This document shows, in pieces, positions 1 through 64,000 of a stretch of DNA of 64,000 nucleotides. Made by a program: the position numbers and the translations under genes. The notes under the pieces were generated by a model. The model was not told the DNA's origin. It made no database searches and was given only the letters and a program-made list of their open reading frames with translations. Each line of letters begins with the position of its first letter. The stretch's first letter is position 1. The DNA is from Salipaludibacillus neizhouensis (GTDB lineage: Bacteria; Bacillota; Bacilli; Bacillales; Salisediminibacteriaceae): the NCBI RefSeq assembly GCF_002886185.1, contig NZ_KZ614147.1:407187-471186 (forward strand). The letters run 5' to 3'.

Positions 1-128
1 ACGACCCGTCCGCCGCTCATTCCACAAGTGTCACCCCGAAGGGATCAGCTTGTTTCCTGCGCTCGACTTGCATGTATTAGGCACGCCGCCAGCGTTCGTC
101 CTGAGCCAGGATCAAACTCTCCGATAAA
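1..128 (-). rRNA. rrs: 16S ribosomal RNA, 5' end only (runs off the window)
   Basis: Read on the minus strand, the sequence begins TTTATCGGAGAGTTTGATCC and continues through the universal 27F primer region and the AATACATGCAAGTCGAGCG stretch typical of Bacillaceae 16S. The rest of the molecule lies beyond position 1. The operon is transcribed away from oriC, as is usual for oriC-proximal rrn operons. The 5' end at 128 is set by similarity to the B. subtilis 16S start. Confidence 0.97.
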
Positions 129-335
129 GTATGATGACTTATCATCAAGCTTGATGTCCTAGACATCAAAACCAAACTTTCGTCTGGCGTTTGTCGAATG
201 TTACCATTCAACGATTTGTTACATTTGACGGGATATTTAAAATATCCCACTTTGCTTGGCTTTTTGTTTAGTTTTCAAAGGTCATTAACACAATGTTTTA
301 ATTAGTGTTGTTGAATCGCTGTTTCTGTTGCGACT
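129..335 (-). other. rRNA leader with boxA-like antitermination element
   Basis: Between the promoter and the 16S 5' end the transcript contains TGACCTTTGAAAACTAAAC (about 285-267), which resembles the boxA element of Bacillus rrn leaders. It also contains a perfect 9-bp inverted repeat at 230-248 (GGGATATTT / AAATATCCC). These probably serve antitermination and 16S 5' processing; the role is inferred from position and motif. Confidence 0.65.
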
Positions 336-341
336 CATACT

Positions 342-370
342 ATATTATCAAATTATACTGTTGTTGTCAA
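342..370 (-). promoter_or_regulatory. Strong sigma-A promoter of the rRNA operon
   Basis: On the minus strand there is a perfect TTGACA (370-365), a 17-nt spacer, then TAATAT (347-342). This is close to the sigma-A consensus and sits about 215 nt before the mature 16S start, as expected for the downstream promoter of a Bacillus rrn operon. Confidence 0.85.
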
Positions 371-612
371 CATCTCTATTTTTCATAACGTGTAAGTTTA
401 AAAGTTATAAAATCAAAGTTGTTTTTTCAGCAACGTTTAATAATATAACATATACTTTTTGAAGAAAGCAAGGAATTATTCGTAGTCGGAACATTTCAAT
501 ACTTTCACAACTTTTAAAAGTATCTAAAAGGAGTACTGAGAAAGTAAAAATGATTCTTTCACTGCTCTAATCACACAAAGAAGTTGGTTATTATTTTTTG
601 AACAATATTGCA

Positions 613-643
613 ATTGTACCCGAACTTTGCAAGCAAATGTCAA
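613..643 (-). promoter_or_regulatory. Possible upstream rrn promoter
   Basis: TTGACA (643-638) is followed 19 nt later by TACAAT (618-613) on the minus strand. The long spacer makes it weaker than the proximal promoter, but tandem promoters are common for rrn operons. It lies just after the stop of the HD-GYP-like gene. The stretch 371-612 holds no gene that I can see. Confidence 0.4.
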
Positions 644-669
644 CAACACAGTGTCATATTACTCTTTGA

Positions 670-1758
670 TTATATTAATTCTTCTTCTATTACAATATCT
701 ACATGTTTCGTTAAATCAATATGAGAATCATCATCCAGCTTTATAATCGGTCTAGTAGGATACTTAACTTGTTGGAAAATAACTTCTCCTATCTGGTTAT
801 TATTGAGTCTGACTTTACTGCCTATCGACAAATCAATCATCATATGTGTAAATGTTTCAATAAGATTATGATCCAATCGTCCAAACTGATCAATCTTTAA
901 AGAAGCAATAACCTTATAAGGAGATTGTTTCTTTCTATAATATCTTTCTGATGTCATTGCATGATATACATCTGCAATCGCGATTATTTTTGCATATAGA
1001 TGAAGTTTTTTTGAGTTTACTTGTATTGGATATCCTGTTCCATCTTCTCTTTCATGATGCTGTAAAATTCCTAAAAGTGCTTCTTTACGAAAACCAGGTA
1101 CGTCTTCAAGCATGCGGTAACCAAATATCGGATGCTTTTTTACTTCCTCATATTGTGTCGACGTTAATTGACTCTGTTGGTCGAAAACATTAAATGATAG
1201 TTTGGACATGCCAGCATCAGACAATAAACCTGCTAATCCTAGTTGAATTACCTCTGCGTTTTCAAGCCCAGTTCGTTTTCCTATCATATAACTTAAGATA
1301 CTTACAGCTACTGAGTGATAATATATATAATCATTCTTTGTGCTGTAATGATGCAATTGCATTAATTCTTCCTTAGATGGTTCCGTCTCGAATAGCGGTA
1401 AGAAAATCTTTCTAACCGAAAAAGCTTCGACCTTCGTTCCACCCTGCCAATTTGTAAACAACTTTTTATATTGTTGTACAGCCTTCAAGTAAAGATCTAT
1501 AAAAGTTTTATTCTCTCGCTTTTTAACAAGAGGTTTCTGAACATTATTTTTTTCATTAATAATATCTTTTGGCATAAATGTTTTTCCATTGACAAGTTTT
1601 GGTTCTACATGGACGTCCTTCACAAGAAATAGTTTTAGGATTTCAATATGATGAGGGGTAATCACTGTTTTTTTCTTGATTAAAGGGCTATTGGATAGCT
1701 TAAAAACATCTTGAGCTAAAATACAGCCGGGTAGTAAAAAGTTTATTTTTATATTCAT
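670..1758 (-). CDS. Degenerate HD-GYP domain protein
   Basis: 362 aa. The N-terminal half (about 1-125) has no family I recognise. Residues about 145-300 match the HD-GYP fold, which normally hydrolyses cyclic di-GMP: H149, HHEREDGTGYP at 234-244, and IADVYHAMTS at 261-270. The hallmark HDxGK is replaced by SDAGM (Ser180-Asp181), so one metal-ligand His and the following Lys are lost. Phosphodiesterase activity may therefore be lost or altered, leaving perhaps a binding or scaffold role. The C-terminus (about 312-362) is a small beta-rich segment. The gene stands alone between the BCCT transporter gene and the rRNA operon, read in the same direction. The family call is solid; the activity is uncertain. 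Confidence 0.85.
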   Translation of the reverse strand: MNIKINFLLPGCILAQDVFKLSNSPLIKKKTVITPHHIEILKLFLVKDVHVEPKLVNGKTFMPKDIINEKNNVQKPLVKKRENKTFIDLYLKAVQQYKKLFTNWQGGTKVEAFSVRKIFLPLFETEPSKEELMQLHHYSTKNDYIYYHSVAVSILSYMIGKRTGLENAEVIQLGLAGLLSDAGMSKLSFNVFDQQSQLTSTQYEEVKKHPIFGYRMLEDVPGFRKEALLGILQHHEREDGTGYPIQVNSKKLHLYAKIIAIADVYHAMTSERYYRKKQSPYKVIASLKIDQFGRLDHNLIETFTHMMIDLSIGSKVRLNNNQIGEVIFQQVKYPTRPIIKLDDDSHIDLTKHVDIVIEEELI

Positions 1759-2134
1759 CGTTCCCGCTCCCCTAAAATAACAATGTTCAAAAACTCACTT
1801 TTTCATTGTAACAGAATTATTCGTATGTTTTTTGCTATTGATAATAAATAGATTTTACCTAACCCCTAAACTAGTAAATACTATGTCCTCTCTCTATTTG
1901 AAAGAAATATCATTTGAATGTCAAGATGGAATATTACTTTTTTTATAAATTTATGAAATATCATCAAAAAAACAATTTCTTTTTATTTTGATAGGTTTAA
2001 TTGATACTTCATCAGGAGTCAATCAATACAAGCAGGGCACGCATTATATAATACCTTAGAAAACTTTTGATTTTCACTCAGTTACAAGCGATGATGCTCT
2101 AGTACCTACACTGAATATAATAGTATCTTTTATA
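1759..2134. other. AT-rich intergenic region without a gene
   Basis: About 375 bases between the HD-GYP-like gene and the terminator of the transporter gene. No ORF, RNA gene or repeat is evident. A promoter for the HD-GYP-like gene should lie here, but no convincing -35/-10 pair was found. Confidence 0.5.
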
Positions 2135-2163
2135 TAAAAAGAGAGTGACTTTTCAGTCACCCT
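2135..2163 (-). terminator. Rho-independent terminator of the BCCT transporter gene
   Basis: On minus, GGTGACTGAAAAGTCAC forms a hairpin followed by TCTCTTTTTATATA, about 30 nt after the transporter stop codon. Confidence 0.8.
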
Positions 2164-2192
2164 CCATTCTCTATTTATTCTGGAATGCAATA

Positions 2193-3833
2193 TTATTTAT
2201 CGTCTTCTTTCTCGCCTGAATTGACCATGTCTCTCGCCTCTAGATGTTTTCTTTGCTCTGCGCGGATATCATCGAGTGCGGCTTGCACGCGTTGTCTCTC
2301 AACCGGCAGTGAACCTTCTTTCATTTCTTTAAATAATGCTTTAAACAAGCAATAGACCATTAAAAACATAATAAGCATAAACGGAAATCCGCCGGTTACC
2401 GCAGCAGTTTGTAATGCACCTAATCCACCTGCATAAAGTAAGACGGCTGCAAAGGCTCCTTCTATCGTCCCCCATGTAATTCGCAGTGCTAATGGTGGGT
2501 TTGGATTCCCTTGTGATGTAAGCATTCCAATAACGTACGTACCCGAGTCAGAGGAAGTAATGAAAAAGACAGTAACTGAAATCATTGCGATTGCTACTAA
2601 CAAACTTGAAAAGGGAAAGTCCGCTAAGGCAACAAAGAAACCTAGCGCTTCGTCTTCACCAATTACTTCACTGATTCCTCCAATACCAAAGTGTTCTCTA
2701 AACAAGGCTGCTCCACCAAAAACACTAAACCATACCATACTAACAGCTGTTGGCACGAGTAAAACTCCTATAGAGAAGCTTCGAATCGTACGCCCTCTAG
2801 AAACACGTGCAATAAATGAACCAACGAATGGAGCCCATGAAATCCACCAAGCCCAGTAGAAGATTGTCCAACTGCCATACCAACCTTCTGTTCCTTCTCC
2901 TGCAGCATCAATGCCAAACGACATTTGTAAGATATTTTGTAAATATGAACCTGTTGCATGTGTGAATGCATTGAGGATAAATAGAGTTGGCCCAAGAATG
3001 AGGACCAGCAATAAGAGTAAACCAGCGACAGATAAGTTTATCTGACTGAGCCACTTGATTCCTTTATCTATTCCAGTAGTCGTTGAAAGGATCGCTAAAA
3101 TCGTTACTACGACAATAATACCCATCCACAATGCTGTGTTATTTGGAATACCAAATAATGTTTCCATACCTGCTCCAATTTGCATAACTCCTAAACCTAG
3201 TGAAGTAGAAATACCGAATAAAGTTGCTAGAACTCCAACAATATTTACTGTATTTCCTAACCCTCCGTTAATCTTATCTCGTCCTAAAATTGGCTCTAAT
3301 GTAGAGCTCAAGAGCATCGGCAAGTTTTTTCTATAGGAGAAATAAGCCAGTGCACACGCTACAACAGCATAAATGGCCCAAGGATGAAGTCCCCAATGGA
3401 AGAATGAATACTGTAGAGCCATATGAACAGCCTGTGCAGTTCCACCTTCACCATAAGCTGGTGTATTATAATGAAAAACTGGCTCTGATACTCCCCAGAA
3501 TAACAGTCCAATTCCCATACCTGCACTAAAAAGCATGGAAAACCAAGCGGGTGTCGAATACTCTGGTTCTTCATGATCCTCACCTAGTTTAATCGCTCCG
3601 AGCGGACTAATAATTAAAAAGAGAGTAATAAATAAAAATGAGCTCCCTCCTAAAATAAATGTCCACCCAAGGTTTGTTACTACCCAATTGAAGGTAGCGT
3701 CGATATACTGATTAAAATCAGGTAAAATAATTCCAGCCGCAACAAATATAATTGCAATAATTATCGAAATTAAGAAAACTGGTGTTTTTAATGTTTCCGA
3801 AAATGTTTTTAAACCGGTTTTATTAGGTTCCAT
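2193..3833 (-). CDS. opuD: BCCT-family glycine betaine transporter (OpuD-like)
   Basis: 546 aa from the ATG at 3833, chosen because AAAGGAG lies about 8 nt upstream; an ORF extension to 3896 lacks such a site. This is a polytopic membrane protein with about 12 transmembrane segments. Family motifs are visible: GMGIGLLFWGVSEP, which matches the Na+-coupled betaine carriers, and the Trp-rich core FYWAWWISWAPFVG followed by SRGRTIR. The carrier imports betaine or a related compatible solute for osmoprotection. The short charged C-terminal tail (RQRVQAALDDIRAEQRKHLE) resembles osmosensing tails of BCCT proteins. It lies downstream of gyrA in the same direction but behind a hairpin, so it is probably transcribed separately. 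The exact substrate cannot be read from sequence. Confidence 0.88.
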   Translation of the reverse strand: MEPNKTGLKTFSETLKTPVFLISIIIAIIFVAAGIILPDFNQYIDATFNWVVTNLGWTFILGGSSFLFITLFLIISPLGAIKLGEDHEEPEYSTPAWFSMLFSAGMGIGLLFWGVSEPVFHYNTPAYGEGGTAQAVHMALQYSFFHWGLHPWAIYAVVACALAYFSYRKNLPMLLSSTLEPILGRDKINGGLGNTVNIVGVLATLFGISTSLGLGVMQIGAGMETLFGIPNNTALWMGIIVVVTILAILSTTTGIDKGIKWLSQINLSVAGLLLLLVLILGPTLFILNAFTHATGSYLQNILQMSFGIDAAGEGTEGWYGSWTIFYWAWWISWAPFVGSFIARVSRGRTIRSFSIGVLLVPTAVSMVWFSVFGGAALFREHFGIGGISEVIGEDEALGFFVALADFPFSSLLVAIAMISVTVFFITSSDSGTYVIGMLTSQGNPNPPLALRITWGTIEGAFAAVLLYAGGLGALQTAAVTGGFPFMLIMFLMVYCLFKALFKEMKEGSLPVERQRVQAALDDIRAEQRKHLEARDMVNSGEKEDDK

Positions 3834-3942
3834 CTCAATTCTCCTTTCACAAAAGTGTATATATAGCCACTTCCCTATATAGAAAGTTTCTAACATTTTT
3901 TGTCGAATGTAAATTTATGTATACTTGAATCTAAAATATAAA

Positions 3943-3971
3943 CGCCACAAAAGCACTGGGCTTTTGTGGCA
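3943..3971 (-). terminator. Hairpin terminator after gyrA
   Basis: GCCACAAAAGC / GCTTTTGTGGC forms an 11-bp stem about 35 nt after the gyrA stop. The U-tract is weak on minus (GTTTATATTTT) and stronger on plus (ATCTTTTTT), so it may work in both directions. Confidence 0.7.
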
Positions 3972-4005
3972 TCTTTTTTAAAAATTAGTTTTACTAATCA
4001 GAGCT

Positions 4006-6621
4006 TCAACTCTCGGAATCATCATTATCGTCGGTGTCTTGGCTTTCATCTGTTTCTTCTTGTTTTTCTATTTCCGTTTCTTTGTCGCTGACTTCATCAG
4101 AAGTCTCGGTATCGGATGTTTGTTCGATATCAGAATTAGATTCAGTAACTATCGCTTCTGTTTGCGCTTCTGGATCAACTTCTTCATCCTCTTCGACATC
4201 ATCAATATTTACACGGGCAACGGTTGATACGAACTCTTCGTCACCTACTCGAATGAGTCTCACACCTTGTGTGCTTCGTCCTGTTTGAGAAATCTCGGCT
4301 ACGTGCATGCGGATGATAACCCCATTAGTCGTAATAACCATTAAATCGTGCTCTGGAGATACAACTTTAAGCGAGACAAGTTTCCCATTTTTTTCGGTGA
4401 CGTTAAGTGTTTTAATACCTTTTCCGCCTCGTGTTTGCTGGCGATACTCTTCAATTGGTGTTCGTTTCCCGAACCCATTTTCCGTTACGATTAGAATATC
4501 ATGATTTTCTTCAATCGTATCCATTCCAATCACTTCATCACCTTGAGATAAATTAATACCTTTTACACCGGCTGCCGTACGTCCCATTAATCGAACATCA
4601 TTTTCATTAAAACGTATCGACATACCAAGATGCGTACCTGCAATTATCTCTTTCGAACCATCTGTTAAGCGAACCCCATGTAATTCATCTTCTTCTCGAA
4701 GTTTAATGGCAAATAGTCCACCTCGGCGAATGTTTGCGAAAGCCTTTAATTCAGTACGCTTTGAAACACCGTATTTTGTCATAAAGAATAATGACTGGTT
4801 TTCCGTAAACTCTGAAATAGGAATGACTGTACTAATGTACTCGCCCTTTTCTATTTGCAGCAGGTTAATGATTGGAATCCCTTTAGACGTACGTTTCTGT
4901 TCAGGTACTTCGTATCCTTTTAGTCGATACACTTTCCCTTTATTTGTAAAGAACAGTAACGTATCATGAGAATTTGTCACGAACAAGTGTCGTACAAAAT
5001 CTTCATCATGAGTTCCCATTCCTTGAACACCACGTCCACCGCGTTTTTGACTACGATACGTGGAGACTGGTAGTCGTTTAATATATCCGTGATGTGATAA
5101 CGTAATAACCACATTTTGGCGTGGGATTAAATCTTCATCCTCTAAGCTATCTTCACCGAACGTAATAATAGTTCGACGATCATCACCGTATTTATCGCGA
5201 ATTTCCGTTAACTCTTCGCGAATAATTTCTAATACCTTTTCTTCATCTGCCAAAATTGCTTTTAACTCAGCAATCTTCGCTCTAAGTTCCGAGTACTCGG
5301 CTTCGATTTTATCTCGCTCTAAACCAGTTAAACGCTGCAAACGCATATCTAAAATCGCTTGCGCTTGATCATGAGAAAGTTCGAATTTTTCGATTAAGCT
5401 GTTGCGGGCTATTTCGGTTGTTTGGGAACCACGAATGAGGGCTATAACCTCATCGAGATGGTCCAATGCAATACGAAGGCCTTCAAGAATATGTGCACGT
5501 GCTTCCGCCTTACGTAGCTCAAATTCTGTGCGGCGTCGTATCACAACTTTTTGGTGCTCTAAGTAGTGAAATAACACCTCTTTTAATCCCATTACCTTTG
5601 GACGACCATTAACTAAAGCAAGCATATTAATACCAAAGCTCGTCTGCAGTGCTGTTTGCTTATACAAATTATTTAATAAAACATTTGCATTCACGTCGCG
5701 GCGAAGCTCAAGGACCATCCTCATTCCAGTGCGGTCTGATTCATCTCGAAGATCGGTTATCCCGTCAATCTTCTTATCACGTACAAGTTCCGCAATCTTC
5801 TCGATCAATCGGGCTTTATTCACTTGGTAAGGAAGCTCTCTAACAATAATTCGCGGCTTGCCATTTACTTCATCAATTTCAGCCTTAGAGCGTATTAAGA
5901 TCGAACCTTTACCCGTTTCATATGCTCGGCGGATTCCTGAAATTCCAACGATCTCACCTGCAGTTGGGAAATCTGGACCAGGAATATGCTCCATTAATTC
6001 AGCCGTTGTTATTTCAGGATTTTTGCTTAATGCCAAAACCCCATCTATGATTTCAGACAAGTGGTGCGGCGGGATATTAGTAGCCATACCAACAGCAATA
6101 CCCGATGTTCCGTTAATCAATAAGTTCGGGAACCTTGCAGGCATTACAATCGGTTCAGATTCAGAACCGTCATAGTTTTCCTGATAATCAATTGTATCTT
6201 TGTTAATATCACGTACAAGCTCCATAGAAATTTTAGACATTTTCGCTTCTGTGTAACGCATCGCTGCTGCTGCATCGCCATCGACAGAACCGAAGTTTCC
6301 GTGTCCGTTAACAAGCATGTAGCGATAACTGAAGTCCTGTGCCATTCTAACCATCGTCTCATATACAGCAGAGTCACCATGCGGGTGATACTTACCAATA
6401 ACTTCTCCTACGATACGAGCTGATTTCTTATAAGATTTATCTGCAGTAATACCAAGTTCATTCATCGCGAATAAAATACGACGGTGAACAGGTTTCAATC
6501 CATCCCGAACATCAGGAAGAGCACGACTTACAATAACACTCATCGCATAATCCATGAAAGATGTTTTCATTTCCTGACTAATATTAATATCTTTGACTCT
6601 AGATTCTTCTTGATCAGCCAT
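4006..6621 (-). CDS. gyrA: DNA gyrase subunit A
   Basis: 871 aa. Breakage-reunion subunit of the A2B2 type II topoisomerase that introduces negative supercoils. The N-terminal domain contains the QRRVQ-like region and the catalytic tyrosine in the segment [12 protein letters not shown]; the quinolone-resistance region reads [17 protein letters not shown] (wild-type Ser and Glu). The C-terminal half is the DNA-wrapping beta-pinwheel with the GyrA box QKRGGRG. After about residue 805 there is a tail of some 60 residues made largely of Asp, Glu, Ser and Thr, longer than in B. subtilis GyrA (about 821 aa in total). The gene lies after gyrB with an unusually long spacer of about 296 nt. Confidence 0.98.
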
Positions 6622-6733
6622 TCCTTGTACCTCCGTTCACCAGTTTCCAAACGTTTGTTTCCCGTACACTCATTATTCATTTATGTATAGGACTCCATAC
6701 TGTTAATACAGTACCGAACCTTTCACGTTAGTT

Positions 6734-6904
6734 AAGAAAAACGCATAGCGTCTTTTATTGTGATCTTTCGCCATCTCGAGTAGCACCTTTGAATTGCGTG
6801 TAGGTGCTACTCGAATTGAGCGGCTTCCCCAGGTGCGCTTGGCATCAAGAGAGTTCTTAAATTATACTTTCTTATCTGTTTAGAGAAACGACATAGCCGT
6901 CTAT
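6734..6904 (-). repeat. gyrB-gyrA spacer with inverted repeats and short hairpin elements
   Basis: Three structures are visible between gyrB and gyrA. A 12-bp inverted repeat CGAGTAGCACCT / AGGTGCTACTCG lies at 6777-6788 and 6802-6813. Two small elements read on minus AAAAGACGCTATGCGTTTTTC (6756-6737 region) and ATAGACGGCTATGTCGTTTC (6904-6885). Similar short elements recur at 17078-17097 and 32296-32318. They may act as weak terminators or RNA-stability hairpins between two genes whose products are needed equally. No gene is present. Confidence 0.55.
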
Positions 6905-6917
6905 TAATTATAGTTTC

Positions 6918-8837
<1,920 letters not shown>

Positions 8838-8890
8838 TCACCTACACTTCTCCTAGTAGTAGAGCTACTAAGTAATCTATAGTCGTTTAT

Positions 8891-9151
8891 TTATTCTTCT
8901 TCTGGAATCACTGCAGCCGTCTCGGCCCTACGTTTCAATGTAAGAGAGGATATAGGGGATAAGTAGATATCATCTTTCGTAACAATGATTGATTTTGGAA
9001 TATCCTCCGTTACTTTAATCGTTTTTTTACGTTTTATATGATCTTGCAAAAATCGTTGATTTTCTTTTGATAAATCATGACTATGATGATCTATAATCGC
9101 TATAATCACATCTGCTTTCAAGACCATATCTCCGCCTAAATGTATAAACAT
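8891..9151 (-). CDS. remB: Extracellular matrix regulator RemB (YaaB)
   Basis: 86 aa from ATG 9151; GAGGTG lies 6 nt upstream, and the in-frame GTG at 9160 overlaps that ribosome-binding site, so the shorter start is preferred. It belongs to the DUF370-related RemB family (MFIHLGGDMVLK start, PKSIIVTKDDIYLSPISS core), a small protein that in B. subtilis promotes biofilm matrix gene expression. It sits between recF and gyrB as in other Bacillaceae, 10 nt after recF and probably co-transcribed with it. The C-terminus is somewhat longer than the B. subtilis protein. Confidence 0.85.
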   Translation of the reverse strand: MFIHLGGDMVLKADVIIAIIDHHSHDLSKENQRFLQDHIKRKKTIKVTEDIPKSIIVTKDDIYLSPISSLTLKRRAETAAVIPEEE

Positions 9152-9161
9152 GTTTCCCACC

Positions 9162-10283
9162 TCATTCTTTTCGCTGAATCGATCCTTCCTCTACGTAAAA
9201 AGTTTCCGCATCATCCAAAATTCTATGGTCAATACCATCCACACTTGTAGTTGTCACGAAAGTTTGCACTTTCCCTTGGATCGTATTTAATAAGTGGGTC
9301 TGTCGAAAATCATCCAACTCAGATAGAACATCATCAAGTAAAAGAATTGGATATTCGCCTGTTTTCTCATAAATTAATTCAATTTCCGCGAGTTTCAGAG
9401 ATAGTGCTGTTGTTCTTTGTTGTCCTTGAGATCCGAATGTTTGAATATCACGATCATTTACTATAAAAGCCAGATCATCACGATGCGGACCAATTAGTGT
9501 CGTTCCTCTTTGTATCTCTCTTTCTTCTACTCGTTTAAATTCCTCTTTCAATACTACTACCATTGTCGACAAGTCCATCTCTTCTGATACTCGACAGGAG
9601 GGAACATACTTGATTTCCAACCTTTCTTTACCACGACTAATTTCATGGTGAATAGGCTGAGCCCAAGCTTGAAGTTTTTCAATAAAAGAATAGCGCTTTG
9701 TAATGACTTGAGCTGCAGCTTGAATCAGCTGATCGGTCATGACTTCAAGAAAGTCACTATTAGCTTTAACCTTTTTTTGTTGTACATCCTTTAGCCACTG
9801 ATTGCGCTGCTTCAAAATTTTATGGTATTGAGAAAGATAATAAAGATAAATAGAATATATTTGACCCATTTCCATATCAAGGAAACGGCGACGTATTTGA
9901 GGACTGCCCTTTACTAACGTCAAGTCTTCAGGTGCAAACATTACGATGGTACAAGAACCAATGTAGTCACTTAATCTTTTTTTTTCAATCCGATTGATCT
10001 TTACTTTTTTTCCTTTTTGAGAAAACACCACTTCCATGTGAAGTGGTCCATGACGATTCGTGAGATGACCTTCAACTTTAGAAAACGACTGATCCCAGCG
10101 AATGAGCTCTTTATCCTTTGATGTACGGTGTGATCTCGCCATGGCGAGCACATAAATAGCTTCCATCAAGTTCGTTTTTCCTTGGGCATTTTCACCAAGA
10201 ATTAAGTTTACTTGATTTTCAAAAGATAGTGTTAGTTCCCCGTAGTTCCGGTAATCTTTAAGTGTTAGTTGATCAATGTACAA
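9162..10283 (-). CDS. recF: DNA replication and repair protein RecF
   Basis: 373 aa, the usual length. SMC-like ATPase that helps load RecA at single-strand gaps. Walker A is [13 protein letters not shown] near residue 30, the ABC signature is in [18 protein letters not shown], and Walker B is [12 protein letters not shown]. The first residues [14 protein letters not shown] match the family start. It is 12 nt downstream of the S4-domain gene, in the dnaN-yaaA-recF-remB-gyrB order. Confidence 0.97.
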
Positions 10284-10295
10284 CGAAATCCCTCT

Positions 10296-10505
10296 TTATG
10301 TTTCATCTCTGGCAATCAATACCGTACCAATATTTTCTATTGTCACCTGATCACCAGGGTAGAGTTTTCGACCTCTGCGATTTTCTTCTTTTTCATTTAC
10401 CCAAACGGGTACTTCTGCTAAAAAGAACTTTGCAGCTCCACCGGATTCAATTACGGCAGCTTCTTTTAATGCCTGTCCGAGAGTCATGTATTCCTCTTTG
10501 ATCAT
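10296..10505 (-). CDS. yaaA: S4-domain RNA-binding protein YaaA
   Basis: About 69 aa if started at ATG 10505. An in-frame GTG at 10535 and an ATG at 10487 with AAAGAGG 5 nt upstream are alternatives; the homologous N-terminus (residues preceding TLGQALK) favours one of the two longer forms. The S4 fold is visible: TLGQALKEAAVIESGGAAKFFL, then NRRGRKLYPGDQV. The B. subtilis homologue is linked to 50S ribosome assembly. Its position between dnaN and recF is conserved. Confidence 0.88.
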   Translation of the reverse strand: MIKEEYMTLGQALKEAAVIESGGAAKFFLAEVPVWVNEKEENRRGRKLYPGDQVTIENIGTVLIARDET

Positions 10506-10638
10506 AATCGTTTCTCTCAAAATTTGGTCACTCACTTTCTTTTTCTCACTATTTTATCACGCACAGATTTTATCTCACTTTATATTGTACTAAAAGTTTT
10601 CTATTTACGCCAATCTGATTTTTTTTACAACATAGAGA

Positions 10639-10677
10639 AATCACCCATTCCTCTCTGAATCCTAGGAATGGGTGATT
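10639..10677 (-). terminator. Hairpin after dnaN
   Basis: A perfect 13-bp stem, AATCACCCATTCC / GGAATGGGTGATT, lies about 20 nt after the dnaN stop and is followed on minus by TCTCTATGTTGTAAAAAAAA, which is not a U-tract. It is either a weak terminator or a transcript-stabilising hairpin separating dnaN from yaaA-recF. Confidence 0.6.
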
Positions 10678-10698
10678 ATAGTACGTCAGTAAAACGTT

Positions 10699-11841
10699 TT
10701 AATACGTTCTTACTGGAGAGAAAAGGTGCAGCATATGATCTGATTCTACAGGCTTCATCACAAATGGGCTCATAGCACCTGTAAAGTTTATGACTATTTC
10801 AGTCGAATCAATAACCTTCAACGCATCAATCACATTTTTTCCGTTAAAAGAAATTCGTAATTCTTCTCCAGTATACTCAAGGCTTTCAACATCTTCTGTT
10901 ACTTTACCAACTTCCGGAGTGACCGATGTGATTTCTATTTGATTATCCTCAATAGTTTTCACGTTTACAACATTATTTTTACCTTCTCTTGATAAAAGAA
11001 GCGCACGTTCAATAGCGTCTTGCAATTTTTTCGCGTTCAACTTCACACTAGTTTTTGAGTGTGTAGGAATCATATTTTTCGTAGCTGGATAATTCCCATC
11101 AAGAAGCCTCGAGAAAAACAATAAATTTGCTGCTTTAAATAAAATTTGATTATCCGTCACGATAATTTCAATCCATTCCTCTTTATCATCGAGAATTTTA
11201 TTCAATTCACTCAAACTTTTGCCTGGAATAACAACATTTGTAAAAGATAAATCTGAGGTATTTGCTTCAACCTTAGCATGTCGCATTGCCAGACGGTGAC
11301 TATCTGTGGATGTACAAGTAAGTTGATTATCTTCAATGGACCAATGAACACCCGTAAGGATTGGTCGTGTTTCCACTGTGGATACAGCAAATCCTGTTTG
11401 GCGAATAATACTTTTTAATAAATCTTTAGGTAATTTAAAGACATTTTCTTCTTCTATTTCCGGTAATCGAGGATATTCTTCTGGATTCAGACCATTTAGA
11501 TTAAATACGGAAGATCCTGACTTTAACTGAGTAACAAATTGATCTGATACTGTAACTTCAACATGGCTTTCAGGAAGTTTTTTAATAATATCTCCAAAAA
11601 AGCGAGCTTGTAAGACAATAGCTCCTTCTTTTTCAACATCAACAAGTTCTGTATCTCCATCTTCTTTCGGTATAAATGCTTCTATGGAAATATCAGAGTC
11701 ACTGCCAGTAAGAGTTACCCCCTCTGAACTAGCCTCAATTTTAATTCCCGTCAAAATAGGAATAGTTGTCCTTGATGAGATAGCTTTTGATACATGTTGT
11801 ACTCCTTGCACAAATTGATCACGTTGAATGGTAAATTTCAT
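10699..11841 (-). CDS. dnaN: DNA polymerase III sliding clamp (beta subunit)
   Basis: 380 aa, the typical length for the three-domain clamp that encircles DNA and tethers the replicative polymerase. The start MKFTIQRDQFVQGVQHVSKAIS and the C-terminal MSPFVMKP...HLFSPVRTY are characteristic. It lies immediately beyond the oriC DnaA-box cluster, in the conserved dnaA-dnaN order. Confidence 0.98.
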   Translation of the reverse strand: MKFTIQRDQFVQGVQHVSKAISSRTTIPILTGIKIEASSEGVTLTGSDSDISIEAFIPKEDGDTELVDVEKEGAIVLQARFFGDIIKKLPESHVEVTVSDQFVTQLKSGSSVFNLNGLNPEEYPRLPEIEEENVFKLPKDLLKSIIRQTGFAVSTVETRPILTGVHWSIEDNQLTCTSTDSHRLAMRHAKVEANTSDLSFTNVVIPGKSLSELNKILDDKEEWIEIIVTDNQILFKAANLLFFSRLLDGNYPATKNMIPTHSKTSVKLNAKKLQDAIERALLLSREGKNNVVNVKTIEDNQIEITSVTPEVGKVTEDVESLEYTGEELRISFNGKNVIDALKVIDSTEIVINFTGAMSPFVMKPVESDHMLHLFSPVRTY

Positions 11842-12055
11842 TTTTTACTTCCTCACTTTCTTTATCACTAGCTGTGTTTTGAATTCTAGTTTAATAAGCC
11901 TTTATATCATTCTTTTTAATAGTTATTTCTAGAAGTAATCGTAGTAGGGACTGTTAACATGTGGATAACTTAGAAATAAGCTATACAGGACAGGTTATCC
12001 ACCTGTGGACAAACTGTGCATAACATTCAAAGAGTTATACACAGTTTTCACAGGT
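11842..12055 (-). other. oriC core: DnaA boxes and unwinding region between dnaA and dnaN
   Basis: DnaA-box-like 9-mers are packed here: TTATACACA (12035-12043), TGTGCATAA (12015-12023), TGTGGACAA (12004-12012), TTATCCACC (11995-12003) and TGTGGATAA (11960-11968). Reading away from dnaA (minus), the last box TTATCCACA is followed by a short GC-richer patch and then CCCTACTACGATTACTTCT (11948-11930). That looks like the DnaA-trio repeats that in B. subtilis load DnaA on single strands, with AT-rich DNA beyond to about 11842. This is the likely site of strand opening. Confidence 0.88.
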
Positions 12056-13417
12056 CTACGATTTCAATTGCTCTTTGATTTCTTGTATTTGTTTTTGCAG
12101 ATCCTGATCAGTAGCAAACAACCTGGCAATTTTGTCGTGGGCATGGATGACTGTAGTATGATCTCTTCCCCCGAATTCAACCCCAATTTTCGGCAATGAA
12201 TGGTCCGTCATCTCCCGTGACAAATACATCGCTATTTGGCGAGGATAAGCGACAGTTTTCGTTCTTTTCTTTGCTTTCATGTCTTCCACTCTTACCTGAA
12301 AAGTCGCAGCTACCGTTTTTTGTACATCTGCAATGGTAATCGTTTTTGGTTTTGAATTAGGAATAATATCTTTTAGTGCAACAGCAGCCAAATCAGCGTT
12401 CATATCTTGATTTATCAACGATGAATACGCAACAACACGGATGAGTGCACCTTCAAGCTCACGAATATTTGTGTCAATTTGATTTGCAATGTACAACATC
12501 ACTTCATTAGGAATATCCAAATTCTCAGCTTTTGCTTTTTTACGTAAAATAGCAATTCTTGTTTCCAGATCCGGCGGAGTAATATCGGTAATCAGTCCCC
12601 ATTCAAACCTGGAACGCAGTCGATCCTCCAATGTAGGAATTTCTTTAGGAGGACGATCACTGGATATTACAATTTGTTTTCTTTCCTCATGTAACGAATT
12701 AAATGTATGGAAAAATTCTTCTTGTGTCTGTTCTTTTCCAGCTAAAAACTGAATATCATCTATGAGCAGCACGTCTACATTTCGATATTTATTACGAAAA
12801 TTAACGGCTTTATTGTCTCGTATGGAATTAATAAATTCATTTGTAAATTTCTCAGAGGACAAATAGACGACTTTAGCATTTGGATTATGATCCATGACAT
12901 AGTGTCCGATCGCATGCATTAAGTGAGTTTTCCCTAATCCGACTCCTCCATAGATAAAAAGAGGATTATACGCCTTAGCAGGGGCTTCAGCGACAGCTAA
13001 GGATGCTGCATGTGCAAATCGGTTACCACTGCCTATAACGAACGTATCGAATGTATATTTTGGATTAAGAATATGTTTCGGTATAATCTCTTCCTGGTTT
13101 TGAGCAGGAGGTTCAGGTGATTGTTTAACCTTGTCAAAAAGGTCTAAATCATTATTCTTATCTTCTTTAGGTAAAATAAATTTCGTTTCAAGCTCAGCAC
13201 CGGTTAATTCATTTAAAGTTTCTGTAATAATTCCGAAATAACGATTTTCCAGCCAGTCTCTTGCAAACTCATTAGGTGCAATCACAGTGATTGTGTTAGA
13301 GCTTTGATCAATAGAATCTGCTTTTGTGAACTTAAACCACGTATCAAAGCTCGGTTTACTAACTTTTTCTGAGATTTTAGATAGGGCTTGTTCCCATAAG
13401 TCTTCAAGATTTTCCAA
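12056..13417 (-). CDS. dnaA: Chromosomal replication initiator DnaA
   Basis: 453 aa from a TTG at 13417. This start is chosen because GGGAGGG lies about 9 nt upstream and [12 protein letters not shown] aligns with other Bacillus DnaA; the open frame extends to 13633 but that part has no homology. Domain I is the first ~85 residues, followed by a short variable domain II. The AAA+ domain has Walker [16 protein letters not shown] and Walker [13 protein letters not shown], and the C-terminal HTH domain IV has the DnaA signature [11 protein letters not shown]. The TTG start may reduce translation. DnaA boxes flank the gene on both sides, consistent with autoregulation. Confidence 0.98.
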
Positions 13418-13558
13418 TTTTCTTATCCCTCCCTTGCGGTTTGTTACATAACAGAAATGCGAATTTAAAAATAAGTTCGCAGGTTGTACAACCAATGTAT
13501 AATAGCAATGTATAAATATAAAGTTATACTCATTTGCTGAATTACTTGTGGAAAAACT

Positions 13559-13587
13559 AGTATATAGGAAGAGATAATATATGTCCA
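13559..13587 (-). promoter_or_regulatory. Likely dnaA promoter
   Basis: On minus, TGGACA (13587-13582), a 17-nt spacer and TATACT (13564-13559) form a good sigma-A promoter about 140 nt before the dnaA start. DnaA boxes at 13603-13665 lie just upstream, so DnaA bound there could repress or modulate it. Confidence 0.65.
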
Positions 13588-13602
13588 CGTAATTAACAAA
13601 GA

Positions 13603-13864
13603 TGTGGATAACAATATAAAGACACTCGGACAACTATCCACAAAGTTGTTAACATCTGTGGATAGTTTATATTCTACCACAGGTTTTCCACTTGAAAAAA
13701 CAAGAATATGATATCAGACTAAGAGAAGGGGCACAAGGAATACTAGGAGTTATCCACACTACTCAAGGGGTTGTGTCTAAAAGTTGTCCACAGCACAATA
13801 TTTTGTGTAAAGCCTGTGTAAACTGCTGTGGAAAGATGAAATATTTTGTTGAAAGTTGTCCACA
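13603..13864. other. oriC upstream DnaA-box clusters (between dnaA and rpmH)
   Basis: Exact or near-exact DnaA boxes: TGTGGATAA 13603-13611, CTATCCACA 13634-13642, TGTGGATAG 13657-13665, TTATCCACA 13750-13758, TTGTCCACA 13784-13792 and TTGTCCACA 13856-13864. Weaker matches (TGTGGAAAA and similar) lie between them. This corresponds to the box clusters upstream of dnaA in the bipartite Bacillus origin. Open frames crossing this region are not coding. Confidence 0.88.
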
Positions 13865-13931
13865 GATATATTTTTTAATTAAAACATTTTTTAGCGGAGG
13901 GACCCAGAGGAAGGAAATATTAAAAGGGTAC

Positions 13932-13960
13932 TTGACATTAACCTCTGACTCTCATATAAT
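13932..13960 (+). promoter_or_regulatory. rpmH-rnpA promoter
   Basis: TTGACA (13932-13937), a 17-nt spacer and TATAAT (13955-13960) give a perfect sigma-A consensus promoter about 105 nt before rpmH. Confidence 0.9.
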
Positions 13961-14064
13961 TTACAGGACTGTCAATCTCATCGTATGTGGAACGATAAGC
14001 GATGCAGAAGATGATGATATGTTAATCATAATTAATTAATTAGAAACCTCAGGAGGTGGAATAG

Positions 14065-14202
14065 ATGGGCAAACCAACATTTAATCCAAATAATAGAAAG
14101 CGTAAAAAGAATCACGGTTTTCGTGCTCGCATGGCTACAAAAAATGGTCGTCATATACTAGCTAATCGTCGTCGTAAAGGTAGAAAAGTGCTATCAGCGT
14201 AA
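14065..14202 (+). CDS. rpmH: 50S ribosomal protein L34
   Basis: 45 aa, too short for usual ORF cut-offs: starts [19 protein letters not shown] and ends [11 protein letters not shown]. Very basic and with the invariant L34 C-terminus. AGGAGGTGG lies 7 nt upstream of the ATG. It is the first gene on the right side of oriC, followed by rnpA as in nearly all bacteria. Confidence 0.97.
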
Positions 14203-14204
14203 AT

Positions 14205-14232
14205 GACCACTGTGTGATCAGTGGTCTTTTTT
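14205..14232 (+). terminator. Terminator or attenuator after rpmH
   Basis: GACCACTG / CAGTGGTC stem directly after the rpmH stop, followed by TTTTTT. It probably reduces read-through into rnpA, so that far more L34 than RNase P protein is made. Confidence 0.85.
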
Positions 14233-14288
14233 CTCGAAATAAGAGGACTTTTTTGTAGTATTTACTATGTTGACCGGATTCCAAGATG

Positions 14289-14340
14289 AACCAGATCGTT
14301 TCTTCATCATTCATATGAAGAGTAATGATCTGGTTTTTCT
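14289..14340 (+). terminator. Second hairpin with T-tract between rpmH and rnpA
   Basis: AACCAGATC (14289-14297) pairs with GATCTGGTT (14327-14335), followed by TTTCTTC. A third mini-hairpin, ACCGC-GAT-GCGGT with TTTTC, follows at about 14358-14376. Three stacked hairpins lie in the roughly 300 nt before rnpA. Confidence 0.6.
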
Positions 14341-14504
14341 TCAATTAACTAAGATTATTGACCGCGATGCGGTTTTTCTTTTTCTTATTACATAAAATCT
14401 TAGAAAGCAATGGCTAATCAGTCTATTATTCTTTATAATGTAGAATGGGACAGACGAACTTAGATTAGATAGCATTTGTTTGAATGGATAGATGAGGTGC
14501 AGGA

Positions 14505-14879
14505 ATGAAGAAAGAGTACCGATTGAAAAAAAACGAAGACTTTCAGCACGTTTTTCAACGGGGGTATTCTGTTGCCAACCGTCAATTTGTCGTTTACCAA
14601 GTAAAAAAAGTTGATCAAACAACGATTCGTTTTGGTCTGTCTATAAGTAAAAAGATTGGGAATGCTGTGATGAGAAACAGAATAAGACGGTTAATGAAGG
14701 AAGTACTTCGGGAATTGACAGATAAATGCCACCAAGATCGTGATGTCATTATCATTGCCAGAAAACCAGTAGCTGATATGGATTACCATGAAATAAAGAA
14801 ATCATTGAACCACGTGTTAAAAGTAGCCAAGCTTCAGAAGCCCCATTCAATTGAGAGGTCAAGAGGTGAGATAAGGTGA
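14505..14879 (+). CDS. rnpA: Ribonuclease P protein component
   Basis: 124 aa, basic. Protein cofactor of RNase P, which matures tRNA 5' ends. The family signature is visible as [19 protein letters not shown]. The start [20 protein letters not shown] is typical, with GAGGTG upstream. It overlaps yidD by 4 nt, so the two are translationally coupled. Confidence 0.97.
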
Positions 14880-15100
14880 AAAGAGTATTTATCGTGATTA
14901 TCAGGTTTTATCAAAAATACATTTCACGTTTTACCCCGCCGTCATGCCGTTTTTATCCTACATGTTCCCATTATGGGATCGAGGCGATAGAGCGTTTTGG
15001 AATAGTAATAGGTGGTTGGTTAACAGTCAAACGACTTTTGAAATGTCAGCCTTTTCATCCTGGAGGAATTGATACAGTTCCTGAAAAAAAGAGTGAATGA
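14876..15100 (+). CDS. yidD: Membrane protein insertion efficiency factor YidD
   Basis: 74 aa from a GTG. Small membrane-associated protein that assists insertion through YidC. The family pattern is clear: [32 protein letters not shown], with three conserved cysteines, then [22 protein letters not shown]. It lies between rnpA and yidC in the standard order. Confidence 0.96.
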
Positions 15101-15359
15101 TAATCATCATCCAAGTTATTTCGGTCATTTAATGATAATCTCTTTCGCAGGGGGCATTGGCGTGGAGTATATGTTATTTCTTTAAATGACGTAATATAAG
15201 TGTGTGTTCAAAAAGCTAATTAATCAGGGCGTTGACAGTAAATAATCCCATAGTGTAGAAGTTTACGTTTTGAGATTGGCTTTTCTTCGCAAGGATAAAG
15301 TGGTTTTATTGAACATCCTCTATAAATTAATAGTTAGGGAAGAGATAGGAGGACCTAGA

Positions 15360-16160
15360 GTGGCAAAGAAATTAGGTTTAGTTTCACTATTAGTCGGTTT
15401 AATGGTCTTTATGACTGGATGTTTTAACATTGATGTACCGATTAAAGCGGAAAATGAAGGGATATGGGATTCCTACTTTGTATACCCATTGTCCTGGTTA
15501 ATGGAAAATATCGCAGAGGCTTTAGGAAACAGTTATGGCTTAGCGATTATCATCACGACTCTTTTACTGCGCATATTGATTTTGCCTTTAATGATCAAAC
15601 AAACAAAGAGTACAAAAGCAATGCAAGCTTTGCAACCGCAGATGAAAGAACTTCGAGAGAAACATAGTGCGAAGGATAAGCAAACACAACAGAAACTTCA
15701 GCAAGAGATGATGGGACTGTTCCAAGAACATAAAGTAAATCCATTAGCTGGTTGTTTTCCAATTTTAATTCAAATGCCGATATTGATTGCATTTTACCAT
15801 GCGATTATTCGAACTCCTGCAATCAATCCAGAAGTGGATCCAAGTTACGTAGGGACCCCCCAAAATTTCTTATGGTTTGAATTAGGAAGTGCAGATCCGT
15901 ACTTTATTCTGCCATTAGTTGCAGGCGCAACAACGTTTATTCAGCAAAAAATGATGATGGTCCAAGATAATCCTCAAATGCGGGCTTTGATGTACATCAT
16001 GCCAATTATGATTATTGCATTTGCAGCGTTTTTCCCATCTGCATTAGCGTTATATTGGGTTATAGGTAACTTGTTCATGATTGCTCAGACATATTTTATC
16101 ACTGGTCCTAATGTTGGGAAGGTAAATGACGCCAAAACAGGAGGAGCGAAAAATAAGTGA
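15360..16160 (+). CDS. yidC: Membrane protein insertase YidC1 (SpoIIIJ type)
   Basis: 266 aa from the GTG at 15360, preceded by AGGAGG; the frame is open back to 15270 but without a ribosome-binding site. The lipoprotein signal peptide has the lipobox MTGC with Cys21. About five transmembrane helices follow, with the core [23 protein letters not shown]. It inserts and folds membrane proteins; the oriC-proximal paralogue in B. subtilis (SpoIIIJ) is needed for forespore sigma-G activation. The gene overlaps jag by 4 nt. Confidence 0.96.
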
Positions 16161-16777
16161 AAAAAGTGACTGTATCAGGTAAAACTGTAGATGAAGCAGT
16201 GGCAACGGGTTTACAAAAGCTTGACACAGAAAGAGAAAGTGTAACGATTCACGTTATAGAAGAAGGCCAAAAAGGGATATTTGGATTTGGCAGCAAACCT
16301 GCAATCGTAGAAGTAACGGTTAATATTGATCCTGTGAAAGAAGCCGTCTTATTTTTACGAGATACCATTGATAAAATGGGGGTTTCAGCAACCATTGAAG
16401 AAGAGACGAAAAAAGAAGGAACTTATTTAAATATTCTAGGTTCCGACATAGGCGTTATCATTGGAAAAAGAGGACAAACTCTTGACTCTCTCCAGTATTT
16501 AGTCAATCTCGTTGCAAATAAACAGTCCGAAAGCTATCTTCGAATCTATTTGGATGCTGAAGGCTATCGTGAACGTAGAAAAGAAGCATTAGAAACGTTG
16601 GCGCAGCGGTTAAGCAGCAAAGCAATTAGAACAAAACGTGAAGTTCGACTCGAGCCAATGAATTCTCATGAACGGAAAATCATTCATACAGCCTTACAAA
16701 ATGTAAAAGAGGTTGCTACTTATTCAGATGGTACGGAACCTCATAGGCGTATTGTTGTTGTACCTAAATCAAAATGA
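16157..16777 (+). CDS. jag: RNA-binding protein Jag (KhpB)
   Basis: 206 aa, GTG start within the yidC stop (GTGA). Three parts: the N-terminal Jag domain ([17 protein letters not shown] and [13 protein letters not shown]), a KH domain with [16 protein letters not shown] in the middle, and a C-terminal R3H domain with [14 protein letters not shown]. KhpB proteins bind many RNAs and affect cell division and sporulation. Translational coupling to yidC is conserved. Confidence 0.95.
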
Positions 16778-16813
16778 TCAGTCACCTAGAAAAATCGAAT
16801 TAAATAGTTTGTT

Positions 16814-16866
16814 AAGAGGCTATGCCAAAAGGGTCAAATGACTTTTTAGCACAGCCTCTTTTTTTA
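16814..16866 (+). terminator. Terminator of the rnpA-yidD-yidC-jag operon
   Basis: AAGAGGCT (16814-16821) pairs with AGCCTCTT (16853-16860) and is followed by a run of T. Confidence 0.85.
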
Positions 16867-16880
16867 TAGTATCAGATTTT

Positions 16881-17330
16881 AGAGGACACTCAGGTGCCTA
16901 GTGTCCGGTTGAGTAGAGCTATCTCCCGTTTTTAATGACACTAGGAACTCACTTCTCCTATAAGTGTAACTATGGGATGTCTTTAGTTACATCCACGGAA
17001 AGCGATCGGGAATTCTGTCAAAAAACCTTCGATAATAACAGAGCACTAAGTTCACCAAATAAGAATAAAAGTCTTATAAAGACGCTATGCTTTTTCTTAT
17101 TCTCTGCAGCCTGATTTTCTATCAAATGACGGTTCTGTAAACTCAGAATGTTGTTTAGATCGTTCAGAGGTGCTTGAATCGCTCTAGGCGGCTGATTTCC
17201 GCGAGGGTTGTTCAGTTCACCGCGGGAAAAAGAACGTGCGACTCTACCTCTCCCAGCAAATGCTCTAAAGAAGCCTTCGTCGATATAATGACAATATAAA
17301 GTTACGCATGAAGAAACGCTCAGCACTGCA
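16881..17330 (+). repeat. Diverged dispersed-repeat block in the jag-mnmE intergenic region
   Basis: The roughly 1-kb gap holds no credible gene. Within it, 17026-17070 (AACCTTCGATAATAACAGAG...) aligns without gaps to 32211-32255 with about 36 of 45 identical bases. The element AAAGACGCTATGC follows at 17078-17090, again shared with other intergenic regions here. A 102-codon open frame on minus (17018-17326) crosses the block; it has no ribosome-binding site, and I read it as a product of the repeat. 17331-17600 is AT-rich with no visible feature. Confidence 0.5.
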
Positions 17331-17603
17331 AAGTCTTCAACTATTTGTTAATCGCGCAGGCGTCATCGACTCAGCTATCTCGAGAAATCCATTAAATAGA
17401 ACAATCAAATTCAAAATTTTTTAGCTAAAATGTATTTTAAAATTTTTCATTGCCAAATAATAGAGATAAAATCAATCTATTTACATTGATTTAATAGCTT
17501 TTGAGAAAGAAAAAATAATTAATAAAAACCAGGTTTATACCATTAGTATTTTGAATCTGACTGTCTTCATGATATTATTGTGGATACTGTCACGATTTTG
17601 ATG

Positions 17604-17620
17604 TATCCACATGTGGATAA
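17604..17620. promoter_or_regulatory. Palindromic double DnaA box upstream of mnmE
   Basis: TATCCACATGTGGATA is a perfect 16-bp palindrome that contains TGTGGATAA (17612-17620) and its overlapping mirror copy. It lies about 210 nt before mnmE and about 4 kb from oriC. A weaker TGTGGAAAA follows near 17647. It may titrate DnaA or let DnaA regulate mnmE. Confidence 0.6.
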
Positions 17621-17828
17621 CTCATTATCAGTGACATAAAGGGAAATGTGGAAAACATTTTAACGGATGTTTTTGATAAATACTAAAGACCCAAGCTAAA
17701 GAACTATCTTATTACGATAATTTATGATATTCTAGATAGTTGGAATCATAAATTGGTTTCAATTCTAATTTTAACATTTATAACCATTTTATATAGAGTA
17801 ACGAAGAAGAAAGGAGGAGGTGGGCGAA

Positions 17829-19205
17829 TTGAATATTGATACAATAGCGGCCATCTCCACACCAATGGGCGAAGGTGCAATTGGAATCGTTCGAGTTAGT
17901 GGAGAAGATGCCATTGCGGTAGCAGATAAAATATATAAGGGGAAATTCCCGTTAACAGTTCTTGATAGTCATACTATCAATTACGGCCATATATACGATC
18001 CTCAAAGTGGTGAAACGATCGAAGAAGTGATGGTTTCTGTTTTGCGTGCGCCAAAAACGTATACCAAGGAAAACATGATTGAGATTAACTGTCATGGAGG
18101 TCTCGTTTCAGTCAATCGAGTATTGCATCTCGTGCTTAATCAAGGGACAAGACTTGCAGAGCCCGGTGAATTTACAAAGCGTGCATTTTTAAATGGACGT
18201 ATTGACCTCTCTCAAGCTGAGGGTGTCATGGATTTGATCCGAGCTAAGACAGACCGTGCAATGAATGTAGCGATGAATCAAGTGGAAGGAAAACTGTCCC
18301 AACGAATTCAAAAACTACGACAGGAATTATTAGAAACAGTTGCAAACGTAGAAGTGAACATTGATTATCCTGAATATGATGCCGAAGAAATGACAGTTAC
18401 TATTCTTCAAGAGAAGGGCACATTTGTCCAAAAGGAGATCGAACGTCTTTTGCAGACAGCTCATCAAGGTAAAATCTTACGTGAAGGTCTATCCACAGTT
18501 ATTGTTGGTCGTCCGAATGTTGGAAAATCATCCTTATTAAATAGTCTTGTTCATGAAAACAAAGCAATTGTAACCGAGATAGCTGGAACAACGAGAGACG
18601 TCATTGAAGAATACGTCAACGTAAGGGGTGTTCCTTTACGTTTATTGGATACAGCCGGAATAAGAGATACGGAAGACATTGTAGAAAAATTAGGCGTGGA
18701 GCGTTCAAGAAAGGTACTAAACGAAGCAGAGCTCGTGTTACTTGTTTTGAATCAAAATGAACCTTTAACGGACTCTGATTTAGAACTTTTGAAGCTAACC
18801 GAGGAAAACGACAGCATAATCATTGTTAATAAGGCTGACCTTGAGGATCGCATTGATATTGAGTATGTGAGAAAACTAGCGGGTAATCGTCCAGTTCTCG
18901 CTACATCTCTTGTGCGGGATGAAGGTGTGGATGAGTTAGAAGAAGCGATACGCGATCTTTTCTTTGAAGGCGATTTGGATACCGGAGATATGTCATACGT
19001 GTCTAATTCACGTCACATAGCTTTATTGCATCAGGCTAAACAATCGGTGGAAGAGGCATTGGGAGCAGTTGACGCTGATATGCCCGTAGATATGATTCAA
19101 ATCGATATTACAAGAGCATGGGAACTACTCGGTGAGGTCATTGGAGATAGTGCTCAGGAGAGCTTGATAGATCAATTATTTGCACAGTTTTGTTTAGGGA
19201 AATAA
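17829..19205 (+). CDS. mnmE: tRNA modification GTPase MnmE
   Basis: About 458 aa from TTG 17829, which has AGGAGGTG 6 nt upstream; an in-frame GTG at 17820 overlaps that site. With MnmG it makes 5-carboxymethylaminomethyl-uridine at the tRNA wobble position. Formyl-THF-binding N-terminal domain, a long helical domain, then an inserted G domain with [23 protein letters not shown] and NKAD. The C-terminus CLGK carries the conserved catalytic cysteine motif. Followed after 55 nt by its partner mnmG. Confidence 0.96.
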
Positions 19206-19260
19206 AGAATGAGATTTAATAAAAGGCCGTCATGCGGGCTTTTAAGAGGAGGAATGTAAG

Positions 19261-21147
19261 ATGAGTAGTTATAATGGAGGCGAATTTGATGTCATTGTTA
19301 TCGGTGCCGGCCATGCGGGGGTAGAAGCAGGACTTGCTTCTGCACGAATGGGTGCAAATACTTTAATGTTGACATTAAATTTAGATGCCGTAGCATATAT
19401 GCCTTGTAATCCATCCGTAGGCGGACCCGCAAAAGGGATTGTTGTGCGTGAAATTGACGCACTCGGTGGTGAAATGGGAAAAAATATTGATAAAACGCAC
19501 GTTCAAATGCGTATGCTTAATACAGGAAAAGGTCCTGCAGTTCGTGCATTACGAGCTCAAGCTGACAAATTTGCATACCAGCACGAAATGAAACGTACCA
19601 TCGAAGAAACTGATAATTTATTACTTCGACAAGGAATGGTAGAAGAACTTATCGTAGAGAATGGGGAAATACGTGGAGTTGTTACACAAACAGGAGCTAG
19701 ATATTCAGCGAAATCAGTAGTTGTAACAACAGGAACCTATCTTCGAGGAAAAGTAATCTTAGGTGACCTTTCCTATGATAGTGGACCTAACAACATGCAG
19801 CCGTCTGTAAATCTTTCTTATCATTTACAAGAGTTAGGGTTTGAAATGGTGCGTTTTAAAACAGGAACGCCACCTCGAGTTAATGGTGCAACAATAGACT
19901 ATACCCAAACAGAAATTCAACCAGGTGATGATGTTCCGCGAGCGTTTTCGTATGAAACAACTAAATTTATTACTGACCAACTACCTTGTTGGTTAACCTA
20001 TACAAATGAGACCACACATGAATTAATAAATCTTAATTTAAGCCGATCTCCTATGTATTCCGGAATGATCGAAGGAACAGGTCCACGCTACTGTCCTTCT
20101 ATTGAGGATAAAGTCGTTCGTTTTAATGATAAACCAAGACATCAAATTTTTCTGGAACCAGAGGGACGTAACACAAGCGAAGTATACGTTCAAGGTTTGT
20201 CAACAAGTCTTCCGGAAGACGTGCAGCATGAAATTCTGAAAACAGTACCTGGTTTACAGAATGTGCGCATGATGCGTCCAGGATACGCTATTGAATATGA
20301 TGCAATTGTACCTACACAGCTATGGCCTTCTTTAGAAACAAAAAAGATAAGCGGGTTATTCACTGCTGGTCAGATAAATGGTACGAGCGGATATGAGGAA
20401 GCGGCGGGTCAAGGAATTATGGCAGGTATAAATGCAGCACGTAAAGCACAAGATCGAGAAGCGTTAATCTTAAATCGCTCAGAAGCCTATATAGGTGTGT
20501 TAATTGACGACTTGGTGACAAAGGGTACGAATGAACCTTATCGTTTACTCACGTCCCGTGCAGAGTACCGATTATTATTGCGTCACGACAATGCAGACTT
20601 AAGATTAACAGAAAAAGGTTACGAAATAGGTCTAATATCCCGAGAGCGGTATGACAAGTTTATTAGTAAAAAAGATAAAATAGCAGTAGAAATTGAGCGA
20701 TTAGAAAATAGTTTTGTAAAAGTCTCTCCGGAAACAAATGCTGTTCTAGAAAAAGCAGGATCTTCCCCTATAAAAGAAGCAATGAATGCTGCAGTATTAT
20801 TAAAACGGCCAGAGCTTCACTATGATGCGATTAACCTGTTAATTCCTTCTGAAAATGATTATGAAGAAGATGTAAAAGAGCAAGTTGAAATTCAGGTGAA
20901 ATACAAAGGCTATATTTCGAAACAACTGGATCAAGTTAACCGTTTGAAAAAAATGGAAAACAAAAAATTACCTGTAGATCTCGACTATTTATCTATTAAA
21001 GGACTGGCAATGGAAGCTCGACAAAAGCTTTCTGAAGTGAAACCATTATCTATGGCGCAAGCCTCTCGAGTATCCGGGGTAAATCCGGCAGATGTTTCCG
21101 TTCTACTAGTTTATATGGAACAAGGTAAGCTCAAAAAAGTTGATTAA
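19261..21147 (+). CDS. mnmG: tRNA uridine-5-carboxymethylaminomethyl modification enzyme MnmG (GidA)
   Basis: 628 aa, the usual length. FAD-binding motif [17 protein letters not shown] near residue 15, the conserved [12 protein letters not shown], and the C-terminal helical domain that contacts MnmE. A GGAGG site lies just upstream of the ATG. It forms the heterotetramer with MnmE that modifies U34 of several tRNAs. rsmG follows 21 nt later, so they are probably co-transcribed. Confidence 0.97.
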
Positions 21148-21168
21148 AAGATGAAGGTGGAGTTTTAA

Positions 21169-21885
21169 ATGAACGAACGACAATTTCAAGAAGCACTTCA
21201 AGAAAAAGGGATCTTTCTGAATGAGTCTCAATTGGACCAATTTGACCGTTATTACCAAACACTTGTAGACTGGAATGAACGAATGAATTTAACGGCCATT
21301 ACAAAAAAAGAAGATGTTTATTTAAAGCATTTTTATGACTCTATTTCGGTAAGTTTTTATAAAAACTTTGAAGAAGAGTTGTCGATCGTAGATGTTGGAG
21401 CAGGGGCTGGGTTTCCCAGCCTCCCTTTAAAAATTTGTTTTCCTCAGCTTCATGTAACTATTGTTGATTCCTTAAAAAAGCGAATTACCTTTTTACATGC
21501 ATTGGCAGAAGAACTTCAACTAAAAGGAGTATCTTTTTATCATTCACGAGCAGAAGAGTTCGCCAATAAGAAGGAACATCGTGAGCAATATGACATCGCC
21601 GTCTCTCGTGCTGTTGCCCGATTGCCAGTATTAGCAGAATTATGCCTCCCACTAGTTAAAAAACATGGTCAATTTATTGCTATGAAAGGTGCAGGAGCGG
21701 AAGATGAGTTACATAATTCCACAAAAGCCTTTCAACTTTTAGGTGGTCATGTAATCAATAAACATGACTTTATTTTACCTATAGAAGAAAGTGAGCGATC
21801 TGTCATTATAGTGGAAAAACAAAAATTAACACCCAAAAAATTCCCAAGAAAAGCAGGCACACCAAATAAAGAGCCATTATTGTAA
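21169..21885 (+). CDS. rsmG: 16S rRNA (guanine-N7) methyltransferase RsmG (GidB)
   Basis: 238 aa. SAM-dependent methyltransferase acting on G527 (E. coli numbering) of 16S rRNA; loss gives low-level streptomycin resistance in other bacteria. The SAM-binding motif is [16 protein letters not shown] near residue 70, and [19 protein letters not shown] is a family signature. Last gene of the mnmE-mnmG-rsmG group. Confidence 0.96.
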
Positions 21886-22087
21886 ATCGGAAACTATGCT
21901 CAATTAGTATATCGACATACTTTTTAAATGTTTTTTAGTTGGACAATCGCATTCCAAAATGGATATCAAAAAAGGTAAACAAATGTTCTAATAGTTTTTT
22001 ATAGAAGATTTCTTTATTCTCACGTATACTGTAGATGGAGAAACAAATGTTACGTTTACAAAAAGATATTGGTGATTACGATAAAAA

Positions 22088-22103
22088 TGTTTCACGTGGA
22101 ACA
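22088..22103. promoter_or_regulatory. parS site between rsmG and noc
   Basis: TGTTTCACGTGGAACA is a canonical 16-bp parS; its reverse complement TGTTCCACGTGAAACA is a form used in B. subtilis. Flanking A and T tracts extend the dyad to about 26 bp. Spo0J/ParB loads here and spreads. The rest of the 425-nt gap shows no gene. Confidence 0.92.
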
Positions 22104-22310
22104 TTTTTATGTGATGCTGGTTATTTTAGTTAATATCCTTTCTTCTTGCTTTAAAGGCTTTATAAGAGAATATTGTTGAACATGAATAATGTCCAAGCTC
22201 TGAGTTAAAAGGGTTGCCACCCAATCACCTCAATTTGCTTAGAGTTCATCAACATATTTTCTAAAATTGCTAGTGAGTTAGAAAGGTAGTTTTATGAAGG
22301 TGGGGGCGAC

Positions 22311-23159
22311 ATGAAACAATCATTTTCAAAGCTTTTTGGCTTGAACGACAAACAGGAAAATACAGAAGAGCCAGTCATAAATCATAAAGAAGAAATCCAT
22401 CAACTATTAGTAGCTGATATTGTACCAAACAGATATCAACCGAGAACAGTGTTTGATGACGATCGAATCGACGACCTTGCGCAAACAATTAAGACGCACG
22501 GTGTCATTCAAGCGATTGTTGTAAGAGAGCGGAATGGGAAATATGAAATAATCGCGGGGGAGCGTCGTTGGCGTGCCGTTACAAGGCTGGGCTGGGAACG
22601 GATTCCTGCAGTTATCAAAGAATTCAATGATTCTCAAACGGCTTCGATTGCATTAATAGAGAACCTTCAGAGAGAAGGCTTAACGTCTATTGAAGAGGCA
22701 ACTGCTTATGCAAAACTTTTGGAACTCCATGGATTAACCCAGGAAAGTTTAGCTCAAAGACTTGGCAAGGGACAATCAACCGTGGCCAATAAGCTTCGAT
22801 TATTACAACTACCTTCCGAAGTACAAGATGCACTTTTGTACCGTCAAATTACAGAGCGACATGCAAGGGCATTAATCGTGTTAAAGGATCCGAAAAAACA
22901 ATTAATGTTACTGGGCAAAATTATCGAAAATGAATTGAATGTAAAACAGACAGAAGAGGCAATAAAAAAGCTTTCAGAAGAGCCTCCGAAAGAAAAGAAA
23001 AAAACGTTCCGCAAAGCTGTTTCAAAAGACACTCGACTTGCAATGAATACAATTCGAAAGTCGGTCGATATGGTTGCTCAGACAGGAATGCATATTGACA
23101 CAAATGAAGAGGAACATGAAGAGTATTATGAGTTCACAATCCGCATACCAAAAAAATAA
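22311..23159 (+). CDS. noc: Nucleoid occlusion protein Noc
   Basis: 282 aa, ParB/Spo0J family. The first residues [17 protein letters not shown] form the short amphipathic membrane-targeting helix typical of Noc and absent from Spo0J. The ParB N domain ([12 protein letters not shown]-binding segment AGERRWRA) and an HTH ([23 protein letters not shown]) follow. Noc prevents division over the nucleoid. Its own binding motif (ATTTCCCGGGAAAT type) was not seen in this window, as expected from its rarity near oriC. Confidence 0.94.
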
Positions 23160-23226
23160 TTAGAATTAGAGTGTCTCAATCTCTGATAATTTGATAATAC
23201 CTCTCTTTTTTTAGAGTAATTGTAAT

Positions 23227-23261
23227 CGTATTCGATAACTTCGCGGATACGGTTATTTTTT
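23227..23261 (+). terminator. Terminator after noc
   Basis: CGTATTCG / CGGATACG stem followed by GTTATTTTTTG. The remaining ~290 nt before soj are AT-rich with no gene. Confidence 0.65.
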
Positions 23262-23552
23262 GAATAAACACATCCATAGTATTATTTTTGCTAAAATAAC
23301 TCTGAATTTACGTTAAATATCTTTTTTTCATGATAGAATAAACAGGATATTAGAGATAAAATAGGTGATTACCACGCGAAAATGTAAATTAATGACTATG
23401 TGCGTAAAAGTAGAGTTGTTAAATTGAAAAGTTTGATAATTAAAAGCAAGGTTGGGGCTGATGAGAAGTACCTGTATAAGTTAAGATGAATAAGCTTATT
23501 TTTATAATGAAGATTGTTTATGCAGAGTTTAGAGAGTTAGGTAGGTGACATG

Positions 23553-24314
23553 ATGGGAAAAGTAATCGCCATAGCCAATCAAAAGGGTGGAGTAGGGAAA
23601 ACAACAACAGCTGTTAATTTAAGTGCTTGTCTTGCTCATGAAGGAAATAAAGTACTTATTATTGATATAGATCCCCAGGGAAATACTACAAGCGGGATCG
23701 GAATAAATAAAGGTGACATTGATGAATGTATATACAATGTGCTAGTAGAGGATCAAAAACCAAAAAATGTAATCGTACCTACACCAACAGAGAGGTTACA
23801 TATCATACCTTCTACGATTCAACTTGCCGGAGCGGAAATAGAATTAGTGCCAACGATCTCACGAGAGGTTCGATTAAAGCGCGCTATTGACTCAATAAAA
23901 GATGAATATGACTATATTATTATTGATTGTCCACCGTCCCTAGGACTGTTGACTATCAATTCGTTAACGGCATCAGACTCGGTACTCATACCAGTACAGT
24001 GCGAGTACTATGCATTAGAGGGGTTAAGTCAATTATTAAATACAGTTAGATTAGTCCAAAAACATTTAAATCAAGATTTGGAGATAGAGGGAGTCTTATT
24101 AACAATGTTGGATGCTAGAACCAATTTAGGACTTCAAGTCATCGAAGAAGTGAAAAAATACTTTCGTGAAAAAGTATTTAAGACAATTATTCCTCGTAAT
24201 GTACGTCTAGGTGAAGCGCCGAGTCATGGGAAACCAATCATTACATATGATAACAAGTCACGCGGTGCAGAAGTATACACTGAATTAGCAAAGGAAGTGA
24301 TGAGCCATGGCTAG
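23553..24314 (+). CDS. soj: Chromosome-partitioning ATPase Soj (ParA)
   Basis: 253 aa from the second ATG (23553), which is better spaced from AGGTGA than the first at 23550 and matches the B. subtilis start MGKIIAI. Deviant Walker A KGGVGKTTT near residue 11, switch DIDPQGN, Walker B YIIIDCPPSLGLL. ParA dimers bind DNA nonspecifically and act with Spo0J/parS in origin segregation and in control of DnaA. The 3' end overlaps spo0J by 8 nt. Confidence 0.97.
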   Translation: MGKVIAIANQKGGVGKTTTAVNLSACLAHEGNKVLIIDIDPQGNTTSGIGINKGDIDECIYNVLVEDQKPKNVIVPTPTERLHIIPSTIQLAGAEIELVPTISREVRLKRAIDSIKDEYDYIIIDCPPSLGLLTINSLTASDSVLIPVQCEYYALEGLSQLLNTVRLVQKHLNQDLEIEGVLLTMLDARTNLGLQVIEEVKKYFREKVFKTIIPRNVRLGEAPSHGKPIITYDNKSRGAEVYTELAKEVMSHG

Positions 24315-25155
24315 AGGACTGGGAAAAGGGATAGGAGCATTTTTTCCTGATACATCTTATACTCAAGAAGATCAAGTTCAAAGTATTAATGTATCAGAAT
24401 TAAGACCAAACCCATATCAACCAAGGAAGACATTTGATGAAGCTGCAATCAAAGAGTTAAGCGAATCTATCCTCGAGCATGGCATTCTTCAGCCTATTAT
24501 CGTCAGAAAAAGTATTAAAGGATATGAAATTGTTGTAGGCGAGCGTAGGTATCGCGCAGCACAAAATGCTGAACTTAAAACAGTTCCGGCGGTTGTAAAA
24601 GAATTAACCGAGGATCAAATGATGGAAATAGCTCTTATTGAGAATATTCAACGAGAAGATTTAAATCCATTAGAAGAAGCAAGGGCATATCAGAAATTAA
24701 TGGAACATTTGCAAGTCACTCAAGAAGAACTTTCTAAAAAACTAGGGAAAAGCAGACCATATATCGCTAATCACGTACGATTGTTGCAACTTCCACAAAT
24801 TGTACAACAATATCTTTCGGACGGACGGTTATCTATGGGGCACGCTAGAGCACTTTTATCGCTGAAAGACAAAAATAAACTAACCCCCTTACTGCAAAAA
24901 ATAATTAAAGACAAAATGAGTGTTCGACAACTTGAGGAATGGATTCAACGTTCTAATGAAAATGTTTCACGTGAAACTTCGAAAAACACACTGTCACCAT
25001 TTTTAAAGGATCGAGAATCAGCTTTAAAATCATATTTTGGAACAAAAGTTCAGATCAAAAAAGGGAAAGGTAAGGGGAAAATAGAAATTGATTTCTTTAC
25101 TGATGAAGATTTAGAAAGAATTTTAGAATTACTTCATACAACGGAAGAAGAATAG
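24307..25155 (+). CDS. spo0J: Chromosome-partitioning protein Spo0J (ParB)
   Basis: 282 aa. ParB CTPase clamp: N-terminal LRPNPYQPRKTFDE, CTP-binding GERRYRAAQ, ENIQREDLNPLEEA, HTH TQEELSKKLGKSRPYIANHVRLLQLP, and a C-terminal dimer domain. The N-terminal MARGLGKGIGAFFPD is the short segment that stimulates Soj ATPase. The gene carries its own parS internally (24963-24978), as in B. subtilis. It overlaps soj, so production of the pair is coupled. Confidence 0.97.
   Translation: MARGLGKGIGAFFPDTSYTQEDQVQSINVSELRPNPYQPRKTFDEAAIKELSESILEHGILQPIIVRKSIKGYEIVVGERRYRAAQNAELKTVPAVVKELTEDQMMEIALIENIQREDLNPLEEARAYQKLMEHLQVTQEELSKKLGKSRPYIANHVRLLQLPQIVQQYLSDGRLSMGHARALLSLKDKNKLTPLLQKIIKDKMSVRQLEEWIQRSNENVSRETSKNTLSPFLKDRESALKSYFGTKVQIKKGKGKGKIEIDFFTDEDLERILELLHTTEEE
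24963..24978. promoter_or_regulatory. parS site inside spo0J
   Basis: TGTTTCACGTGAAACT differs from the palindromic parS consensus by the last base only. The location within the 3' third of spo0J is the same as in B. subtilis. Confidence 0.92.
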
Positions 25156-25167
25156 GTAAGGACAAAA

Positions 25168-25196
25168 GGTGGCCCGTTCGTTGGGTCATCTTTTCT
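25168..25196 (+). terminator. Terminator after soj-spo0J
   Basis: GGTGGCCC pairs with GGGTCATC through two G-U pairs and is followed by TTTTCT. Confidence 0.65.
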
Positions 25197-25379
25197 AAAG
25201 TTAAAAACCGCAAAGTGTCCGGCTAGAAGGTATTCAAACCTCTCTACTCTACGAAAACAACACTCTCTAAACACAGAGAAATTTAAAAGTTCTATCTAGT
25301 ATCTAAAGTTGGGAACGTCTAAGAAGTAATTTAGATAATACAAAGATAAAATCTACGTCGTTTTAATGGAGGTCTAAAC

Positions 25380-26525
25380 ATGATTTATCTTGACCAAGCA
25401 TCTTCAAGTTTCCCTAAACCGGCTAGTGTAGCTCAAGCAATGGCTGACGCAGTAAATACATATGGTGCAAATCCGGGGAGAAGTGGACATCAACTTTCAA
25501 GACAGGCGAGTTTCATAATAGAAGAAACAAGATCAAAGTTAAAAGATATGTTTCAGGCACCTTCTGTTGAAAGAATTATTTTCACTTCAAATGCAACTGC
25601 AGCTCTTAACCAAGCGATTGCTGGCTTGTCCTGGGAAAAAGGGGATCATGTTATTACTACAGTACTAGAGCATAATTCGGTAAGAAGACCTTTAGAAAGA
25701 TTACGAACCGAAATTGGTATCAACGTAGATTACATAGGGGTGGATGGGAATTGGACAGAGGAAATCAGTAAAAAGATAACAAAACAAACAAAGCTAGTAG
25801 TAGTAACTCATGGATCGAATGTAACCGGACAGATACTTCCAATTCAAGAAATTGGGCAACTAGTTTCAGAATACGATGCTCTTTTTTGCGTAGATGGTTC
25901 GCAAACGGCAGGTATATTGCCAATTAGTATGAAAGAAATGAGGATAGACATGCTAGCAGTGCCAGGGCACAAGGCTTTGTTGGGGCCTCAAGGTGTTGGC
26001 GTTCTTCTTGTTGGAACAAAAGTGGAACTTAAGCCTTTATATGTAGGTGGTACTGGAAGTCAATCAGAAAAACCTGAACAACCTTGTTTGTGGCCAATAG
26101 GTTGGGAAAGTGGCACGATGAATACGCCTGGGATAGCAGGTTTACTAAAAGGTATACTGGAAGTGCAATCAAAAGGAATAACTGATATTCATGAACATGA
26201 AAAACAGTTAACGTCTAAATTGATTCAAGGACTGAAAAAAATAGACGCTATTACGATTTATGGGCCGGAAGAGGGAGAGGACCGTTTAGGCGTTGTCTCA
26301 TTCCAACTAGATAGCATTGATAGTCATGAAATAGCAATAATATTAGATAACCATTATCAAATTGCTGTTAGAGCCGGGTTACATTGTTCACCAATGATTC
26401 ACCAAACGTATCAAACGACTACCGGCGGCTTAGTCAGGGTTAGTGTAGGAATATATAATACCGAAAATGAAATAATAAAGTTTTTAGAAGCGATGAAAGA
26501 AATAAAAGAAGGTTTACTTGGATAG
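25380..26525 (+). CDS. Class V aminotransferase / cysteine desulfurase family protein
   Basis: 381 aa. PLP-dependent fold type I. The PLP lysine is Lys198 in AVPGHKALLGPQG, and Cys336 in GLHCSPMIH occupies the place of the desulfurase active cysteine. The start MIYLDQASSSFPKP is typical of the small NifS-like family found in Firmicutes. It would release sulfur or selenium from cysteine or selenocysteine; the acceptor is unknown, since no iscU, sufU or thiI lies nearby. A GGAGG site precedes the ATG. The DUF554 gene starts 12 nt later, suggesting co-transcription. Confidence 0.88.
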   Translation: MIYLDQASSSFPKPASVAQAMADAVNTYGANPGRSGHQLSRQASFIIEETRSKLKDMFQAPSVERIIFTSNATAALNQAIAGLSWEKGDHVITTVLEHNSVRRPLERLRTEIGINVDYIGVDGNWTEEISKKITKQTKLVVVTHGSNVTGQILPIQEIGQLVSEYDALFCVDGSQTAGILPISMKEMRIDMLAVPGHKALLGPQGVGVLLVGTKVELKPLYVGGTGSQSEKPEQPCLWPIGWESGTMNTPGIAGLLKGILEVQSKGITDIHEHEKQLTSKLIQGLKKIDAITIYGPEEGEDRLGVVSFQLDSIDSHEIAIILDNHYQIAVRAGLHCSPMIHQTYQTTTGGLVRVSVGIYNTENEIIKFLEAMKEIKEGLLG

Positions 26526-26537
26526 GGGAATTTTTGA

Positions 26538-27242
26538 ATGGTGTTGTTGGGAACGCTAGTAAATGGACTAGCGATTATTATAGGTGCATGGATAGGAGTA
26601 AATGTAAAACATTTCTCCCAGTCGATGAAAGATACAGTAATGAAAGCGATAGGATTAGCAGTTCTTGTACTTGGGTTTACAATGACTTTGGAAGGCACGG
26701 AGTTTCTAATTTTAATTTTTAGCCTTGCATTAGGTGGAATAATTGGTGAAAGAATGAATATTGAAGGTAAATTGAATGAATTAGGATCATGGTTAGAACG
26801 GAAAATGAAGAAAAGTAGTGATGGAAAAATAGCAGAAGGTTTCGTAGCAGCAACACTCCTTTTTGTTGTAGGAGCAATGGCAATTATTGGGGCATTGGAT
26901 AGTGGATTTCGCCAGGATCATTCTGTTTTGCTTACGAAATCAGTACTTGATGGATTTTCTTCGATTGTATTTGCGGCAACGTTGGGTATTGGTGTCATGT
27001 TTTCCGCTGTTCCAGTAGTTATATATCAAGGACTAATAGCGTTGTCAGCTACCTTTATTATCCAATGGCTACCAGAAGAGTTACTTGATGTAATGATTAG
27101 TGAAATTACAGCGGTAGGCGGAATTATGATCATTGGTATTGGTTTGAACTTATTAGGATTACCAAAAATCCGTATAGCAAATCTGTTGCCATCCATCGTC
27201 ATTGCCGTTTTATTTGTCTTGATATATTATCGTTTCTTTTAG
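26538..27242 (+). CDS. DUF554 family membrane protein
   Basis: 234 aa with about six or seven transmembrane segments. The start MVLLGTLVNGLAIIIGAWIG and the pattern GSGFRQDHSVLLTKSVLDGFSSIVFAATLG-like core (here DSGFRQDHSVLLTKS) are characteristic of DUF554 (YdfK/YqgA). Function is not established for this family. Located directly after the aminotransferase gene, on the same strand. Confidence 0.85.
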   Translation: MVLLGTLVNGLAIIIGAWIGVNVKHFSQSMKDTVMKAIGLAVLVLGFTMTLEGTEFLILIFSLALGGIIGERMNIEGKLNELGSWLERKMKKSSDGKIAEGFVAATLLFVVGAMAIIGALDSGFRQDHSVLLTKSVLDGFSSIVFAATLGIGVMFSAVPVVIYQGLIALSATFIIQWLPEELLDVMISEITAVGGIMIIGIGLNLLGLPKIRIANLLPSIVIAVLFVLIYYRFF

Positions 27243-27414
27243 TCTTTCTTTGTTAACGCAGAAAGTGGTTTTAAAAGGCTGTATGTTAAAAAGTGTGGCT
27301 CAAAATTGGCTAGGTGGAGCTTTCTGTATAGTTCTACTGGATGAAAGAGAGAAGTCAGCATCACTTGCTTCTCTCTTATAAGGAGTAAGATAATAATTGA
27401 ACGAGTCGCGAATA

Positions 27415-28035
27415 CTAAAGATTGATTTCCTTTTGAGGCGCAACAGCCAGTGTTGTGGCTCTTTTTTTCTGCCAAAATGCAGCACGCCATATTGCTCTCG
27501 ACATTGATTCTGCCATATCCATTACTAGAGAAAGTCTCGTATTTTGTAAAACTAACATTTCCATGTAACCCGAGACGTTGACAATCCCAGTCATGTGAAT
27601 ATCTCCTACTGGTTGAAGACTTTTTTGAACAGCGGCACCAGGTTTAACTGGACCGTCAGCGACCGTCATATAACCGACACTTGTCGTTCGACCTAAACAT
27701 GCATCGACAGCAATAATATAAGGATTATCATGAAGGGTCTTAATGGTTATCATTGTTTCTTCTAAATTTTTGGCATGAACTGGAGAGGATAGACTTCCGT
27801 AAATAGAAAATAAGGGACATTGCCGTTCTAATAATTTAGTTCCAATAAGAGGCCCTAGTGAATCACCAGTTGAACGATCGCTGCCAATACAGACGATTAC
27901 AATAGATCTATCCTCACTTGCCGGTAAGAAAGAAAAGACAGCAGAGGCCAGTTGCTGTACTCTGAGAGGCTCTTCTACGTGGATCCTAAAGGAGTCTGAA
28001 TTCTTTTTATGAAAAAGTTGTCCATAATTCATCAT
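27415..28035 (-). CDS. yyaC: Spore protease YyaC (DUF1256)
   Basis: 206 aa. A GPR-like peptidase-fold protein; IVCIGSDRSTGDSLGPLIGTKL and IIAVDACLGRTTSVGYMTVADGPVKPGAAVQKSL are strongly conserved in YyaC. Sporulation-specific in B. subtilis and related to the germination protease that degrades small acid-soluble proteins. It is one of very few minus-strand genes to the right of oriC, transcribed against replication, and diverges from the downstream transporter-like gene. Confidence 0.9.
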   Translation of the reverse strand: MMNYGQLFHKKNSDSFRIHVEEPLRVQQLASAVFSFLPASEDRSIVIVCIGSDRSTGDSLGPLIGTKLLERQCPLFSIYGSLSSPVHAKNLEETMITIKTLHDNPYIIAVDACLGRTTSVGYMTVADGPVKPGAAVQKSLQPVGDIHMTGIVNVSGYMEMLVLQNTRLSLVMDMAESMSRAIWRAAFWQKKRATTLAVAPQKEINL

Positions 28036-28120
28036 ATAACCCTCATTTCAAAAATAGTAGTAACAGTATACGGATCAAAACATGGATCTATACGTCAAAA
28101 GATTGAAATGAGGGATTGTT

Positions 28121-29140
28121 TTGTGGAAAGCCGGGATTAAATGGATGTTTCTTATTATTGGAACGATGATTGGGGCAGGATATGCATCAGGTAGAGAATT
28201 ATGGCAATTTTTTGGATACGAAAGTGGACTAGCAATACTTTTATTCACAGTATTATTCTTTACGTGTACTTTTGTAATTATGACGATTAGTCAAAATCAT
28301 GGTTCCGAGCATTATTTACCAATATTAGAGCAATTGATGGGTAAGAAACTGACCAAACTGTATGATGGAATGATTATCCTGTACTTATTTTCCACGACAG
28401 TCATTATGATGGCTGGCGGAGGTGCAACTTTAGAAGTATTACATGTTTCTTATTGGTATGGGGTAATGATTCTGGCTTTTCTTTTAGTACTACTTTTTAT
28501 ATGGGGCATCAATGGAATGACATCCATAAATGCGCTCATTATTCCATTGCTCATTTTTTTCTTAGTGACTACTCTTCTAGTTTTTCAAAAAAGCGTAGGA
28601 TGGGATATGGGATTTGAGTGGACAAAGCAGGCAAATTGGCCATCTGCATTTACATTTACCGCTTTAAATATATTACCTTTGATAGCAGTATTAGGTGCTA
28701 TTGGTTCAAAAATAAAACATCGTGGTGAGATATGGATTGCAAGTATAGGGAGTGCCAGTACGCTAGGGGTCATCTCTTATCTTTATAATCAATCGTTAAT
28801 ACAAGTAGCGCAAGAGGTAATGATTTATGAAATACCATTATTCGCTATTTTGAAAAATTATCCGTATTTCATGGTTCTGGTTATGTCGGGATTGCTGTGG
28901 GCTGCAATATTTACTACAGCTGCCTCGGGTATGCTCGGATTGTGTACAAGACTTCAACCTTTAATAAAGATACCATTTTGGGCGCTGGCATTAGTCCTGT
29001 CAATCCTAATGATGCCTTTAACAACCTTCGGATTTTCAAAATTAGTTGGAATACTTTACCCTTTATATGGGTTATTAAACCTTTATATACTAGCATCAAT
29101 TATGCTTTACCCAATTATCCATAAGTTTGATAACACTTGA
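28121..29140 (+). CDS. YkvI-like polytopic membrane protein (putative transporter)
   Basis: 339 aa from a TTG (MWKAGIKWMFLIIGTMIGAGYASGREL) with AATGAGGG upstream. About ten hydrophobic helices. The first helix with GTMIGAGYASGRE resembles the unwound helix of amino-acid/sodium symporter-fold proteins and is typical of the YkvI family. Substrate unknown. It diverges from yyaC, sharing an ~85-nt promoter region. Confidence 0.78.
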   Translation: MWKAGIKWMFLIIGTMIGAGYASGRELWQFFGYESGLAILLFTVLFFTCTFVIMTISQNHGSEHYLPILEQLMGKKLTKLYDGMIILYLFSTTVIMMAGGGATLEVLHVSYWYGVMILAFLLVLLFIWGINGMTSINALIIPLLIFFLVTTLLVFQKSVGWDMGFEWTKQANWPSAFTFTALNILPLIAVLGAIGSKIKHRGEIWIASIGSASTLGVISYLYNQSLIQVAQEVMIYEIPLFAILKNYPYFMVLVMSGLLWAAIFTTAASGMLGLCTRLQPLIKIPFWALALVLSILMMPLTTFGFSKLVGILYPLYGLLNLYILASIMLYPIIHKFDNT

Positions 29141-29195
29141 AAATAAAGTTGGTGTATAATAGGGGACAACCAATGGAAACAGGAGTGTGAAAGAT

Positions 29196-29396
29196 ATGAA
29201 AGACACGCCATTCGCATTGCACGATGTTGTAGAAATGAAAAAGCAACACCCATGTGGAGTAAATCGCTGGCAGATTATTCGAATGGGAATGGACATTAGA
29301 ATAAAGTGTCTTGGCTGTGAACATAGTGTAATGATCCCAAGGAAAGAGTTTTCTAAAAAGATTAAAAAAGTTCTTGAAACGAAAGAGCAGTTATGA
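29196..29396 (+). CDS. yyzM: DUF951 protein YyzM
   Basis: 66 aa from ATG 29196 (AGGAG about 10 nt upstream; an in-frame GTG at 29187 is too close to it). DUF951 pattern: VVEMKKQHPCGVNRWQIIRMGMDIRIKCLGCEHSVMIPR, with Cys residues that may bind metal. Function unknown. Its place just before ychF and rpsF is conserved in Bacillaceae. Confidence 0.9.
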   Translation: MKDTPFALHDVVEMKKQHPCGVNRWQIIRMGMDIRIKCLGCEHSVMIPRKEFSKKIKKVLETKEQL

Positions 29397-29398
29397 TG

Positions 29399-29437
29399 AT
29401 AGAGATTTTCGCTTGATGCGGGAGTCTCTATTTTATT
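29399..29437 (+). terminator. Terminator after yyzM
   Basis: Imperfect hairpin with ATAGAGA / TCTCTAT ends followed by TTTTATT. Confidence 0.55.
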
Positions 29438-29625
29438 AGTATTTAAATCGCTTCTACTCGATAACTGATACTCTTGCGCTTTTTCATATAAATCTCTATA
29501 ATTAATAAGGATGTAGTTTTGGACGAGAAGAAATCATTGAAATAAAAATTGTGTTCAATAATCGGAGACACGTATGATGCATGTTTCCGTCACTTAGTGA
29601 ACTTCCAATAAAAGGAGTATGATGT

Positions 29626-30726
29626 ATGGCTTTAACAACAGGAATCGTGGGACTACCAAACGTAGGTAAATCCACGTTATTTAATGCAATTACACAGGCT
29701 GGAGCAGAATCAGCAAATTACCCGTTCTGTACGATTGATCCGAATGTAGGGATTGTAGAAGTCCCAGACCCAAGACTGGATAAGCTAACAGAAATGGTTA
29801 CACCTGATAAAACGGTTCCGACAGCTTTTGAATTCACGGATATTGCCGGAATTGTGGAAGGTGCCAGTAAAGGGGAAGGGTTAGGGAATAAGTTCCTATC
29901 TCATATTCGTCAAGTAGATGCCATTTCTCATGTTGTACGCTGCTTTAATGATGACAATATTACACACGTGTCTGGCAGTGTGGATCCAATTCGCGATATT
30001 GAAGTGATAAATCTCGAATTAATTCTAGCTGATATGGAAGCGGTGGACAAACGTATTGGTAAGGTCGAAAAGTTGGCTAGACAAAAAGATAAAGATGCTG
30101 TTGTTGAATATGAAATCCTTTCGAAGCTTCGAGATGCTTTTGAAGAAGAAAAGCCGGCTCGAAGTGTGGAATTTACGACAGACCAACAAAAAATCGTAAA
30201 AGGTTTGCATCTATTAACATGGAAACCAGTATTATATGCAGCAAATGTGAGTGAAGATGAGCTGTTAGATGTTTCTGGTAACCCAAATGTGAAAAAGGTA
30301 ATGGACTTTGCCAAAGAAGAAAACTCCGAAGTGATTGTTGTATGTGCAAAAATAGAGTCTGAAATTGCTGAGTTGGATGGCGATGAAAAAGAAGAATTCT
30401 TACAGGACTTAGGAATTGAAGAATCAGGATTAGACCAGTTAATTAAAGCTGCGTACAATTTACTGGGATTAGAAACATATTTTACAGCGGGGAAACAAGA
30501 AGTAAGAGCTTGGACAATTCTTCATGGAACGAAAGCACCTCAGGCAGCAGGAGTCATTCATACAGACTTCGAGCGAGGTTTCATTCGCGCTGAAGTGGTT
30601 TCTTATGAGGACCTAGTAAACGCTGGATCCATGAGCACTGCGAAAGAGAATGGAAAAGTAAGATTGGAAGGTAAAGAGTACGTTGTAAAAGATGGAGATG
30701 TCGTTCATTTCCGTTTTAATGTATAA
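29626..30726 (+). CDS. ychF: Redox-regulated ATPase YchF
   Basis: 366 aa. Obg-like P-loop protein that prefers ATP. G1 motif GLPNVGKSTLFN, G3 DIAGIVEGASKGEGLGNKFL, a coiled-coil insertion and a C-terminal TGS domain. Linked to ribosome binding and stress response in other bacteria. AAAGGAG precedes the ATG. It stands alone upstream of the rpsF operon. Confidence 0.96.
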   Translation: MALTTGIVGLPNVGKSTLFNAITQAGAESANYPFCTIDPNVGIVEVPDPRLDKLTEMVTPDKTVPTAFEFTDIAGIVEGASKGEGLGNKFLSHIRQVDAISHVVRCFNDDNITHVSGSVDPIRDIEVINLELILADMEAVDKRIGKVEKLARQKDKDAVVEYEILSKLRDAFEEEKPARSVEFTTDQQKIVKGLHLLTWKPVLYAANVSEDELLDVSGNPNVKKVMDFAKEENSEVIVVCAKIESEIAELDGDEKEEFLQDLGIEESGLDQLIKAAYNLLGLETYFTAGKQEVRAWTILHGTKAPQAAGVIHTDFERGFIRAEVVSYEDLVNAGSMSTAKENGKVRLEGKEYVVKDGDVVHFRFNV

Positions 30727-30740
30727 ATTAGGAAGAGGAT

Positions 30741-30778
30741 AGTGGGGGTACTCGAACCCGGCTATCTTTTCTTTGTTT
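30741..30778 (+). terminator. Terminator after ychF
   Basis: GATAG / CTATC outer stem enclosing GGGGGT and ACCC segments, followed by TTTTCTTTG. Confidence 0.65.
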
Positions 30779-30935
30779 TCTGGATGTTCTAGATGTTTCT
30801 AAAGAATAGTAAAACGCTACTTGTTTCGTACTCTTATATCTGATATACTATATTCTTGCGAGCAAAAGGAAATAAATGCTTGCTCCTTGCTCTTTTCTAT
30901 AGGAAGAGGGCCTAGACCAAAAGGAGGTGACAGAA

Positions 30936-31223
30936 ATGCGCAATTATGAAATTATGTACATCGTACGTCCTAACTTGGAAGAAGCGGCAACAAAAGAAAT
31001 TGTTGAACGATTTAACAAGGTATTGACGGACAACGGCGCAGAATTGAATGAAACGAAGGAAATGGGTAAGAAACGTCTTGCTTATGAAATCGAGGATTTC
31101 ACAGAAGGCTACTACGTTCTCGTAAAATTGAACGCTGAGAAGCAAGCGCTTGACGAATTCAACCGTTTAAGTTCCATTAACGATAACATCTTACGTTCTC
31201 TTATCGTTCGTGAAGATGACTAA
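30936..31223 (+). CDS. rpsF: 30S ribosomal protein S6
   Basis: 95 aa from ATG 30936 (MRNYEIMYIVRPNLEE), preceded by AAAGGAGGTGA at good spacing. First gene of the rpsF-ssb-rpsR operon. S6 forms a pair with S18 on the ribosome, and in Firmicutes the S6:S18 pair can bind the operon leader for feedback control; the leader at 30830-30930 was not folded here. Confidence 0.97.
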   Translation: MRNYEIMYIVRPNLEEAATKEIVERFNKVLTDNGAELNETKEMGKKRLAYEIEDFTEGYYVLVKLNAEKQALDEFNRLSSINDNILRSLIVREDD

Positions 31224-31267
31224 TTTAAAATGATAATAGATTGAAACCATTCCGGGGAGGAATTCGG

Positions 31268-31825
31268 ATGATAAACCGCGTTGTCTTAGTTGGACGCTTA
31301 ACAAAAGACCCAGAACTACGTTACACAGCCAACGGAATTGCTGTTACATCTTTTACTTTAGCTGTAAATCGCCCTTTCACAAACACACAGGGAAATAAGG
31401 AAGCCGATTTCATTAATGTTGTGGTTTGGAGAAAACCAGCTGAAAATGTAGCTAACTATCTTAAAAAAGGAAGTTTAGCAGGCGTTGACGGTAGGTTACA
31501 AACAAGAAACTTTGACAACAGTGAAGGGCGACGTATTTTCATGACAGAAGTGGTAGCCGATAGCGTTCAATTCTTAGAGCCTCGCGGTTCTGGAGGATCT
31601 GGAGGTGGCGGAAACCAAAATGCTGGACAAGGTGCGGACCAAAGCAATTATGGGCAGCAAAATGATAACAGCGGTTATCAGGGAAATCCGAACCAAGGAT
31701 CTGGGCAGCAAGGTTTTGGTCAAGGAAATAAAAGTGGTCAAGGAAATCAATCAGGTTCAAATGATGATCCATTTGCCAGTGATGGTAAGCCGATCGACAT
31801 TAATGATGATGACCTGCCCTTTTAA
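31268..31825 (+). CDS. ssb: Single-stranded DNA-binding protein
   Basis: 185 aa from ATG 31268 (GGGGAGGAATTCGG upstream). OB fold in residues 1-105 ([20 protein letters not shown]), a Gly/Gln/Asn-rich linker, and the acidic tip DDDLPF that recruits replication and repair enzymes. Embedded between the S6 and S18 genes, so its supply follows ribosome synthesis. Confidence 0.97.
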
Positions 31826-31867
31826 ACCGATTGTAAATCGGGGAAAAATATAAAAGGAGGGATACGC

Positions 31868-32095
31868 ATGGCACGTCGTGGTCGTCCAAAGCGTCGTAAA
31901 GTATGTTACTTTACAGTAAATAAGATTACAAAAATTGACTATAAAGATTTAGATTTGCTAAGAAAGTTTATCTCTGAGCGTGGGAAAATTCTTCCTCGCC
32001 GAGTAACTGGAACTTCTGCAAAATATCAGCGTCAATTAACTCGCGCAGTTAAGCGCTCTCGTACAATGGCATTATTGCCGTTCGTTACGGAATAG
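31868..32095 (+). CDS. rpsR: 30S ribosomal protein S18
   Basis: 75 aa, basic. [21 protein letters not shown]-type start, then [25 protein letters not shown], which is diagnostic. AAAGGAGG lies upstream. The single cysteine of the KVCYF motif is kept. Confidence 0.97.
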
Positions 32096-32107
32096 TTTTA
32101 GATTAGA

Positions 32108-32150
32108 AGGCCTTTCAGTAGTATTTTATGCTACTGAAAGGCCTTTTTGT
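32108..32150 (+). terminator. Terminator of rpsF-ssb-rpsR
   Basis: AGGCCTTTCAGTAG pairs with CTACTGAAAGGCCT, a perfect 14-bp stem, followed by TTTTTGT. Confidence 0.93.
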
Positions 32151-32169
32151 ATTGGAACGATGTTTTAAG

Positions 32170-32320
32170 GCTGAATCTGGTATTCTGTTAGAGACCGTTG
32201 TTTCTTTCCAAACAACCTTCGGTGATAACAAAGCAATAAATTTACGTAATTAGAATAATCTAAGGTTAAGAAAGCAGCTTCTTTTGCATTAAAGTAAGAC
32301 GGCTATGCCGTTTTTTTTAA
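32170..32320 (+). repeat. Second copy of the diverged intergenic repeat
   Basis: 32211-32255 aligns with 17026-17070 (about 80 percent identity without gaps). It is followed by AAGACGGCTATGCCGTTTTTTTT (32296-32318), a hairpin with T-tract related to the elements at 17078 and in the gyrB-gyrA spacer. The gap 32321-32536 contains no other visible feature. Confidence 0.5.
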
Positions 32321-32536
32321 TATATAAAAATTAAGTGAAGTGCAGATAGAGAGTCTCGGATTCTTATGTTTGAAGTGTTTGTCCGGGGAAAGCAAACGGT
32401 TTAGGAATGAATTAATCGCTATCTAGAGTTGTCTAAATTAAATTCAATGTTTTGGAATAGGTATTTCGTGAAATAAGTATCTATACCTGCTTTAAAGAGC
32501 TGAACTTACACAAAGGTATGAAAGGAAAGATAGTAG

Positions 32537-32722
32537 ATGAGTGATGATAAAAAAGAAATAACTGAGCAGATGGAGAAAAGCCTCCATCTAGCCCATGGAT
32601 TTGGTCACGAAGTATATAAAAAAAGTTTGGATAAAAAAATCGAAGTAGAACAAAAACGTGAAAAGGAATATTTGGAAAGCTTAAAGGTAAATAAAGAGTT
32701 AATTCACAAGATTAACCGCTAA
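32537..32722 (+). CDS. Small charged protein, function unknown
   Basis: 61 aa: MSDDKKEITEQMEKSLHLA... rich in Lys and Glu and predicted mostly helical, perhaps a short coiled coil near residues 25-55. GAAAGGAAAG lies about 7 nt before the ATG, and a good terminator follows, so it looks like a genuine monocistronic gene. I do not recognise a family. Confidence 0.65.
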   Translation: MSDDKKEITEQMEKSLHLAHGFGHEVYKKSLDKKIEVEQKREKEYLESLKVNKELIHKINR

Positions 32723-32754
32723 AATTCTTGACATAACAAAATAAACACTGGAGA

Positions 32755-32784
32755 AGCGACCAAACATTTTGGTTGCTTTTTTTT
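32755..32784 (+). terminator. Terminator after the small charged-protein gene
   Basis: AGCGACCAAA / TTTGGTTGCT stem followed by TTTTTTT. Confidence 0.88.
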
Positions 32785-32935
32785 AGGTGAAGTTGAGTTA
32801 ATGTCATGATTAATCTTGCATGAAGCTGGAATAAATCATTGGCTTTTAACAGGTTTTTACTTAGGTTTTCTAGAAGAAGCATGATAAAATAGAGAGCAGT
32901 GTTGAAAGAATTACTGAAATGAGGGAACGAATTAC

Positions 32936-33871
32936 ATGGACCGTTCGAATTTATTACGAGAAGGGGGATTGTGTCTAGGCCTGTTTTTAATACTTACAGT
33001 GTTTGCACTGTGGATTCCGGTTCTAGGTTTAGCCGCCTTTTTCTTTTTATCTATACCGTTTATTTATTTTACATTCAAATATGAACTTAAAGCAGGGATA
33101 AGTTTAGCACTGATAGCTTTTTCAATTCTCTTTATCCTTTTGGGGCCATCAGCATTACCAATTGGAGTATTTTTTCTTCCAAGTGGTGTTATTATTGGAG
33201 AACTATACAGAAGGAAAAAAGAGGCATTTGCTGTATTAGTGGGAGGTGCGTTAAGCTATGTTGTGGCGATCGTATTTATTTTTATTGCTGCAGTTTTAAT
33301 TTTAAATGTAGATCCTGTTGCGGAAATGCAAGCTGTCATGTTAGAGTCTGTGGAAATGACGGAACAAATGATGCCGCTACTTGGAGAGGCCGAGGAAGAT
33401 GCACTTCAGACGTTTTATGATTTTGTAGATTCATTATCGGTGATTGCACCATCACTAATGGTTATGATTGGTGTCGGATTCGCCTTTACTGTTCAAGTAA
33501 TTGCATCCTTTATCCTGAGAAAAAAAGGGGAAGATATTTCAAGGTTTCCTCCTTTTAGAGATTGGGGATTTCCTAAGGCATTTATATGGTATTATTTAAT
33601 CACGTATCTTTTTATGTTCGGAGGAATAGAAGAAGGGACTGCACTGTATACTGCAGTATCTAATTTATCACCAGTTTTAGAAATGATCATGATTATTCAA
33701 GGTTTTGCACTCGTATTTTTCTATTTTCATTACAAAGGCAAAGGGCTTGTATTTCCTATCATAGTGGTGGTAATGTCGTTTCTTTTACCATTTTTCCTTC
33801 ATATCATAAGGATCTTAGGTATAATTGACTTAGGTTTTGACTTAAGAAAGCGAATGAACTCGCAGAAATAG
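32936..33871 (+). CDS. yybS: YybS family membrane protein (DUF2232)
   Basis: 311 aa with about eight transmembrane segments. The position immediately before gdpP and rplI and the DUF2232 architecture identify YybS. It resembles the membrane component of small-molecule (ECF-like) transporters, but function is unproven. Its stop is 12 nt before the gdpP start. Confidence 0.88.
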   Translation: MDRSNLLREGGLCLGLFLILTVFALWIPVLGLAAFFFLSIPFIYFTFKYELKAGISLALIAFSILFILLGPSALPIGVFFLPSGVIIGELYRRKKEAFAVLVGGALSYVVAIVFIFIAAVLILNVDPVAEMQAVMLESVEMTEQMMPLLGEAEEDALQTFYDFVDSLSVIAPSLMVMIGVGFAFTVQVIASFILRKKGEDISRFPPFRDWGFPKAFIWYYLITYLFMFGGIEEGTALYTAVSNLSPVLEMIMIIQGFALVFFYFHYKGKGLVFPIIVVVMSFLLPFFLHIIRILGIIDLGFDLRKRMNSQK

Positions 33872-33883
33872 GAGTTGTGGATA

Positions 33884-35854
33884 ATGCCGAAATTCCTGTT
33901 AAAACGATGGCATGGTTATCATGTAATGGCGCTGTTAAGCGTTTCTGTGCTGTTTACCGGGATATTAACATATTACCAATGGCAATGGGGTCTTCTAGGC
34001 TTAATGAGCATTGGTGTTGTTTTATTTTTAATTATACGTGCCAGAAAACATTTTGTAGAAGAACTAGCAGATTACATCTCTACGCTTACCTATCGAGTCA
34101 ACAAAGCTGGAGAAGCTGCAGTAACAAAATTACCGATAGGTATTCTTCTCTATAATGAAAATAGATATGTACAATGGATTAACCCCTATTTAACAAAACT
34201 TATCGATAAGGATGTAGTAGGGGGTTCTATTACTGTTTTCACAGAAGATCTATTAAAACAAGTGAATGATGAAAAAAAACGTTTTATCATTTCTATTAAT
34301 GATCAAAATTATCGCGTATTTCATGAACCAGACGAAAGACTACTCTATTTTCTTAATGTCACGGAAGAACAAGCGTTTAAAGAGTTATTTGAGAAAGAGA
34401 AAACAGTTATCGCACATATTTATCTCGATAATTATGATGAAGTGACTCAAGGGATGGATGACCAGGTAAGAAGTAAATTACTCACACATGTGACGGACAC
34501 GTTAAATAGATGGTCAAAGGAATATGATGTCTTTATTCGAAGAACAGCTTCGGACCGGTTTATTGCTGTCTTTAATGAGCAAGCTCTTGCAGCTTTAGAA
34601 GAAAACAGATTCACGGTTTTAGATGAAATTAGAGACAGGACCGGTAAAGAAAAGGTGTCATTGACGCTGAGCATTGGAATAGGAAGCCGCGAGACATCTT
34701 TAAGAGAACTTGGAACGTTAGCGCAGTCAAGTTTAGATTTGGCTCTGGGACGTGGCGGCGACCAGGTTGCCATCAAGGAGAAAACGGGTAAAGGTCGTTT
34801 CTATGGTGGAAGATCAAGCGCGATGGAAAAACGAACAAGAGTCCGGGCCAGGGTCATTTCACATGCTATTAGGGACTTTATTAATGAAAGTGATAAAGTC
34901 TTTATAATGGGGCATAAAAACCCGGATATGGATTCTATTGGCGCGGCAATTGGGATGTTAAAAATTGCGGAAACGAATGGGAAAGACGGATTTATTATAT
35001 TAGACCCGGACGAAGTTAACCAAAGTGTTCATAAATTACTGGGAGAGATTCAAGAGCATGATGACTTATGGGCTCAGTTTATTACACCGGAGGAAGCAAA
35101 TGAGGAAGCGACAGACGACACGTTGCTTATTGTTGTTGATACCCATAAACCTTCTCTGGTACAAGAACCTAAGCTCTTGGAAAAAATGGATCGAACCATT
35201 GTGATCGATCACCATAGACGCGGTGAAGATTTTATAAATGATGCTGTACTTGTTTATATGGAACCATATGCATCATCGACAGCTGAACTAGTCACAGAGT
35301 TACTTGAATATCAACCAAGTCATCCGAATTTAGATGTCTTGGAAGCAACCGCGCTCTTAGCAGGAATCATTGTGGATACGAAAAGCTTTGCAATTCGAAC
35401 AGGATCAAGAACGTTTGATGCAGCATCTTACTTGCGAAGTAAAGGAGCAGACACGACGCTCGTGCAAAAACTTCTGAAAGAGGACTTGGATCAGTACGTT
35501 AAACGTTCCAAACTTGTTGAGCAAGCACATATTTACACAGGCGGCATGGCTATTGCGACTGGGTATGCAGGAGAAGCATACGGCCAAGTCCTTATTGCGC
35601 AGGCAGCTGATACATTATTAACAATGAATGATATCGTTGCTTCCTTTGTTATTTCCCGAATTGATGATGGCCGCGTGAGTATTAGCGCTAGGTCACTTGG
35701 TGAAGTAAATGTGCAAGTAATTATGGAAAGTATGAACGGTGGAGGCCATTTAACGAATGCTGCGACACAAGTTGATGGTATGACGATTGAGGAAGTAGAA
35801 GAAACGTTGAAAACAAAAATTGATGAGTACTTCAAAGGGGGACAAACAACATGA
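33884..35854 (+). CDS. gdpP: Cyclic di-AMP phosphodiesterase GdpP (YybT)
   Basis: 656 aa from ATG 33884 (AGGAG 9 nt upstream). Two N-terminal transmembrane helices, a PAS-like heme-binding region, a degenerate GGDEF domain ([11 protein letters not shown]) and a DHH/DHHA1 phosphodiesterase. Key DHH motifs: [26 protein letters not shown]. It degrades c-di-AMP and so influences cell-wall homeostasis, potassium and osmotic balance. It overlaps rplI by 4 nt. Confidence 0.95.
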
Positions 35855-36294
35855 AAGTTATCTTTCTAGAGGACGTAAAAGGAAAAGGTACAAAAGGTGA
35901 TGTGAAAAATGTTTCTGAAGGTTATGCAAGAAACTATCTATTGAAAAATAATCTTGCAGTAGAAGCTAATAAAGGTAATATGAAGTCACTAGAGAAAAAG
36001 CAGGAAAGTGAAGATCGTCAAGTAGAAAAGGAACTTGAAAATGCCGAAAAATTCAAAGAAGAAATCGAGAAACTCACGATAGAAGTCACTACAAAGGCCG
36101 GAGAAAATGGACGTCTATTCGGTGCCGTGACCAGCAAACAAATCGCTGAACATTTAAAGAAGATGGATCTCAAAGTTGATAAGCGTAAAATAGAAATGAA
36201 TGAACCGATACGCGCATTAGGGTATACGAACGTTCAAGTAAAAGTTCATCCCAAAGTAATGGCGACGGTGAAGGTGCATGTCACGGAAGAATAA
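35851..36294 (+). CDS. rplI: 50S ribosomal protein L9
   Basis: 147 aa. [30 protein letters not shown] is the L9 N-terminal domain, followed by the long connecting helix and a C-terminal RNA-binding domain. The ATG overlaps the gdpP stop (ATGA). Confidence 0.97.
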
Positions 36295-36327
36295 ACTATT
36301 CCAAGCGGGAAATGAGGGAAGTGGGTC

Positions 36328-37686
36328 ATGAATGACTTAATTGCCGATCGCACACCACCGCAAAATATCGAAGCCGAGCAGGCGGTGTTGGGAGCAATCT
36401 TCATTGAAGATCAAGCCCTCATCACCGCCTCTGAACGTTTAAATCCGGAAGACTTTTATCGTGCAGCACATGAACGTATTTTTACAGTCATGTTACTTCT
36501 CTCTTCTAAAGGAGAACCTGTGGATTTAGTTACTGTGACATCGGAATTACAGACGAAAAACTGGCTCGAAGAAATTGGCGGTGTGTCTTATTTAAGTGAC
36601 CTGGCAAACGCAGTACCAACTGCTGCGAATGTCCACTACTATAGTGAGATCGTAGAAGAAAAATCATTACTAAGAAGACTTATTCGTGTAGCGACTAACA
36701 TTACTGCAGAGGGATACGCAGCAGATGAAGATGTTGATGCTATTTTAAATGATGCAGAAAAATCGATCCTCGAAGTGTCACAAAAAAAGAATGCAGGGGA
36801 ATTCGTAGAAATAAAAGACGTGTTAGTCGAAGCATTTGATAAAATTGAAATGCTTCAAAATGCTACTGGAGATGTTACAGGAATCCCATCAGGCTTCTCT
36901 GAGTTAGATCGTATTACTGCCGGTTTTCAGAAAAATGATTTAATTATAGTGGCAGCAAGACCTTCTGTGGGGAAAACAGCTTTTGCTCTAAATATTTCGC
37001 AAAACGTTGCAACAAAAACAGATGAAAATGTAGCGATATTCAGTTTGGAGATGGGAGCCGATCAGCTCGTCATGCGTATGTTGTGTGCAGAAGGAAATAT
37101 AGATGCACAAAGACTTCGAACTGGTAAACTAGAAGATGAAGATTGGCAACGTTTGACAATGGCGATGGGAAGCCTCTCAAAGGCTGGAATATATATTGAT
37201 GATACACCGGGAATAAAAGTGAAGGATATTCGCTCTAAATGTCGGCGTTTAAAGCAAGAACGTGGTTTAGGAATGATTATGATAGACTATTTACAACTAA
37301 TAGCAGGCGATTCCCGAAGTGGCGAAGGACGTCAACAGGAAGTATCAGAAATATCGCGAGAATTAAAAGGACTTGCCCGTGAGTTGGAAGTGCCAGTTAT
37401 TGCTTTATCCCAGCTTTCTCGTGGCGTGGAGCAAAGACAGGACAAGCGTCCAATGATGTCCGATATCCGGGAATCAGGGAGTATTGAGCAGGACGCGGAT
37501 ATTGTTGCGTTCCTCTATCGTGATGATTATTATGATCAGGAATCGGAGCAAAAGGATATTATAGAAATAATTATAGCTAAACAACGTAATGGTCCGGTAG
37601 GCACCGTAGAGCTTGCTTTCGTAAAAGAATATAATAAGTTCGTTAATTTAGAACGGCGTTATGAAGAAAGCGGAGTACCATCCTAG
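36328..37686 (+). CDS. dnaC: Replicative DNA helicase (DnaB-type, B. subtilis DnaC)
   Basis: 452 aa. Hexameric 5'-3' helicase. N-terminal domain QNIEAEQAVLGAIF, a linker, then the RecA-like motor with Walker A AARPSVGKTAFALN, Walker B IMIDYLQLI and ELKGLARELEVPVIALSQLSRGVEQR. In Bacillus nomenclature this is dnaC. Follows rplI after 33 nt. Confidence 0.97.
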   Translation: MNDLIADRTPPQNIEAEQAVLGAIFIEDQALITASERLNPEDFYRAAHERIFTVMLLLSSKGEPVDLVTVTSELQTKNWLEEIGGVSYLSDLANAVPTAANVHYYSEIVEEKSLLRRLIRVATNITAEGYAADEDVDAILNDAEKSILEVSQKKNAGEFVEIKDVLVEAFDKIEMLQNATGDVTGIPSGFSELDRITAGFQKNDLIIVAARPSVGKTAFALNISQNVATKTDENVAIFSLEMGADQLVMRMLCAEGNIDAQRLRTGKLEDEDWQRLTMAMGSLSKAGIYIDDTPGIKVKDIRSKCRRLKQERGLGMIMIDYLQLIAGDSRSGEGRQQEVSEISRELKGLARELEVPVIALSQLSRGVEQRQDKRPMMSDIRESGSIEQDADIVAFLYRDDYYDQESEQKDIIEIIIAKQRNGPVGTVELAFVKEYNKFVNLERRYEESGVPS

Positions 37687-37714
37687 AAAAGAGGCAGAGA
37701 TGCCTCTTTTTTTT
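37687..37714 (+). terminator. Terminator of yybS-gdpP-rplI-dnaC
   Basis: AAAAGAGGCA-gaga-TGCCTCTTTT hairpin running into a T-tract, directly after the dnaC stop. The ~285 nt that follow (to 37999) show no gene; a 64-codon frame at 37823-38017 overlaps the PurR boxes and is not credible. Confidence 0.92.
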
Positions 37715-37999
37715 AGGGCTTTGTTTTTATAAACGTTGTTGTTTCTGAAAAAAGAGGAAATCATAAATAGAGAAACTTCAAAAAGAAGTAAACATATGTA
37801 AATCCCGGAGACTGGATTTCATATGCTATCTGCCCGTGGAAGAGTTTCAATGAATGTAAAAATGGTTTTAAAAAACAGTATTACAGAACTAATGCTCATT
37901 TTTCTTATAGATAACAGGTTTGTTACATACACTAACAAGTCTTGTTATATGGGATGGTATGAAGGGGGAAATTGGGCAATTAACGAGAAATCAGCAACA

Positions 38000-38043
38000 A
38001 TTAACGAACAAAAATAGATTTACTTTCGTTAATGTTCGGAAAA
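38000..38043. promoter_or_regulatory. Paired PurR boxes upstream of purA
   Basis: Two inverted PurBox-like motifs: ATTAACGAACAAA (38000-38012) and, on the opposite strand, TTTTCCGAACATT (38043-38031). The second matches the Bacillus consensus AWWWCCGAACWWT except at its first base; the first has one mismatch in CCGAAC. They lie immediately upstream of the purA -35, the arrangement used by the PurR repressor when purines are plentiful. Confidence 0.75.
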
Positions 38044-38046
38044 AAG

Positions 38047-38076
38047 TTGACTGACTAGGGGTGGAACTGATAAAAT
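38047..38076 (+). promoter_or_regulatory. purA promoter
   Basis: TTGACT (38047-38052), an 18-nt spacer and TAAAAT (38071-38076), just after the PurR boxes. The leader to the purA ATG is about 125 nt. Confidence 0.65.
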
Positions 38077-38153
38077 AACGATGGCAAATAAGTTAACCAA
38101 TACAATAACTATAGAATAGTAATTCAAGATCAAGGACTAGTAACAGAAAATAG

Positions 38154-39497
<1,344 letters not shown>

Positions 39498-39579
39498 CCA
39501 AGAGTCTTAGAAGGGCCTAGTTTTAAGAGGTCATTAAAAAATGTGGAATTCTAGCTAAAGGTTTTACTTATAGATGAAC

Positions 39580-39620
39580 AAGAGCACCGAAAAGTCGAGT
39601 TTGACTTTTTCGGTGCTCTT
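39580..39620. terminator. Bidirectional terminator between purA and the exonuclease gene
   Basis: AAGAGCACCGAAAAGTC pairs with GACTTTTTCGGTGCTCTT, a 17-bp stem with one bulge, followed by TTGTGTTTT on plus. Confidence 0.85.
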
Positions 39621-39683
39621 GTGTTTTAAAACATCTTTTCTATTCAAGATTATAAATTTTAATAAAAAAAAGCAAAAAGAAAA

Positions 39684-40316
39684 TTAGCTTCCCTTTTTGC
39701 TTAGATTTTTCTTCATAGATCTTTGTTTCTTTTTATTCATACCAGGGGTTATACATGCTTCCTCTGAAATAATACCGTGACACAGATCAAGCCTTTGTAG
39801 AAATGTCTCCTCATCAAACGCATTATATATTTCGGATGCTTTTAATATAATATGAGCGGCAACACGTGCGTCCTCCAATGCGTGATGGTGCTCGAAATCC
39901 ATATCGAAATGGTAAGCTATCGTGTTTAGTTTATGATTGATAAATTCCGGCCAAGTTTTTTTGGCGATACTAACAGTACAGTTATATTTCATCATTGGGT
40001 AGGGAATGCTATAGTGGTCAAGCACGTTTCTTAAAACATTAATATCAAAAGCTGCATTATGAGCCACAATGAGATTGTTGTGAAAGTAACCAGATAGTTC
40101 TGGCCAAAGTTGATCGAATGTCGGTTCTTCTTTGACGTCGTCCCATGTTATGCCATGGACTTGCTCAAAATAAGGATCGAAATAAGGGTTTTGAGGACGT
40201 ATGAGCGCGTATTTTTCGTCTACTATTTCATCATTGACTACGCGCACCATACCGATAGCACAAACACTACCCTTTTCTCTTGAAGCAGTTTCAAAATCAA
40301 GCGCAACAAAATTCAT
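39684..40316 (-). CDS. DnaQ-like 3'-5' exonuclease
   Basis: 210 aa. DEDDh-type exonuclease: D7 and E9 in FVALDFETAS, AHNAAFDINVL, and the final HALEDARVAA. It resembles stand-alone epsilon/PolC-exonuclease-like domains that trim DNA or RNA ends. The lysine-rich C-terminus (NKKKQRSMKKNLSKKGS) may bind nucleic acid. It is one of the few minus-strand genes right of oriC. A T-rich hairpin (AGCAAAAAG / CTTTTTGCT then T-tract on minus, about 39665-39702) overlaps its stop. The biological role is not assignable. Confidence 0.85.
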   Translation of the reverse strand: MNFVALDFETASREKGSVCAIGMVRVVNDEIVDEKYALIRPQNPYFDPYFEQVHGITWDDVKEEPTFDQLWPELSGYFHNNLIVAHNAAFDINVLRNVLDHYSIPYPMMKYNCTVSIAKKTWPEFINHKLNTIAYHFDMDFEHHHALEDARVAAHIILKASEIYNAFDEETFLQRLDLCHGIISEEACITPGMNKKKQRSMKKNLSKKGS

Positions 40317-40640
40317 TTTTTCACTCCAACTCCTAAACTATGATGCTACTAGATTATCAATAGTAATAACTAAATGAAAGAGAAATAAGAGTTATTTACT
40401 TTATAATTCATAAAACTTTAGGTATTGTTGCTTTTCTTAGAACATAGTGACCCGAATCTACTCTATGTTGCTGTTAAAGTTAAATAAGTCTACATGATCA
40501 AAAGAAATATAAAAAAATTTATAAAACATGTTGCATCATTAGAATAATAGTGATAAGATAATTCTTGTCGCCAAAAGCGTATACTTCAGTTGCAAGGCAA
40601 GTATGATCTAAAGATCCTCATGCTTTAGCCATCAGATGAA

Positions 40641-40716
40641 GAGCCATTAGCTCAGTTGGTAGAGCATCTGACTTTTAATCAGAGGGTCGAAGGTTCGAGT
40701 CCTTCATGGCTCACCA
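40641..40716 (+). tRNA. tRNA-Lys (UUU)
   Basis: 76 nt including encoded CCA. Acceptor GAGCCAT / ATGGCTC, anticodon loop CTTTTAA, T-loop GTTCGAGTCC. First of six tRNA genes. The 324 nt before it show no other gene. Confidence 0.97.
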
Positions 40717-40734
40717 TTTTTAAATAAAGTTTAT

Positions 40735-40809
40735 GGCCCGTTGGTCAAGCGGTTAAGACACCGCCCTTTCACGGCGGTATCACGGGTTCGAATCCCGTAC
40801 GGGTCACCA
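40735..40809 (+). tRNA. tRNA-Glu (UUC)
   Basis: 75 nt with encoded CCA. GGCCCGT / ACGGGTC acceptor, anticodon loop CTTTCAC, T-loop GGTTCGAATCC. Confidence 0.97.
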
Positions 40810-40818
40810 AAAAAACTA

Positions 40819-40847
40819 TTGACATTTTAAATAGTTTTAGGTATAAT
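40819..40847 (+). promoter_or_regulatory. Promoter inside the tRNA cluster
   Basis: TTGACA (40819-40824), a 17-nt spacer and TATAAT (40842-40847): perfect consensus, between tRNA-Glu and the initiator tRNA. It would give the last four tRNAs extra transcription. Confidence 0.85.
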
Positions 40848-40911
40848 TAATTCTGTTGTCCCTCATACTAATAGGACAAGGGTAAAGAAGTAATAAACAC
40901 TTTAATATTGT

Positions 40912-40988
<77 letters not shown>

Positions 40989-41047
40989 ATTATTTTTTTT
41001 GCTTAAAAACCCAAGAAAAAACCAATTTTACATAAATATATTGATGC

Positions 41048-41123
41048 GGTCCCGTGGTGTAGCGGTTAACATGCCTGCCTGTCACGCAGGAGATCGCGGG
41101 TTCGAATCCCGTCGGGACCGCCA
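41048..41123 (+). tRNA. tRNA-Asp (GUC)
   Basis: 76 nt with CCA. GGTCCCG / CGGGACC acceptor, anticodon loop CTGTCAC. Confidence 0.97.
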
Positions 41124-41177
41124 TATTAATTTATCTCTAATGATAAATTCAGAATTAATCTTCTCAAACCAATCTTT

Positions 41178-41253
41178 GGCTCAGTAGCTCAGTCGGTAGA
41201 GCAATGGACTGAAAATCCATGTGTCGGCAGTTCGATTCTGTCCTGAGCCACCA
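41178..41253 (+). tRNA. tRNA-Phe (GAA)
   Basis: 76 nt with CCA. GGCTCAG / CTGAGCC acceptor, anticodon loop CTGAAAA. Confidence 0.97.
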
Positions 41254-41265
41254 CTTTTTTAAAGT

Positions 41266-41341
<76 letters not shown>

Positions 41342-41367
41342 GTAGTACTTCTATATGAGAAAATGTC

Positions 41368-41397
41368 ACTTATCCAAATAGGGATAAGTTTTTTTGT
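41368..41397 (+). terminator. Terminator of the tRNA cluster
   Basis: ACTTATCC / GGGATAAGT stem followed by TTTTTTTG. Confidence 0.9.
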
Positions 41398-41399
41398 GT

Positions 41400-41819
41400 T
41401 TAAAACTTACGTGTAACCCTGGAAGACAGAATGCATGGTACAAGGTAGTTTTTGAAATATGAAAAATGTCGAAAAGTGAAGAAATTAATTTCCAGGGAAA
41501 TAATTGATATTAATCGGGGGAAGGTTAGGTTTGAGTGTTTTCTTGTACATGGATATAAGACTACTTCAATTAGCTCTAAGCGGATGCTTTCCGCAGACAA
41601 GAAATACTCAAGCTCCTTGTAATTTCCGCCCGGATATGTCGGTTCTTAAAAACAGTTCATGTTTTAGAATGAAGTAGTTCATGAAATATGAATTATAAAA
41701 ACTGTTAACCTTGTAAAAGAGAAGATGGTAATTTTACCAGTTGGAAGTGACCCTACTTCTAAAGTTGAAGCTAGTGATCTATATTTTTAATGTGATAGAA
41801 TAGAGAGAGTGAAAGATAA
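41400..41819. other. Gene-free region upstream of walR with a repeat fragment
   Basis: About 420 nt without a credible gene. 41577-41632 (AGCGGATGCTTTCCGCAGAC...) looks like a decayed piece of the GC-richer intergenic repeats common in bacilli. A walR promoter should lie here; TAGAAT near 41796 could be its -10, but no matching -35 was found. Confidence 0.4.
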
Positions 41820-41837
41820 ATGGGAGTTGATCTAATA

Positions 41838-42545
41838 GTGGACAAGCAAAGAATTCTAGTGGTAGATGACGAAAAGCCGATAGCGGATATTATAAAGTTT
41901 GGTCTGGAGAAAGATGGATTTGATGTTGTGTGTGCTTATGATGGTAACGAGGCTGTAGAAAAGGTAAAGGAATACGTGCCAAATCTGATTCTTTTAGACA
42001 TTATGCTTCCTTATAGAGATGGAATGGAAGTTTGTAGAGAAGTACGGAAAACATATGATATGCCAATTATCATGTTAACAGCAAAAGATTCTGAAATCGA
42101 TAAAGTACTAGGGTTGGAACTAGGTGCGGACGATTATGTCACCAAGCCTTTTAGTACTAGGGAATTAATTGCAAGAGTCAAAGCAAACTTACGCAGGAAC
42201 CAAAAGTCACAAGAACCGGAAGAAGAAAATAAGAATATTAAAATCGGTCCTTTACTCATTCAACCAGAGGCTTATCTTGTTACTAAAAGGGATCTGCCAG
42301 TAGAACTGACTCATCGGGAATTTGAACTTATCTACTACTTAGCTCGACATATTGGACAAGTGATGACAAGGGAACACCTCCTTCAATCGGTATGGGGCTA
42401 TGACTATTTCGGAGATGTAAGAACAGTGGATGTTACTGTTCGTAGACTTCGTGAAAAGGTAGAAGATAATCCTAGTAACCCAGCTTGGATTGTGACTAGA
42501 CGGGGAGTAGGTTATTATCTCCGCCAAGGCGACCAGGAGAACTAA
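41838..42545 (+). CDS. walR: Response regulator WalR (YycF)
   Basis: 235 aa from GTG 41838, the same length as B. subtilis WalR; an in-frame ATG at 41820 gives 241 aa, and neither start has an ideal ribosome-binding site. Receiver domain with D10, D11 and phospho-acceptor D54, and a C-terminal OmpR-type winged helix ([35 protein letters not shown]). Essential regulator of cell-wall hydrolases. Heads the walRKHIJ operon. Confidence 0.96.
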
Positions 42546-42547
42546 GA

Positions 42548-44374
42548 ATGAAAAAAATTCGTTTCTATAAATCAATTCATGTAAAGATTGTCATCATCTA
42601 CGTGCTATTGATTATGATTGCCATGCAAGTAATTGGGGTGTATTTTACACGTCAATTAGAAGACCATCTCGTAGCTAATTTCTACGATACATTAGATGAG
42701 CGTACCGTTCTTCTAGAGTATAATATTGCACAGGAAATGCTGAGAGATGAAGAGACCGACGATGAAGACGGTCCTACACTTAGGCAGAGAATTGACGGAT
42801 TGTTATCTGAGTTTTTCAGAATGGAAAATGCCGCAAATATTCAAGTGATTGATGAAAATGAAACGGTGGTGACGGCTACTAACCGTGCACACCATAAATA
42901 TATCGGACAACGAACAACGGACTACCGAGTGAAACGTGCTTTGTTGGATATCGAATTTGACCAACCGATGCTCGAGCCTAATACTTACCGCCGTATGCGA
43001 GTATTAGCTACTCCAATAAAAGATGAAGATCAGATAATTGGTGCCATCTATATAGAAGCTCCTATGGAGGAGATCTATGAACAGATGGAGGAAATAAAAC
43101 AAATTTTCCTTACTGGAACTATTATTGCGCTTTTTTTAACCGCAGCACTTGGAACAATACTTTCTCGCACAATTACACGTCCAATTGTTGACATGAGAAG
43201 ACAATCGGTAGTAATGGGTACGGGAGACTATTCCCGGAATGTTGTCGTCTATGGGGACGATGAAATTGGACAATTGGCCACTAGCTTTAACGAACTAGCC
43301 AATAGTTTACAGGAGGCTAATGCTTCTACGGAGGGTGAAAGAAGAAAGCTTTCATCGGTACTCACACATATGACAGATGGGGTTATAGCTACGGATAAAA
43401 AGGGTCATATTATACTGATGAATCGTCGGGCAGAGGAAATGTTAAATCAACAACAAGAAGACGTAATAAGCGTGGAAATTACAAAGATACTCAATCTCGA
43501 TAATTTTATGAAATTAGAAGATCTCTACGGTATTACAGATCCAATTTTACTAGATTTTGATATTGAGAAAGAAGAAACGATTCTAGAAGCTCATTTTTCT
43601 GTGATTGCAAAAGAAAATGGCATGGAAAACGGGTTAATTGCAGTCCTACATGATGTAACGGAACAAGAACGAATTGAGGAAGATCGCAGAGAATTTGTGG
43701 CAAATGTGTCCCACGAACTCAGAACACCTCTAACTTCTATGAAAAGCTATTTAGAAGCATTAGTAGACGGAGCAATGGATGACCCTGAAATTGCTCCTCA
43801 GTTCCTTCAAGTAACATCGAATGAGACGGAAAGAATGATTCGTCTTGTGAATGATTTATTGCAACTAACAAAAATGGATAGTAAAGACTATCAAATGATT
43901 ACAACGAGTATTAACGTTACAAGTTTTGTTGATCAAATTATTGATCGCTTTGAAATGGTTACCAAAAATGAAGCTATTCAATTTAAACGAAAAATACCTG
44001 AAAAGTTGTACGCAATAAAAGGTGACCGTGATAAGTTGACCCAGCTTATGGATAATATCATTTCTAACGCAGTAAAATATTCCCCGCAAGGTGGAACGAT
44101 TACTGTGTCAGTGAAACCCGAAAAAGAACGTATTGTTATTAGTGTGAAGGATGAAGGTGTTGGTATCCCGAAAGAAAATATTCCTCATGTATTTGATCGT
44201 TTCTACCGTGTAGATAAAGCACGATCGAGGAATCTTGGCGGCACTGGTCTTGGTTTAGCAATTGCAAAAGAAATTGCAATGACCCATGGTGGAAACATTT
44301 GGGTAAGCAGTGACTGGGGTAAAGGAACGACATTCTCCTTTAGTTTGCCGTATGACGATGAGGAGGGAATTTGA
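42548..44374 (+). CDS. walK: Sensor histidine kinase WalK (YycG)
   Basis: 608 aa. Two transmembrane helices (about 10-33 and 183-205) flank an extracytoplasmic sensor domain; then HAMP, a PAS domain (HMTDGVIATDKKGHIILMNRRAEEML), HisKA with His389 in VSHELRTPLTS, and HATPase with NAVKYSPQGG and GTGLGLAIAKEI. Senses cell-wall status and phosphorylates WalR. Starts 3 nt after walR. Confidence 0.96.
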   Translation: MKKIRFYKSIHVKIVIIYVLLIMIAMQVIGVYFTRQLEDHLVANFYDTLDERTVLLEYNIAQEMLRDEETDDEDGPTLRQRIDGLLSEFFRMENAANIQVIDENETVVTATNRAHHKYIGQRTTDYRVKRALLDIEFDQPMLEPNTYRRMRVLATPIKDEDQIIGAIYIEAPMEEIYEQMEEIKQIFLTGTIIALFLTAALGTILSRTITRPIVDMRRQSVVMGTGDYSRNVVVYGDDEIGQLATSFNELANSLQEANASTEGERRKLSSVLTHMTDGVIATDKKGHIILMNRRAEEMLNQQQEDVISVEITKILNLDNFMKLEDLYGITDPILLDFDIEKEETILEAHFSVIAKENGMENGLIAVLHDVTEQERIEEDRREFVANVSHELRTPLTSMKSYLEALVDGAMDDPEIAPQFLQVTSNETERMIRLVNDLLQLTKMDSKDYQMITTSINVTSFVDQIIDRFEMVTKNEAIQFKRKIPEKLYAIKGDRDKLTQLMDNIISNAVKYSPQGGTITVSVKPEKERIVISVKDEGVGIPKENIPHVFDRFYRVDKARSRNLGGTGLGLAIAKEIAMTHGGNIWVSSDWGKGTTFSFSLPYDDEEGI

Positions 44375-45729
44375 CCATGATTGAAAATATCAAAACAGTG
44401 GTTCTTTGGTTCCTTGTCTTGACTAGTATGACTTTAACATGGTTTATTTTGTCTTACCAACCTGAATACGATAATTTAGAGGATATTGATATTGATTATG
44501 TCCAAAGTGAGGAAATCGGTGAGTCACGTTCGATAAATGAAGTTATATCGCCAAAAGAGATATTAATTCATAATCAAGAGGATATCTCTTGGATCCAACC
44601 TATTGAAGGTCATTATCCTGCTTTTATGGAGTTCCTCTCTGAGCTTGAATTAGAATACTTTGAGAGTGGCAGTAGTGAAGATGCTCCTTCGTTAGATCAG
44701 ACTTTAAATGGGCTAGAACTTGTTTTCAGTGAAGCGATTAAACATGAATGGATATCTGATTTATTTAATGTAGATGAAAACATACTCCCAGAGGAATTAG
44801 ATCAAATTGATCGAGTCATTCTTCTTGAAGATTCTTCGGGTGAGGGATCTTCTGTGATACTTCAATTAATCTCTACAGAACTTGAAGTTATTTATAATTT
44901 TGACATTGCATCTTTAACAATAGATCAATTAGAGCAGATGTATGAGGAAAGTGAAGAGTATCAGATTCCAGTAGAAAAACGAATCTTAAATGATGATAGT
45001 ATGGACGATGCCTTTCAGCAAGTTATCTATGTTCCGACACAACCTTTTACACTAAAGGAATATACGTATGAAACGGCAGATCTGCCGATTGCTTCCTTTA
45101 TTCAAGCTCTTTTTACTGATCCGGAATATGTCGATCGGTCCCCATTAGGGAGCCAAACTGATTCTTATACAGATGGTAATCGTATGATGGAAATTCAAGA
45201 TAGCGAGAATTTAATTAATTATGTGCGACCTGGTGTGGTTGGGAGTCCGATATCAGAGGAAGAGTCTTTATTAGAGACAGCTGTAGATTTTATTAATGGA
45301 CATGATGGATGGACGGATGAATATTACATCGGTGAATTAGAACAGTTCATGGACAGTAATGAAATCTCTTTTCGGTTACACGTAGATGGAATCCCAGTGT
45401 TTGGTTCGAATAGAAGCGCAGAATACTATACGATGCGCCTAGCTCGTTCAGGCGGCCAAATAAGTGAGTATGATCGACCAATATTTAAACTCGATAGTGC
45501 AACGTTTGAAGATACAGTTGAGATGCCTTCTATTCATGAGGTAGATCATCAACTTGAGGAAGAAGAGTGGTACAACCTAGAAACAGTCGAAGATATTCGC
45601 GTTGGATATTATATGACAAGACATCGCTCATTTGTTACTTTTCGTCCTGCATGGTATGTAGAGACACAAAATGGAAGATGGACACGGCTTGATATGAATA
45701 GCGAGGAGATGGAAAATGGATTGGAGTAA
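44371..45729 (+). CDS. walH: Two-component system regulator WalH (YycH)
   Basis: 452 aa. One N-terminal transmembrane helix (about 12-28) and a large acidic extracytoplasmic region. YycH identity rests on size, topology, position between walK and walI and segments such as AEYYTMRLARSGGQISEYDRP. With WalI it modulates WalK at the membrane. It overlaps walK by 4 nt and walI by 14 nt. Confidence 0.9.
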   Translation: MTMIENIKTVVLWFLVLTSMTLTWFILSYQPEYDNLEDIDIDYVQSEEIGESRSINEVISPKEILIHNQEDISWIQPIEGHYPAFMEFLSELELEYFESGSSEDAPSLDQTLNGLELVFSEAIKHEWISDLFNVDENILPEELDQIDRVILLEDSSGEGSSVILQLISTELEVIYNFDIASLTIDQLEQMYEESEEYQIPVEKRILNDDSMDDAFQQVIYVPTQPFTLKEYTYETADLPIASFIQALFTDPEYVDRSPLGSQTDSYTDGNRMMEIQDSENLINYVRPGVVGSPISEEESLLETAVDFINGHDGWTDEYYIGELEQFMDSNEISFRLHVDGIPVFGSNRSAEYYTMRLARSGGQISEYDRPIFKLDSATFEDTVEMPSIHEVDHQLEEEEWYNLETVEDIRVGYYMTRHRSFVTFRPAWYVETQNGRWTRLDMNSEEMENGLE

Positions 45730-46516
45730 GGCAAAAACAATTTTCATTATCACTTTCTTATGCTTAAATGCATTTTTAGGATATCAACTTTATGAAAAAG
45801 AAACGCAAAACTATAGTGTGGCGCCGGAAGCATCATCGTTGCAAGAGCGGCTTATCCAGCAACGTGTTGAAATTATCGATGATAATCCTGAGGAGACGGT
45901 ACAAGGTGCTCCTATCTCTGGCACCTATCGTACGTTTGATGAGTCTTTTCTTGAGGAAAATCTCGAGGATCAAGAAGCAGATTTACTTAATAGTACAACT
46001 ATTTATTCGGTTCTTGAGAATCCGTACAAAATTGTTGATGCTAATATAGACGCAAGTGTAGAGGCGTTCTTAACTAGGCATGTATATAACGGAGAGGAAT
46101 ATGATTTTGCAGTCTATAATGAAGAAGAAGGTAAAATTGGACTCTATCAAACGTATGAAGGGCGTAAAATAGATGATTATGAAGGGGATAATCATCACTT
46201 GATATTAGATATTTCCGAGGATAATAATGTGGAATCTTACACGCAGACATATATGAATATAAGAGATCAGGAGGAAGACCGAAAACAAGAGTTATTGTCT
46301 CTTTACAAGGCGGTTGAACAGGTATTAGATGCATCACTCTTGAGTGTGGGTACAATCATTGAAGACTCTGAATTGGGTTATTACAATTACAATCTGGGCG
46401 AAGGACAAAGGCAATCACAAATGTATGCACCTGTTTGGCGAATCAAAGCAAAAGACCAGGTGTATTATGTAGATGCGTTAGAGGGTGGTTTAGTAGAAGT
46501 GGAACCAACTAGTTAA
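45716..46516 (+). CDS. walI: Two-component system regulator WalI (YycI)
   Basis: 266 aa. N-terminal transmembrane anchor ([20 protein letters not shown] is the typical YycI start), then an extracytoplasmic domain very rich in Asp and Glu. Partner of WalH. The strongly acidic composition fits a salt-adapted organism. Confidence 0.9.
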
Positions 46517-46533
46517 TTGGAGTGGGTGAGAGA

Positions 46534-47328
46534 ATGAGTTTAAAATTTAGTGTGCTAGCAAGTGGTAGCACTGGAAATGCAATCTATGTAGAGACAGAGA
46601 AACAGCGCCTTTTAATAGATGCAGGTCTTAGTGGAAAAAAATTAGAGGAGTGCTTCAAGCACATAAATATATCCCCATCTGATTTGGATGGGCTGCTTGT
46701 CACTCATGAACATAGTGATCATATTAAAGGGGCGGGTATCTTTGCCCGTCGTTTCAACTTACCTATCTACGCAAACGAGAAAACATGGCAAGCGATGGAT
46801 GGCATGCTTGGAACGCTTCCTCTTGACCAAAAATTTCATTTTCACCAGGGAGAAGTTAAGACATTTGGAGATTTAGATGTAGAATCATTTGGAGTCTCTC
46901 ATGATGCTGCAGATCCGATGTTTTTCTCTTTTCAACACGAAGGGCGTAAATTGACTTTGCTTACGGATACAGGCTATGTAAGTGATAGAATGATGGGAGT
47001 ATCAAAAGGTTCTCATTCTTTTATATTCGAGTCTAATCACGATATAGATATGCTTCGTATGGGGAGATATCCATGGACAGTGAAACGAAGAATACTAGGT
47101 GATGAGGGACACGTTTCAAACAGTGATGCTGGAATCGCCTTGGCAGAAATTGTCGGCTCGAACAATGTAGATGTTTATCTCGCTCATTTGAGTAAGGACA
47201 ACAACATGAAGGAACTTGCAAGAATGACTGTCCAACAAACGTTGGAAGAATATGATGTGGAGGTAGGAAAACAAGTGAGGCTTTTTGACACGGACCCAAC
47301 GATTCCAACTCCATTAAAAGTTGTCTAA
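46534..47328 (+). CDS. walJ: Metallo-beta-lactamase fold hydrolase WalJ (YycJ)
   Basis: 264 aa from ATG 46534 ([20 protein letters not shown]). The metal-binding signature is [12 protein letters not shown], and further ligands appear at LTDTGYVSD and in ESNHD. Family members are implicated as nucleases that coordinate DNA and wall processes. The last gene of the wal operon proper; 47329-47647 contains no gene and only a weak AATGTAAA / TTTACATT repeat. Confidence 0.93.
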
Positions 47329-47647
47329 CTCTTTTTTTATAAATGTAAACCTCTTTTACATTGACTGTATTCTTATAGATTTTATTTTAACGGGAACGGG
47401 AGTTACTTGATGCTACTTTAATTTTTTTAAGGAAACAAAGATAAGAAAAACAGCCATTATTTTCAATCAGATGTTTATCGTTTCGTGCCTTGGGAAATCC
47501 TATTGATATGTGGAATATTAACAAAACTGAGCAGAATGATAGACGAAAATACTAGTAATTTATTGAAATGATCTTACGCTAGATATCTGAATTAAGTACT
47601 GTATTTTGAATTACTTTTCTCATATGAGAGATAGAGGAGGGTGTTAG

Positions 47648-48895
47648 ATGGGGTATTATGATGATCATTCAGCAGGTAGAGAAACTCGTAGCAGGAAGCG
47701 GCAAGGTGTAAAAGGAGCAGGACTTATTGGATTTTTTGGTGCAGTATTAGGTGCATTGCTAGTTTTACTATCTGTTCCTGTTCTTGCAAATAACGGTTTT
47801 TTACCATATGAAGTGTTGCTAAAGAATGCAAATGAAGTTGATAGTGACTTGGTTATTGAGGAAAATACGGATGATGAGAGTGTAGAAACGGAGACGGTAA
47901 GTCTGCAAACGACCTCCGAAGTAATTGAGGCAGTTGACCGCGTGTCAGATGCGGTCGTAGGAGTAGTGAATATGCAGCAATCTTCTGGTCTATTTGGGGC
48001 TGAAGGCGGTGAAGGCACAGGTTCCGGAGTTATCTATAAGATAGAGGGAGACAATGCTTTTGTTGTCACAAACCAACATGTAATTCAAGGGGCTGGTGAA
48101 GGGTCCAGTGAACTAGATGTCACTTTAAACGATGGATCTCGTGTACCAGCCGAACTTATCGGAGAAGATTTGCTAACTGATTTAGCAGTGCTAACGATTG
48201 ACTCAGAAGGCATAGAAACAGTAGCGGAATTTGGTAATTCAGATGAAGTCCGTGCAGGGGAACCTGCCATTGCAATAGGGAATCCATTATCTTTCGAAGG
48301 TTCTGTTACATTAGGAATTATTAGCGCGATCGAACGTAGTTTGCCTGTCGACTTAACAGGAAATGGTCAGCCAGATTGGAATGCGGAAGTATTGCAAACC
48401 GATGCAGCGATCAATCCTGGTAACAGCGGTGGTGCTTTACTAAATATACAGGGTGAGGTTATTGGGATTAACTCAATGAAAATAGCTCAATCTTCGGTGG
48501 AAGGGATAGGTTTTGCAATCCCCTCAAGCCTTACACTTCCAGTTATTGCTGATATTGAACAATATGGAGAAGTGCAGCGTCCACAAATGGGTATTTTGCT
48601 TAGATCCTTACAAGAGATCCCTAGCTTTCATTGGCAAGATACATTAAACCTTCCTGAAGATGTTACTGGCGGTGTTTACGTTGAAGGTGTTGAATCTAAC
48701 ACTCCAGCAGCTAATGCTGGTCTGCAAGAAGGTGATGTTATTGTGGGACTAAATGATGAAGAAATAAATGATTCCCATGATCTTCGCAGCTTTTTATATA
48801 AAGATGTAAAAATTGGTGAAACAATTGACGTCACGTTCTATCGTGAAGGAGAGAAACAGACTGTCAAGCTAACATTAGATAAGCAAGTGTTTTAA
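47648..48895 (+). CDS. htrC: HtrA/DegP-like serine protease with PDZ domain (YycK/HtrC)
   Basis: 415 aa. Cytoplasmic basic N-terminus, one transmembrane helix (about 24-46), a trypsin-like domain with catalytic His144 (NQHV), Asp178 (TDLAVL) and Ser260 (NPGNSGGAL), then one PDZ domain (GVYVEGVESNTPAANAGLQEGDVI). A membrane-anchored quality-control protease at the cell surface. It follows the wal genes as in B. subtilis; the gap of 319 nt suggests its own promoter. Confidence 0.93.
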   Translation: MGYYDDHSAGRETRSRKRQGVKGAGLIGFFGAVLGALLVLLSVPVLANNGFLPYEVLLKNANEVDSDLVIEENTDDESVETETVSLQTTSEVIEAVDRVSDAVVGVVNMQQSSGLFGAEGGEGTGSGVIYKIEGDNAFVVTNQHVIQGAGEGSSELDVTLNDGSRVPAELIGEDLLTDLAVLTIDSEGIETVAEFGNSDEVRAGEPAIAIGNPLSFEGSVTLGIISAIERSLPVDLTGNGQPDWNAEVLQTDAAINPGNSGGALLNIQGEVIGINSMKIAQSSVEGIGFAIPSSLTLPVIADIEQYGEVQRPQMGILLRSLQEIPSFHWQDTLNLPEDVTGGVYVEGVESNTPAANAGLQEGDVIVGLNDEEINDSHDLRSFLYKDVKIGETIDVTFYREGEKQTVKLTLDKQVF

Positions 48896-48902
48896 TTATA
48901 TG

Positions 48903-48937
48903 CAGGAGGGATAAAGAAGTTATCTCTCCTGTTTTTT
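48903..48937 (+). terminator. Terminator after the HtrA-like gene
   Basis: CAGGAGGGATAA pairs with TTATCTCTCCTG (one mismatch) and is followed by TTTTTT. Confidence 0.85.
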
Positions 48938-49079
48938 ATGTATTTGTTTAGAACGACCGATGATAGTATAGTATCTAGAACAGAATGGGTGATTTAAAAG
49001 AATAAAGTAGGAATTTATAAGAAAATAAACTAAAAATAAATCAACCTGGCTTAACATGATAATGAGGTAAGAAACTAAG

Positions 49080-49650
49080 TTATTCACATGTTATGTGGAC
49101 AAATAGTTTATCAATACTGAAACCTATGTCCGCATGGGATAAGCGGTAGTCAAAAAAGGAGGGGAGTTGTGCTTATGGAGTGGATATTTAGCTGTAAAGA
49201 ACATGTGGAAGAGGCAATAGAAGAAGCCATTGATGATGAGGGTTTCCCCCCGGAATTAGCTTTAGTTCCCGAACAAGAAAAAACCGAAAAAGTCTGTTTT
49301 ATCTGTGAACATTCCTCAACCTATATGGTCAAGAAAGTTATTCGATAAGTTACAAACATATCAGAAAAACCACTGTGGAAAACATGTGTATAAGTAGAGT
49401 TATGCACATGGTTATCAACAGGGTGAAAGATATACTTAAAAGGTAATTTATTCCCAATGAATGGTATTGGAAGTAAAACGAAGAATAAAGCTAATTTTAA
49501 AAGATGTCTAATCTATTATTATAAATTCCAAGAAAAAAGGTGTTTAGTTAACTGAAAATTCGTTGTCCACAAAGAATTTAGAACGAAAACCTTAGTTTAA
49601 GCTAGAAAATGGTAGTGGGTTGTGTATATGTGGATAACTTTTGTGGATAA
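49080..49650. promoter_or_regulatory. DnaA-box cluster flanking the CxxH/CxxC gene and rlmH
   Basis: DnaA-box-like 9-mers: TTATTCACA 49080-49088, TGTGGACAA 49094-49102, TGTGGAAAA 49374-49382, TGTGTATAA 49385-49393, TTATGCACA 49400-49408, TTATCAACA 49412-49420, TTGTCCACA 49563-49571, TGTGGATAA 49629-49637 and TGTGGATAA 49642-49650. The last two are perfect consensus, the same orientation, spaced 13 bp. The density rivals oriC itself, though no DnaA-trio-like unwinding element was seen. Confidence 0.7.
49175..49348 (+). CDS. CxxH/CxxC small protein (YyzF-like)
   Basis: 57 aa from ATG 49175 (in-frame GTG 49169 possible; AGGAGGGG upstream fits either). One Cys-x-x-His (CKEH) near the N-terminus and one Cys-x-x-Cys (CFIC) near the C-terminus define this small family, probably a metal-binding protein. 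Function unknown. Found next to rlmH in many Bacillaceae. Confidence 0.85.
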   Translation: MEWIFSCKEHVEEAIEEAIDDEGFPPELALVPEQEKTEKVCFICEHSSTYMVKKVIR

Positions 49651-49673
49651 CTAACTCAAGAAAGGACACACAT

Positions 49674-50153
49674 ATGAATATATCGATTTTTACTGTGGGT
49701 AAACTAAAAGAAAAATATTTAAAACAGGGGATTCAGGAATATACGAAACGTCTTTCCGCATATGCAAATGTTGAAATTATCGAGGTTGCTGATGAGAAAG
49801 CACCAGAAAATATGAGCAACAATGAAATGATTCAAGTGAAAGTAAAAGAGGGAGAACGGATTTTGTCAAAGATCGGGCAGGACACTCATGTGATCGCTTT
49901 GGCTATTGAGGGGAATGCTTGGACGTCAGAACGTCTAGCAAAAGAACTTGACGACCTGGCAACCTATGGGAAAAGTAAAATTGCTTTTGTCATAGGTGGT
50001 TCCGTAGGATTAAGTGATGCAGTGCTGAAACGAGCCAATTCGAAGTTATCATTCTCTAAGATGACTTATCCACATCAACTAATGAGGCTCATATTAGTTG
50101 AACAAGTATACCGTGCTTTTAAAATCAACCGTAATGAACCGTATCATAAGTAA
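49674..50153 (+). CDS. rlmH: 23S rRNA (pseudouridine-1915-N3) methyltransferase RlmH
   Basis: 159 aa from ATG 49674 ([19 protein letters not shown]), the exact length of B. subtilis RlmH; the frame extends upstream through the two DnaA boxes, without similarity. SPOUT methyltransferase with the knotted C-terminal motif [18 protein letters not shown] and ending INRNEPYHK. It is the last gene of the conserved origin region. Confidence 0.96.
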
Positions 50154-50186
50154 ATGAGGTTTTTCATAATGTATATTAATCAATAA

Positions 50187-50422
50187 TTACCAAAAATTGA
50201 TAAATCGTTTATTGACGATGTAGCAACTTACCTTAAAAACAGTATCATGGTACAGGCGATGATCAATATGCTTTACATAATGTCATTAAAATTTGTGCAG
50301 CGGTATTGAAACTGGTCAGCAATTGGAAGTCTTCTAAATTAGAATTTGATTATGCACAGGGTTTTATCATTAGTAAACCGGGATCTTATGAAGAATTATA
50401 TGTTGGAGCATCTTTCTTGTAG
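50187..50422 (+). pseudogene. Frameshifted gene remnant, family not recognised
   Basis: Two overlapping reading frames join into one plausible protein end: frame A encodes KIDKSFIDDVATYLKNSIM and breaks near 50247, and frame B continues TGDDQYALHNVIKICAAVLK up to the stop at 50420-50422, ending ELYVGASFL. Neither part has a start codon with a ribosome-binding site. About 75 codons remain. This suggests decay of an accessory gene at the boundary between the conserved and variable regions. Confidence 0.5.
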
Positions 50423-50454
50423 CTAAGTTTACACTTAGTACCTAACACAGTGTT

Positions 50455-50565
50455 ATGGGGACCATCCTGCGGGCTCTTCAGCTGCTCCTGCGGTTACTCG
50501 CCGGCCTTACGCTTCTTCTAGGTTGTGAGCAAAAATAACAAAGTTTGCGTAAACAGCCCTTAAGA
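50455..50565. repeat. GC-rich intergenic repeat remnant
   Basis: The stretch CCATCCTGCGGGCTCTTCAG... to ...TAACAAAGTTTGCGTAAACAGC is clearly richer in GC than its surroundings and has the CCTGCGG duplicated in near-inverted context. It resembles the intergenic repeats scattered in many Bacillus genomes. 50566-50868 shows no gene. Confidence 0.45.
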
Positions 50566-50868
50566 AAGACCTAAATGTGAAAAATAATTCTTCAATTGTA
50601 ATAAAGGGTGGAGTAAAAAATACTTTAATGGTGTTATGAAACGTTGATTGTCAAAGTTAAAATAAATAAGTGTACTGGAAGAACGATCTAGTATACTTTA
50701 TTTCGATTGATCTATTTTTTTATTGTCATTCGGTCTAGTCTATTGTGATTATTTATAGTTGTTTGGTAGTTGTCGATGGAAGTAAAATAATCGTTATAGA
50801 AAGCATTTTTCATGATGGGAAGTATATTCTCTATCTATTTTAAGTGCTTATAAATATTAAATTCACAT

Positions 50869-51001
50869 GTATACAATAGAGTACACAAGAAAACTTTATG
50901 TATTCTTTTTGTTTTCGTAATCGTGTACATGTATACAAACTCGTATACATATCTTTGTTAAGGTGTTTACGGAATGTTTCCTTGTATACGTTCGTGTATA
51001 C
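50869..51001. repeat. Candidate centromere (parC-like): three doublets of GTATAC iterons
   Basis: GTATAC occurs at 50869-50874, 50931-50936, 50943-50948, 50984-50989 and 50996-51001, and GTACAC at 50881-50886. They form three pairs, each with a 12-bp internal period (50869/50881, 50931/50943, 50984/50996). Pair-to-pair distances are 62 and 53 bp, close to six and five helical turns. The array lies 115 bp before the actin-like gene, where type II plasmid partition loci keep their centromere and operator. Confidence 0.7.
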
Positions 51002-51116
51002 AATCACGAACGCAACTTTAGGATGATTGAAGAACGAACTCATCTACTATATTATTTAGTGAATGGTAGATATTAGTTATATAATATTACTAGTAAATGG
51101 AGAGGGATGAAAATAT

Positions 51117-52304
51117 ATGAGGAAAAGTAGAATTGCAGCAATTGATGTAGGTAATGATTCTATTAAAGCGTTATTTGGAAAAGCAGAATATGAGCTAAAC
51201 ATGCCTAATGTTATTGCGAGAGATACCGAAGATAGACCAGTAATAGGAATAGAAGAATTGGATGATAAAAATCCACTAGAAGGTGTACATATACGAGTCC
51301 ACTCACCTGCTTTAAGGGAAAACAATGCTATTTATCGTGTCGGTGACTTAGCAACTAAGAGCGGAAATGCAACTGAATTAGATCAAGGTAGCAGCAAATC
51401 TGAGGAAGATCAAACATTAATCATGCTTTTTGCTTCTTTGGCATTAGATGCAGCCAGAGCAGAAAATGAGGATTTGTTTGAAAGAAAAGATAGCGTGATT
51501 AATGCTAATTATACGCTAGGTACAGGACTACCTCTTCGTGAGGTGAAAGAAGGAAAGGACGTGGGGTATCGTTCACGTCTTTTAGGATCTGTTCATCAAA
51601 TTGAATTTTTAGTAACTCCCAAATATCAAGGTATAAAGGTGAATATAAAGTTTGACCATGTGAAGGTTTACCCTGAGGGCTTTGCTGCTTATATTAACTT
51701 AGTTATGGATAATGATTTAAATATCATTAACAGAGACTTAGTAGATAAGAGAATTTTAATCCAGGACATTGGTGGGTTAACTACAGATATTGCTGTTATT
51801 GAAAATCGGAAGGTAGACGATGATAAAGCTCAAGGGTTTAATATTGGAGTATCTGAATCTTTAGAATCTATCAGAGAAGAAATTAGAACAAAACATGGTG
51901 TAGAGCTAGATAGTCGTAGAGATGTAGTCGAAGTAATCACAAAGAAACACGATCGAAATCATATTATGGTCAAAGGTAGTCGGACAAGCGTTCATGATAT
52001 TACGGATAGAATATTATTAGAAATTGCTAAGAAACAATACCGACATTTACGCAATGTTTGGCAAAAAAATTCCCAAACTGAGATTTGTTATTTTGTAGGT
52101 GGAGGGTCCATGGTTTTAAAGGAGTATCTCAAAACGATCAATAATAATTTAGATGGTTACAATATTGATTTTTTTGAAGACGAAAAAGAGAGTATTTGGA
52201 TGATGGCTAATGCGTATTACAAGTTAATCTCCGCTTTTGATAAAAAGAATAATAAAAAACAAGTAGAAGAAGAGGCAGAGAAAAGAACTGTAAAAAACAA
52301 ATAG
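51117..52304 (+). CDS. parM: ParM-like actin-type ATPase
   Basis: 395 aa. Actin/Hsp70 fold motifs: phosphate-1 AAIDVGNDSIKALFG (residues 8-22), phosphate-2 IQDIGGLTTDIAV with Asp217, and the adenosine motif YFVGGGSMVL with glycines at 328-330. The C-terminus after about 380 is Lys/Glu-rich. Such proteins polymerise into filaments that push or pull DNA bound by an adaptor at a centromere. GGAGAGG lies about 10 nt before the ATG. Followed 9 nt later by its presumed adaptor and preceded by the GTATAC array. Closest in type to the plasmid ParM/Alp group; the exact subfamily cannot be fixed without a search. Confidence 0.85.
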   Translation: MRKSRIAAIDVGNDSIKALFGKAEYELNMPNVIARDTEDRPVIGIEELDDKNPLEGVHIRVHSPALRENNAIYRVGDLATKSGNATELDQGSSKSEEDQTLIMLFASLALDAARAENEDLFERKDSVINANYTLGTGLPLREVKEGKDVGYRSRLLGSVHQIEFLVTPKYQGIKVNIKFDHVKVYPEGFAAYINLVMDNDLNIINRDLVDKRILIQDIGGLTTDIAVIENRKVDDDKAQGFNIGVSESLESIREEIRTKHGVELDSRRDVVEVITKKHDRNHIMVKGSRTSVHDITDRILLEIAKKQYRHLRNVWQKNSQTEICYFVGGGSMVLKEYLKTINNNLDGYNIDFFEDEKESIWMMANAYYKLISAFDKKNNKKQVEEEAEKRTVKNK

Positions 52305-52313
52305 GGTGATTTT

Positions 52314-52937
52314 ATGCTAAAAAAGGGGACTGCAAAGATTGAGAGGGGACAGGCGATTACATTTCGCCTACCTTCTGACACACCAGATCATATATTGAGG
52401 CAATTACAAAAGTTAAAAGAAACTGAGAGAAGAAACTTTTCCAGTGAAATTGCTAAGTTTATTTTAGACGGGGTAAGTAATTCCCTTTCAAAAGAAAGAG
52501 AAACAGTGACAATTCCTCTTCCGAGACAATTAACAAAAGAACAGCGTAATTGGTTAAAACATTCTCACTCTGAAGCTTTGTTAGGGAGTGTCGTCTACCA
52601 GTTATTAGCAGATCCGGTTCGAGCAACTTCTTTTCTAGCGTCTCTTAATAGCAACGCGATAGATATTGATGAGGCGTTATATCTACAAGAGACTAATGTC
52701 TCAGCGGAAGAATTCAAAACTGGTGACGACCAATCTAATTTTAACCATGAGTTGAAAGAACCTCAGAATCCTGTAACTAATGAAAAAGATGACGTGGAAG
52801 ATGATTTGATGAACTTTGATTTGACAAAGGCAAGAGAAGAGTATGCATCGTCTTCAGAAGATAGTCAAGAAGAGAAAGTGGAAGAAGAGGATGGAGAAGA
52901 TTTACTTGGAGATTTTCTAGCACAAATGAACAAGTAA
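52314..52937 (+). CDS. ParR-like adaptor protein (putative centromere-binding partner)
   Basis: 207 aa. Residues about 12-50 (QAITFRLPSDTPDHILRQLQ, then RRNFSSEIAKFILDG) have the strand-helix-helix look of a ribbon-helix-helix DNA-binding unit. A second, weaker copy follows at about 63-100 (VTIPLPRQLTKEQRNWLKHS ... LLGSVVYQLLADP). From about 115 the chain is low-complexity and strongly acidic, ending LLGDFLAQMNK, a short hydrophobic motif in the place where ParR tails cap ParM filaments. The assignment rests on operon position and architecture, not on recognised sequence identity. Confidence 0.65.
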   Translation: MLKKGTAKIERGQAITFRLPSDTPDHILRQLQKLKETERRNFSSEIAKFILDGVSNSLSKERETVTIPLPRQLTKEQRNWLKHSHSEALLGSVVYQLLADPVRATSFLASLNSNAIDIDEALYLQETNVSAEEFKTGDDQSNFNHELKEPQNPVTNEKDDVEDDLMNFDLTKAREEYASSSEDSQEEKVEEEDGEDLLGDFLAQMNK

Positions 52938-53153
52938 ACTATATAACCAAGCATCTTCATAGAACAGTTACAATAGTTTTTAAACAACATGAACACGATG
53001 TAAAAGAAGTGTCGAAGAGTGTGTATCAAAAGGTAAAAATGCCTTTTAATACATATGTGTTACATCTTTATTTTATGGTTAAGCAATAGAAATGCCTCAT
53101 TACCGATGGAGGAAGTAACCTAATGCATTGATGAGCTAAGTGAACCAATAGCC

Positions 53154-53196
53154 AAGTGTATATAAATGAGGAATAAAACCTCATTTATATACACTT
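53154..53196. repeat. Perfect 18-bp inverted repeat downstream of the partition genes
   Basis: AAGTGTATATAAATGAGG (53154-53171) and CCTCATTTATATACACTT (53179-53196) are exact complements with a 7-nt loop (AATAAAA). No T-tract follows on either strand, so it is not an ordinary terminator. The arms contain TGTATATA, loosely like the GTATAC iterons. Confidence 0.7.
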
Positions 53197-53250
53197 TAGA
53201 GAACCATATCATAAGTGAAATATAGTAGATATCTCTTAATTACTACTTAA

Positions 53251-53293
53251 AACTCCCGTCTCATTTATGTTGGATGACACGGGAGTTTTTTAG
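53251..53293. terminator. Bidirectional terminator between the partition operon and the oxidoreductase gene
   Basis: AACTCCCGTC pairs with GACACGGGAGTT (two-base bulge), followed by TTTTT on plus and by TTTTAAG on minus. Confidence 0.8.
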
Positions 53294-53318
53294 TTCGATA
53301 ATATCTAGAACTAACTTA

Positions 53319-54755
53319 CTATGCCTTTAATTTACTCTTTGACCACTCACCATTAAATTCTGTTTCATTATAGGAAAAGAAGTGATGGAGGACCTTATCA
53401 CGGTCATCTAAAAAAAGTTGATCTGCTACAGCAGAGACGAGTTTTGGTATACCATATCTCATACCTGATAGTGCAGAAGCGGAGACACCACAACTAATTA
53501 AAGCAGAGTAATTAAAAGCAAAAAGCCCATGAAGATCTTTTTTTCCCTTCTCATCCTTACTTAAGAAAGCAAAGCCTGGGCTTAAATAAGGATGTGCGTC
53601 TAGTATGGGGTTTGCCAATTCTCTAGGGGCTTTGTAGAAATCACCCCAACGAGCAATATCACTTTCAACAAGCTTTAACTCCGGGCGCAAAGCCGGATCA
53701 GTGAGAAGACCAGTACTTATAAGTAAGTAATCAAAGGTGAATCTTCCTTGAGGGGTTGTTATCACTGCCCCCTCTGCTGCAGACTCAACTTCAAGCCACG
53801 GAGAATTTAAATGCAGATTAAAACCAGACCATGAGGTTGCACGATCAAAAGTATCATTGGTTGGTGGTTGATTGTGTTTAAAGAAATGGGCGATAGCTGC
53901 ATATTTATCACCATCTGAAAGGGCATGAAAACGTTCGATCATACCGGAAGCTTCCATTTGACGGATTGGATTAATTCGCGTCATCTCTTTTCGCCGGATA
54001 AAAATATGAGCCTCGTCCACACCTTCTGATAAAGCAAAATTAGCGTTATCAAAGGCAGAGGCTCCACCTCCAAGAATACCAATCTTTTTCCCTTTCAGTT
54101 TTTGAAAATCAATTGTTTCAGAAGTATGCGCGTAAAGATGTTTTGGTAAATTCTCGGCAATCATCGGAGGTATATGCCACTCTCCGCCACCCTGAATACC
54201 AGTAGCAAGAATAACTTTACGTGCAAGTAAGGAAGACGAGGGTGCATTAGGTCCTTCAATGGAAAGTCGGTGCAACCCTTCTTCTAAAGGCTCGATAAGA
54301 TTGAGTTTGATATTATTCAGGACAGGAAGTTGAAGAACCTTTCGATACCAGCGAAGATAGTTCATCCAATCCCCACGTGGAATCTTATCTACTGCTTCCC
54401 AGCCTTTTGCTCCATACTGAGCTTCCCACCATGAACGGAAGGTTAAAGAAGGAATACCAAGGTCAACGGAGGTTAGATGTTTCGGTGTTCTTAGCGTTAC
54501 CATACGGGCATAGGTTTCCCATGGTCCCTCTGAGCCTTCGTTATTTTCATCGATAACAAGAATGTTGGAGACTCGCTCTCGCAAAAGACCAAATGCGGTG
54601 CCGAGCCCACTTTGACCACCCCCGACGATCACTACATCGTATACATGTCCCTCAGGATGATAGAGCATACGGCTCCAATCCTTACCTCCAAAGGCAAGGT
54701 AAGAAAGATCAGTTTTCACACGTTCTTTTAAAGCCTTTAAACTCATCATCATCAT
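53319..54755 (-). CDS. FAD/NAD(P)-dependent oxidoreductase (flavin monooxygenase-like)
   Basis: About 478 aa; a run of four ATGs (54755-54744) follows AAAGGA, and any of them may be the start. Two dinucleotide-binding motifs: VVIVGGGQSGLGTA (FAD, about 45) and KIGILGGGASAFDNA (NADPH, about 230). LLISTGLLTDP and the middle region RNPIRQME-like segment (here INPIRQME) fit the FMO/ornithine-hydroxylase superfamily. Substrate unknown. Monocistronic, on minus, in the accessory region. Confidence 0.8.
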   Translation of the reverse strand: MMMMSLKALKERVKTDLSYLAFGGKDWSRMLYHPEGHVYDVVIVGGGQSGLGTAFGLLRERVSNILVIDENNEGSEGPWETYARMVTLRTPKHLTSVDLGIPSLTFRSWWEAQYGAKGWEAVDKIPRGDWMNYLRWYRKVLQLPVLNNIKLNLIEPLEEGLHRLSIEGPNAPSSSLLARKVILATGIQGGGEWHIPPMIAENLPKHLYAHTSETIDFQKLKGKKIGILGGGASAFDNANFALSEGVDEAHIFIRRKEMTRINPIRQMEASGMIERFHALSDGDKYAAIAHFFKHNQPPTNDTFDRATSWSGFNLHLNSPWLEVESAAEGAVITTPQGRFTFDYLLISTGLLTDPALRPELKLVESDIARWGDFYKAPRELANPILDAHPYLSPGFAFLSKDEKGKKDLHGLFAFNYSALISCGVSASALSGMRYGIPKLVSAVADQLFLDDRDKVLHHFFSYNETEFNGEWSKSKLKA

Positions 54756-54764
54756 TCCTTTCAA

Positions 54765-55171
54765 AATCGTTATTCAAGAAGAGATTATAAAATGTAAGTT
54801 TTAGTTTTACAGAAAAAGAAATGGTGAGTTGAGTTATCAATAATACTTTTATTCTTCCGCATATTTTATCACTTAGAATAATTGCATGGCATGGTCATTA
54901 TGGCTAAAATTGCTTTTTCTTTTTGAACATAATCACTAGATGGATGCACCAAAATGTTCAAAGGTAGATAGGTGGAATATAAAGATAACAGTAAAAAGCA
55001 TTTGTAAGCTCCGTTATCTTTATTATTTGCTCTTTTGCTATTTCTTCTGTGCAGTATTTACATGTGAGATGATTAGACAAGGTTTGTGATGAAGGCTAGA
55101 CTTTTTATCTTACGAGCTTGGCATTGGGCAGATACATAGAAGAAATAAACCGGCGGGATAAGGAAAAGAAA
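54765..55171. other. Gene-free spacer
   Basis: About 400 nt of AT-rich sequence. Only a 9-bp inverted repeat AAAGATAAC / GTTATCTTT (near 54978-55020) is visible. No ORF or RNA gene. Confidence 0.45.
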
Positions 55172-55212
55172 AGACGAAGAAGGGACTAATATAATTAGTC
55201 CCTTCTTCGTCT
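55172..55212 (-). terminator. Terminator of the YitT-like gene
   Basis: Perfect 19-bp stem, AGACGAAGAAGGGACTAAT (55172-55190) with its complement at 55194-55212 and a 3-nt loop, directly after the stop. Followed on minus by TTTTCTTTTCC. Confidence 0.9.
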
Positions 55213-55217
55213 ATAAA

Positions 55218-55856
55218 TTATGAATTTGCTACGAAGGAAACTTTCGCTGTCGGCGAATACGTTTTGCTTTCCTTCATTGTTTTATTTGGTGAGGCTGTGG
55301 CAAAGTTCCCTTTAAAATAGCTGAGTATAGAACTTAAAATAACGATCGATAGGATGGAATACATTCCATTAATAATACCAACTGTAAAAAGACTGATTAA
55401 TATTACTGAAAAATCGAATGAAAAGCTTACTTTTCCGGGATTAAAGTTGAATTTTTTCTGTAAAAATAATGCTAAAATATGAGCACCTCCAAGTGAAGCG
55501 CCAGTAATGAATAAATAAGATACTCCAAGTCCGATGACCACACCTCCCAAGGTGGCTCCTAATAGAGAAGGGATAACAAAGTGAGGTAAGAAAATGTCAA
55601 TGCTTGTCATTAAAGATAAAAATGAAACGGCTAAGATAGTTGATACTGTGAATCTCCAGCCCATCGTTATAAAAGAGAATATATAGAATGGGATATTGAT
55701 GATAAAAAAGAATAAACTAAAAGGCATATTGAAAATGTACATAAGGCCTAAAGATAAGCCGGCAGTTCCGCCTGTTAAAAGGTCCGAGTGCTGTAAAATA
55801 ATTACTCCTAAGGCCACCACAAAGGAACCAAATAGGATTTTTAATAGTTTACTCAA
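55218..55856 (-). CDS. YitT/YczE-type membrane protein
   Basis: 212 aa from a TTG at 55856 with GGAGG 12 nt upstream (TTGGAGGAATCAACTTTG); the frame is open to 55934 without such a site. Five or six transmembrane segments; LLTGGTAGLSLGLMYIFNMPFSLFFFIINIPF is the YitT core. The cytoplasmic C-terminal DUF2179 domain of longer YitT proteins is absent. Function unknown. Diverges from an Lrp-type regulator gene that probably controls it. Confidence 0.85.
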   Translation of the reverse strand: MSKLLKILFGSFVVALGVIILQHSDLLTGGTAGLSLGLMYIFNMPFSLFFFIINIPFYIFSFITMGWRFTVSTILAVSFLSLMTSIDIFLPHFVIPSLLGATLGGVVIGLGVSYLFITGASLGGAHILALFLQKKFNFNPGKVSFSFDFSVILISLFTVGIINGMYSILSIVILSSILSYFKGNFATASPNKTMKESKTYSPTAKVSFVANS

Positions 55857-56027
55857 AGTTGATTCCTCCAATAGAAAATACTTTAAAAAGCTATAGTATA
55901 ATGATAGAACACTATTGGAAAAAAGGGTATGCAAAATAGAATGCGTTTATTCGTTATATGTAATATAATGAATGTATTATCGCGTTTTAGCCTTCAAATT
56001 GAAATAATGCCTGGGAGTGATTATAAA

Positions 56028-56471
56028 ATGGACCAAATTGATATCGATTTACTTAAATTACTGCAATCAGACTCAAGAATGCCAATTAGTGAATTATCCA
56101 AGCATTTAGCATTGAGCAGGCCGAGTGTTTCGGAACGGGTACACCGTTTACAGGAGAGAGGTGTCATTAAGGAATTCAGTGCTCGAGTTTCTCCTGCGGC
56201 AGTAGGACGTGACACAACCTTATTTATACAAATTAGTGAGCTTAAGATTACTCCGCTTGAATTTGAAAGACTAATTAAAGAGGAAACAGATGTCATCGAA
56301 TGCCACCGTGTGACCGGTCAAACGAGTTATTTTATTAAAGCAGCAGTGAGTAAAATTGAGGGACTGGCCCTGTTAGTGGATCGACTTATCCCATATGGTA
56401 AGATAAATACATCGGTAGTACTTAGCTCACCAGTATCATACCGACATATATTGCCTCAAGATACGAAATAA
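56028..56471 (+). CDS. Lrp/AsnC family transcriptional regulator
   Basis: 147 aa from ATG 56028 (GGGAG about 10 nt upstream; MDQIDIDLLKLLQSDSRMPI is the usual Lrp start). Winged HTH (ISELSKHLALSRPSVSERVHRLQERGVI) followed by the RAM ligand-binding domain. Lrp-type proteins sense amino acids. The ~170-nt divergent spacer with the YitT-like gene is the likely operator. Confidence 0.92.
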   Translation: MDQIDIDLLKLLQSDSRMPISELSKHLALSRPSVSERVHRLQERGVIKEFSARVSPAAVGRDTTLFIQISELKITPLEFERLIKEETDVIECHRVTGQTSYFIKAAVSKIEGLALLVDRLIPYGKINTSVVLSSPVSYRHILPQDTK

Positions 56472-56509
56472 TAGAAGACTTTTCGGAGTTGAAAGGAGTT
56501 AATTGTTTT

Positions 56510-56698
56510 ATGAGGTATATGAAATCGCAAATGAAAAAACTTGTAAAAGAGAATAGAGAATTACAACAACATTTGAAAGACCTTATCGAAGAACATGATC
56601 TGGAAAAGACCTATGCACTTAAGGCTCTGTACCATTCAGAAGTTGCTGACGGCGGGAAATATCAAGAATCTTACCAGGCACTTGACCCGAAGAGCTAG
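56510..56698 (+). CDS. Small helical protein, function unknown
   Basis: 62 aa from ATG 56510 with AAAGGAG about 11 nt upstream. Residues 5-45 are rich in Lys, Glu and Leu (KKLVKENRELQQHLKDLIEEH), a likely coiled coil. Starts 38 nt after the Lrp gene and may be co-transcribed. No family recognised. Confidence 0.65.
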   Translation: MRYMKSQMKKLVKENRELQQHLKDLIEEHDLEKTYALKALYHSEVADGGKYQESYQALDPKS

Positions 56699-56766
56699 TA
56701 AAGATCGCAATATAGGTTGATGTATGGTAATATTTACAGCAATATGACTAGAGGAAGTGAACTTAC

Positions 56767-57120
56767 GTGATAAATATCACCATCCCAACGCCGGACATTA
56801 CAATTACAAAACAAGATTCTCCAGAAATGAGTAATACTTATGGATTTACTGATTTCCACCTAGTGCCTCGTGATAAGGGCGGGATTCTAATGTTTTTAAA
56901 TGAGGAAGAAGACTTATTATTTGTTGGAAAAGCGCGGAAATTACGACCAAGATTGAAAAAGCATTTTGAAGATAATGTTTCTCCCATTAAACACCACCGA
57001 GACGAAGTGACTAAAATTCTTGTTTGTTTGATTCAAGAGCCTGTCGATCGAGAAATTTACGAAACGTTCATTATTCACGAACTCAAGGCAAAGTATAACG
57101 TAGACAAAGTATTTTATTAA
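56767..57120 (+). CDS. Stand-alone GIY-YIG domain protein
   Basis: 117 aa from a GTG (GAGGAAGTG upstream). Residues about 38-115 resemble the UvrC N-terminal nuclease: GGILMFLNEEEDLLFVGKARKLRPRLKKHF corresponds to GVYxM...YVGKAxNLRxRL, and YETFIIHELKAKYN carries the conserved glutamate. The GIY and YIG motifs are degenerate (GIL, FVG), but the Arg and Glu are kept, so nuclease activity is possible. Often annotated as nucleotide excision repair endonuclease. Confidence 0.75.
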   Translation: MINITIPTPDITITKQDSPEMSNTYGFTDFHLVPRDKGGILMFLNEEEDLLFVGKARKLRPRLKKHFEDNVSPIKHHRDEVTKILVCLIQEPVDREIYETFIIHELKAKYNVDKVFY

Positions 57121-57127
57121 GAAAAAT

Positions 57128-57170
57128 AAGCAATAAGTATAGTCCGGGGTGACTACACTTATTGCTTTTT
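57128..57170 (+). terminator. Terminator after the GIY-YIG gene
   Basis: AAGCAATAAGTATAGTC pairs with GACTACACTTATTGCTT (one mismatch), followed by TTT. The remaining gap to 57409 shows no gene. Confidence 0.88.
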
Positions 57171-57409
57171 GAATTGCATGCAGCGGAAGCCCTCGCTGTA
57201 GCATAAAAGTACACTTTACAAGTCAATTGTTATGTTGATCGTTTCCCTGGACATTTTTGGGTCAGATGGCAACCTCCTTCCGAGATAAAATAAGTCGCTT
57301 AATTCTTTCAGTCTTGGTACATGTATCCCCTCCATTATTCTAAATTTACTTCCATCTATTATAAAGGTTCGTTGAAATTACATGTCATATACTAGGACTT
57401 GCATTAATC

Positions 57410-57805
57410 CTATGGATCGGGTCCTTGCTCAGTTCGCTCTTTAAGGGAAGACCTACTTTCTGTTAACTGGTTGTGTCCAGTATTCAGCATCATATAATCC
57501 AGCTGTCTCTGAGCAATACTAAATCGTTGCTTCATTTCAAGAGCGTGCATCATATTACCGGTTTTCCAAGTGAGACCGGCCAAATTCCCATTGTGTATCG
57601 TTAAATTCTTTTCATATAAATTGGGGAACGTATCTTTTAATAGAGAGGCTATGTAGTTTTCTCCCAGATTCGATTCGAAAGTAATAGAAGAACTTAATGA
57701 CAGTAAGGTCTCTTTTACACTTTTTTCAGTTTGTGCTAATACTACAGTGGAAAATAAAAGTGTAAATGACAATAGTAGAATAAATGACGGTAACAATATT
57801 TTCAT
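57410..57805 (-). CDS. Small secreted protein, function unknown
   Basis: 131 aa. N-terminal signal peptide MKILLPSFILLLSFTLLFST with probable cleavage after VVLA-Q (about residue 24). The mature part has no cysteine and no family I recognise. GAGGAAG lies upstream of the ATG. Stands alone on minus, downstream of nothing obvious; could be a peptidase-inhibitor-sized or sporulation protein, but nothing supports a choice. Confidence 0.6.
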   Translation of the reverse strand: MKILLPSFILLLSFTLLFSTVVLAQTEKSVKETLLSLSSSITFESNLGENYIASLLKDTFPNLYEKNLTIHNGNLAGLTWKTGNMMHALEMKQRFSIAQRQLDYMMLNTGHNQLTESRSSLKERTEQGPDP

Positions 57806-58036
57806 AAAAACTTCCTCCTCTAATCTATTAATCTATCTTAGTCTCTATTATAAAAGCTGACTTTTAAAGAGGTTGTCGAACGAACAGGAGGATGTAAAAT
57901 AAGTTTTGGACAAATCAGGACAAATAAAATTAATATACTAAGTTTAATTTGGAATGGTGACACAGTTAGATATTCGAACAGGGAGAGAAGAGTCTTATTG
58001 CGACGAGAGTTTAAAAATTTTTTTCGAGGAATAAAT

Positions 58037-58067
58037 AAAAAAACGAGAGAATTACTCCCTCGTTTTA
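58037..58067 (-). terminator. Terminator after the BceAB-type genes
   Basis: On minus, AAAACGAGGGAG pairs with CTCTCGTTTT around a short loop, followed by TTTATTTATTCC, just after the permease stop. Confidence 0.85.
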
Positions 58068-58071
58068 GAAA

Positions 58072-60027
58072 TTACGTTAAAGACTCCTTAACAACTTTTT
58101 TATAATAAAGAACGGAGAGGATTCCGAAGATTGAGTACAAAATGGTGTAAATGCTCATAACAATGATCATCGGTGTCCAAATTTCTGTTCCGAAGAAAAA
58201 CCAACCGGATTGAACTGCAAAGAAGCTGTGTAGCAGTCCTATGACTAATGGAATTCCAAAATTAAAAAGCTGTTTCACTTGAATTCCTTTTAATAAATCT
58301 GACTGAGTGAAACCAAGTTTACGCAATATCGTGTAATTTGATTTTTCATCTTCACTTTCGCCCATTTGTTTAAAGTAGAGAATACAGCCGGATGTATTTA
58401 AAAAGGCTAATCCTAAAAAACCTACGATAAACATAATAAGACCCATGTTTATCTTCTGTCTTTTACTAATGTCGTATTGAGAGGTATGACTGAGACCATC
58501 AACATGACTGAATGTCATTTCATTAAAAATAGCGTTTGCGTCTTTGATGTGAGCATTGTCTACAACAGAAATTCCAATATATATCGAGGAATCCTTTTGA
58601 ATCTCCGGATCTAAATCATTTGAGAGACGTTCATAAGTTGATTCATCAACAATGGCTGTAGGAAGACCTCCGTTAGTAAAGTACGCTGAAATAATGGGGG
58701 CTTTTTTCAATCCTAAAAATTCTTGCGGAGTAACGTTATTCACTCCATGGAACTCGACTTCGCCTGTATCTTTAAGGGGCATAAATGATTGCATTATATC
58801 ATTGTAACCTGTGAAAAGGGTTGTTTCTGGAGAAAGACTTATCCCATCGACTTCAAGGTCACTAACCACAGGAACTATCATCATATTTGGATCAAAATTT
58901 AACCCATCTATTTCGGCCTCCAATAATGCTTCGATGTTAACCGATACTTGAATAACATCAATGACTCTTTCATTAAAGGAAATTCCATTAGTTGCCAAAG
59001 CTTGCTTAAATTGATCAGAATCTTCGCTACTAGTCATCGTGAAATCAGCAGCGACAGCATCTTCCGCGGTTTTTTCTGCTGAATAGTAGGAGATATAGCT
59101 TAACGATAGTAAACCAATCGCTAGGGCGGAGACAGTCGTAATAATTGTTAATAATAAAGCATTCGATTTCATGCGAAACATAATTGATGAAAGAGATAAT
59201 GTTTCGGTAATCGTTAGATAGCCATCTTTCCTTTTTCTAATGAGATGAAAAATAAAATTAACGGAACCTTTATAAAAAAAGTACGTTCCAGTAATGACAG
59301 AAGCCAGAATGATGATCATCATAAGGAAAAGATGATTCATTCCCATGAATTTATCATCAAATAACATGGAGGAAAGAAAGTACCCAGATGCAATCAAGAC
59401 AATTCCAGCAACACCTAGAATTATTTCAAACATAGAGGTTTTTCTTATTTTTATTTCGCTTGTTGATCTGACGTTAAATAATGATAATATACTCGCTCTT
59501 TTAATAAAGATATAATTCATCAACATGATAAAAAGATAGATGAGACCAAAGACAACGAGTGTTTGGATAAGTGCCTGGACTGAAAATTGAAGTGTGGCGA
59601 TGGCATCTATTCCGGTGACTTTAAATAAGATCATCGTCGTTATTTTTGATATAGAAAAGCCTAGAAAGGTTCCGATAATTAATGAGCTAAAATATAGAAT
59701 GAAGTTTTCGAAACTCAATATTTGAAAGATCTTTCCTTTGGTCATTCCTATTAATTGAAATAATGCCAGCTCCTTACTTCGTCTTTTAATAAAAATATTG
59801 TTAGCGTACAAAAGAAAGATATTGACAATACCAATTAGTAAAACGGATGCAGCTTTAACGGCGGCACCACCCTTAATAGATCCTTTTGTTGCATCCATCG
59901 AAGGATCGTATTGCAATGTTACAAATGCAAAATAAAGTGCCACGCTAAAGATCAAGGCAAATACATACAGGTAATAGTTCTTTATATTTTTTTTCAGGTT
60001 TCGATAGATGAGTTGATTAATGGTCAT
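58072..60027 (-). CDS. bceB: BceB-type ABC transporter permease
   Basis: 651 aa from ATG 60027 (AGGTGGGG 6 nt upstream). Ten transmembrane segments with one large extracytoplasmic domain between helices 7 and 8 (about residues 310-525), the layout of peptide-antibiotic sensing and detoxification permeases. The N-terminal [25 protein letters not shown] is typical. It removes or shields targets of bacitracin-like antibiotics and passes flux information to the kinase. Overlaps the ATPase gene by 11 nt. Confidence 0.9.
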
Positions 60028-60778
60028 GGTGTACCCCACCTAATACCCCTTGTGTGTTAATAATGTTCTTGAAAAAAGTTTGTCGTGATTCATTTCCTTT
60101 CGTTAATTGTGTATAAATTCGTCCATCTTTAATAAAAATGACACGGTTGCTATAACTCGCGGCAACTGGATCATGAGAGACTAAAAGAATCGTCGCCTTT
60201 CGTTTATGATTTAATTCACTTAATTTATTTAATAAATCAGAGGCAGATTTTGAATCGAGTGCTCCAGTTGGTTCATCTGCAAAAATAATACTTGGATCAT
60301 GAATAAAAGCTCTTGCTGCGGAAGTACGCTGCTTTTGACCACCAGATATCTCATTTGGATATTTATATTTAATATCCAGAATCCCTAGTTGATCTGCGAC
60401 TTCATTGAATTTTTGATTTGCTTCCTTTTTAGGTGCCTTCGTAATCGATAATGGTAACAAAATATTTTCTTTAACAGTAAGGGTATCTAATAAATTATAG
60501 TCCTGAAAAATAAATCCTAAATGATGCTTTCGAAATTCGGCCAACTGTTTTTCTTTCATTCCTGTAATTTCTTTTCCTTCAATTTTGATGACACCTAGAC
60601 TAACTTTATCAATGGAGGAAAGAACATTTAGTAATGTTGTTTTACCAGATCCAGATGCCCCCATGATGCTGACGAATTCACCTTTTTTGATTGTCAAATC
60701 CAAGTCTGTTAAAACTTCCTGTTTATTAAATTTATTTCCATATCTTTTATAAATCTTAGTGGCTTCTAATATATTCAC
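60017..60778 (-). CDS. bceA: BceA-type ABC transporter ATP-binding protein
   Basis: 253 aa from GTG 60778 (AAGGAG 8 nt upstream); the longer open frame to 60865 runs through the operator and is not coding. Walker [10 protein letters not shown] (40-48), Q-loop [10 protein letters not shown], signature [15 protein letters not shown], Walker [14 protein letters not shown]. Energises the BceB-type permease. Confidence 0.93.
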
Positions 60779-60855
60779 TTTACTCACTCCTTCTCTATCA
60801 TAGCTTGAGTATAAATGGATTTGTTTGTCATTTCCTTCGATGTAGCGAACATAAA

Positions 60856-60891
60856 CGACAGGCATGTGACAATCTCGTCACATGCCTGTCG
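60856..60891. promoter_or_regulatory. Likely BceR operator upstream of bceAB
   Basis: CGACAGGCATGTGAC (60856-60870) and GTCACATGCCTGTCG (60877-60891) are a perfect 15-bp inverted repeat with a 6-nt centre. The TGTGAC-N6-GTCACA core resembles the BceR binding site known before bceA in B. subtilis (from memory). It lies about 80 nt before bceA and overlaps the stop codon of the kinase gene, so it could also act as an RNA hairpin ending the bceRS transcript. Confidence 0.75.
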
Positions 60892-61882
60892 TATCAAGGA
60901 ATTCATTTATTTTTGGGAAAGTTAATGTAAAGGTTGTCCCTCGCTCAAATTCAGAGTAAACCTCTATTTTAATGAGTAACGATTGCGCAATTTTCTTCGT
61001 TAAATAGAGTCCCATCCCGGATGCAGCATTATCGTAATGGTCCACAGTAGAAGTAAAACCTTTGTCAAAAATCCGTGGAATGTCCTTCTGAGCAATACCG
61101 CGACCAAAATCCTTTACTTCGAGGATTATGTGGTCTTCTTGCTGGAAGCTTTTAACCAAAATATCTGAACCATTACTATATTTAATGGAATTTGTTAAAA
61201 GTTGCCGCAGGATAAAGGCAAGCCACTTCCCGTCACTAAGTACTTTTGTCTTCTCTAACTGAAAGTCAAAACCAATTCCTTTTTGAATACACCAGGATTG
61301 TAAAGTTTTAATCTCAGCGTAAAAAAGGCTTTCTATATTAGTGACTTCCATATAGAGATCATTTTCTATAAAAGGTATCCGTTTTTGATGAAGCTGCTGA
61401 TCCAATAAAAGATGAATACGAAGCCATTCAAAGGATAGATGCCGTTTTATTGTTTTGTCCTCTATGCGATCAATCATCAAATGCATCGTAGTCAGAGGTG
61501 TTTTCACTTCATGAATCCACGCGAGCATATCGTCCCTCTCCTGTTCTAACGTGAGTAAATTATGGGAGGAGAGTTGCTTCAGTTGTTCTGTTTGTCCAAT
61601 TATACTGTCAGAAACAATTTGTTCAAAAGGAGTACGAGGGTCTGCTATTTGTGTTAGGTCAAGGTCATTGTCCTGATCGAGTAAACGAGTATAGAATGTT
61701 GTTTCTCTATGATAGCGGATAACCAAAAAGATACTAAAAATGAGTAATGATAAAAATATGATATAAAGGATAGACGCAACTGGAATCGTGGGATCGAGAT
61801 AGGCAACAAAGCAAAGAAGTAACTGCAAGGATAAAAAAAGTATAATCCAACTGAGCCGCTCCATAAGATACTGTTTAATCAT
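60878..61882 (-). CDS. bceS: BceS-type intramembrane-sensing histidine kinase
   Basis: 334 aa. Two closely spaced transmembrane helices (about 10-29 and 34-55) with almost no extracellular loop, so it has no sensor domain of its own and depends on the transporter. His124 in AWIHEVKTPLTTMHL is the phosphorylation site; ATPase motifs NSIKYSNGSD, DFGRGIAQKDIPRIF and GMGLYLTKKIA. Overlaps bceR by 4 nt. Confidence 0.93.
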   Translation of the reverse strand: MIKQYLMERLSWIILFLSLQLLLCFVAYLDPTIPVASILYIIFLSLLIFSIFLVIRYHRETTFYTRLLDQDNDLDLTQIADPRTPFEQIVSDSIIGQTEQLKQLSSHNLLTLEQERDDMLAWIHEVKTPLTTMHLMIDRIEDKTIKRHLSFEWLRIHLLLDQQLHQKRIPFIENDLYMEVTNIESLFYAEIKTLQSWCIQKGIGFDFQLEKTKVLSDGKWLAFILRQLLTNSIKYSNGSDILVKSFQQEDHIILEVKDFGRGIAQKDIPRIFDKGFTSTVDHYDNAASGMGLYLTKKIAQSLLIKIEVYSEFERGTTFTLTFPKINEFLDTTGM

Positions 61883-62571
61883 AAAGTATTCGTTTCTTCC
61901 ATAGCGATGTAGCCTTGACCCATTTTTGTCTCAATAAATCTTCCTAATCCGAGCTGTTCCAAACGTTTTCTCAGGCGATTAACGTTAACGGTTAGCGTGT
62001 TATCACTGACAAAGCGCTGATCATCCCACAAACTAATGATAAGGTCGTCTCGGCTGACTATTTGATTTTTATGCTCAACAAGAAGTTTTAATATAAAGAT
62101 CTCATTCTTCGTTAGATCAATCGTCCCTGCATCATTCGTAACCGTGTTTTTCTGATAATCGATTAAAGCACCACACCATGTTTTAAGCTCAATGTCTTCT
62201 GCATTGTAGTTATAAACACGACGAAGAATTGCTTGGATTTTGGCAATAAGCACATCAAAATAAAATGGCTTTTGAATAAAGTCATCAGCACCAAGCTGCA
62301 TGGACATGACCATATCTGTTGGATGGTCTCGTGAGGACAAAAACACGATGGGGACATTTGAATGGTTTCGAATCATTCGACACCAATGAAAGCCATCATA
62401 TTTAGGTAATTGAATATCAATAATGACTAAATCGGGTTTGATAGCAGTAAATTCTTGAAAAACATGATTAAAATTTGTCACTCCAGAGACATCATATGAC
62501 CATTGGGTTAATCTTTCTTGGATTTCTTCAAAAAGAGTCGTGTCATCTTCAATTAACATAAGTTTAAACAA
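61879..62571 (-). CDS. bceR: BceR-type response regulator
   Basis: 230 aa from TTG 62571 (MFKLMLIEDDTTLFEEIQER, matching B. subtilis BceR closely). Receiver aspartate about Asp52 in VIIDIQLPKYDG; C-terminal OmpR-type winged helix with SDNTLTVNVNRLRKRLEQLG. Would bind the inverted repeat at 60856-60891 and activate bceAB. The upstream 62572-62800 region shows no gene. Confidence 0.93.
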   Translation of the reverse strand: MFKLMLIEDDTTLFEEIQERLTQWSYDVSGVTNFNHVFQEFTAIKPDLVIIDIQLPKYDGFHWCRMIRNHSNVPIVFLSSRDHPTDMVMSMQLGADDFIQKPFYFDVLIAKIQAILRRVYNYNAEDIELKTWCGALIDYQKNTVTNDAGTIDLTKNEIFILKLLVEHKNQIVSRDDLIISLWDDQRFVSDNTLTVNVNRLRKRLEQLGLGRFIETKMGQGYIAMEETNTL

Positions 62572-62807
62572 CGAAATCACCACGCTTTTTAGTGTCAACT
62601 CTTAACGTCATTGTATATTAAAATCTATTGGTGCGCTATATTATGTTAATTTTATCTATATATGTATCTATATGGAATGACGGTGAAGGGAGTTTTAAAA
62701 GTGTATCTGACTTTCCCTACTATTCATCATTGTTAGAAGAGTATTGAAGAGCCTATTGAAAACATCAAAAACACGATAGTGTCAGTCCACTTTAATTTGT
62801 GAATGTG

Positions 62808-62837
62808 TTCACTATTTTACTAAACATGTGATATAAT
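62808..62837 (+). promoter_or_regulatory. Promoter of the MCP-Cache gene
   Basis: TTCACT (62808-62813), an 18-nt spacer and TATAAT (62832-62837). Confidence 0.5.
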
Positions 62838-62916
62838 ACCTAAATATTGTTAATAAAATTGATTAAAAGTATCCAGTTTTCAAGAGTTTATAGAAATAAT
62901 GGGGGGGGACAAAGTA

Positions 62917-63915
62917 GTGGAAAATACTGCAAATAAAAGTTTGAATGTTTCGTTACTAATGAGTGAATTAAAGCAGGAAAATAGTGATATGCAAGGTGTC
63001 ATGAAGAATATTCAAAGTATCTCAAGAAAATCAAATATCTTAGCTCTAAATTCGGGAATTGAAGCGGCTAGAGCTGGAGAAGCTGGTAAAGGCTTTGCGG
63101 TTGTCGCAACCGAAATCAAGAAATTTGCCGAGGAAAGCCTTAGTGCTAGTAAGGAAAGTGAAAAAATTATAAGTGAAATACAAGATAAAGCAAATGAAAT
63201 AATTGCTGTAAGGACCGTAGATATTGCTTTTGACACGATTGATAAGATTGATAGGAATTTATTTGAAAGAAATTGTGACGTCCAGGCTTGGGCAACTTTT
63301 GATGCTGTTAAAAATTGTCTTATTAGCCCTACGCAAGAGAATAAGAAGATCGCACATTCCTTTTTGACGAATATTTATAAGATATATGAAGTGTATTTTG
63401 ATTTATTAGTCGTTGATATTAATGGAGAAATCATTGTAGCTTCTCAGAATGAAACCGAGGTCGGAAAAAATATGTCCGATCGAGAATGGTTTAAAGAAAC
63501 GGTTCAGACAAATAAGGTGCACGTGACTGACATGTATCATTCATCTGTTGTTGGTGGATATACAATGGGATATTCGAGCCCGATTCACAATGACTCAGGT
63601 AAGGTCGTAGGAGTACTTACTACGAGGTTTAATTGGGATTTCATTTATGATATTATCGATCGTGTGAAGGTTGCCGAAGATAGCAAACTATATGTTATTA
63701 ATTCAGAGGGATACATCATTGCCTCAAGAGATCGATCAGGTATTTTAGAGAAAAAACTTACGGACATGGCCGCAGTAAACAATGTTTTGTCAGGTAAGGA
63801 AACGCATGGATATATGATTGAAAACAAGCAAATACATGCTTATTGTTTAACGAATGGATACAACGCTTATAAAGGAAAAGGTTGGACAGTCATTGTTATT
63901 GAATCCATCGCATAA
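62917..63915 (+). CDS. Soluble MCP-signalling / Cache sensor protein
   Basis: 332 aa from GTG 62917; an in-frame ATG at 62899 adds six residues but is followed at once by a run of eight G (62901-62908), which may instead serve as a G-rich ribosome-binding site for the GTG. Residues about 15-90 are the tip of a chemoreceptor signalling hairpin ([20 protein letters not shown] then [20 protein letters not shown]). Residues about 100-332 form a Cache-type sensor ([38 protein letters not shown]). No transmembrane helix or signal peptide is visible, so the Cache part is cytoplasmic. The order is the reverse of normal chemoreceptors. The gene is complete and ends 85 nt before the window edge. Confidence 0.8.
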
Positions 63916-64000
63916 ATGTTTTATTGAATAGATATAGGCAATACAATAGGCTTCCTCTCCAGCTTATTAGGATAAATGATGCTCCTAATAGGCTTTTAGT

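Follow-up and report, generated by a model that had tools for sequence, protein, structure and literature searches.

A conserved origin-proximal cassette of the ParM–ParR–parC type in the chromosomes of Salipaludibacillus neizhouensis and related Bacilli

Introduction

Chromosomal ParM proteins were reported in 2025 under the names Dh-cParM1, Cb-cParM and Bt-cParM1/2; polymerisation was described for Dh-cParM1 and Cb-cParM, as was the binding of Cb-cParR to its cparC, conservation across several Bacillus chromosomes was reported for Bt-cParM, and the proteins were published without a known function (PMC12270681). A closed beta-barrel subdomain is given there as a feature of ParMs. The text consulted from that report gives no description of linkage to the origin, of a DnaA-like rate of evolution or of how widely the proteins are spread. 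Active partition has also been published for integrative conjugative elements (PMC4489591). A literature search that covered titles and the beginnings of abstracts, with many subscription papers lying outside it, returned nothing on the Bacillaceae family described below, nor on its origin linkage, conserved centromere, rate or breadth.

The present study concerns a cassette found in a stretch of 64,000 nucleotides of S. neizhouensis (contig NZ_KZ614147.1), hereafter called the window, in which an iteron array, a gene for an actin-fold ATPase and a gene for an adaptor protein follow one another. It is best explained, with a probability that we would put at about 0.6, as a resident chromosomal type II ParM–ParR–parC machine that acts on the origin region beside Soj/Spo0J.

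Results and Discussion

The ATPase and Its Adaptor

When one genome per species was scanned, 423 related stretches emerged, and the best 80 of these (79–92% identical and so drawn from the closer relatives, several with less than 5 kb of flank) are referred to below as the named loci. In the window, parM occupies 51117..52304 on the forward strand and encodes an actin-fold ATPase of 395 aa of the Alp7A/ParM type, and 9 nt further on parR (52314..52937, forward strand) encodes an adaptor of 207 aa, both open reading frames being present as called in the initial annotation. The ATPase carries the domain of the Alp7A family (Alp7A_like_C, E=1.2e-37, 129.5 bits vs. a Pfam cut-off of 22), and its other Pfam matches are MreB-like_C (archaeal) at 5.8e-15, ALP_N at 1.2e-11 and MreB_Mbl at merely 0.097, while among the PHROGs it matches a 'partition protein' at 3.6e-42. 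All three nucleotide-binding motifs had been recognized when the locus was first annotated, and the residues of the three stretches that we take to be these motifs of ParM (D10-V-G-N13; D217-I-G-G220 with T223-D224; G328-G-G330) are invariant in 37/37 aligned orthologues. The best of five AlphaFold models has a mean pLDDT of 76.4 (the other four, 50–62), and the fold matches of this model at ranks 1–13 include BtParM, Alp7A, pSK41 ParM, Dh-cParM1 and pCBH ParM, together with the archaeal actin Ta0583, the first MreB-family chain appearing at rank 22. Sequence searches against solved structures gave weak matches to Clostridium ParMs (best E 0.00032, or 0.005 with a profile). An MreB- or DnaK-like ATPase, which the initial annotation had named as the outcome that would speak against partition, is rejected, as both Pfam and the ranking of the modelled fold favour the ParM/Alp group and the PHROG match agrees. 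Six of the tabulated genomes (G442, G584, G687, G704, G706 and G725) have one stop inside the parM match; five of them sit beside open frames of 390–391 aa, so that the stop is probably the natural end of the gene.

An adaptor gene next to parM belongs to type II partition loci, and parR lies directly after parM in all 80 named loci; the gap is 8–43 nt in the 79 whose start could be resolved. In its product, a conserved N-terminal part (about 110 residues) is followed by an acidic, variable linker and a conserved C-terminal end, DLLGDFLAxMN(K), in which F201, L202, M205 and N206 are invariant (37/37). We take this end, DLLGDFLAxMNK, to be a putative ParM-binding tail by analogy with the ParR of R1, since structure 4a62 is ParM with a peptide of the ParR C-terminus. 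Searches with the 207-aa protein against Pfam, NCBIfam, PHROGs and PDB gave nothing above noise, and its AlphaFold2 monomer, a model too weak (mean pLDDT 61.9) to confirm the ribbon-helix-helix DNA-binding fold that marks a ParR and that the initial annotation had suggested, consists of helices with no strands and has no structural match at E≤0.001. Its homology to ParR was established through plasmids. Among seven plasmid records that were fetched, a small gene of 133–149 aa directly follows parM in six, the seventh stretch stopping at the end of its record so that no following gene is visible, and a profile of these six genes matches that of the chromosomal ParRs in hhalign at 99.7% (E=7e-27, 112 N-terminal columns), by which the 207-aa protein is a ParR homologue.

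The chromosomal ParRs are longer, at 180–213 aa, than their counterparts on plasmids, and in a plasmid search none of 22 records had a place covering 80% of the chromosomal protein. Both observations would suit a cassette that has been recruited to some other cellular task, such as the placement of septum or membrane machinery in sporulating cells, the control of cell shape, or sensing by means of filaments; parC would then chiefly be an autoregulatory operator. This explanation is considered unlikely, given the number and spacing of the iterons, described next, which exceed what a simple operator needs, and given that it offers no reason for the origin-proximal place of the cassette.

The Iteron Array

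An iteron array ahead of parM had been noted in the initial annotation, and a parC-like array was located at 50868..51002 (forward strand). It comprises eight TGTNNACA-type sites, three exact and five with one end letter off, all fitting TGTNNAC/GTNNACA and with start-to-start spacings of 12, 42, 8, 12, 22, 19 and 12 bp. Pairs of the form TGTATAC-N6-GTATACA are exact at 50930 and 50983 and have one mismatch at 50868. At up to three mismatches, the pair pattern has nine matches in the window vs. 3.08 expected, a count that 1 of 100 shuffles reached, and five of the nine fall in the array locus; the lone word TGTATAC is a weaker signal (13 in the window vs. 6.57 expected, reached in 4 of 100 shuffles), with eight of its occurrences in the array locus. 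When one exact pair pattern at one spacing, TGTATACA-N5-GTATACA, was scanned genome-wide, the array locus was its sole location, and there may be other arrays elsewhere in the genome with other patterns or spacings. At two mismatches, 6 of 12 genome-wide matches to the pair pattern lie outside the array locus, vs. 20 for the reversed control.

The array is a constant companion of the two genes. Iterons of the TGTNNACA type occur upstream of parM in 80/80 named loci, where their density in the 450 bp before the gene is 13.6 per kb (491 sites) vs. 0.23 per kb over the remaining 831,527 bp of these loci (191 sites) and is the higher of the two in every locus, the motif having been derived from the same upstream regions in which it was later counted. 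On average, each named locus has about six exact palindromes, with spacing peaks at 8, 12, 20, 42 and 62 bp. By its presence beside the parM–parR operon, such an array would be the centromere-like element of a type II partition locus.

Between the iterons and parM lies a promoter-like sequence, TTGAAG-17-TATTAT (51027..51055, forward strand), which is weak when taken alone, being one among 19 such sites in the stretch (12.1 expected). The related pattern TTGANN-(16-18)-TANNNT occurs within 160 bp upstream of parM in 71/80 loci vs. 49/800 random segments of that length. A candidate promoter that follows the array is a further point in favour of an autoregulatory operator, as proposed under recruitment to another task.

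Position and Neighbourhood

In the window, rlmH precedes the cassette by 1 kb, and dnaA is 38 kb away. The origin region of the window is marked by dnaA itself (12056-13420, reverse strand) and a GC-skew switch near 13 kb, and there are two parS sites (22088 and 24963), tRNAs, and genes that we presume to be soj- and spo0J-like, all of which support the chromosomal setting, about 38 kb from oriC, that had originally been proposed. The rRNA mentioned alongside is also present as 16S, but merely as a piece of 127 nt cut by the start of the window.

Position was compared across 50 genomes, made up of few-contig genomes (1–4) and of five named loci that include one draft (G763). As G573 and G762 denote a single genome, the count is of 49 distinct genomes. 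In every one of these, parM is on the same contig as dnaA, on the opposite strand to it, and co-oriented with rlmH. As for conservation next to rlmH, a check proposed in the initial annotation, parM lies downstream of this gene in 48/49 genomes, at a coordinate difference of 1.7–233 kb, the exception being G430, with parM 1.2 kb on its other side. Distances from parM to the origin could be measured directly in 25 genomes and range from 36 to 259 kb, with a median of 80 kb. In each of these genomes parM lies behind dnaA and, being on the opposite strand, is transcribed away from the origin. A further 15 wrap-around distances span 37–269 kb, two calculated with exact chromosome lengths and 13 with lengths rounded to 0.1 Mb, and for the remaining nine genomes, in which extra contigs hide the chromosome length, the distance to rlmH alone is known (1.2–233 kb).

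The surroundings of the cassette are fluid. While parC, parM and parR stay together in 80/80 loci, the flanks change, and within 5 kb no other gene recurs in more than 11 of the 80; the next gene downstream in the window was found in 1 of 49 searched genomes, there at 840 kb vs. parM at 108 kb. Changing neighbours and the wide range of distances to rlmH are what could be expected if an integrated plasmid had left the cassette behind as a relic, or if the cassette stabilised genomic islands entering the chromosome downstream of rlmH, and the published partition of integrative conjugative elements gives this idea a precedent. The low recurrence of accompanying genes, at no more than 11 of 80 loci, counts against it, as do the single match per genome and the evolutionary data below, and it is regarded as highly improbable. 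The side and strand of parM are explained by vertical descent from a single ancestral site downstream of rlmH, and the place of the cassette as a whole may reflect this descent rather than a constraint. A small distance to the origin that persists despite the turnover of neighbours is, for its part, what a position-dependent function would give, although it is no proof of one.

Two inverted repeats were observed beyond parR, ahead of a convergent gene that presumably encodes an FAD-dependent oxidoreductase. The first (53154-53196), between parR and this gene, is a perfect 18-bp repeat, AT-rich and with no T run after it on the forward strand; the second (53249-53289) has a GC stem followed by a T run and probably acts as a terminator between the two genes, although it is absent from the list of the terminator scan.

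Distribution and Evolution

The cassette is carried by 209 of the 397 genomes sampled from the order to which the window belongs, spread over 54 of 128 genera, with one match each at E 8e-197 or better (ParM identities are available for part of them). It is missing from the other 188, and within Salipaludibacillus it is present in 4/8 genomes and missing from 4/8, indicating that it is dispensable in many lineages. Three of the tabulated genomes, G002, G004 and G005, have the same contig coordinates as, and are identical to, the Salipaludibacillus loci L007, L005 and L006. In a class-wide sample of 398 genomes, 24 have a ParM at 77–100% identity, and the other 17 that pass E 1e-40 are all at ≤44%, a clean gap that sets the chromosomal ParM family apart, in terms of sequence identity, within this sample. 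A cassette of this kind in the chromosome had at first been called unusual; it belongs instead to a slowly evolving, origin-linked family that about half of the sampled genomes of the order carry. The gene spo0A is present in 392/397 genomes (208/209 with parM and 184/188 without), so that its distribution cannot discriminate a link to sporulation, and a search for a B. cereus-group marker gave no match anywhere, controls included, which makes it uninformative.

In three named loci, a partial second parM-like stretch lies about 0.7–1.4 kb upstream of the intact parM (L011, 3556-4271; L055, 3952-4257; L058, 3977-4344), which we read as what remains of a duplicated gene or of some other copy. 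In Psychrobacillus antarcticus (L062, 7507-7806) a further, incomplete parR-like stretch follows downstream.

A tree of the ATPase, proposed as a check in the initial annotation, places 81 chromosomal ParMs in one clade apart from seven plasmid ParMs (SH-aLRT 100), with long plasmid branches and 33/82 inner branches weak. It tracks genera beyond chance (37 changes vs. 52.5 when shuffled), several named genera being non-monophyletic. The ParMs of L029 (Pseudomonas sp. ISL-84) and L066 (Paenibacillus bovis DE0126) sit among Cytobacillus/Bacillus, and these are possibly mislabelled genomes. For parM, dN/dS is 0.02–0.05 wherever dS was usable in comparisons with the window (three pairs) and 0.004 between the closest relatives, L006–L007 (two of six pairs were saturated); for parR it is 0.07–0.18. 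By these sequence comparisons parM is under purifying selection. In 39 of 43 genomes, similarity to the corresponding protein of the window is greater for ParM than for DnaA (means 80.7 vs. 77.5%; the exceptions are G409, G440, G538 and G701), six of the 49 having been omitted as DnaA was matched in part, and with ParM matches that often omit the variable last residues.

Such slow evolution is unlike that expected of a dispensable plasmid relic, and dN/dS far below 1 and one clade that follows genera beyond chance speak equally against a relic or island module. A cassette that changes about as slowly as core genes suggests a role in moving or positioning the chromosome itself, in keeping with a resident chromosomal machine acting on the origin region. 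Within the chromosomal family, the cassette is no recent plasmid acquisition; its ancient origin may have been a plasmid.

Plasmid, Conjugative and Viral Relatives

No phage record matches ParM at E≤1e-5. In viral contigs, 2 of 143 pattern stretches encode a ParM relative, and both contigs contain conjugation genes, by which they look like a conjugative element; a restrictive pattern scan of viral contigs with the ParR profile found none. A phage origin of the cassette is rejected on these grounds. The initial annotation had offered a domesticated plasmid or phage system as one explanation, of which the phage and the recent plasmid (within the family) fall away and an ancient plasmid may stand.

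The two contigs (L113 and L114, metagenomic and from IMG/VR) come from the same sample and are identical over the whole 15.7 kb compared, so they perhaps represent one element. Its parM (L114:9901-11137) is a member of the chromosomal family, 82% identical to a Neobacillus chromosomal ParM (L075) and, at 75% identity to that of the window, the sole relative above 44% beyond the chromosomal members of that family. Three TGTNNACA sites lie just upstream of it, no parR was found within the 21 kb seen, and its neighbours specify TcpC, an AAA_10 ATPase, which we take to be VirB4-like, and a replication-relaxation protein. The element looks as though it took parC–parM from a chromosome, or the reverse, and it might use the ParR of its host. 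Since a conjugative element carries a member, the chromosomal ParM family is not strictly chromosomal.

It could be argued from this element, and from a Paenibacillus polymyxa plasmid (L108) that likewise has three TGTNNACA sites upstream of parM, that the cassette acts upon mobile DNA, its parC, ParR and ParM competing with or serving incoming plasmids that bear like iterons (incompatibility or hitch-hiking). This appears improbable. Relatives of ParM in 46 plasmid records are all below 60% identity, the best at 43% among the 40 listed; 5/7 plasmid upstream regions have no TGTNNACA site; and a slowly evolving ParM that forms one clade is unlike the product of an arms race.

Proposed Mechanism

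The type II partition cassette of the initial annotation is supported by a ParM-type fold, ParR homology and a conserved centromere-like array. Its parts, their co-inheritance, the constraint on their sequences and their origin-proximal position are observed; we infer DNA binding, filament formation, and force or action on the chromosome. As a resident origin-region machine, it would most simply work as follows. The conserved N-terminal part of ParR would bind the iterons 115–249 bp upstream of parM, and its conserved C-terminal end would cap or nucleate ParM filaments. ATP-driven polymerisation of ParM between sister arrays, soon after replication, would then allow the filaments to push apart, or to hold, the sister origin-proximal regions, alongside Soj/Spo0J-parS.

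Extended to the whole family, this would mean that a dedicated actin spindle, made up of an origin-linked centromere, ParR and ParM, serves to segregate or position chromosome origins in about half of an order of spore-forming Bacilli. It would have been inherited with the chromosome, evolve more slowly than DnaA and operate beside ParABS, and some conjugative elements may exploit it with parC–parM and no parR. We consider the chances of this broader proposal to be evenly balanced. With a conserved centromere-like array near oriC and one match per genome, the family offers a natural test of chromosomal ParM function. Cultured, named carriers include Alkalihalophilus pseudofirmus OF4 and Heyndrickxia coagulans 36D1, both of which we presume to be genetically manipulable, and the many related species without the cassette provide natural controls.

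Comparison with Known Systems

Like the chromosomal cParMR systems (PMC12270681), the present cassette has a parM with a nearby parR on the chromosome, conserved across species, and Dh-cParM1 (8x1i) is at rank 10 of the predicted fold matches. It differs from the solved cParMs in sequence, the window ParM being 16% identical to 8x1i and 17% to the Clostridium chain 7x54, and while no conserved cparC was identified among strains for the Clostridium cassettes, according to the same report (PMC12270681), an array is present here in all the named loci. If Bt-cParM should belong to the same family, the existence of the family has been published before, and the present contribution lies in its origin linkage, conserved centromere, rate and breadth.

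The Alp7A–Alp7R type II partition system of B. subtilis plasmids is similar in that Alp7A_like_C is the best Pfam match of the window ParM and Alp7A (5ec0) its sixth fold match; unlike Alp7A, to which it is 18% identical (5ec0), the window ParM is chromosomal and origin-linked. Plasmid cassettes of the Bacillales are closer in sequence: the ParMs of B. methanolicus pBM69, Peribacillus pB and P. polymyxa pPo45 are 41–42% identical over 94% of the query, and the gene after parM, where visible in the fetched records (6/7), is homologous to the window parR. Their short ParRs, however, are without the long linker and DLLGDFLAxMN end of the chromosomal protein, their iterons are of other types in 5/7, and their ParMs form a separate branch. 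Finally, Soj/Spo0J-parS (ParABS), also present in the window, resembles the cassette as a chromosomal partition locus close to the origin, but its ATPase is of the Walker type, its ATPase and adaptor are unrelated to ParM and ParR, and the two systems coexist here.
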